A DNA stretch of 25,542 nt from a virus: IMG/VR virus record IMGVR_UViG_3300048030_000132, positions 1-25,542 of that record; one strand, 5' to 3'. The notes beneath the pieces were generated by a model that was given only the letters and a program-made list of their open reading frames with translations, was not told the origin of the DNA and searched no databases. Shown in pieces: positions 1 through 25,542 of the stretch. The number at the start of each line of letters is the position of its first letter. Within the stretch, counting starts at the first letter, position 1. The translations under genes and the position numbers were made by a program.

Positions 1-269
1 ACAGTTTCGGCAATAACAGGAAATGCTTTTAAGTCTGCTTTAATATCATTAAACTCTGCAGGTTGGGTTCCGCGACACGCTATGACTAAATCTTCTTTGT
101 TCATAAAGCGATATGCCTGGGCACCTTCCTTATTATAAAATTCAATTGTTGTAAAACCTAACTTTTTTGCTTGCTTTTTAACATCAGATGTGTTATTATT
201 ATAAGCTAATGCACTTAGTTCGGCAAACAACAAGGAACGCTGTTTAAAATTCATGTTTGTAATTGACAT
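1..269 (-). CDS. Class 3 lipase-like protein, N-terminal part (runs off the left edge)
   Basis: The minus-strand frame starts with ATG at 269-267, after a good ribosome binding site (GAGGGAG on the minus strand, about 5 bases upstream), and stays open for 89 codons to the window edge. The protein begins MSITNMNFKQRSLLFAE. It contains ALAYNN near residue 19 and then KEGAQAYRFMNKEDLVIACRGTQP at about residues 47-70, interrupted here only for quoting length. The pattern F-x-(5-9)-VIACRGTQ is typical of the N-terminal part of class 3 lipases (alpha/beta hydrolases), where an aliphatic strand ends in a R-G-T oxyanion-loop motif. The GxSxG nucleophile would lie outside the window, so activity cannot be judged. 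It is the only minus-strand gene seen, and it is transcribed divergently from the 356-3534 operon. Family call from motif only. Confidence 0.7.
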   Translation of the reverse strand, partial: MSITNMNFKQRSLLFAELSALAYNNNTSDVKKQAKKLGFTTIEFYNKEGAQAYRFMNKEDLVIACRGTQPAEFNDIKADLKAFPVIAET

Positions 270-310
270 AATACTCCCTCATATAGTACAAGTTAACTCA
301 TGTACTGCAA

Positions 311-318
311 TATTTATT
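311..318 (-). promoter_or_regulatory. Candidate late-type promoter for the lipase-like gene
   Basis: Read on the minus strand this is AATAAATA, close to the T4 late consensus TATAAATA. It lies 41 bases upstream of the lipase-like start codon. It is paired with a divergent box at 328-335. Short motif in AT-rich DNA, so only moderately supported. Confidence 0.4.
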
Positions 319-327
319 AATTTGAAC

Positions 328-335
328 GCTAAATA
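328..335 (+). promoter_or_regulatory. Candidate late-type promoter for the 356-3534 operon
   Basis: GCTAAATA, a TAAATA box like T4 late promoters, with 20 bases between its end and the first ATG of the operon. The same GCTAAATA octamer recurs at 4663 and 5852. A ribosome binding site GGAGAG follows at 343-348. Confidence 0.45.
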
Positions 336-355
336 GTAATACGGAGAGTAGAGAT

Positions 356-619
356 ATGAGAAAACGTACTAGAAGCATACTTGAAGAACTGAACAATTTA
401 GATCGTTCTCGTAGAAGTCAAGACCATTTGATAGAAGCAAGTGGAAGCAACATCATTGAAAGTGCTATTAATCTTTTAAATAAGATTTCAAAAACTTATG
501 ATGCAGATACAGCAAGTGAATTAGAAAGACGTTTTCTAAATAGTATTAGAACAGGCGATCCACGTAAATTTAAACGTAGTATTACAAAAGTAATTGAGAA
601 CAAACACAATGACCAATAA
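356..619 (+). CDS. Small conserved-type phage hypothetical, 87 aa
   Basis: Starts with ATG after GGAGAG at 343-348. The protein is highly charged and predicted mostly helical, with an N-terminal MRKRTRSILEELNNLDRSRR and a basic C-terminal third (RRFLNSIRTGDPRKFKRS). No catalytic motif, signal peptide or membrane segment is visible. It is the first gene of a tightly packed operon and its 3' end overlaps the next start by 11 bases. The basic, helical character would suit a small nucleic-acid-binding or scaffold-type protein, but that is only a guess. Function unknown. Confidence 0.75.
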   Translation: MRKRTRSILEELNNLDRSRRSQDHLIEASGSNIIESAINLLNKISKTYDADTASELERRFLNSIRTGDPRKFKRSITKVIENKHNDQ

Positions 620-1514
620 ATTGCTAGAAGGCGGATCTATGCCTAATGTAGGACCAATTCATATAGATGAAATTAATCCTACTCTTGACGCACTAGAAAA
701 AGATTTAGGTATTGACCTAAAGAACAATGTTCTAGGTAGTGTTGGAAAGAAAGAATTCAGCGGCGACATTGATGTTGCCATACAAGTTGCACCAGAAGAT
801 ATTCCAGAACTAATTAAAAAGTTAGAAGCTAGTTCATTAATTAAAGCTCTTCAAAAAACTAGTATTATAATGACAAGTGTTGATATTATTGGGTTTGATC
901 CTAACAAACAAAGTGATGATCCAAAACACGGCGAGCGAACAGGCACAGTACAGGTAGACTTTATGCCAGGCGACCCAGGTTGGATGAAAACTTATTACCA
1001 CTCACCAAGTGCCGACGAAAGCAAATACAAAGGTGTGTTCCGTAACATTATGATTGCTACTATTTGTGCAATTTACCAACGTGATGCATCAGAAGAAAAG
1101 ATTGACGATGGTCGTCCTGTAGAAGTAGAGCGTTGGATGTGGGCACCAGACAAAGGCTTAGTAAGAATTAAACGTGTACCAAAACCTAAAGCAAAGGGCG
1201 ACGGGTATACAAAAGCAAATTTAAACACAGTAATTGGGAATCCAATTCAAACAGCACCAGAAATTGCAAAAGCATTAGGTCTTAACGGACCAGAAGATTT
1301 AAACTCATACGAAAGTTTAAAAGCCGCAATTGAAAAAAATTATGCACCGGAGATGGTTGAAAAGATTTTAGATAGTTTTGCAGATAATAAACAAGTGCAA
1401 GACATTGGCGTGCCAGATGATTTAGTTAAACAAGAAAGTTTAGCTGATGTACAACTTGAGCGTATTAAAGAACTAAGTGGTACCTTGTTAAACAGTACAA
1501 GGATGATTTGTTAA
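609..1514 (+). CDS. Pol-beta-type nucleotidyltransferase-fold protein
   Basis: Residues 43-55 read GSVGKKEFSGDID. This matches the nucleotidyltransferase superfamily signature: G-S, then two acidic residues spaced D-x-D at the end of a strand (D53, D55). A third candidate carboxylate is D117 in VQVDFMPGD, on a later strand as the fold requires. A basic middle part (about residues 160-200) and a helical C-terminal third follow. ATG at 609 is chosen over an in-frame TTG at 594; a second possible start is ATG 639, which has a GAAGGCGG-like site in front. The gene overlaps both neighbours by a few bases and precedes a ligase-like gene, so the two are probably translated together. The family does NMP transfer to nucleic acids, proteins or small molecules. 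The actual substrate here is unknown. Confidence 0.72.
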   Translation: MTNKLLEGGSMPNVGPIHIDEINPTLDALEKDLGIDLKNNVLGSVGKKEFSGDIDVAIQVAPEDIPELIKKLEASSLIKALQKTSIIMTSVDIIGFDPNKQSDDPKHGERTGTVQVDFMPGDPGWMKTYYHSPSADESKYKGVFRNIMIATICAIYQRDASEEKIDDGRPVEVERWMWAPDKGLVRIKRVPKPKAKGDGYTKANLNTVIGNPIQTAPEIAKALGLNGPEDLNSYESLKAAIEKNYAPEMVEKILDSFADNKQVQDIGVPDDLVKQESLADVQLERIKELSGTLLNSTRMIC

Positions 1515-2746
1515 TGAGATACACAGATTTTAAACTTGTAGAACGTAAGCAAAAAACTGGCAGTGCAGGACAAGCCAAAGGCAAAGATCCAATGCCAAAA
1601 GCAACACCAGGACGTAAAAAGCATCCACTACAAGATAAACTAGTAGGCGAAGCAATAGTCAACGAAGCAGAAGCTCGTATACAACACATGGAAGACTTAG
1701 TTTTCCGTGAAGGATCGCAAGGTGCAGTACGTGCTATTGAAAGTTTAAAAAGTTTAGAACAAGGTTCACATAAAGATGTAACAATTAAATGGGACGGCTC
1801 ACCGGCTGTAATATTTGGACGTGACGCAGATGGTAACTTTGTTTTTACAGATAAGTCAGGCTTCAGTGCAAAAGGATACGATGGCAAAGCCAAATCAGCA
1901 AAAGAACTAGCACAGATGTTAAAGAACCGTCCAGGCTATGCAAAGAATCCAGAAGGGTATGGCCCATTCATTGCTAACATGGTAGACGTGTACGACGAGT
2001 ATGAAAAAGCAGTTCCTAAAGACTACAGAGGATTCTTTAAAGGTGACTTGTTATATTTTAACACACCTGAAATACAAGACGGGCATTATGTGTTTACGCC
2101 AAACATTGTAACTTATTCAGTAAAACAAGACAGTGACATTGGCAAGCGTATTGGAATGAGCAAGACTGGAATTGTTATACATAGAGAAGCAGACATATCA
2201 GGTGCTGAAGGACCATTAAGAGATACAAACATATTTCAAGGTAATGAAGTATTAGTGTTGCCACCGGTAGTAGCACAAGAACCGCCAAGTGTTGACGACT
2301 CACAACTTAAAACATTACAAGCAATGGTAACAAAGCACGGTCCTTCAATTGATGCTATACTTGAAAAGAGACAAGGACTATCAGACTTGTCACAAATATT
2401 TTATACCTATATGAATTCAAGAGTTGATTCAGGTATTAAAAACTTAGCACAAGACTTTGCAGGTTGGCTTGCAACATCTAAAGTCAGTAAGCCTAAACAA
2501 CAAAAGGTTATTGAGATAATTAATAACAATGTTGAAGGGTTTAATGCTATGTGGGATCTAGTACATGGAATAATGAAAGTTAAAGACAACATTATTAATC
2601 AACTAGAAGATCAAGAAGCTGATATTACGGCTACTATCAAAGGTGAAAAGGGCGGCGAAGGCTATGTACTTGCACATCCAGGGGGCGATATTAAACTTGT
2701 TCCTAGAGAATTTTTTACAAAACACAACAGAGCAGTGGAGAGATAA
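1514..2746 (+). CDS. Ligase-like covalent nucleotidyltransferase candidate, 410 aa
   Basis: Residues 92-97 read KWDGSP, matching motif I (K-x-D-G) of DNA/RNA ligases and capping enzymes, in which the lysine is adenylated or guanylated. A strand motif FKGDLLYF near residue 176 resembles motif III, with D in place of the usual E. Near the C terminus EGYVL (382-386) and DIKLVPREFF (K394) resemble motifs IV and V. The ordering I-III-IV-V is correct, but about 200 residues separate III from IV, far more than usual, so an insertion or an unusual subfamily is implied. The N-terminal 55 residues are basic and low in complexity. ATG 1514 overlaps the stop of the preceding nucleotidyltransferase gene by one base (TAATG); AAGGAT lies about 10 bases upstream. 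Role proposed, not proven: nucleic-acid end joining or adenylation. Confidence 0.6.
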   Translation: MRYTDFKLVERKQKTGSAGQAKGKDPMPKATPGRKKHPLQDKLVGEAIVNEAEARIQHMEDLVFREGSQGAVRAIESLKSLEQGSHKDVTIKWDGSPAVIFGRDADGNFVFTDKSGFSAKGYDGKAKSAKELAQMLKNRPGYAKNPEGYGPFIANMVDVYDEYEKAVPKDYRGFFKGDLLYFNTPEIQDGHYVFTPNIVTYSVKQDSDIGKRIGMSKTGIVIHREADISGAEGPLRDTNIFQGNEVLVLPPVVAQEPPSVDDSQLKTLQAMVTKHGPSIDAILEKRQGLSDLSQIFYTYMNSRVDSGIKNLAQDFAGWLATSKVSKPKQQKVIEIINNNVEGFNAMWDLVHGIMKVKDNIINQLEDQEADITATIKGEKGGEGYVLAHPGGDIKLVPREFFTKHNRAVER

Positions 2747-3181
2747 ATGAAAAACTACATGAAAGAATATGAAGCACATCTTAATGATATTACTAAAGAT
2801 GTACTTGACGAAGGCTTTGAATCTTCGCCATTAGAAAAGAAATTAGCCAAGTACGGCAGAATACTAATGGACCAGGCAGTGACACAAAAAGATGATGCAC
2901 TATCAAACTTAATGTCAAAAGTTGGTGATCAACTTACAAACTATGGCACAACTTATGGTGCAAGCAGTTTGGAAGATCTAGTAAAGAAAACTGGAGCAAC
3001 ACCAAATGTAATTAAAAAGATGTTAGCATTTGCTGAGAAGATTGCACAAACTACCGGCGACTTCAAAGCAGATCATAAAGATGGCGGACTAGATGACGAA
3101 GGCGATGATGATTTTACATCAGGTGCTGACGACGAAATGGATGCAATGGCAGCAGATCAAGCGGCAAGAGACAAAATGTAA
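2747..3181 (+). CDS. Acidic phage hypothetical, 144 aa
   Basis: Starts directly after the upstream stop, with GGAGAGAT as ribosome binding site. The N terminus MKNYMKEYEAHLND is short and amphipathic, resembling the leader peptides of T4 prohead-targeted internal proteins. The centre is helical, and the last 40 residues are strongly acidic (GGLDDEGDDDFTSGADDEMD). There is no enzyme motif, membrane segment or signal peptide. It is the fourth gene of the operon and its stop overlaps the next ATG by one base. The acidic tail could be a protein-interaction or DNA-mimic-like segment, but no function can be assigned. Confidence 0.75.
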   Translation: MKNYMKEYEAHLNDITKDVLDEGFESSPLEKKLAKYGRILMDQAVTQKDDALSNLMSKVGDQLTNYGTTYGASSLEDLVKKTGATPNVIKKMLAFAEKIAQTTGDFKADHKDGGLDDEGDDDFTSGADDEMDAMAADQAARDKM

Positions 3182-3534
3182 TGGAGTTTATCCAAGCTAT
3201 AGAAAACGGTTCAGAAATACTTCTAGACGATGACATCAAACAAATGATTGAAAGTTTAGACTTAGAAAACCTTGACGAAGATGCGTTAGATAGAATTGAA
3301 CAACGTGTAAGTCAGCGTGAAATTGCTCTGTACGGTTTCCTTGTAGGCAAGTCTAATGCATTAAAAGCTAAACTTGCAGTTGATAAGATACAAGCAGGCC
3401 AAACTGTGCCAACTAATATAGCAAATGGATACAAACCAGCTGTTGAAATGATACATGATATTGTAAAAGCAGGTCCTGGATACATAAATCTACTAAAAAG
3501 CCTACATCAACGAGCCAAAAGAGCATCTAATTAG
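3181..3534 (+). CDS. Phage hypothetical, 117 aa
   Basis: Last gene of the 356-3534 operon, joined to the previous gene by a TAATG overlap. The N-terminal 55 residues are acidic and helical (IESLDLENLDEDALDRIEQR). The C-terminal half is more basic and ends in KRASN. No recognised motif, membrane segment or signal peptide is visible. The complementary charge to its acidic neighbour's tail and the tight coupling suggest the two act together, which is inference only. Confidence 0.75.
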   Translation: MEFIQAIENGSEILLDDDIKQMIESLDLENLDEDALDRIEQRVSQREIALYGFLVGKSNALKAKLAVDKIQAGQTVPTNIANGYKPAVEMIHDIVKAGPGYINLLKSLHQRAKRASN

Positions 3535-3545
3535 GGTATTTTTTG

Positions 3546-3601
3546 TCTAAATGGTAAATACATATGTATAACTTTACAGAGAGTAGAGTTGACCATTTAG
3601 A
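3546..3601 (+). promoter_or_regulatory. Late-type promoter nested in a 10-bp inverted repeat
   Basis: TCTAAATGGT (3546-3555) and ACCATTTAGA (3592-3601) are perfect inverted copies. A TAAATA box, GGTAAATA (3553-3560), overlaps the left arm, so a transcript starting about 7 bases after it would lack that arm, while read-through RNA could fold the stem. The next gene's site AGGAG (3608-3612) lies just outside the stem. The region 3535-3619 holds no gene. Confidence 0.45.
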
Positions 3602-3619
3602 GAAAACAGGAGAAATAAA

Positions 3620-3871
3620 ATGGCAGTAGTATCAAACCCAAATGCGGCAGTAGTTGCAAAGAGTGGCATTGGCCCAACAACATACATCTATGCAGTAGCA
3701 ACTGGAACAATTACAGTAGCGGCAGCATGTGATTCAATCACTACAACATACGGCGGAACAATCGCTGGTGTTGAAGGTACAGCAGACGGCAACCACGTTG
3801 CAGTACAAGGTGGGCCAGGTGGCGCAGAAGCAGTTAGTGGAATTTCACTAGTAGCAACATTTGCCGCTTAA
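3620..3871 (+). CDS. Small Gly/Ala/Thr-rich protein of unknown function, 83 aa
   Basis: Starts with ATG after a strong AGGAG at 3608-3612. It is almost free of charged residues and rich in Gly, Ala, Thr and Val, with alternating beta-type patterns (TYIYAVATGTITVAAACDS). This suits a small beta-structured protein rather than an enzyme. It has no signal peptide. It sits alone between a candidate promoter inside an inverted repeat and a strong intrinsic terminator at 3893-3924, an arrangement expected for a gene expressed separately and perhaps at high level. A small virion accessory or decoration protein would fit, but no family is recognised. Confidence 0.75.
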   Translation: MAVVSNPNAAVVAKSGIGPTTYIYAVATGTITVAAACDSITTTYGGTIAGVEGTADGNHVAVQGGPGGAEAVSGISLVATFAA

Positions 3872-3892
3872 TTAACCTAATACCTTAGGACT

Positions 3893-3924
3893 AAAGGGTT
3901 CAGTTTTTACTGGACCCTTTTTTT
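3893..3924 (+). terminator. Intrinsic terminator after the 83-aa protein gene
   Basis: An 11-bp stem AAAGGGTTCAG / CTGGACCCTTT with one G-U pair and a 6-base loop (TTTTTA), followed by a T-run at 3918-3924. It ends the single-gene unit 3620-3871. Confidence 0.85.
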
Positions 3925-3941
3925 ATGACTGTAAATACAGT

Positions 3942-4334
3942 ATGAAATTTACTATCCAAACATTGATAGACGTTACTAAGACAGATGTACGTAGACACGA
4001 GCATCCTAAACTTGTCAATCAACAAGCAAACTTTAATACCTTATACAATACACTTGGATTAAGAACTAATCCAGATAGATTTACTGTTACTAATGAAAAA
4101 GTTGCAGTAGCAAATTTAGGATTCGGAAGTGAGTACAAAAACAAGCAAATGGTTTGGACCGTTGACTTTGAAGTTGAACAGATAGATTCAACTAATACTG
4201 ATTTAATGATTGAAGATTTTCATATGGTTCCGATTATTGCAGGTTTAGACGAAACTATTAAATTAAAGAATAAGATGTTTGTCACATTAGATAATAAATT
4301 TACTAATATATTATTTGAGCGTACGGATAAATAA
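3942..4334 (+). CDS. Conserved-type phage hypothetical, 130 aa
   Basis: ATG at 3942 directly follows CTGTAAATACAG, a 12-base palindrome containing a TAAATA box; no clear ribosome binding site is seen. The protein has an N-terminal charged segment (DVTKTDVRRHEHPKL) and then alternating strands (MVWTVDFEVEQIDS, FHMVPIIAGLDETI). There is no signal peptide or membrane segment. The overall look is of a compact alpha/beta protein. It follows the 3893 terminator, so it must be transcribed from its own promoter or by read-through. Function unknown. Confidence 0.72.
   Translation: MKFTIQTLIDVTKTDVRRHEHPKLVNQQANFNTLYNTLGLRTNPDRFTVTNEKVAVANLGFGSEYKNKQMVWTVDFEVEQIDSTNTDLMIEDFHMVPIIAGLDETIKLKNKMFVTLDNKFTNILFERTDK
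4326..4333 (+). promoter_or_regulatory. Candidate late-type promoter before the small membrane protein
   Basis: GATAAATA overlaps the stop codon of the upstream gene and lies 81 bases before the ATG at 4415. It is the same octamer as at 19065. The interval 4335-4414 otherwise shows no convincing gene. Confidence 0.4.
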
Positions 4335-4414
4335 CAGTGTACAAGGCAACTAATATAATACAACTTTAGGCATATGAAGGGCAACGTAGGAGTTTACTTT
4401 AACGGAGGAGTATT

Positions 4415-4654
4415 ATGGCGGATTTGCCAACTACAGATTTAGAAAGACAAAGTTTAGAAGCACACGTAGACTTATGCGCTTTGCGTTATGCCGCGTTGGA
4501 TAAGCGTCTTATCACAGTCGAAGAAAAGATGGAACACATCCATCAAGATATTATTAACGGTCAATCATCAATGACAAAAGTCTTAATTGGTACAGCAGGT
4601 ACTATTATTGCAGGACTTTTATCTACTGTAATCGTAATAGTAATGCAGATGTAA
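4415..4654 (+). CDS. Small coiled-coil membrane protein with XhlA/holin-like layout
   Basis: Preceded by a strong GGAGGAG site (4402-4408). Residues 8-50 form a predicted helical or coiled-coil segment (LRYAALDKRLITVEEKMEHI). Residues 55-78 form one hydrophobic membrane segment (KVLIGTAGTIIAGLLSTVIV). An N-terminal helix that counts heptads, then a single C-terminal transmembrane helix, is the layout of XhlA-type proteins and some small phage holins. The sequence gives no stronger proof. It could serve in lysis or as a membrane anchor for another phage protein. The 79-aa length fits either use. Confidence 0.68.
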   Translation: MADLPTTDLERQSLEAHVDLCALRYAALDKRLITVEEKMEHIHQDIINGQSSMTKVLIGTAGTIIAGLLSTVIVIVMQM

Positions 4655-4675
4655 TACTTGGAGCTAAATAGAAAC

Positions 4676-4963
4676 ATGCTATTAAGAGAGTTTTATACAC
4701 AACCAACCCAAATAGACGAGAAACAAGTGTGGGCACGTTCAGGAAAGAACGTGGTGCGCAAGTATCGTTGTACTAGTGGCCGTAGAAAAGGTCGTGTAGT
4801 AGCAAAAATGTCACAGTGCTTTGCCGCTCCAAACATGAAACAAAGCAAAGTACTAAAAGTTATGAAAGCAAGACTTGGACCTAGACTAGCTAAAAAGATT
4901 AAACGTACAAAACGAATTAATCCTGCTAGTAAAAGAGTACAAGCATTGAACAAAAGAAGATAA
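4676..4963 (+). CDS. Small very basic protein, likely nucleic-acid binding, 95 aa
   Basis: I start it at ATG 4676 (MLLREFYTQPTQIDE). An in-frame TTG at 4658 is possible, but a GGAG at 4659-4662 serves the ATG, with a long 13-base spacer. The protein is extremely rich in Lys and Arg (RKYRCTSGRRKGRVVAKMS, KKIKRTKRINPASKRVQALN) and has two Cys. The chemistry points to DNA or RNA binding. A TAAATA octamer (4663-4670) ends 5 bases before the ATG. The N-terminal LRE could be a prohead-protease-like site, which would make it a candidate packaged protein. No named family recognised. Confidence 0.75.
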   Translation: MLLREFYTQPTQIDEKQVWARSGKNVVRKYRCTSGRRKGRVVAKMSQCFAAPNMKQSKVLKVMKARLGPRLAKKIKRTKRINPASKRVQALNKRR

Positions 4964-4965
4964 AA

Positions 4966-5208
4966 ATGAAAGTTTTCGAAGTCACACAAGCAAAGGTAAG
5001 CAGAGCACAGGGCAACGAAGTTGAGTTAGATCATGGTGATGGAACCAAGACCGTAATTGATACTAAGAAAAATCCTCAAGCAATCCAGCGTGACCAACAA
5101 GGAAAACTTAAAGTTACCAAGCCAAGCAACAGCTCAATGAAGCAAGGTAACAACAACCAACCCCGAACACCTCGCCCAGGCGAGAAAATAGATATAGAAA
5201 CTGATTAG
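4966..5208 (+). CDS. Small polar phage hypothetical, 80 aa
   Basis: Begins two bases after the stop of the basic protein. The N-terminal half is beta-like (MKVFEVTQAKVSRAQGNEVE) and includes VELDHGDGTKTVIDTKKNP. The C-terminal half is polar and disordered, rich in Gln, Asn, Pro and Lys (SSMKQGNNNQPRTPRPGEK). No membrane segment or enzyme motif is visible. It is part of the packed run 4676-5838. Function unknown. Confidence 0.7.
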   Translation: MKVFEVTQAKVSRAQGNEVELDHGDGTKTVIDTKKNPQAIQRDQQGKLKVTKPSNSSMKQGNNNQPRTPRPGEKIDIETD

Positions 5209-5210
5209 TA

Positions 5211-5420
5211 ATGAAGATCAACGAACTAATAAATTCGTTTGAAATTTTTATTACGAATGAAGAGCGAAGTATTTACGAAACTATGAACGAGAAATCGGCA
5301 TTAGCTCAGTTTAATGAGAGAGAACAATTCATTATTCAGAACCTAATAAGAAAGAGTTTAGTAAGTAAAGTTATATCTAACGGACAGGTACTGGTTGTAA
5401 AAAATGATCACAAAATCTAA
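5211..5420 (+). CDS. Small phage hypothetical, 69 aa
   Basis: ATG two bases after the preceding stop (TAGTAATG). It is a short, acidic-to-neutral, mostly helical protein (ERSIYETMNEKSALAQFNER) ending in a strand (SNGQVLVVKNDHKI). It overlaps the next gene by 17 bases, which supports translational coupling. No motif recognised. Confidence 0.65.
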   Translation: MKINELINSFEIFITNEERSIYETMNEKSALAQFNEREQFIIQNLIRKSLVSKVISNGQVLVVKNDHKI

Positions 5421-5838
5421 GAATCTTCTTAGCGATTTAGAAAAAATCGTTAATGCGTCTATTGATCCTTCGATGTTTCCTTATAAAAAAGGCAACTCGA
5501 TAAGAATAGGAAAGTACGCAATACGAACAACAAAGTACGGACATAAAGTATTTGACTGTGAACTAAACTGTATGATAGCAGAAACGTTCTCAAAAACTGC
5601 GGCAGTAGCACTAGCAAAGTATACATCGCAACACGAAGAAGACAGATCAGCACATGAATGTATTCTTAGGATAGATCGAAAGGTTGAAAAATGGTATAAT
5701 GATTGTATGTTTTATCGCAATACTATACAACAAACAGATGATCCAATAAAAGCAGATGTTGCACATACTAGATATGATATTGCTAAAACAGAAACGGAAC
5801 ATGCCCGGAGTCAATTAGATAAATACATTTATAGCTAA
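5404..5838 (+). CDS. Conserved-type marine phage hypothetical, 144 aa
   Basis: The N-terminal half carries a beta-rich block around residues 29-50 (NSIRIGKYAIRTTKYGHKVF) followed by an alpha segment (AETFSKTAAVALAKYT). The C-terminal half is a long helix pair (ILRIDRKVEKWYNDCMFYRN; AHTRYDIAKTETEHARSQLD). From memory this pattern is shared by many marine T4-like phages, always as a hypothetical. There is no signal peptide or membrane segment. ATG 5404 lies inside the previous gene. The function is unknown; the helical tail suggests assembly into an oligomer. Confidence 0.75.
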   Translation: MITKSKNLLSDLEKIVNASIDPSMFPYKKGNSIRIGKYAIRTTKYGHKVFDCELNCMIAETFSKTAAVALAKYTSQHEEDRSAHECILRIDRKVEKWYNDCMFYRNTIQQTDDPIKADVAHTRYDIAKTETEHARSQLDKYIYS

Positions 5839-5851
5839 AGTAGTTAAAAAG

Positions 5852-5859
5852 GCTAAATA
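5852..5859 (+). promoter_or_regulatory. Candidate late-type promoter before the 337-aa protein
   Basis: GCTAAATA, identical to the boxes at 328 and 4663, ending 33 bases before ATG 5893. Confidence 0.45.
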
Positions 5860-5892
5860 AATTATAAAGCATAATACATTAGGAAGAATGTA

Positions 5893-6906
5893 ATGAACAT
5901 AAGAGAAATTTCAAAACCAGTTACAGCAAAGAGCTTGAACGAAAGCCTTGCGAAGAAGTTTGGCCAGAAGCTAAACTTAGAAGCATATACGATAGAACAA
6001 TTAGAAGACGTAAGAAATAAAATGCGTACTAAGATTTTCAATGTTGAAACAAATGAAAGTTTTGACAGTGTACGAAATGAAGCATATCAAAAGTCAAAAC
6101 TCTTCCTAGACGTATTGAATGCAGAAATAGCAGAGCGTGAGGAGCGCAACGTAAACGAAGCCAAAGCGGGATATTGTTCCGATGATTGCTGTGGTGCAGA
6201 CGTAAAAGCAGAAGATTGCACATGTAAACCAACATGTGAAAGTTGCGATTGCAATTCAGTAAAAGAATCAGCTAAGCCTGATTACATCGATATTGACAAA
6301 GATGGCGACAAGAAAGAGCCTATGAAGAAAGCAGTAAAAGACGCCAAAAAAGATAAGAAAACAGACGAAGGCGCATACGGCAAGAAAAAGAAAAAAGTAA
6401 AAGAAGGCAAAGAAGACGAAGCAGAACTAGTAATGGCAGCCAAAGACATGGTAGACCGTGTTACAGGTTGGATGGAAGACACAGCAGAAATGCAAACTGA
6501 ATCCATGCTAGAACTAGCAGACGCTATTCGTGACGAACATGGTCAAGAAAAAGCAGATCAGTTTTCGCAATCAGTTAAACCGTCGCTAGAAGGCATGTAT
6601 GAAGCAATGGAAGCATGTCGTGGCACATTAACTGCTGGCGTACAAATACTAACTGGTGAAGGCGCAGGCGATATGATGATGGGCGATGAACCAGCAATGG
6701 ACATGGAGCCAACTACTGATGATGACACAGTCGGCGGCGACTTAGACTTAGCTCTAGATAACGATGACGAGTTTGCGGCAGCGGCACCAGCCGCAGGTGG
6801 CGAAGATGAAGCAGGTCGTGCTAAGAGAGAATCAAAACTACATAAGAAAAAATCCATTGTAGAGAGAAGTCGCAAATTAGGTACCATTCTTTCAAAAAAA
6901 AAATAA
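5893..6906 (+). CDS. Acidic Cys-cluster protein, probable virion or scaffold component, 337 aa
   Basis: ATG 5893 follows AGGAAG at 5881-5886. Segments in order: an N-terminal leader MNIREISKPVTAKSLNES (LNE resembles a prohead protease site); a helical region to residue 90; a cluster of eight Cys at residues 95-120 in C-x3-CC and C-x-C patterns, suited to metal binding; an acidic loop DIDKDGDKKE at 133-142 that resembles a calcium loop; a Lys-rich linker; a helical domain (AAKDMVDRVTGWMEDTAEMQ); a Met/Asp-rich stretch; and a basic C terminus KKK ending at an A10 run. Similar charged, repetitive proteins are reported as structural proteins in marine T4-like phages; that link is from memory. The downstream -1 frame stays open (see 6930-7277). 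Confidence 0.7.
   Translation: MNIREISKPVTAKSLNESLAKKFGQKLNLEAYTIEQLEDVRNKMRTKIFNVETNESFDSVRNEAYQKSKLFLDVLNAEIAEREERNVNEAKAGYCSDDCCGADVKAEDCTCKPTCESCDCNSVKESAKPDYIDIDKDGDKKEPMKKAVKDAKKDKKTDEGAYGKKKKKVKEGKEDEAELVMAAKDMVDRVTGWMEDTAEMQTESMLELADAIRDEHGQEKADQFSQSVKPSLEGMYEAMEACRGTLTAGVQILTGEGAGDMMMGDEPAMDMEPTTDDDTVGGDLDLALDNDDEFAAAAPAAGGEDEAGRAKRESKLHKKKSIVERSRKLGTILSKKK
6894..6903 (+). repeat. A10 homopolymer, candidate slippage or frameshift site
   Basis: Ten consecutive A residues immediately before the stop codon TAA (6904-6906). Reading tca-aaa-aaa-aaa-taa, a -1 slip yields aaa-ata-agt-gag and joins the next open frame without a stop. Poly-A runs of this length support polymerase slippage or ribosomal frameshifting, and are also a common sequencing-error site. 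Confidence 0.5.
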
Positions 6907-6929
6907 GTGAGAATATTGACTCGCAGAAG

Positions 6930-7277
6930 TTGATACAAGTCTTGCGAACAGTAATAGGCAGTGCGGATACTACTAAACAATCTGTCTTTTTACACTTCAA
7001 TACTCCAACTACAAATACCAAATCTGGTATGAAGAACTTAGATCTAAACAAACTAATGCAAAATGTAGGCGCAGAGCAATTTGACTACGAAACATTTAAG
7101 TCAGCATACGACAGCGATCCAAGAATTAAAACAATGGTCAAAGACTTTAATCAAGATGGCATTGAACCAATGACTGCTATGAATAAAAGTCACCGCGATC
7201 CAAGTAAGCCAGATACAGGTGCTGACCCAGTTAGTACAATGGCTAAACGTGCTACAGACGTAGGCGCCAAACTTTAA
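6930..7277 (+). CDS. Phage hypothetical with uncertain start, possible frameshift partner of the 337-aa protein
   Basis: The safest part is from ATG 7029 (MKNLDLNKLMQNVGAEQFDY) to 7277, a helical, charged segment followed by a polar tail (HRDPSKPDTGADPVSTMAKR). However, that ATG has no visible ribosome binding site, and the same frame is open back to 6846 without any ATG. The nearest upstream start codon is TTG 6930, also without a good site. The amino acids before 7029 (SQKLIQVLRTVIGS, VFLHFNTPTTNTKSG) look like real coding sequence. So the product is either started at a weak codon or made as a -1 extension of the upstream gene at the A10 run. No function known. Confidence 0.6.
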   Translation: MIQVLRTVIGSADTTKQSVFLHFNTPTTNTKSGMKNLDLNKLMQNVGAEQFDYETFKSAYDSDPRIKTMVKDFNQDGIEPMTAMNKSHRDPSKPDTGADPVSTMAKRATDVGAKL

Positions 7278-7288
7278 TCAATAACTAC

Positions 7289-7317
7289 TTGACAAAATTA
7301 CAACTTTAGTATATACT
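7289..7317 (+). promoter_or_regulatory. Sigma70-type promoter for the exonuclease gene
   Basis: TTGACA (7289-7294), 17-base spacer, TATACT (7312-7317). Transcription should begin near 7324, just ahead of the GAGGAA site at 7329-7334. An inverted repeat at 7301-7325 covers the -10 box. Confidence 0.8.
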
Positions 7318-7325
7318 ATAAGTTG
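7301..7325 (+). repeat. Near-perfect palindrome across the exonuclease -10 box
   Basis: CAACTT, then the 12-base palindrome TAGTATATACTA (7307-7318), one T, then AAGTTG. The two flanks are inverted copies separated by a single-base bulge. It could be an operator or a cruciform; no regulator is identified. Confidence 0.5.
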
Positions 7326-7340
7326 AATGAGGAATTTATA

Positions 7341-8021
7341 TTGACTTTAATTATTGACAAGTACGACTACAAACCAATTAATCGAAAACAAGTAAACGGA
7401 AAACGATTATATCAAACTCCGGACGGCAATGCTGTTGCGAGTGTTACAACTATTTTAGATGCTACTAAAGATAAAACGCATCTTATTGCTTGGAGAAAGC
7501 GTGTTGGAGAACAAAAGGCACAAGAGATTGTAACAGAAGCCGCAAGTGTAGGCACAAGGATGCACAAGTATCTTGAAGACTATGTTGAGTTTGGTGAATG
7601 GCCACAGCCAGGGTCCAACCCATATGCACAGCAAGCTCATATGATGGCAACTCAAATTAAAGAGAAAGCCATGAATGATGTTGATGAGATATGGGGTAGT
7701 GAAGTTAACTTGTATATGCCCAATATGTATGCAGGAACTACTGACCTTGTAGGTACTTATAAAGGTCAGCCTGCAATTATGGACTTCAAGCAAACAAACA
7801 AGCCCAAAAAACTAGAATGGGTAGTAGATTACTTCCTACAGTTAACAGCATATGCTGAAGCACACAACGAAATCTATGGTACTAACATCCGTGAAGGACA
7901 CATCTTTATGTGTAGCCGTGCAGGCGAGTATCAACAGTTTGATATTTGGCCAGATGAATATGACGAATGGCGCAATGAATGGTACGATAGAGTCTACACA
8001 TATTACGAGAAGTTCGCATAA
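7341..8021 (+). CDS. PD-(D/E)XK exonuclease
   Basis: I start at TTG 7341 because GAGGAA (7329-7334) sits 6 bases upstream; an earlier in-frame TTG at 7323 has no such site. The product is 226 aa. Visible nuclease residues: H75 in GTRMHKYLE, E121 in GSEVNLY, D135 in AGTTDLVG, D148-x-K150 in IMDFKQ, and Q167-x3-Y171 in QLTAYA. Together these are the RecB-like/lambda-exonuclease-like PD-(D/E)XK core with its Q-x3-Y motif. The family degrades DNA ends with Mg2+. In marine T4-like phages such genes are annotated as exonuclease. It has its own sigma70-type promoter, which suggests early or middle expression, for example in host DNA breakdown or recombination. Confidence 0.85.
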   Translation: MTLIIDKYDYKPINRKQVNGKRLYQTPDGNAVASVTTILDATKDKTHLIAWRKRVGEQKAQEIVTEAASVGTRMHKYLEDYVEFGEWPQPGSNPYAQQAHMMATQIKEKAMNDVDEIWGSEVNLYMPNMYAGTTDLVGTYKGQPAIMDFKQTNKPKKLEWVVDYFLQLTAYAEAHNEIYGTNIREGHIFMCSRAGEYQQFDIWPDEYDEWRNEWYDRVYTYYEKFA

Positions 8022-8024
8022 ATA
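8017..8024 (+). promoter_or_regulatory. Candidate late-type promoter for the tail fibre
   Basis: CATAAATA overlaps the stop codon of the exonuclease and lies 27 bases before the GTG start at 8052. A late promoter is expected for a virion gene. Confidence 0.5.
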
Positions 8025-8051
8025 CAATAATAATGCGTATAGGAGACACTC

Positions 8052-9935
8052 GTGGCAGTAGTACAAATATCGAAAATACAAATAAGACGAGGTAGGAAAA
8101 ATACCGGTAGTGGACTACCGCAACTATCCTCAGGTGAACTTGGGTGGGCAATTGACTCACAGGAACTTTATATAGGTAATGGTGCAGTAGCAGAAGGCGC
8201 ACCTACAGTAGGTAATACAAAGATTCTAACTGAAGAAGATGACTTATTTGAGATTGCAAAAAACTACACATACAGAGAAGGCGACGGATCTATTGTTACA
8301 GGTCCAGACGCAACTAATCCTATTGTTAGAACTTTACAAGAAAGATTAGATGACAATGTTAATATTAGGTCTTTTGGTACTACAGGACAAATTACTCAAG
8401 ACGCAACTGTACTTTTACAAAGAGCTATAGATCAATTATATCTAAACAATGGTGTAGAAGCGTCTGTAAACAATAGAGTTAAATTAGAACTTGCCGCTGG
8501 TATATATAAAATTACAGACACTATCTATGTTCCGCCACACGCTACAATTATTGGTGCAGGATCTGGCAAAACTGTTATTCAACAAGAAACAGCTGGCAAA
8601 AGTGTTTTCACTACAGTAAGCGACTCAAGTACTCCTGGTAACTATGTACTAGACGGAGAGTACAACACACAAGCAAGAAACATTCGTTTGCAAGGATTGA
8701 CACTAAAATGTACGGTAAAAGCAAACGGACTTGTACTACAAAGTTGTAGAGATAGTTACTTCCAAGATGTGCAGATTGCAGGCAGTTGGACAAGTACAGA
8801 CGGAATCGACCTTGATAGTTCTACATCAACTAGTATTGGACTAGGAATAAACAGCAAGAACGGTGGAGTTGAAACTGTTCGAAACGAATTCACTAACTGT
8901 CACATTGACGGCTTTATGTACGGCATTGTATCTAATTGGGATACAAACGATAACGTATGGACAACATCAAACTTTACTAATTTAGGTTATGGATTTACAT
9001 TTGGTAAAGATATGCTAATTGACGGTAATAATGCAAATGGCACTTCAGTAGGTCCAACTAACAATATTATTTCAGACTGTGTATTCACAAACGTATATAG
9101 AGAAGCTATACTTGTTGACGAAGGAACTTATAACGTAAGTCGTAACAATAAATTTAATACTTGTGGTAACGACGGTGCATCAGATGCGTCACCTCTTTAT
9201 CCTATTATTAGATATACAAGACTAGGTAATACTAGTGATGGAGACTTCTTTAGTAGAACAAAAGTGTTATCATATACACAAGGTACTATTATTACAGCAA
9301 GTTCTACAATTACAGCAGGACAATCAACTATTACAGTTACAGATGCTTCAAACTTAGTAGCAGGACAAATTGTTACTGTTGATAGCGGTATTGGAGAACT
9401 AGGTGCGGCAACTGTAGTCATTACTGATGTTGATCAACCAACTAACACAGTTACAGTTAACTTGCCACATTTGACAAGCGGCTTAATTAATTTTAGTGTA
9501 CTATCACCAATTATTACAAGTATTTCTTATATTCCTGAAGTAGACGGACCATGTCACTTTGTTTGGGGTTTTGAACACGAAATAACAATTAGAGACGGTC
9601 TAAACCAAACACTATTTAGACTTCCAAAACTTGCTAATCAAAGTTTTGATATTGACTATGTTGCAAAAGGAGCAACAGGTTACACAGGTATGCGATCAGG
9701 AAATATGCGAATAACGATGGATAACCAAGCCAACGTTACTGTTTCAGATGAATTTGATTTTGTTGGAGACGAAATATATGTTGACAACATTGCATTTGAT
9801 GCTATAATAAGTGATATAGACGGAGACAGTACTGTTGACACAATCCTTGTAAAAGGTAATGTTAGTGGTTCACTTCCGGCAAATGCAACAACGAAGTTAA
9901 AGTTCAAAGTGAAAACAAAACAGATAAGCATATAA
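8052..9935 (+). CDS. Tail fibre/spike-like structural protein with beta-helix domain, 627 aa
   Basis: GTG start with AGGAG (8041-8045) 6 bases upstream. Residues 5-40 (ISKIQIRRGRKNTGSGLPQL, SSGELGWAIDSQELYIGNG) match the N-terminal fold of phage fibre and receptor-binding proteins of the Mtd type (I-x-x-RRG ... L-x-x-GELG-x-x-x-D ... L-x-x-GNG). From about residue 100, NIRSFGTTGQITQDATVLLQ begins a pectate-lyase-type right-handed beta-helix, with repeated short strands and many Asn, Asp and Gly turns (NIRLQGLTLKC, NNIISDCVFTNVYREAILVD). A beta-sandwich-like C-terminal part follows, with T/V-rich strands from residue 410. Such proteins bind or cleave cell-surface glycans. Specific substrate and catalytic residues cannot be read. 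Confidence 0.82.
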   Translation: MAVVQISKIQIRRGRKNTGSGLPQLSSGELGWAIDSQELYIGNGAVAEGAPTVGNTKILTEEDDLFEIAKNYTYREGDGSIVTGPDATNPIVRTLQERLDDNVNIRSFGTTGQITQDATVLLQRAIDQLYLNNGVEASVNNRVKLELAAGIYKITDTIYVPPHATIIGAGSGKTVIQQETAGKSVFTTVSDSSTPGNYVLDGEYNTQARNIRLQGLTLKCTVKANGLVLQSCRDSYFQDVQIAGSWTSTDGIDLDSSTSTSIGLGINSKNGGVETVRNEFTNCHIDGFMYGIVSNWDTNDNVWTTSNFTNLGYGFTFGKDMLIDGNNANGTSVGPTNNIISDCVFTNVYREAILVDEGTYNVSRNNKFNTCGNDGASDASPLYPIIRYTRLGNTSDGDFFSRTKVLSYTQGTIITASSTITAGQSTITVTDASNLVAGQIVTVDSGIGELGAATVVITDVDQPTNTVTVNLPHLTSGLINFSVLSPIITSISYIPEVDGPCHFVWGFEHEITIRDGLNQTLFRLPKLANQSFDIDYVAKGATGYTGMRSGNMRITMDNQANVTVSDEFDFVGDEIYVDNIAFDAIISDIDGDSTVDTILVKGNVSGSLPANATTKLKFKVKTKQISI

Positions 9936-10355
9936 ATGTTCAATAAAAAATATGAAGATCGGCTGGCCGCCTGGAGTGATTTTAGAAACACACTTGAAAC
10001 AACAGACAACCCTTATCAAGATGTAATTGACTTTTATCAACAAGCACCTCTAGTTTCAATTCACACTGACCCATTTGATCAAGCACAATGGCCTACGCCT
10101 TGGGAGTTAATTCAAGAGAACCAGTATTGTGAGTTCGCTCGTGTACTAGGATACTGCTTTTCTTTACAGTTAACCGAACGCTTTTCAGGGGCCAATTTTG
10201 AGATACATATCGTTACAAGCAGAGAGAAATCGTACTTATATCTCTTAATAATCGACAGTAAAATTGTGCTAGGATATGATGAAACTTCACCAGTGTCATA
10301 TCTTGATATCCAGTCAGATTTACAATCGCAAGTTATATACAGTATGGAAAATTAA
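9936..10355 (+). CDS. Conserved marine T4-like phage hypothetical, 139 aa
   Basis: ATG directly follows the fibre stop codon, so the two genes are probably co-transcribed. The sequence has a charged N terminus (MFNKKYEDRLAAWSDFRNTL), a conserved-looking PLVSIHTDPFDQAQWPTPWE block at residues 38-57 and a hydrophobic core (SYLYLLIIDSKIVLGYDE). From memory the same block occurs in many marine myoviruses next to structural genes, without a known role. There is no membrane segment or signal peptide. Confidence 0.78.
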   Translation: MFNKKYEDRLAAWSDFRNTLETTDNPYQDVIDFYQQAPLVSIHTDPFDQAQWPTPWELIQENQYCEFARVLGYCFSLQLTERFSGANFEIHIVTSREKSYLYLLIIDSKIVLGYDETSPVSYLDIQSDLQSQVIYSMEN

Positions 10356-10363
10356 AATAAATA
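10356..10363 (+). promoter_or_regulatory. Candidate late-type promoter before nrdA
   Basis: AATAAATA, 25 bases before ATG 10389, immediately followed by the palindrome at 10364-10377. It is unusual for a nucleotide-metabolism gene to have only a late-type box; read-through from upstream, or the sigma70-like match at 9781, are alternatives. Confidence 0.35.
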
Positions 10364-10377
10364 TTTCATTAATGAAA
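10364..10377 (+). repeat. Perfect 14-bp palindrome in the nrdA leader
   Basis: TTTCATTAATGAAA, with arms TTTCATT and AATGAAA and no loop. It lies between a TAAATA box and the nrdA ribosome binding site (AGAGGA), where a protein-binding site could control transcription or translation. No NrdR-type site sequence is recognised. Confidence 0.55.
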
Positions 10378-10388
10378 GAGGAAAAAAG

Positions 10389-12689
10389 ATGATTCAAGTT
10401 ACCAAGCGAGACGGGCGTAAAGAGCCACTAGATATAGAAAAATTACACAAAGTAGTTTTTCATGCATGTGAAAATATAACAGGAGTTAGCCCAAGCGAGG
10501 TAGAGATAAAAAGTCAAATTAGTTTTGCAAACGGTATGACTACTAAAGAAATTCAAGAAACTTTAATTAAGGCTGCCGCTGATCTTATCAGTGAAGAAAC
10601 ACCAAACTATCAGTTCGTTGGTGGTAGGCTAATTAATTATGCATTACGCAAAGAAGTATACGGTAACTATACACCTTGCACAGTGAAAGAACTTGTTGAA
10701 AGGAATATAGATTTAGGCTTTTATGATCCTGACCTCATTTCATATTATAACGACGAAGAGTGGCAACGAATCAATAGTTTTGTTAAACACGAACGCGACG
10801 AAAACTTAACCTATGTAGCAATGGAACAGCTACGTGGCAAGTACCTATGTCAAAACAGAGTAAACGGAGAGATCTTTGAAACACCTCAAATGTGCTATGT
10901 ACTAATTGCGGCAACATTATTCCAAAGTTATCCAACAGAAACTCGACTACACTGGATTAAAGAATATTATGATGCTATTAGTTTACACGATATTAGTTTG
11001 CCTACTCCTGTTATGGCTGGTGTTAGAACTCCACAGCGACAATTCAGTAGTTGCGTCCTTATTGAAAGTGACGACAGTCTTGATAGTATTAATGCTACTG
11101 CATCAAGTATTGTTAAGTACGTAAGTCAAAAAGCAGGCATTGGAATTGGCGGCGGCAAGATTCGTGCTATTGGTTCGCCAGTACGTAAAGGTGATGCTTA
11201 TCACACAGGTATTATCCCGTTTTATAAACTATTTCAAAGTGCAGTAAAATCGTGCTCGCAGGGCGGAGTTAGAGGCGGAGCCGCTACAGTATATTACCCA
11301 GCCTGGCATTTAGAAGTTGAAGAAATGTTAGTGCTAAAGAACAACAAAGGTACAGAAGATAATCGTGTACGCCATATGGACTACGGTGTGCAGTTTAATA
11401 AACTAATGTATGAAAGACTTATTGCGGGCGCCGATATAACTCTTTTCTCGCCTAGTGATGTACCAGGACTGTATGAAGCATTTTATGCAGACCAAGACAA
11501 GTTTAAAGAATTATATGAAACAGCAGAACGCAATACAAAGTTGCGTAAGAAAACTATTCCAGCTATTCAATTGTTTAGTACATTTATGGAAGAGCGTAAG
11601 AATACAGGACGCATTTATCTACAGAACGTAGACAATGCTAATGAGCATGGGTCATTCCTTCCTGAGGTTGCACCTATTCGTCAATCAAACCTATGTGCAG
11701 AGATTGACTTACCAACAAAGCCACTAAAAGATCTTAATGACCCTGAAGGTGAGATTTCCCTATGTACACTTAGCGCAATCAATTGGGGCAACATTAAATC
11801 AGTTAGTGATTTTGAAAGAGTATGTCGACTTGCAGTTCGTGGACTTGATGCACTATTAAGTTATCAAGACTATCCAATACTAGCCGCACAGTTATCTACA
11901 GAAAAGCGTAGACCTTTAGGCGTTGGCATTATTAATTTTGCATATTGGATGGCAAAGAACGGACTCGACTATCAGAATATTGATGCAGAAGGACTAGAAC
12001 TAATTGACGAATGGGCCGAAGCATGGAGTTACTATCTAATTAAAGCGAGTGCTGACCTAGCCGCAGAGCAAGGAGCACCAAGTGGCAACATGGAAACAAA
12101 ATACGGACATGGTATTACACCTAATCAAACATATTCAAAAGCCCTTGACGAGATTGTTCCTCACAAAGAACGTATGCCTTGGGATAAATTACGTGAACAA
12201 CTTAAAGAAACAGGCATTCGTAATTCAACACTAATGGCACTTATGCCAAGTGAAACAAGTGCGCAAATTGCAAATGCAACTAACGGAATTGAGCCGCCAC
12301 GTTCGCTTATATCTATTAAACAAAGCAAGCACGGTGTACTTAAACAAGTTGTGCCTGAATATAAAAGGCTTAAAAACAAATATGATTTACTATGGGAGCA
12401 CCGCTCACCTGAAGGGTATATTAAAATTGTGTCTGTACTACAGAAATACATTGATCAAGGTGTAAGCGTAAACACAAGCTACAACCCAACATATTTTGAC
12501 GATGAAAAAATTCCGCTAAGTACAATGCTACAACATTTATTGTTGTTTTATAAACTAGGCGGCAAACAATTATACTATTTCAATACATATGATGGCCAGG
12601 GCGAATTAGATGTCAACAAAATGTTTGAAACAGAACTAGCACCAACTGAAATTGAAGACGACGAATATTGTGAATCATGCACAATATAG
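10389..12689 (+). CDS. nrdA: Class Ia ribonucleotide reductase, large (alpha) subunit
   Basis: Reduces ribonucleoside diphosphates to deoxy forms for phage DNA synthesis. The product is 766 aa, near the 761 of E. coli NrdA. The N-terminal ATP-cone is visible (MIQVTKRDGRKEPLDIEKLH), though its regulatory function cannot be judged. Active-site residues match the family: C222 in SSCVLIE, N434-x-C436-x-E438 in SNLCAEI (thiyl-radical site), and C459 in SLCTLSA. The radical-transfer Tyr pair is in LYYFNTYDG, and the C-terminal redox pair in CESCTI is reduced by glutaredoxin. It is followed by nrdB, 66 bases downstream with its own promoter, and then by glutaredoxin, giving a complete reductase set. 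ATG 10389 has AGAGGA upstream. Confidence 0.97.
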   Translation: MIQVTKRDGRKEPLDIEKLHKVVFHACENITGVSPSEVEIKSQISFANGMTTKEIQETLIKAAADLISEETPNYQFVGGRLINYALRKEVYGNYTPCTVKELVERNIDLGFYDPDLISYYNDEEWQRINSFVKHERDENLTYVAMEQLRGKYLCQNRVNGEIFETPQMCYVLIAATLFQSYPTETRLHWIKEYYDAISLHDISLPTPVMAGVRTPQRQFSSCVLIESDDSLDSINATASSIVKYVSQKAGIGIGGGKIRAIGSPVRKGDAYHTGIIPFYKLFQSAVKSCSQGGVRGGAATVYYPAWHLEVEEMLVLKNNKGTEDNRVRHMDYGVQFNKLMYERLIAGADITLFSPSDVPGLYEAFYADQDKFKELYETAERNTKLRKKTIPAIQLFSTFMEERKNTGRIYLQNVDNANEHGSFLPEVAPIRQSNLCAEIDLPTKPLKDLNDPEGEISLCTLSAINWGNIKSVSDFERVCRLAVRGLDALLSYQDYPILAAQLSTEKRRPLGVGIINFAYWMAKNGLDYQNIDAEGLELIDEWAEAWSYYLIKASADLAAEQGAPSGNMETKYGHGITPNQTYSKALDEIVPHKERMPWDKLREQLKETGIRNSTLMALMPSETSAQIANATNGIEPPRSLISIKQSKHGVLKQVVPEYKRLKNKYDLLWEHRSPEGYIKIVSVLQKYIDQGVSVNTSYNPTYFDDEKIPLSTMLQHLLLFYKLGGKQLYYFNTYDGQGELDVNKMFETELAPTEIEDDEYCESCTI

Positions 12690-12718
12690 TTGACAACAGA
12701 GCAATAACGTGTTAATAT
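12690..12718 (+). promoter_or_regulatory. Sigma70-type promoter for nrdB-grx
   Basis: TTGACA (12690-12695), 17-base spacer, TAATAT (12713-12718), directly after the nrdA stop codon. A short repeat CGTGT / ACACG (12708-12712 and 12725-12729) flanks the -10 box. Expected start near 12725, with AGGAAG (12741-12746) for nrdB. Confidence 0.7.
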
Positions 12719-12755
12719 ACATAGACACGCAGAGACATAAAGGAAGTAAAATATA

Positions 12756-13883
12756 ATGGGCGTATTTGACGTAGATAACAGAGTCGATCATACTAAAGTA
12801 AAAGCATTTTTAGATCCATCAGGCGGTCCTACTATACAACGATATGATAATCTAAAGTATAAACAGTTTGACGGGTTAACTGACAAACAGTTAGGATTCT
12901 TTTGGAGACCTGAAGAAGTTGATATCTATAAGGATTCGGCTGACTTCAAGTCACTTACTGAACACGAACAGCATATCTTTACTTCTAATTTGAAGAGACA
13001 AATTCTATTAGATAGTGTTCAAGGTCGTGCACCTGCAGAAAGTTTTGGTTCTATTGTTTCTTTACCAGAACTTGAAAATTGGATCATTACTTGGACCTTT
13101 AGTGAAACTATCCATTCACGTAGTTACACACATATTATTCGTAATGTATATTCAAATCCAAGTAAAGTATTTGATGAACTTATGGATGTAGGTGAAATTG
13201 TTGATTGTGCAGATAGTATATCTAAACACTATGACGATCTTATTGAAACTAGTATGTATTACAACCTGTTAGGTGCAGGAACACACACAGTTAATGGCAA
13301 TAAAGTAGAAGTAGATATGTACGAGCTAAAGAAAAAACTTTGGCTTGCGTTAATGAGTGTAAACATTCTTGAAGGTGTTCGCTTCTATGTGTCTTTTGCA
13401 TGTAGTTGGGCATTTGCAGAACTTAAAAAGATGGAAGGCAATGCTAAGATTATTAAACTTATTGCTAGAGATGAAAACTTGCATCTTGCATCAACACAAG
13501 CACTATTGAAAGTGTTAAAAACTGACGACAAAGACTTTGCAAAAATTGCAAAAGAAACAGAAGCTGAATGTATTCAGATGTTTGTAGAAGCAGTTGATCA
13601 AGAAAAAGAATGGGCTAACTATTTGTTCAAAGACGGATCAATGATTGGACTAAACACAGAATTGTTAAGCCAGTACATTGAATTTATTTGTACACGTAGA
13701 ATGACAAACGTAGGTCTTAAAAGTCCATACAACCAAAAACAAAACCCATTGCCGTGGACACAGAAATGGATCTCAGGAGCCGAAGTTCAGGTGGCACCAC
13801 AAGAGACTGAGATAACTAGTTATGTTCAAGGCGGCACTAAACAAGATGTGTCAGCTGACACATTTAAAGGATTTAGTTTATGA
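12756..13883 (+). CDS. nrdB: Class Ia ribonucleotide reductase, small (beta) subunit
   Basis: Carries the diiron-tyrosyl radical used by NrdA. All six metal ligands expected from E. coli NrdB are seen, shifted by two residues: D86 (LLDSVQG), E117 and H120 (SETIHSRSY), E206 (ILEGVRF), E240 and H243 (DENLHLA). The radical tyrosine is Y124, in the same ETIHSRSY block. Length 375 aa, equal to the family norm. The C-terminal tail, which docks to the large subunit, is present (TSYVQGGTKQDVSADTF). The gene overlaps glutaredoxin by four bases (ATGA). Confidence 0.97.
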   Translation: MGVFDVDNRVDHTKVKAFLDPSGGPTIQRYDNLKYKQFDGLTDKQLGFFWRPEEVDIYKDSADFKSLTEHEQHIFTSNLKRQILLDSVQGRAPAESFGSIVSLPELENWIITWTFSETIHSRSYTHIIRNVYSNPSKVFDELMDVGEIVDCADSISKHYDDLIETSMYYNLLGAGTHTVNGNKVEVDMYELKKKLWLALMSVNILEGVRFYVSFACSWAFAELKKMEGNAKIIKLIARDENLHLASTQALLKVLKTDDKDFAKIAKETEAECIQMFVEAVDQEKEWANYLFKDGSMIGLNTELLSQYIEFICTRRMTNVGLKSPYNQKQNPLPWTQKWISGAEVQVAPQETEITSYVQGGTKQDVSADTFKGFSL

Positions 13884-14134
13884 CAATTGAAATTTGGGGC
13901 AAGCCAGCTTGTCCATCATGCACAAAGGCAAAACAGTTTTGCGAAAGCAGATCGCTTCCTTATGTGTACAAAGAACTAGGTAAAGACTTTGACAGAGAAG
14001 AAGTGTTTGAAGTATTTCCTACAGCAAGGACATTCCCACAAATTATCGTTGGTGGTAATAAAGTTGGTGGGTATGAAAGTTTATTAGAATATGTTGATAA
14101 CACAGGTTACAACGGCACAGGACATACATTATAA
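13880..14134 (+). CDS. Glutaredoxin
   Basis: 84-aa thioredoxin-fold protein with active-site C11-P-S-C14 after IEIWGKPA and the conserved cis-Pro in TFPQIIVGG, followed by the glutathione-binding GGYESL. The reaction is reduction of disulfides, most likely the C-terminal Cys pair of NrdA, given the operon nrdB-grx (ATGA overlap). CPSC differs from the commonest CPYC, a variation that occurs in phage glutaredoxins. It overlaps the next gene by one base (TAATG). The name grx would suit, but phage symbols vary, so none is given. Confidence 0.93.
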   Translation: MTIEIWGKPACPSCTKAKQFCESRSLPYVYKELGKDFDREEVFEVFPTARTFPQIIVGGNKVGGYESLLEYVDNTGYNGTGHTL

Positions 14135-14421
14135 TGTTAATCGAAGCACCATATAAAATTGGAGATACCGTATCTCTAAAACTAACTTCAGGCGAAGAAA
14201 TCATTGCACGTTTAGATGCAGAAGATTCTAACACCTATACACTTAAAAAGCCTATGGTGCTTATAGCACAATCAGAAGGCTTAGGACTTGCTCCTTTCAT
14301 GTTTTCAGTGTCTCCGGACGGAAAATTTGTAATGAAAGCAAGTGCAGTAAGTTGTTTAGCAGTCACACAAGACGAAATTTCCAAGCAATATACACAACAA
14401 ACTACCGGTATTGTTACTTAA
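14134..14421 (+). CDS. Sm-like fold phage protein, 95 aa
   Basis: The N-terminal half has the strand order and spacing of an Sm1 motif: YKIGDTVSLKLTSGEEIIAR followed by a bend, an acidic turn (LDAEDSNTYTL) and KKPMVLIA. The C-terminal part reads FMFSVSPDGKFVMKASAVSC and then a helix with SKQYTQQTTG. Related small proteins are common in marine T4-like phages; none is characterised to my knowledge. Sm-like rings typically bind RNA, so an RNA-chaperone or DNA-replication accessory role is possible. The Sm assignment is inference from pattern. It overlaps glutaredoxin by one base, so it is expressed with nrdB. Confidence 0.62.
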   Translation: MLIEAPYKIGDTVSLKLTSGEEIIARLDAEDSNTYTLKKPMVLIAQSEGLGLAPFMFSVSPDGKFVMKASAVSCLAVTQDEISKQYTQQTTGIVT

Positions 14422-14424
14422 ATT

Positions 14425-14432
14425 TGTAAATA
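14425..14432 (+). promoter_or_regulatory. Candidate late-type box upstream of the HAD gene
   Basis: TGTAAATA lies 5 bases before a consensus sigma70 -35 box. It may give late expression in tandem with the early promoter, or be chance in AT-rich DNA. Confidence 0.3.
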
Positions 14433-14436
14433 TCGG

Positions 14437-14465
14437 TTGACAAGCCCGCACGAGTATTGTATAAT
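14437..14465 (+). promoter_or_regulatory. Consensus sigma70 promoter for the HAD hydrolase gene
   Basis: TTGACA (14437-14442), 17-base spacer, TATAAT (14460-14465), a full consensus match. AGTATT/AATACT (14453-14458, 14463-14468) form an inverted repeat over the -10 box. The predicted start is near 14472, exactly at an ATG. Confidence 0.88.
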
Positions 14466-14471
14466 ACTAGT

Positions 14472-15095
14472 ATGAATAAGGCAAAAAGAAAAGGCAATAA
14501 ATTGTATAAAGTAATACTCACAGACGCTGATGGCGTACTATTGAACTGGGAATATGCATTTACATGTTGGATGGAACAACATGGACATACGAAAGTAGAA
14601 AATGCAAATTTCATTTATGACATTGGCGAACGTTTTGGAATAACCAAAGAACAAGGCAAACAATTAGTTAAGATTTTTAACGAAAGTGCCGCAATTGGTT
14701 TCCTTCCAGCACTACGTGACGCAATGTATTATGTAAAAAGATTACACGAAGAACACGGATATGTTTTCCGTTGCATTACAAGTCTAAGTTTAGACAAAAA
14801 TGCATACAAACTTCGTAAGATGAATTTGGAGAAACTGTTTGGAAAAACAGCTTTTGAAGAATTAGTTTGTTTAGATACAGGTGCAGACAAAGATGAAGCT
14901 CTTGAACAATATAGAGATTCAGGTTTGTATTGGATTGAAGACAAACTATCTAATGCACAACTTGGTTTAGACTTAGGTTTAAAATCAATACTCATCGAGC
15001 ATGGATTTAATATGAACGATGATATTCCAGAAGGTATGACTAAAGTAACTAACTGGAAAGAAATATACGAAAACATTACAGGAGAAAACGCATGA
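14472..15095 (+). CDS. HAD-superfamily hydrolase
   Basis: HAD motif I is LTDADGVLLNW (D18 nucleophile, D20), motif II is the Ser/Thr in CITSLSLD, and motif IV is the acidic YWIEDKLSNAQLG. A Lys in the region GADKDEAL may serve as motif III. These support a phosphatase or nucleotidase acting on phosphorylated small molecules, and the neighbouring reductase genes suggest nucleotides. The start is open. ATG 14472 sits where transcription is predicted to begin, so its mRNA would be leaderless. TTG 14502 (MYKVILTDADG) has AAAAGG 7 bases upstream and starts close to motif I. Homologues known to me begin near motif I, so the TTG is a serious alternative. Confidence 0.82.
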   Translation: MNKAKRKGNKLYKVILTDADGVLLNWEYAFTCWMEQHGHTKVENANFIYDIGERFGITKEQGKQLVKIFNESAAIGFLPALRDAMYYVKRLHEEHGYVFRCITSLSLDKNAYKLRKMNLEKLFGKTAFEELVCLDTGADKDEALEQYRDSGLYWIEDKLSNAQLGLDLGLKSILIEHGFNMNDDIPEGMTKVTNWKEIYENITGENA

Positions 15096-15268
15096 CATTA
15101 CATGACGAAATCGTACAAGCATTTAATAATTACTTGGCAGAGTCTGAAACATTTGAAGACAAAAGTGTCAAGGCAGCGGCCGCAAGAGCTCGTAAAGCAT
15201 TGGGTGACCTAGGCAAACTTACAAAAGATCGCCGTAAAGAAATCCAAGACAAAAAGAACGCAATGTAA
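15092..15268 (+). CDS. Small basic histone-H1-like protein, 58 aa
   Basis: ATG 15092 overlaps the HAD stop (ATGA), with GGAG at 15081-15084. The translation starts MTLHDEIVQAFNNYLAE and then has an alanine- and lysine-rich helix (KAAAARARKALGDLGKLTKD) and RRKEIQDKKNAM. This Ala/Lys-rich composition resembles bacterial histone-like Hc1 tails and small phage DNA-binding proteins. No structured domain is evident. It probably binds DNA or RNA, inferred from charge only. Stop TAA 15266-15268 overlaps the next ATG by one base. Confidence 0.8.
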   Translation: MTLHDEIVQAFNNYLAESETFEDKSVKAAAARARKALGDLGKLTKDRRKEIQDKKNAM

Positions 15269-15477
15269 TGAGTGGGCAGAGACGCTGGCTCAAATTATGG
15301 GCTAGGACAGTTGGAATGCCCATAGGTATTACAGACGACGATAAGCCAGAATTCCTTCCTATATCACAAGAAGATGTAAGAAGGGCACTGGCTTTTCGCA
15401 CCTTTTGGATCGCGTTACACATTGTAACATGTGCTATGATCATCACAGGAAACGGCAGAACTTTGGGTTGGTGGTAA
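15268..15477 (+). CDS. Small membrane protein, 69 aa
   Basis: Starts at ATG 15268 inside the stop of the previous gene (TAATG). The N terminus is basic and aromatic (MSGQRRWLKLWARTVGM). The C-terminal half contains a single predicted membrane helix (RTFWIALHIVTCAMIITGNG) followed by RTLGWW. Small proteins with the same RTFW-x4-HI-x2-C and NGRTLG-W pattern are seen in other marine myoviruses, from memory. Function unknown. Confidence 0.75.
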   Translation: MSGQRRWLKLWARTVGMPIGITDDDKPEFLPISQEDVRRALAFRTFWIALHIVTCAMIITGNGRTLGWW

Positions 15478-15489
15478 ACTACGCATTTA

Positions 15490-15497
15490 ACTAAATA
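15490..15497 (+). promoter_or_regulatory. Candidate late-type promoter before the 15525 gene
   Basis: ACTAAATA, 27 bases before ATG 15525, the same octamer as at 17356. It sits in the short gap after the small membrane protein gene. Confidence 0.5.
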
Positions 15498-15524
15498 CTT
15501 GTAACAGACAAGGAGATGTTAGTT

Positions 15525-15761
15525 ATGATGTGGGTCGACTACAATATTGACCAAATAGGTGAAAACTTCAAAGTCAAAGGAGACTATGAAGGAGAAGTAA
15601 TGGGTGTTTGTAGAGATGGCACACCTAGAGACCATTGGTTGTATAAACCAGGCGATGTTTTTGTTGTTAACGAACACGGTTGGTTAGTTAAAACAGACGA
15701 AGTAAGTGCTTTAATGCTAAAACACGAAAGTAATAAAAATGAACGTAAACAAGGGCGATAA
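15525..15761 (+). CDS. Phage hypothetical, 78 aa
   Basis: I prefer ATG 15525 because AAGGAG (15510-15515) lies 9 bases before it; the in-frame ATG at 15516 touches the site directly. The protein is compact and beta-like, with Gly, Asp and Trp (DYEGEVMGVCRDGTPRDHW, KPGDVFVVNEHGWLVK), suggesting a small SH3-like barrel, though this is only a visual impression. No membrane segment or signal peptide. It overlaps the next gene by 23 bases. Confidence 0.68.
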   Translation: MMWVDYNIDQIGENFKVKGDYEGEVMGVCRDGTPRDHWLYKPGDVFVVNEHGWLVKTDEVSALMLKHESNKNERKQGR

Positions 15762-16038
15762 AGCAATAATTGTTTTTTCAATTAATCCTAGTAATATAGG
15801 ACGCATTGTTAACGTATCAGAATACATTGGCAAGTTTGAGCAAAACGAACAGTTCGAAGCATTTGGTATGAAGTGTCATTGTGCTGTTCACGATCATTAC
15901 TGGTGGATTGAAGGTGACGACATTGATATACAACTTGGACCAAGTCCTAAAGCATATATTGCTGACAGTTGGTTGCGAAAAATACCAACTACTAAAAAGA
16001 GCAAAAAACTACAAAAAGAACTTGACATTCTAGCATAA
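15739..16038 (+). CDS. Conserved-type phage/bacterial hypothetical, 99 aa
   Basis: ATG 15739 lies within the preceding gene. The protein starts with a strand-rich block (GDKAIIVFSINPSNIGRIVN) and contains C-H-C...HDHYWWIEGDDIDIQL at residues 46-67, then GPSPKAYIADSWLRKIP. The HYWWIE-x-DDIDIQLGP-x-P-x-AYI-x-D-x-WL pattern is familiar from small proteins in phages and bacteria with no assigned role. The last codons contain the -35 box of the tmRNA promoter (16022-16027). Confidence 0.76.
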   Translation: MNVNKGDKAIIVFSINPSNIGRIVNVSEYIGKFEQNEQFEAFGMKCHCAVHDHYWWIEGDDIDIQLGPSPKAYIADSWLRKIPTTKKSKKLQKELDILA

Positions 16039-16052
16039 GAGTGTTATAAATA
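16022..16052 (+). promoter_or_regulatory. Dual promoter for the tmRNA: sigma70 type overlapping a T4 late consensus
   Basis: TTGACA (16022-16027), 17-base spacer, TATAAA (16045-16050). The same bases 16045-16052 read TATAAATA, the exact T4 late promoter. The -35 box lies within the last codons of the upstream gene. Start of transcription near 16057-16059. This would keep the RNA made both early and late. Confidence 0.75.
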
Positions 16053-16057
16053 TACTC

Positions 16058-16343
16058 GTAACGTTGAAGCAATTCAAACGCTATACAGGACCCGGGGGCG
16101 GTACCCGGCGACTCCACCAAAAATACATTCTGCTTACTGTATAGCAGAAGCAACAGGCTGATAAACTGGGAATGTATTTTTGATGGGGTCGAAATAGGAT
16201 CGACTGGTAGTTAATAGGAGAGTGGAGTTGCCCGGATGTAAGCTCGGTTAACGCGAACAAACTTAATAATTGCAAACGCAAATTATTCATTAGCGGCTTA
16301 GGCTGTTACGAGGTAGTTAGGCCTTGTTACCAAACATAGCATT
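16058..16343 (+). ncRNA. ssrA: Circularly permuted (two-piece) tmRNA, alphaproteobacterial type
   Basis: tmRNA rescues stalled ribosomes and adds a degradation tag. Here the acceptor piece comes first and ends at 16119 in CGACTCC-A-CCA. Its T-stem CCGGG/CCCGG (16092-16096, 16104-16108) closes a GGCGGTA loop. The coding piece begins at 16185 with GGGGTCG, which pairs with CGACTCC. The third pair is the G-U that alanyl-tRNA synthetase needs. D-domain GGATCGACTGG follows, and helix P2 can form between 16204-16210 and 16081-16088 with one bulged A. The tag frame runs 16272-16301: GCA AAC GCA AAT TAT TCA TTA GCG GCT TAG, giving ANANYSLAA with the usual LAA end. The exact 5' and 3' ends are estimates. 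The rest of 16039-16495 is promoter, terminator and the next leader. Confidence 0.92.
16119..16181 (+). repeat. Hairpin of the tmRNA intervening segment
   Basis: AAAAATACATTC (16119-16130) and GAATGTATTTTT (16170-16181) are a perfect 12-bp inverted repeat that brings the acceptor 3' end and the coding-piece 5' end together in the precursor. An inner CTGCT/AGCAG pair (16130-16134, 16143-16147) may compete or extend. The segment is expected to be cut out during maturation. Confidence 0.75.
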
Positions 16344-16377
16344 AAAGAGTGTTGTTTTTTAGCAACACTCTTTTTTT
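16344..16377 (+). terminator. Intrinsic terminator after the tmRNA
   Basis: An 11-bp perfect stem AAAGAGTGTTG / CAACACTCTTT with an 8-base loop and seven T residues (16371-16377). It closes the tmRNA unit. Confidence 0.9.
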
Positions 16378-16423
16378 ATACCTGCTCGTTTTTGCACTAA
16401 AAGAGTGCGATAATGATAACTAA

Positions 16424-16462
16424 TAGTGTGAACAACAAATTCCCACCCCAAAGTTCACACTA
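16424..16462 (+). repeat. Inverted repeat in the leader of the outer-membrane-like gene
   Basis: TAGTGTGAAC (16424-16433) and GTTCACACTA (16453-16462) are perfect 10-bp inverted copies around 19 bases. It lies 33 bases before the start of the barrel-like gene and could be an mRNA hairpin or an operator. A weaker repeat GCACT/AGTGC occurs at 16394-16408. No convincing promoter box was found between the terminator and this repeat. Confidence 0.5.
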
Positions 16463-16495
16463 AAAATTTAATAATAATAAAAAAAGGAAATAACA

Positions 16496-17296
16496 ATGCG
16501 TATTCTCGCGACAGCATTTGTGGCCGCAATGGCCGCAACAACAGCAATGGCTGATACACTAATAGTTAGTGAAGCACCTGCGCCAATCCTAAGTGGTGAA
16601 GTTTCTTTAGACTTCGCTGAAAAGGCAAACGAAAACTATGGCGGCACAATGGGTGTCGAACTAGATATCAATGCAGGAGAAATTGCAACTGTTGATTTAG
16701 GTTTTAAAGCAACAGACGGCAATGCTCTAACATTAGACACATGGACAGTAGGTACAGAAGTTAATGGTTTAGGTCTTGCATTTGGTGATGACAATGGCGT
16801 TATGCCAGAAGCTGAAAAGTCAGCATATAGCACACTAGCAACACCGGCAATGACTGAATCATTAGCACTATCTATAGGCGATGCAACAGTTGCAATCGGA
16901 CTAACTGATTGGACCGCAGATGTGTCTGATCTAAGCAACGTACAAGGTGCATATAGTTTTAATATGAATATGATAGATGTTACTGCTATGCTAGACTATA
17001 ATTTAGATTCAGAAAATACTGTACTAGGTGCAGAAGTTGAAGGTTTAGATTTAGGTATGGTTGCACTTGGTGGCGTAATGACATATGACACTGATGCAGA
17101 ATCAATTGGCTACGAAGGTAATGCAAATGTTAACGGTATTACAGCGTATGTCAACGGTGACGATGCAAATAAACTACAGCATGTAGGTGCTGAAGTTGAA
17201 AGAACATTTGCCGAAGCTACATGGACAGCTGGCGTCAACTATGATACTGATGCAGAAGAATTTGCACCAACAGCCGGTGTAAGTTTTAACTTCTAA
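16496..17296 (+). CDS. Secreted outer-membrane beta-barrel (porin-like) protein, 266 aa
   Basis: Begins with a clear Sec signal peptide (MRILATAFVAAMAATTAMA, cleavage expected before DT). The mature part is acidic, has no Cys, and shows many alternating-residue strands separated by short turns (TMGVELDINAGEIATVDLGF, LGLAFGDDNG, ATWTAGVNYDTD). It ends in GVSFNF; a terminal Phe preceded by alternating hydrophobics is the outer-membrane insertion signal used by the BAM machinery. AAAGGAAA lies 7-8 bases before ATG 16496. The gene stands alone between two terminators (16344 and 17315). A phage-made porin-like protein could change surface permeability or mask a receptor; this role is inference. 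The exact family is not recognised. Confidence 0.75.
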   Translation: MRILATAFVAAMAATTAMADTLIVSEAPAPILSGEVSLDFAEKANENYGGTMGVELDINAGEIATVDLGFKATDGNALTLDTWTVGTEVNGLGLAFGDDNGVMPEAEKSAYSTLATPAMTESLALSIGDATVAIGLTDWTADVSDLSNVQGAYSFNMNMIDVTAMLDYNLDSENTVLGAEVEGLDLGMVALGGVMTYDTDAESIGYEGNANVNGITAYVNGDDANKLQHVGAEVERTFAEATWTAGVNYDTDAEEFAPTAGVSFNF

Positions 17297-17314
17297 GTTA
17301 AAAACATAACAAAC

Positions 17315-17352
17315 AAAAAAGGGTTGCTTTCTTGAATTGCAACCCTTTTTTT
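17315..17352 (+). terminator. Intrinsic terminator after the porin-like gene
   Basis: GGGTTGC (17321-17327) and GCAACCC (17339-17345) pair, extended by A6 before and T7 after. The stem is symmetric, so it could act in both directions, but no convergent gene is present. Confidence 0.9.
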
Positions 17353-17355
17353 ATG

Positions 17356-17363
17356 ACTAAATA
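17356..17363 (+). promoter_or_regulatory. Candidate late-type promoter before the 17390 gene
   Basis: ACTAAATA directly after the terminator, 26 bases upstream of ATG 17390. The position right after a terminator strengthens it. Confidence 0.55.
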
Positions 17364-17389
17364 ATGTTAGCATATAAAGGGCAGGGCAA

Positions 17390-17731
17390 ATGCGAGAAAA
17401 ATTACGCAAATGGTTTAACGTCGATAATGTTATCGACGCAAGTGTTGACCTGTTTTTAATATTGTTTGATGTGCTTAGTTCGCCTATCCTAATTGTAATG
17501 AGGTTGGCACGTTTTGTAATAGGAAACTATTTACTGGGCGGCGTAAAGAACAAAATTAAGCGAGTAGCACATTGGACAGAAGGCAAGCATCCATTACTAC
17601 AAATTTGGGTATGGACACTTATAGTATGCGTAGGAGTAGTAATTCTTACATTAATGTGGCTCTTTGGAACAGCGTTTGGAGAGTTCATAATGGAAGAATG
17701 GGGCGATCAAGCATTAAACTTAGATGAATAA
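17390..17731 (+). CDS. Two-segment membrane protein, 113 aa
   Basis: ATG 17390 with AAAGGGCAGGG upstream. It has a short amphipathic N terminus (MREKLRKWFNVDNVIDASVD), a first hydrophobic segment at about residues 20-45 (LFLILFDVLSSPILIVMRLA), a basic loop (GGVKNKIKRVAHWTEGKHP) and a second at about 70-98 (IWVWTLIVCVGVVILTLMWL). The C terminus is acidic. The positive loop suggests it lies in the cytoplasm. The function is not known; lysis or membrane remodelling are possibilities. It precedes the nuclease gene by 12 bases, so the two are likely an operon. Confidence 0.72.
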   Translation: MREKLRKWFNVDNVIDASVDLFLILFDVLSSPILIVMRLARFVIGNYLLGGVKNKIKRVAHWTEGKHPLLQIWVWTLIVCVGVVILTLMWLFGTAFGEFIMEEWGDQALNLDE

Positions 17732-17743
17732 GAGGGAAATAAA

Positions 17744-18235
17744 ATGCAACAAAATGAATATGATGTAAAAGTTATAAAAGTAGTAGACGGTGATACAGTA
17801 GATGTAGATATCGATCTAGGATTTGGAGTAACACTAACAGACGAACGTGTAAGAATTATGGGCATTGATACACCTGAGTCACGCACGAGAGACAAAGTAG
17901 AAGACTTGTTTGGTGAAGCGGCTAAAGCACGATTGAAGGAACTTATGGAAGACGGTGGTAAACTTATTACTACTGAAAACCGTAAAGGAGAAGATATGAA
18001 AGGCAAGTTCGGACGTATCTTAGGAGACTTCAAAGTAGAACGTTTTGAAAACGGTGAGCCAGAACTTGTAACAGATATTCTAATAGAAGAAGGACATGCA
18101 GTAGCATATTTTGGTGGAAGCAAAGAAGAAATACAGCTAAAACACGAAGCAAATAGGCAGAAATTGCTACGTGAAGGCGTGATCAAACAAGAAGATTACG
18201 ATGCGGCTGTTAAATTAATGGAAGAAAAAGGTTGA
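17744..18235 (+). CDS. Thermonuclease (staphylococcal nuclease family)
   Basis: 163-aa protein with the SNase fold. Visible catalytic pattern: D15 and D17 in VVDGDTVDV, R37, D42 and E45 in RVRIMGIDTPESR, and R91 in GKFGRILGDF. These match the Ca2+ site and the two catalytic Arg plus Glu of staphylococcal nuclease. It should cleave DNA or RNA phosphodiesters. There is no obvious signal peptide, so it is likely intracellular and may help break down host nucleic acid. The family is common in T4-like marine phages. Stop codon TGA (18233-18235) overlaps the -35 box of the next promoter. Confidence 0.9.
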   Translation: MQQNEYDVKVIKVVDGDTVDVDIDLGFGVTLTDERVRIMGIDTPESRTRDKVEDLFGEAAKARLKELMEDGGKLITTENRKGEDMKGKFGRILGDFKVERFENGEPELVTDILIEEGHAVAYFGGSKEEIQLKHEANRQKLLREGVIKQEDYDAAVKLMEEKG

Positions 18236-18259
18236 CAAGATCTTAAAAGGTGCTATAAT
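18232..18259 (+). promoter_or_regulatory. Sigma70-type promoter for the HTH-like gene
   Basis: TTGACA (18232-18237), 16-base spacer, TATAAT (18254-18259). Start expected near 18266, at the foot of the hairpin 18266-18291. Confidence 0.8.
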
Positions 18260-18265
18260 ATACAA

Positions 18266-18291
18266 ATACTAAGGAATTAGTATGTTTTTTT
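18266..18291 (+). promoter_or_regulatory. 5'-end hairpin with U-tract (attenuator-like or stabilising)
   Basis: ATACTAA, loop GGAA (GNRA type), TTAGTAT, then a G and seven T. It begins where the transcript should start. The stem is AU-rich and short, so it may be a weak attenuator or a 5' stability element rather than a full terminator. The long leader (to 18318) ends in TTTGGAGG. Confidence 0.45.
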
Positions 18292-18318
18292 AAACCTATA
18301 TTTGGAGGCATAAACATT

Positions 18319-18564
18319 ATGGCATTTACTAAAATTAAAACAAACCAAAAGACCTTTTTAGAATCATATCTTAGAGGCACCGGCAAATCATTGACTTCGG
18401 CAGACGCTAAAGCAAGATTTGGCATTCAGCAACTACCAGCAAGAATGAGTGAACTCAAAGCGGCTGGCTTGAATGTAAAAACATCAGTTGCAACTACTGG
18501 TAAAACACGTTATTCAATTACATCACGTGACGTTACTGGTTCAAGAGCAAAAATGTTTGCATAA
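18319..18564 (+). CDS. Small winged-helix/HTH-like protein, 81 aa
   Basis: Site TTTGGAGG (18301-18308) precedes ATG 18319 by 10 bases. The pattern is helix, short linker, helix, turn, recognition-type helix (SADAKARFGIQQLPARMSEL), then KAAGLNVKTSVATTGKTRYS, a wing-like strand pair. A basic C terminus follows (SRDVTGSRAKMFA). This is the usual layout of short MarR/HTH-type proteins in T4-like marine phages. It may bind DNA as a regulator of phage genes, but the target is unknown. It has a dedicated early-type promoter and a leader hairpin, suggesting tight control. Confidence 0.72.
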   Translation: MAFTKIKTNQKTFLESYLRGTGKSLTSADAKARFGIQQLPARMSELKAAGLNVKTSVATTGKTRYSITSRDVTGSRAKMFA

Positions 18565-18570
18565 AACTGG

Positions 18571-18599
18571 TTGACAACCTACTAAACTCCTGCTATAAT
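18571..18599 (+). promoter_or_regulatory. Sigma70 promoter nested in a terminator hairpin
   Basis: TTGACA (18571-18576), 17-base spacer, TATAAT (18594-18599). The -10 box overlaps the left arm and loop of the inverted repeat at 18584-18630. The transcript should start near 18606, after the left arm. Confidence 0.85.
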
Positions 18600-18634
18600 A
18601 GTTTTACTATTAACAGAATAGCAGGAGTTTTTTT
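18584..18634 (+). terminator. Intrinsic terminator that also holds a promoter and the next gene's ribosome binding site
   Basis: AAACTCCTGCTAT (18584-18596) and ATAGCAGGAGTTT (18618-18630) pair perfectly over 13 bp, followed by T4 more (T-run 18628-18634). An inner AATAGT/ACTATT stem lies in the loop. The right arm contains AGGAG, the binding site for ATG 18635. RNA read from upstream would end here or hide the site; RNA from the nested promoter lacks the left arm and leaves the site free. Confidence 0.85.
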
Positions 18635-19069
18635 ATGACTATGTCACTAGCCCGTGGGCTATCAACTATCAATACAAAAAAGCCTAAACAGAAAAAACTA
18701 ACACAGGCAAAACTAGACAAACTTAGAATTCAATGGCGTCAATATAATAAAGATATGCGGCGCAAGCATTTACATAGTCTTCAATATGATAACTTTGACG
18801 ACTATGTAGCATACACACAAGGTACTGCAAAGCCTAGAAAGCAACAGTCTCGTGGCGTGTATGATCCAAACAAACACGGTCCTTACGTAAGAAAGTCACC
18901 AGATATTCCTAGCATGGGTGACGGTGTAGGTAGCTATGCACCTAGAAAAGAATCACAAAAGTATACAGGCGACCTTATTGTAGGTATCGCAACTATGCAT
19001 AAATCAAATGCAGTACCAGTAATGCGAGGCACAACACAGGCCAAAGACATTGCTAGTATGCGTCGATAA
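18635..19069 (+). CDS. Conserved marine T4-like phage hypothetical, basic, 144 aa
   Basis: ATG 18635 with AGGAG (18622-18626) in the right arm of the hairpin; a second in-frame ATG lies at 18641 (MSLARGLST). The protein is strongly basic (KKPKQKKLTQAKLDKLRIQW) with a middle block (LQYDNFDDYVAYTQGTAKPR) and a conserved-looking C terminus (YTGDLIVGIATMHKSNAVPV). From memory this end is shared with many marine myovirus proteins. There is no enzyme motif or membrane segment. Control by the terminator/promoter structure suggests its expression is specially timed. Confidence 0.8.
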   Translation: MTMSLARGLSTINTKKPKQKKLTQAKLDKLRIQWRQYNKDMRRKHLHSLQYDNFDDYVAYTQGTAKPRKQQSRGVYDPNKHGPYVRKSPDIPSMGDGVGSYAPRKESQKYTGDLIVGIATMHKSNAVPVMRGTTQAKDIASMRR

Positions 19070-19072
19070 ATA
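19065..19072 (+). promoter_or_regulatory. Candidate late-type promoter for the cell-wall hydrolase
   Basis: GATAAATA overlaps the stop codon of the preceding gene and ends 16 bases before ATG 19089. Late expression would suit a lysis gene. Confidence 0.55.
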
Positions 19073-19088
19073 GAGCGAGGGTAAATCA

Positions 19089-19610
19089 ATGCATAAACTA
19101 ATTATTTGTGCCGCATTATTTGTGGCGACTATCTCTTCAACGTCATCTCTAGATGCAAAAGGATTGTTCACTTCGGAAGAACGAGCTGAAATGTGGTGCT
19201 TGGCACAGAACATTTATTATGAAGCACGTGGCAGTAATAGAGCAGACAGAGTAGCAGTAGCAGATGTAGTTCTTAATCGTGTAGAAGATACACGTTATCC
19301 AAATACAATCTGCGAAGTAGTAAAACAAGGCAAACAAAAGCCTAGTTGGAAAGATCCTACTGTGATGGTAATGGTGCGTAATGCATGTCAGTTCTCATGG
19401 TATTGTGATGGCAAAGCAGATGATCCAAAGGATTTAGATTCTTGGGTTGATTCACAACAGATTGCATATAATATTATAACATGGAATGACGGTCGAGGCT
19501 TAACAGAAGGATCAACACATTATCATGCAGATTATGTAAAACCGGAATGGGCCCGTGAGATGCAATTGGTCGGACGCATAGGTGTTCATATATTTTATAG
19601 GTGGGAGTAA
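19089..19610 (+). CDS. SleB-type cell-wall hydrolase (candidate endolysin)
   Basis: The 173-aa protein opens with a hydrophobic segment, MHKLIICAALFVATISSTSS, which is either a cleaved signal peptide or a signal-anchor. The rest fits the SleB/Hydrolase_2 family: WCLAQNIYYEARGSNRADR with the expected catalytic Glu in YYEARGS, VAVADVVLNRV, a CQFSWYCDGK block, and LTEGSTHYHADYVKPEWA followed by GVHIFYR. SleB enzymes are lytic transglycosylases or amidases acting on peptidoglycan. With an N-terminal export segment it could reach the periplasm without a holin pore, as signal-arrest-release endolysins do. It stands between a late-type promoter and the coiled-coil membrane protein gene. Confidence 0.85.
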   Translation: MHKLIICAALFVATISSTSSLDAKGLFTSEERAEMWCLAQNIYYEARGSNRADRVAVADVVLNRVEDTRYPNTICEVVKQGKQKPSWKDPTVMVMVRNACQFSWYCDGKADDPKDLDSWVDSQQIAYNIITWNDGRGLTEGSTHYHADYVKPEWAREMQLVGRIGVHIFYRWE

Positions 19611-19640
19611 TCCGCTTAGTTAATTTACCATAGAAAAAGG

Positions 19641-19648
19641 CTTAAATA
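19641..19648 (+). promoter_or_regulatory. TAAATA-type box just before the coiled-coil protein start
   Basis: CTTAAATA, four bases from ATG 19653. If it is a promoter the mRNA would have almost no leader. The AAAGG at 19636-19640 could instead serve as ribosome binding site on RNA started further upstream. Confidence 0.25.
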
Positions 19649-19652
19649 CTAG

Positions 19653-21824
19653 ATGTTCTTAGCAATTTTAACACTCATCACAGCATTGTGTATCAGTGCT
19701 GTGGCAATATATTACTCGGTCGCAGGATTGGTTGCAATCTTTGCGGCTGCCGCAATACCCATTATGATTATGGGCGGTGTACTTGAAGTAGGTAAACTAG
19801 TTACCGCAGTATGGTTACACAAATATTGGAAACAAGCAACATGGTGGCTTAGAAGCTATCTAAGTATCGCTGTTGTTGTTTTAATGCTTATTACATCAAT
19901 GGGCATTTTTGGCTTCCTATCAAAAGCACACATTGAACAAACTAGTGCAAGCGAAGAAAGTATTGCTAGAATAGAATCTATTGATACTGAGACTGCAAGA
20001 TTAATGTCAGTTATTGGTAGAGCCGAAAACAAGATACGTGATTTAGAAAACAGTGGTATGGGTGCAGATGCAAATATCCAATCACAAATTGACAAAGAAC
20101 AAGAACGTATTGACAAAGCGTTTGAACGTATTCAACCTGCTATCCAACAACAGAATCAAATTATTACAGATGCAAGAGCTTCTGATAACAATCGTACTAA
20201 ACCGTATGAAGATCAACTTGCAAGTATTACAGCAGAGATCTTACGTTTAGAAACTAGTGCAAAAGAATACGAAACTAAGATTGAAAATTTAGATACAGAC
20301 TCAAGCGGTGTAGAACCTCTACTAGCACAGATAGCACAACTAGAAGAGGAAATTATACGTGTCACAAATCAACTCAACTCAAAAGAACAACAACAAATTA
20401 GAGCAGGTCAAGCAATCATTGGTGTCACAAGTGATGGGCTGTTTGGTGGCAACACTAGAACTGCTCTCGCTAAATGGGTTCAAGGACAAAGAGACAGAAT
20501 TACACAAATCCAAGGCGAAGTCGCACAAGTACGCAAAGATGCAACAGCACAAGTAGATGCTGAAAGAGTAAGACTAGCAGACGTAGTTAAAGATATTCGC
20601 ACAGTGCAAATACCTGCACTGAAAGATCGCGAACTTACTATGTTAGGTAAGATTGATGAAGTGCGTCAAACTGAATCTCCAGTTATACAAACAGCAAGAG
20701 ACGAAATACAAAGACTACGTGAGAGTGCAGAATCGCAAGTTGCACAGTCACAAGCTCTTATAGAAAGATTACAACAACAATTAGCAAATAGAGATAACGC
20801 AGACGAAGTTCAAACGGCCATAGACGAACAACTAGAACGTGTTCGAACAGCGTCATTTGAAATTGAAACATTAACTGATGAGAAGTATGAGCTAGAAGCA
20901 GAGTACAGAAAATTAGAAGCAGAAGTAGGCCCTGTAAAATATATTGCAGAGTTTGTTTACGGTGAGGCCGCAGATAGTAATATGCTTGAAGAAGCAGTAC
21001 GTTGGGTAATTATTATCATTATCTTTGTATTTGATCCACTAGCAGTCTTACTATTGATAGCAAGCCAATATACCTTTGAGTTTAGACGTAAACAACTTGA
21101 AGATGACGGCGGTGAACGTCTTCGGCTCGAGAGAGAAGAATACGAACGAGCAAGAGCACAACGCATAATTGACAACCCTGGCTTTGATATTGATGATTCT
21201 GCGCCACCTGCGGAACAAAAGGAAGAAATAGATGACAGAAACGGAATCGAAACCGGAGGAACGGTTGAAGGCCCTATTGTGTCACCTACCGCTGGAACCG
21301 GAGATAGCGGAGGAGACGCTTCCGAGGGAGTGGCTTTGGCCGGAGAAAACAAAGGAGTACAGTTAGATGGAGCAATGGATCAATCTACAGATGGCAATAT
21401 ACAAGATGACAATGTGGAATCTAATGAACGAGATAGAGAAGCCAATGATGAGGAAAGTCTATCAGGACGGAGCGATGTGGAATCTGACGAAGAACAAGTT
21501 CCTAACAGTAGCGAAGCCCAAGAAAGAACTACTACCGAGCAGGACACCAGAGGAAGTGCTACAGCATCTGAAGAGGTAGCTGTTAGAGAACTTGAGTATG
21601 CAGAAAAAGAAAAAGATGAAACCTACCAAATAAACAAAGAACAATGGAAACAGGATCATCCTAACGAAACTATTAAATTACAAAAAGCATTATATATTGA
21701 AGGCAAGATAGATAAATTGCCTTGGGAATCAGAAGAACCTTTAATCAAACAAGAAACAGGATATATACAGAACGAAGAACAAAATTCAGATAAACTGTGG
21801 AATAAGATTAAAGACAATGACTGA
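19653..21824 (+). CDS. Large coiled-coil membrane protein with a peptidoglycan-binding-like motif, 723 aa
   Basis: Domain order: hydrophobic segments at residues 2-46 (two helices) and about 68-92 (SYLSIAVVVLMLITSMGIFG), then a long helical coiled coil (about 95-440), another membrane segment at about 448-472 (WVIIIIIFVFDPLAVLLLIA), and an acidic, disordered C terminus rich in Glu, Asp, Gly and Ser (about 490-640), with a more ordered last part. Residues 257-279 read GVTSDGLFGGNTRTALAKWVQ, which fits a peptidoglycan-binding domain 1 core (D-G-x-F-G-x3-T-x2-A-L). The coiled coil is therefore probably periplasmic. The gene is conserved in marine T4-like phages, role unknown. Possible roles are envelope tethering, lysis control or superinfection exclusion. 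Confidence 0.75.
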   Translation: MFLAILTLITALCISAVAIYYSVAGLVAIFAAAAIPIMIMGGVLEVGKLVTAVWLHKYWKQATWWLRSYLSIAVVVLMLITSMGIFGFLSKAHIEQTSASEESIARIESIDTETARLMSVIGRAENKIRDLENSGMGADANIQSQIDKEQERIDKAFERIQPAIQQQNQIITDARASDNNRTKPYEDQLASITAEILRLETSAKEYETKIENLDTDSSGVEPLLAQIAQLEEEIIRVTNQLNSKEQQQIRAGQAIIGVTSDGLFGGNTRTALAKWVQGQRDRITQIQGEVAQVRKDATAQVDAERVRLADVVKDIRTVQIPALKDRELTMLGKIDEVRQTESPVIQTARDEIQRLRESAESQVAQSQALIERLQQQLANRDNADEVQTAIDEQLERVRTASFEIETLTDEKYELEAEYRKLEAEVGPVKYIAEFVYGEAADSNMLEEAVRWVIIIIIFVFDPLAVLLLIASQYTFEFRRKQLEDDGGERLRLEREEYERARAQRIIDNPGFDIDDSAPPAEQKEEIDDRNGIETGGTVEGPIVSPTAGTGDSGGDASEGVALAGENKGVQLDGAMDQSTDGNIQDDNVESNERDREANDEESLSGRSDVESDEEQVPNSSEAQERTTTEQDTRGSATASEEVAVRELEYAEKEKDETYQINKEQWKQDHPNETIKLQKALYIEGKIDKLPWESEEPLIKQETGYIQNEEQNSDKLWNKIKDND

Positions 21825-22215
21825 TATCAAATTAATTACACCACCTGATAGACTCTACACGAACGAAGCAAGTGTACTTGCTATATACCCAAGTAAGTTT
21901 GTAAAAGAAGAATTACAAACAGTGCTTCTAGATGTTGATGTTCCTATTCATTTATACTTGTATGATCAAAAGGAAGACGATGACCAATACGAATGGTTAA
22001 TTGATGTCTTTCAACAAGTTGATTATGTAATATTAGATATTGATAACTGTCCTTCAAATATTAGAGATATGGCAAGCTATTTTATGTCAAGAGATAAAAC
22101 TTTCTGGTTGACAAAAGGAGAGAACCTATTGTATAATATAATAAGTAAGAACCGGGTTTATTCATTAGAGTTTTTACCAATGCTGTTAGGAGGCAAATTT
22201 GAGACAGAACAATAA
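21817..22215 (+). CDS. Conserved marine phage hypothetical, 132 aa
   Basis: ATG 21817 overlaps the preceding gene by 8 bases. The protein looks like a small Rossmann-type alpha/beta domain: TDIKLITPPDRLYTNEASVL, VDVPIHLYLYDQKEDD, VDYVILDIDNCPSNIRDMAS and DKTFWLTKGEN lie on successive strand-helix units. A similar order is known to me from other marine myoviruses, with no role assigned. No signal peptide or membrane segment. It contains a sigma70-type promoter (22108-22137) for the following bS21 gene. Confidence 0.76.
   Translation: MTDIKLITPPDRLYTNEASVLAIYPSKFVKEELQTVLLDVDVPIHLYLYDQKEDDDQYEWLIDVFQQVDYVILDIDNCPSNIRDMASYFMSRDKTFWLTKGENLLYNIISKNRVYSLEFLPMLLGGKFETEQ
22108..22137 (+). promoter_or_regulatory. 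Sigma70-type promoter inside the 21817 gene, for bS21
   Basis: TTGACA (22108-22113), 18-base spacer, TATAAT (22132-22137). Start near 22144, 55 bases before the bS21 start codon. The spacer carries AGGAGAG, which is not placed to act as a ribosome site for bS21. Confidence 0.65.
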
Positions 22216-22447
22216 AAGAAAAAATTACCAAAAAGGTACACAACCAGACGGTCTAACTGTTGAAGTACGTAATGGTGATTTTAATGGTGCAATGCGTAGA
22301 TTTAAAAAGAAAGTACAAGAAGCAGGCATCATCCAAGAAGTACGTGAAAGACAATTTTATGAAAAGCCTAGTGCTAAACGTAAGAAAGCAAAAGCCGCAG
22401 GCAGAGCCCGTTGGCTTAAAAAACAACGCAAATTAAACGAACTGTAA
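22199..22447 (+). CDS. rpsU: Ribosomal protein bS21 homologue
   Basis: 82-aa basic protein. Residues 20-70 fit the bS21 family: VEVRNGDFNGAMRRFKKKVQ, EAGIIQEVRERQFYEKPS and KRKKAKAAGRARW, with the typical helix-Lys/Arg pattern. bS21 joins the small subunit near the 16S rRNA 3' end and helps choose start sites. I use TTG 22199 as start because a perfect AGGAGG (22188-22193) lies 5 bases upstream; there is no ATG before the conserved part. The N-terminal extension (MRQNNKRKNYQKGTQPDG) is longer than in cellular bS21. Phage bS21 has been reported from pelagiphages, which suits the host guess. It could replace or compete with host bS21 on phage mRNAs (inference). Confidence 0.9.
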   Translation: MRQNNKRKNYQKGTQPDGLTVEVRNGDFNGAMRRFKKKVQEAGIIQEVRERQFYEKPSAKRKKAKAAGRARWLKKQRKLNEL

Positions 22448-22458
22448 GGTAACGCAAC

Positions 22459-23037
22459 ATGGCAATGAATGCAGAACCTTGGTTTCCTAGTGTTATATGG
22501 AACGCTAACACACAAGGACTTGATAACAGTGTTTTAAAATCTTATGCATACGAACGTAAAAAAACTGATGTTGGCCGCAGTATTAGTAATTACGGCGGTT
22601 GGCAAAGTAGTGATGTTCGTCCCGGTGATTGTGCTGAACTAGATAAACTTGTTGAATATTTAGAAGCTGAACTAAATGAAATAGCAACTGGTGTTGGACT
22701 AAAACCAATTACTGTTTATAACTTATGGATAAACATTAATCCACCCGGTAGTTATAATGTTGAACACAATCATATGAATTCTGTTTTAAGTGGAGTTTAT
22801 TATATCGATGCACACGAGTCTCAAGGCAATATCAATTTTATGAGAAATGACGGTGCTGAATATCATTTGCAAGATAATATAGTTGAGCAAGTTCATCACT
22901 TTAATTCTTCCAAAACAACATATCCTGCAAAGACCGGAGCATTGTATGTTTTTCCCGGATGGTTAAAACACAGTGTAGACGGTAACAGTACTGATAAAGA
23001 CAGAATTAGTATATCGTTTAACACAGGTGTTAAATGA
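22459..23037 (+). CDS. 2OG-Fe(II) oxygenase
   Basis: The 192-aa protein contains a double-stranded beta-helix with iron ligands suggested by EHNHMNSVLSGVYYID (His cluster at about residues 101-104) and a distal His in LKHSVDG, with the 2-oxoglutarate Arg in DRISISFN. The phrase HNHMNSVLSGVYYI is typical of the putative 2OG-Fe(II) oxygenase family found in T4-like phages. The family hydroxylates proteins, nucleic acids or small molecules. The substrate is unknown; DNA base modification or a host regulator are options. Site TAAGGT (22445-22450) precedes ATG 22459. Confidence 0.85.
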   Translation: MAMNAEPWFPSVIWNANTQGLDNSVLKSYAYERKKTDVGRSISNYGGWQSSDVRPGDCAELDKLVEYLEAELNEIATGVGLKPITVYNLWININPPGSYNVEHNHMNSVLSGVYYIDAHESQGNINFMRNDGAEYHLQDNIVEQVHHFNSSKTTYPAKTGALYVFPGWLKHSVDGNSTDKDRISISFNTGVK

Positions 23038-23252
23038 GTGACGTAGCGGCAATATCACCAATCAATGTTATAAGTGCATATACTAGGGTAACACCGACAG
23101 GTCCACATGAAACAGTAACACATGTTAAACACACACAGCAAGATGGCGGATCAGTCAAAGTACAATCGATAAGTTATACAACTTACAATGTTAGAGGTGA
23201 ACTACAAGCACCTCAAAAGCCAGTAGGCTCAAACTTAGATATAATGATATAA
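23034..23252 (+). CDS. Small phage hypothetical, 72 aa
   Basis: Overlaps the oxygenase stop by four bases (ATGA). Short and polar, with Thr, Val and Gln-rich strands ([40 protein letters not shown]). No membrane or signal segment and no known motif. Likely beta-structured; it could be a small partner of the oxygenase because of the coupling, but no role can be given. Confidence 0.7.
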
Positions 23253-23263
23253 AGGTAAAAAAA

Positions 23264-24415
23264 ATGCGTATTGAAGAAGATATGAAACTTGACTACAAGG
23301 ATGTTCTTATTCGTCCTAAGCGAAGCACACTAGGTAGTCGTAAGGAAGTAGATCTTGAACGTGGATTTACATTTCGTAATTACAAACCAGAGTTTCCAGA
23401 TAACGCAGTATACAGACACTATCGTGGTGTTCCTATTATGGCTTCTAATATGGATGGTGTCGGCACATTTGAAATGGCTGATACACTTGCTAAACAAAAG
23501 ATTATGACTTGTTTAGTTAAGACATATGCAGTAAATGAGTTAGTTAATTTTTTCGATAGTGTGATGCACGAGCGTACAGAATATGTTGCAATGAGCATTG
23601 GTATTACAGATGCAGATCATCTAAAGTTTAGAAATGTATACGAACAAACAGGCAATCAATTGAAGTATGTTTGTATTGATGTAGCAAATGGTTATTCCGA
23701 GAGATTTGCTACGTTTGTAAAAGAATTTAGAAACCAGTATCCTAACATCGTTATTATTGCAGGTAATGTAGTTACTGGTGAAATGACAGAGGAGTTAATT
23801 CTAAGTGGAGCAGATATTGTTAAAGTTGGTATTGGCCCTGGGAGTGTTTGCACTACTCGTATCCAAACTGGCGTTGGTTACCCTCAGCTTTCTGCTGTTA
23901 TCGAATGTGCAGACGCCGCTCACGGCCTTGGCGGTCACGTTATCGCTGATGGTGGCTGTACTTGTCCTGGTGATGTGGCTAAAGCATTTGCTGGAGGTGC
24001 TGATTTCGTTATGCTAGGAGGCATGCTTGCTGGGCACGATGAAGGCGGTGGCGAAGTAATCACTAGACATTATGTAACAAATGAAATAGAATATGAAGTT
24101 GGCAATCATTTAGATAATCGCAAACAAAAAGTAGAAGAAAAAAAGTTTGTACAGTTCTACGGAATGTCAAGTGAAAGCGCAAATGACAAGCACTTTGGTG
24201 GCTTGAAGGAGTATAGAAGCAGTGAAGGAAGAACGGTTCTTGTGCCTTACAGAGGCTCAGTGGAAACCACTACTCAAAATATATTGGGTGGTGTGCGTAG
24301 TACTTGTACTTATGCTGGCGCAGTGCGATTGAAACACCTAATGAGATGTGCAACATTTGTACGTTGTACACAAACTCACAATGGCGTTTATGAAAAATCA
24401 ACAATAGGTAACTGA
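23264..24415 (+). CDS. guaC: GMP reductase
   Basis: Converts GMP to IMP and ammonia with NADPH. TIM-barrel protein of the IMPDH/GMPR family; motifs: [13 protein letters not shown] near the N terminus, [33 protein letters not shown] with catalytic C196, [20 protein letters not shown], and [20 protein letters not shown]. The run [13 protein letters not shown] and the absence of CBS domains favour GMPR over IMPDH. 383 aa against about 346 in E. coli, the extra length being a variable insert after AGHDEGGGE and at the end. ATG 23264 is used; 23282 also possible (MKLDYKDV). Bases 23830-24055 use C- and G-ending codons more than the rest. It overlaps the next gene by one codon (TGATG). Confidence 0.93.
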
Positions 24416-25089
24416 TGATTTATTATGAACCTGTTCCAATAGAAGAACACAGTAATCTTATTGGTGATAATTTTAGCAAAAGATTCGCAGAAGAAATGTA
24501 TGAATACTATCGTCCTTTTATTAAAAAAGGTAGGACTATTCAACTTGCAAAAGAAACTTGGGAGTATGCTGTTGCTGATAGTATTGATAGCGGAGAGTGG
24601 GTTGGCGCAGGAAAAAACATTATTGATGTAAAAGCACCTAACCTTGACATTGATGTTAAAGGTTTGAGTTGCGGGCATATTGCTGGCACTACTACAGAAG
24701 CAAGTATTTTACAAAACAATAAATTAGAAAACGATAACTTTGCAACTTTGTTTGAAAACAAAGACTTTCAGAGTTTAAAGGATATGTTTGTTGATCCGTT
24801 TGTTGAAAAAATAAAAGGAACAACTAATTTACACATACTTTGTGCAGTAAGAGAAAAGAAAGCACACAAGGTACACTATTGTTTGTTAAAAGTTGTAGAA
24901 AAGCCTAACAAAAACTTTGTGAAAGAAATGTATATGGATGCAAAACGCAGTGTAAGCGTACCAATGATAGATCCTAAGTATGGCCGAACATACTTATATA
25001 TTCCTAAAAGAAGGTTAGAGATTAGACTAAAAATGGACGAAATGTCTAAGTTTAGTGTCTTTTCACATTCAATAGATTTAGAAGAATAG
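24415..25089 (+). CDS. Possible restriction-endonuclease-fold (PD-(D/E)XK) protein, 224 aa
   Basis: ATG 24415 overlaps the guaC stop (TGATG). The segment NIIDVKAPNLDIDVKGLS at about residues 65-82 has the order acidic residue, short loop, D-x-K expected of a PD-(D/E)XK core, and TWEYAVADSIDSG before it could supply the upstream Glu. A strand-rich segment (TTNLHILCAVREKKAHKVHY) follows. It ends with a basic helical part (RRLEIRLKMDEMSK). No methylase or sequence-specificity partner is next to it. The nuclease role is an inference from one motif; a non-catalytic family member is equally possible. Confidence 0.6.
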   Translation: MIYYEPVPIEEHSNLIGDNFSKRFAEEMYEYYRPFIKKGRTIQLAKETWEYAVADSIDSGEWVGAGKNIIDVKAPNLDIDVKGLSCGHIAGTTTEASILQNNKLENDNFATLFENKDFQSLKDMFVDPFVEKIKGTTNLHILCAVREKKAHKVHYCLLKVVEKPNKNFVKEMYMDAKRSVSVPMIDPKYGRTYLYIPKRRLEIRLKMDEMSKFSVFSHSIDLEE

Positions 25090-25092
25090 CAT

Positions 25093-25100
25093 GGTAAATA
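25093..25100 (+). promoter_or_regulatory. Candidate late-type promoter before groEL
   Basis: GGTAAATA, the same octamer as at 3553, 27 bases before ATG 25128, with AAGGAG (25112-25117) between. Confidence 0.5.
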
Positions 25101-25127
25101 ATTTTATAAACAAGGAGATAGAGATAC

Positions 25128-25542
25128 ATGTCTGAAGCAGACTTAACTTCAAAAATGGTACGGTTTGGTGAAGAGAATCGTACTGCTTTATTAGAAGGTG
25201 TTAACATACTTTCAAACGCTGTTAGGACTACACTAGGTCCTAAAGGTCGTAATGTAATTATTCAAGTACCGTTGAAACAACCAGTAGTTACAAAAGACGG
25301 TGTTACAGTAGCTCAAGAAGTTATGTTAGACGACCCATTAGAAAACATGGGCGCACAAATGGTATTAGAAGCCGCAAGAAGAACTAATACTGATGCTGGT
25401 GATGGCACTACTACAGCTACAGTTTTAACACAAGCAATTATCACTGAAGGATTAAAACTTGTAACAGCTGGTATGAATCCTATGGATTTAAAAAGAGGTA
25501 TTGATGCAACTGTAGAAGTTATTGCTGATAACTTAGATAAGC
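25128..25542 (+). CDS. groEL: GroEL chaperonin, N-terminal part (cut by the right edge)
   Basis: ATG 25128 with AAGGAG (25112-25117) 10 bases upstream. The 138 residues seen cover the equatorial ATP site: [35 protein letters not shown] and [13 protein letters not shown], in the normal order and spacing. ENMGAQMV is also kept. The N terminus is slightly diverged from cellular GroEL ([17 protein letters not shown]). GroEL folds proteins in an ATP-driven double ring and normally needs GroES; T4 itself encodes gp31 in place of GroES. Whether a co-chaperonin lies downstream cannot be seen. A phage-encoded GroEL may help fold its own capsid proteins. Confidence 0.95.

Follow-up and report, generated by a model that had tools for sequence, protein, structure and literature searches.

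The question raised by this locus is whether a viral DNA encodes a genuine permuted two-piece tmRNA and, if so, what such an RNA would do for a phage. The window, by which we mean the whole stretch analysed, is a complete IMG/VR record of 25,542 bases, and the original prediction placed a permuted two-piece tmRNA at 16058-16343. The Rfam covariance check that it had named was significant, as both permuted-tmRNA models exceeded their curated cut-offs on the plus strand in a cmscan of the window: RF04321 (tmRNA_permuted) at 16058-16301 with 102.9 bits (cut-off 47, E 2.4e-19) and RF01849 (alpha_tmRNA) at 16018-16374 with 98.6 bits (cut-off 50, E 4.3e-26). The predicted layout was likewise borne out. 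The acceptor piece lies 5′ of the coding piece with an encoded CCA and a spacer between them; by sequence reading, the former ends with CGACTCC-A-CCA at 16119 and the latter starts with GGGGTCG at 16185. The two strands form a 7-bp acceptor stem with the U-G third pair of alanine identity, and the T-arm, P2 and the tag ANANYSLAA were found at the positions given for them. The RNA is thus the alphaproteobacterial type of permuted tmRNA, in a phage record.

The acceptor piece (16058-16119, plus strand) comprises the P2 5′ strand, the T-arm, the acceptor 3′ strand CGACTCC, an A and the encoded CCA, as supported by RF04321, RF01849 and covariation. It is followed by an intervening segment (ITS) of 65 nt (16120-16184, plus strand), which is expected to be removed during maturation. 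The coding piece (16185-16343, plus strand) contains the acceptor 5′ strand GGGGTCG, the P2 3′ strand, the tag frame and a compact 3′ domain, and its putative 3′ limit at 16343 is placed by the start of the terminator at 16344. The tag frame (16272-16301, plus strand; GCA AAC GCA AAT TAT TCA TTA GCG GCT TAG) encodes ANANYSLAA and a stop, and the type-A 3′ domain GCTGTTACGAGGTAGTTAGGCCTTGTTACCAAACATAGC (16302-16340, plus strand) stands where alpha-type tmRNAs have a domain containing ..CAACAGA... The match to the Rfam consensus is poor over the 3′ half of the coding piece. Host alpha_tmRNA scores range from 219.7 to 312.6 bits among the matches listed (weaker hosts exist), and the window score lies well below these because its 3′ part differs. 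Compared with 200 shuffles, the fold of the 286-nt region is better by 3.3 sd, and that of the segment 16264-16343 gave no clear signal (z -1.9). The window tmRNA was missed by ARAGORN, which carries little weight because this program recovers 13 of 26 clade loci tried; this rate also suggests that ARAGORN-based counts of phage tmRNAs are too low.

Direct reading of the upstream sequence gave a sigma70-like promoter (16022-16052, plus strand) consisting of TTGACA (16022-16027), 17 nt and TATAAATA (16045-16052), whose -10 is a T4-type late motif too. The consensus promoter scan skipped this promoter because it demands T as the sixth -10 base. TTGAC-N17-19-TATAAATA is similarly placed in 99 of 117 listed clade rows and was absent from every search pattern; among the 18 rows lacking it, one is too short and several have an ordinary -10 (TATAAT, TATAAC). 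This places the expected transcription start near 16058, where the acceptor piece begins, and we infer that the tmRNA has its 5′ end there as well. An intrinsic terminator, a 13-bp hairpin (16344-16373) followed by a T-run, occupies 16344-16377 on the plus strand. TATAAAT is used as a T4-type late motif by the authors of the methylophage Melnitz study, according to the part of their text available (PMC9004378). From its position and clade conservation, the tmRNA promoter may be used both early and late. As a marker of many late promoters in the window, TATAAATA was rejected, for the window has a single copy where shuffles predict 2.86, and this copy is that of the tmRNA promoter.

The surroundings of the tmRNA provided several separate observations. 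Directly 3′ of the terminator, a 266-aa protein is encoded on the plus strand at 16496-17296; its N-terminus is signal-peptide-like in our reading, it has no match in Pfam or PHROG, and it may be a small outer-membrane protein. Further downstream (23264-24415, plus strand) lies a gene of purine metabolism whose 383-aa product falls in the IMPDH/GMP reductase family (PF00478, E 3.9e-67; PHROG 'dehydrogenase'). Among the relatives, L274 has a glutamine riboswitch (RF01739, 2150-2198) about 120-170 nt upstream of a clade tmRNA with a nested ORF, and tRNA genes lie near or flank the phage tmRNA in L305 (5547-5643 and 6165-6238) and L367 (2504-3288). Glutamine riboswitches are linked with tmRNA in Melnitz and Mosig, according to the accessible text (PMC9004378).

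The surprise expressed at finding a permuted tmRNA in a phage was unwarranted, as phage two-piece tmRNAs had already been published (PMC9004378). In the portion of that paper available, 53 of 133 unique phage tmRNA structures are two-piece and 50 of these 53 are marine or aquatic, and an available extract of the tmRNA database counts 79 phage sequences of all forms. Permuted tmRNA is present in HTVC008M, Melnitz, phages of Ruegeria and Rhodobacter and others, and at least 119 viral contig stretches fit the alpha-type permuted pattern with a 50-80 nt spacer. The window tmRNA is therefore an added member of a known group, with a variant tag and 3′ domain. The phage had also been called T4-like and lytic, and the window alone establishes neither. 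Gp23 and the T4 portal were found neither in the 25.5-kb window, which is too short to prove such an identity, nor in the 61-kb record of L120, which has an identical tmRNA. Both proteins are encoded in the clade records G238 (204 kb) and G239 (116 kb), with Melnitz as positive control, and G246 has Gp23. Overall, of 16 records tried, 4 gave Gp23 and 3 the portal, and records as long as 236 kb were negative, although fragments can lack genes; a search of 22 fragments run with no positive control found no Gp23. These marker genes show T4-likeness for two clade records and Melnitz; for the window and the clade as a whole they do not show it.

The conservation of the RNA was assessed in an alignment of 52 phage sequences including the window, taken from 62 listed and all with spacers of at most 90 nt, in which 24 pairs of the acceptor stem, the T-stem and two parts of P2 were scored. 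Standard pairing was found in 97.1% of cells and fell to 28-47% when the partners were slid. Cells in which both partners had changed numbered 164, as compared with 53 in shuffles, and none of 500 shuffles reached this value. The third acceptor pair is U-G in 52/52 sequences, and the T-stem and P2 are kept by compensatory change; one P2 pair (columns 31/196) is standard in just 29 of the 52. On the evidence of this alignment, the window tmRNA is a maintained tmRNA. Within the sample it is closest to other virus contigs, and the best bacterial sequence compared is 83.5% identical to it.

The wider comparison used 117 clade rows, namely the listed loci that match the coding-piece pattern and could be parsed, plus the window; 20 further listed rows were left out as they have no CTCCACCA within 700 nt. 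Apart from the window, 81 loci came from one scan and 35 from two other scans; short and middle spacer lengths are over-represented in the clade rows because one source scan was limited to 50-80 nt spacers. Some rows are identical (the window, L046, L090 and L120). By regular expression, the 3′ domain is type A in 35 rows, type B in 74 and undecided in 8, and the type-A consensus, with 2 mismatches allowed, was found in 0 of 289 alphaproteobacterial genomes by a pattern search run with no positive control. The 65-nt ITS of the window is identical in L057, where it is combined with the tag ANANRAPEMAMAA and with the alternative 3′ domain; an ITS of 67 nt is paired with three different tags (L049, L051 and L060), and one 205-nt ITS goes with the tag ANDNYAPEMALAA in L305 and with ANANYSLAA in L364. 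Conversely, L311 has a core 96% identical to that of the window and the same tag, with a different, ORF-bearing ITS of 150 nt. As identical ITS recur with differing tags or 3′ domains, these sequences tell us that ITS, tag and 3′ domain are swapped separately, in a cassette-like manner, across the clade.

What would this RNA do? Our main reading, to which we assign a probability of roughly 0.87, is that the window encodes a functional, phage-owned, alpha-type permuted two-piece tmRNA that would serve ribosome rescue and degradation tagging during infection. It draws directly on sequence, structure, covariation, the promoter, the tag frame and the lack of SmpB in the phage records searched. We infer that the RNA is expressed, processed and charged and that it acts in rescue and degradation. 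Upon folding of the transcript, the CCA and GGGG ends would meet on an acceptor stem closed by the ITS, and the ITS would be cut out by host tRNA-processing enzymes. Ribosomes that stall during infection would then be rescued by the two paired pieces together with AlaRS, EF-Tu and SmpB of the host; A-ANANYSLAA would be added to the chain, and its LAA end would lead the product to host Clp proteases. The enzymes of this scheme belong to established knowledge of tmRNA. SmpB was found in 0 of 33 phage records, many of them fragments, as compared with 10 of 14 control genomes, and the phage tmRNA therefore probably borrows the SmpB of its host; the same count rejected the idea that these phages are seen to bring their own. 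The suggestion that the phage tmRNA replaces the host ssrA found no support, since the alpha tmRNA model matches 184 of 192 alphaproteobacterial genomes (182 above the cut-off) and the phage records searched lack SmpB.

The other role suggested for the RNA was redirected tagging, from a tag considered short and atypical. The description holds against bacteria, where none of the 112 listed tags has 9 aa or fewer, and fails among the relatives of the window, where such tags are common. Bacterial and general viral tags had to start with Ala-Asn and end with Ala, while clade tags had to follow one of nine five-base motifs; the general viral set contains a few misreads (L051, L077 and L086), which the clade rule reads correctly. 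A complete tag was lacking in 7 of 119 bacterial and 15 of 117 clade rows, and six of the latter 15, when re-examined, end AA. All 102 tags read from the 117 listed clade rows end AA, 90 of them [LVMI]AA, and they vary from 9 to 31 aa with bodies that differ as intact in-frame units. Among the 112 listed bacterial tags, 110 end AA and 51 have LAA or another xAA end with L third from the end, LAA being the commonest end. ANANYSLAA accounts for 18 of the 102 listed clade tags, a count that takes in the window and three contigs whose tmRNA is identical to that of the window, and was read by ARAGORN in the relatives L276 and L311. Relatives of the 9-aa tag also include unusually long ones, of 31 aa (AKATINNGEFTFVNFGALNDFAVNEDFALAA and variants) in L285, L287, L323, L332, L290, L369, L337 and L368, and of 29 aa (ANDNVSNVFSFVDFGSLKNYVNEDYALAA) in L273 and L349.

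The N-terminal part of a tag docks the SspB adaptor, and short tags would suit direct recognition by ClpX. A phage tag that lost ANDN could re-route proteins toward slower degradation, another protease or stabilisation, and the difference in composition agrees with this: ANDN begins 111 of 112 bacterial and 37 of 102 clade tags, and 9-aa tags make up none of the former and 30 of the latter, among the matches listed and with differing reading rules. However, the window tag retains the C-terminal LAA that is also the commonest bacterial end, and its shortness still suits ClpX acting directly, so that we regard re-routing as doubtful. Ordinary proteolysis of tagged chains is favoured because LAA is kept and all the clade tags read end AA; ANANYSLAA probably still directs degradation, and in our view it is a degradation tag of the usual kind from which the N-terminal motif has been lost. 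Adaptor-dependent delivery of the tagged chains may be changed, because the tag is shorter than the 112 bacterial tags and lacks the near-invariant ANDN.

In the window, the closing helix of the ITS, AAAATACATTC/GAATGTATTTT, has 13 bp, counting the last base of CCA, and the segment 16115-16192 folds with -24 kcal/mol (z -4.6). No ORF fills the window ITS in three frames, and a peptide encoded by this 65-nt spacer was rejected on that ground. It is a recurring hairpin type, TGCT..TATAGCA..AAGCAACAG.CTGATAAACTGGGAATG, which is also present, with different tags, in L049, L051, L060, L064, L320 and L350; such an ORF-less hairpin ITS may be an RNA cassette of its own.

The 117 listed clade rows hold 80 distinct ITS, 26 of which are at least 100 nt; 23 of these came from one scan and three (L245, L253 and L254) from another, and neither search pattern touches the ITS. 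An ORF led by a Shine-Dalgarno sequence covers at least 75% of the ITS in 20 of the 26 long ITS among the matches listed, as compared with 0.26 expected from dinucleotide shuffles. The nested ORFs begin 8-23 nt 3′ of CCA. Their stop is a TGA at the ITS end in 13 cases (TGAT immediately before GGGG, in one case TGA) and lies 12-15 nt before GGGG in four, and three ORFs (L253, L276 and L325) run past the ITS end. The proteins with a stop inside the ITS have 31-77 aa, some with membrane-span-like stretches or CxxC pairs, and by our reading the 20 ITS represent 11 unrelated protein families, whose members are not independent within families; additional families came from scans biased to such families. 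Permuted tmRNA was confirmed by Rfam in 10 of 10 ORF-bearing loci tested. PHROGs and Pfam, each searched with 10 nested proteins, assigned no function and no homing domain (LAGLIDADG/HNH/GIY-YIG), the weak Pfam matches (NUMOD1, E 0.02; RicinB_lectin_2, 0.022; Tox-REase-9, 0.037; GCV_H, 0.081) all falling below cut-offs.

Family A (MEIIWH..., 11 distinct sequences) gave a dN/dS of 0.22, with members from a scan biased to AAGGA after CCA included, and families C and D gave 0.10 and 0.07 from one pair each, all by simple Nei-Gojobori counts on short ORFs; family B shows almost no variation. These values of 0.07-0.22 indicate, at the sequence level, purifying selection on the nested ORFs of the three testable families. 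In family A the variable columns fall 23, 11 and 36 of 62 by codon position, and each of the 11 distinct sequences has a nested frame of 186 nt, behind a leader whose length, counted from CCA, ranges between 12 and 15 nt. The protein also exists outside the spacer. Melnitz gene 85 (QZI94817.1, 45780-45980), which is 69% identical to the first aligned member, is a free-standing annotated CDS directly upstream of the tmRNA annotated from 45984. Searching the phage collection by tblastn, we found family A relatives in four Melnitz records; the 112-aa nested protein of L416 has a free-standing counterpart in Pelagibacter phage HTVC010P (42.9% identity), and four other nested proteins had no relatives there. 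For viral contigs, the best 80 of 153 family A loci were analysed: 21 are nested in an ITS, 29 have a tmRNA coding start 316-813 nt 3′ of the ORF start, one has a tmRNA elsewhere, three have CCA upstream only, and 26 have none, some of which the regular expression may have missed.

Outside the clade rows, no ORF-filled ITS was found in the 52 bacterial tmRNAs parsed of 55 loci (29 best matches, 20 picked as long and six others), whose ITS span 10-232 nt with three of at least 100 nt. Nor did the ITS (14-111 nt) of any of nine other phage records parsed reach 75% filling (RcXuper, DSS3P8, MD18, MAL1, Cp1R7A-A1, RcRudolph, RcSimone-Hastad, V10 and an unverified fecal clone; Phosso and HTVC008M were left out).

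Could the nested ORFs be chance frames or passenger fragments that are not translated? Six of the 26 long ITS are not ORF-filled by the strict test, and L296, L297, L328 and L357 are not by the relaxed one; no stop precedes GGGG in L253, L276, L325 and Melnitz, whose 142-nt ITS has a Shine-Dalgarno sequence and a 41-codon frame beginning MFKWLSKT. In addition, the Shine-Dalgarno is buried in five complete modelled precursors, and MD18 has a 22-codon TTG frame to the ITS end that covers about 71% of its ITS and is missing from the near-identical MAL1. Against these points stand the excess over shuffles among the matches listed, the dN/dS values of three families, the constant frame of family A behind its varying leader, the free-standing annotated CDS in Melnitz and the lack of comparable filling in the other phage records and bacterial tmRNAs parsed, which together make untranslated frames improbable. 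The putative clade-wide gene slot in the ITS is what looks new in this analysis; the evidence for it is strong at the level of sequence, and as an ORF it is absent from the window. We found no description of protein genes in the intervening segment of a permuted tmRNA in the open-licence literature, and the word 'intervening' is absent from the Melnitz paper (PMC9004378).

How translation of a nested ORF could coexist with tmRNA maturation is suggested by the closing helix. Among the 79 distinct listed ITS of at least 20 nt, 63 are closed by a helix of 8 bp or longer (median 12), as compared with 1% of shuffled ITS. AAGGA after CCA sits in this helix, with its partner at the ORF end. AAGGA adjoins CCA in 14 distinct ITS from 7 families, and an ORF fills each of these, versus 10 of the 65 ITS that lack it. 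The Fisher value of 1.6e-9 overstates the association, since related ITS within a family are not independent observations. Some of the 10 are probably chance frames; L294, L243/L256 and L064 have frames of this kind, which the strict 20/26 leaves out. In five modelled precursors, the unpaired probability of the Shine-Dalgarno was 0.001-0.003 in the complete RNA versus 0.46-0.65 before the 3′ arm is made.

We tentatively propose, at somewhat less than even odds, that the clade ITS is a gene slot in which one transcript would act as a message while nascent and then as a tmRNA, the window carrying the version with an ORF-less hairpin. In the nascent RNA, the Shine-Dalgarno just 3′ of CCA would be free and the small protein could be made; transcription of the 3′ arm would then let the closing helix hide the Shine-Dalgarno and present the acceptor stem for processing. 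After excision, the ITS would amount to a minimal mRNA that ends with its stop codon or a single base later, or that has no stop at all (Melnitz, L253, L276 and L325). Because the stop lies so close to the end, trimming could yield a non-stop message, a substrate of its own tmRNA, and hence a feedback. If this is true, the discarded spacer of a stable-RNA precursor would be a carrier of protein genes whose start and stop are folded into the maturation helix. The proposal makes testable predictions, namely nascent-only translation, roles for the small proteins and feedback through trans-translation, and Melnitz is a cultured phage suited to testing them.

Two further explanations concern the window RNA as a whole. 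It could be a decoy that resembles tmRNA, captures host SmpB and prevents trans-translation, the role suggested for the stub tmRNA of mycobacteriophage DS6A; in the available portions of the sources, DS6A carries little beyond the tRNA-like domain of tmRNA and such a molecule inhibits the tmRNA of the cell (PMC11915505, PMC4131195). The drift of clade tags from ANDN, which 37 of 102 listed keep, would agree with a decoy, but the mRNA-like half is kept in this clade, and every one of the 102 tags read ends AA with an intact in-frame body of 9 to 31 aa, which renders a decoy very improbable. Least credible of all is a functionless host ssrA acquired through imprecise excision of a temperate phage, an origin of the kind raised by the Melnitz authors in the text available, ssrA being an integration site for genomic islands and prophages (PMC9004378), since the gene is complete with its own promoter (as in 99 of 117 listed clade rows) and terminator, its stems covary across 52 sequences with a tag frame conserved clade-wide, which refutes a mere passenger, and its nearest sequences in the sample are virus contigs, the best bacterial one being 83.5% identical. 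A functional phage tmRNA remains our preferred reading, and the window alone adds a phage permuted tmRNA with an unusually short tag.

Compared with the alphaproteobacterial permuted tmRNA of the Caulobacter type, the window RNA shares the gene order, the third-pair G-U, the T-arm, P2, the tag frame and the CCA, and differs in being phage-borne, in its 9-aa tag without ANDN, in its compact 3′ domain and in its lower model score. Methylophage Melnitz (MZ577097, gene 86) and pelagiphage HTVC008M, which are classed as Kyanoviridae, have a permuted tmRNA too. Melnitz has the same TTGACA-17-TATAAATA promoter as the window, whereas the tags of the two phages, ANDNYVPVDYALAA and ANFNEYALAA, are unlike that of the window, as is the stop-less open frame in the 142-nt ITS of Melnitz. 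The phages V10, DSS3P8, MAL1, RcXuper, MD18 and Cp1R7A-A1 of Ruegeria, Rhodobacter, Phaeobacter and Mesorhizobium share the alpha-type gene order and tag; their ITS are 93-111 nt, none 75% ORF-filled, and the regular expression found no TTGAC-TATAAATA in them. For the proposed feedback, E. coli arfA offers a parallel in its possible link between a non-stop message and trans-translation, according to the available text (PMC10107115), an analogy that applies only to those ITS in which the stop coincides with the predicted 3′ end or would fall past it. Genes for homing endonucleases carried by group I introns of tmRNA genes, and a tRNA gene in one permuted ITS, are likewise nested in an excised part, as described in the accessible portion of the source (PMC11915505). 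Unlike the intron genes, the nested proteins scanned from the clade gave no homing domain in PHROGs or above the Pfam cut-off; their slot is the own spacer of the permuted gene, and the start and stop signals of their ORFs lie in the closing helix.
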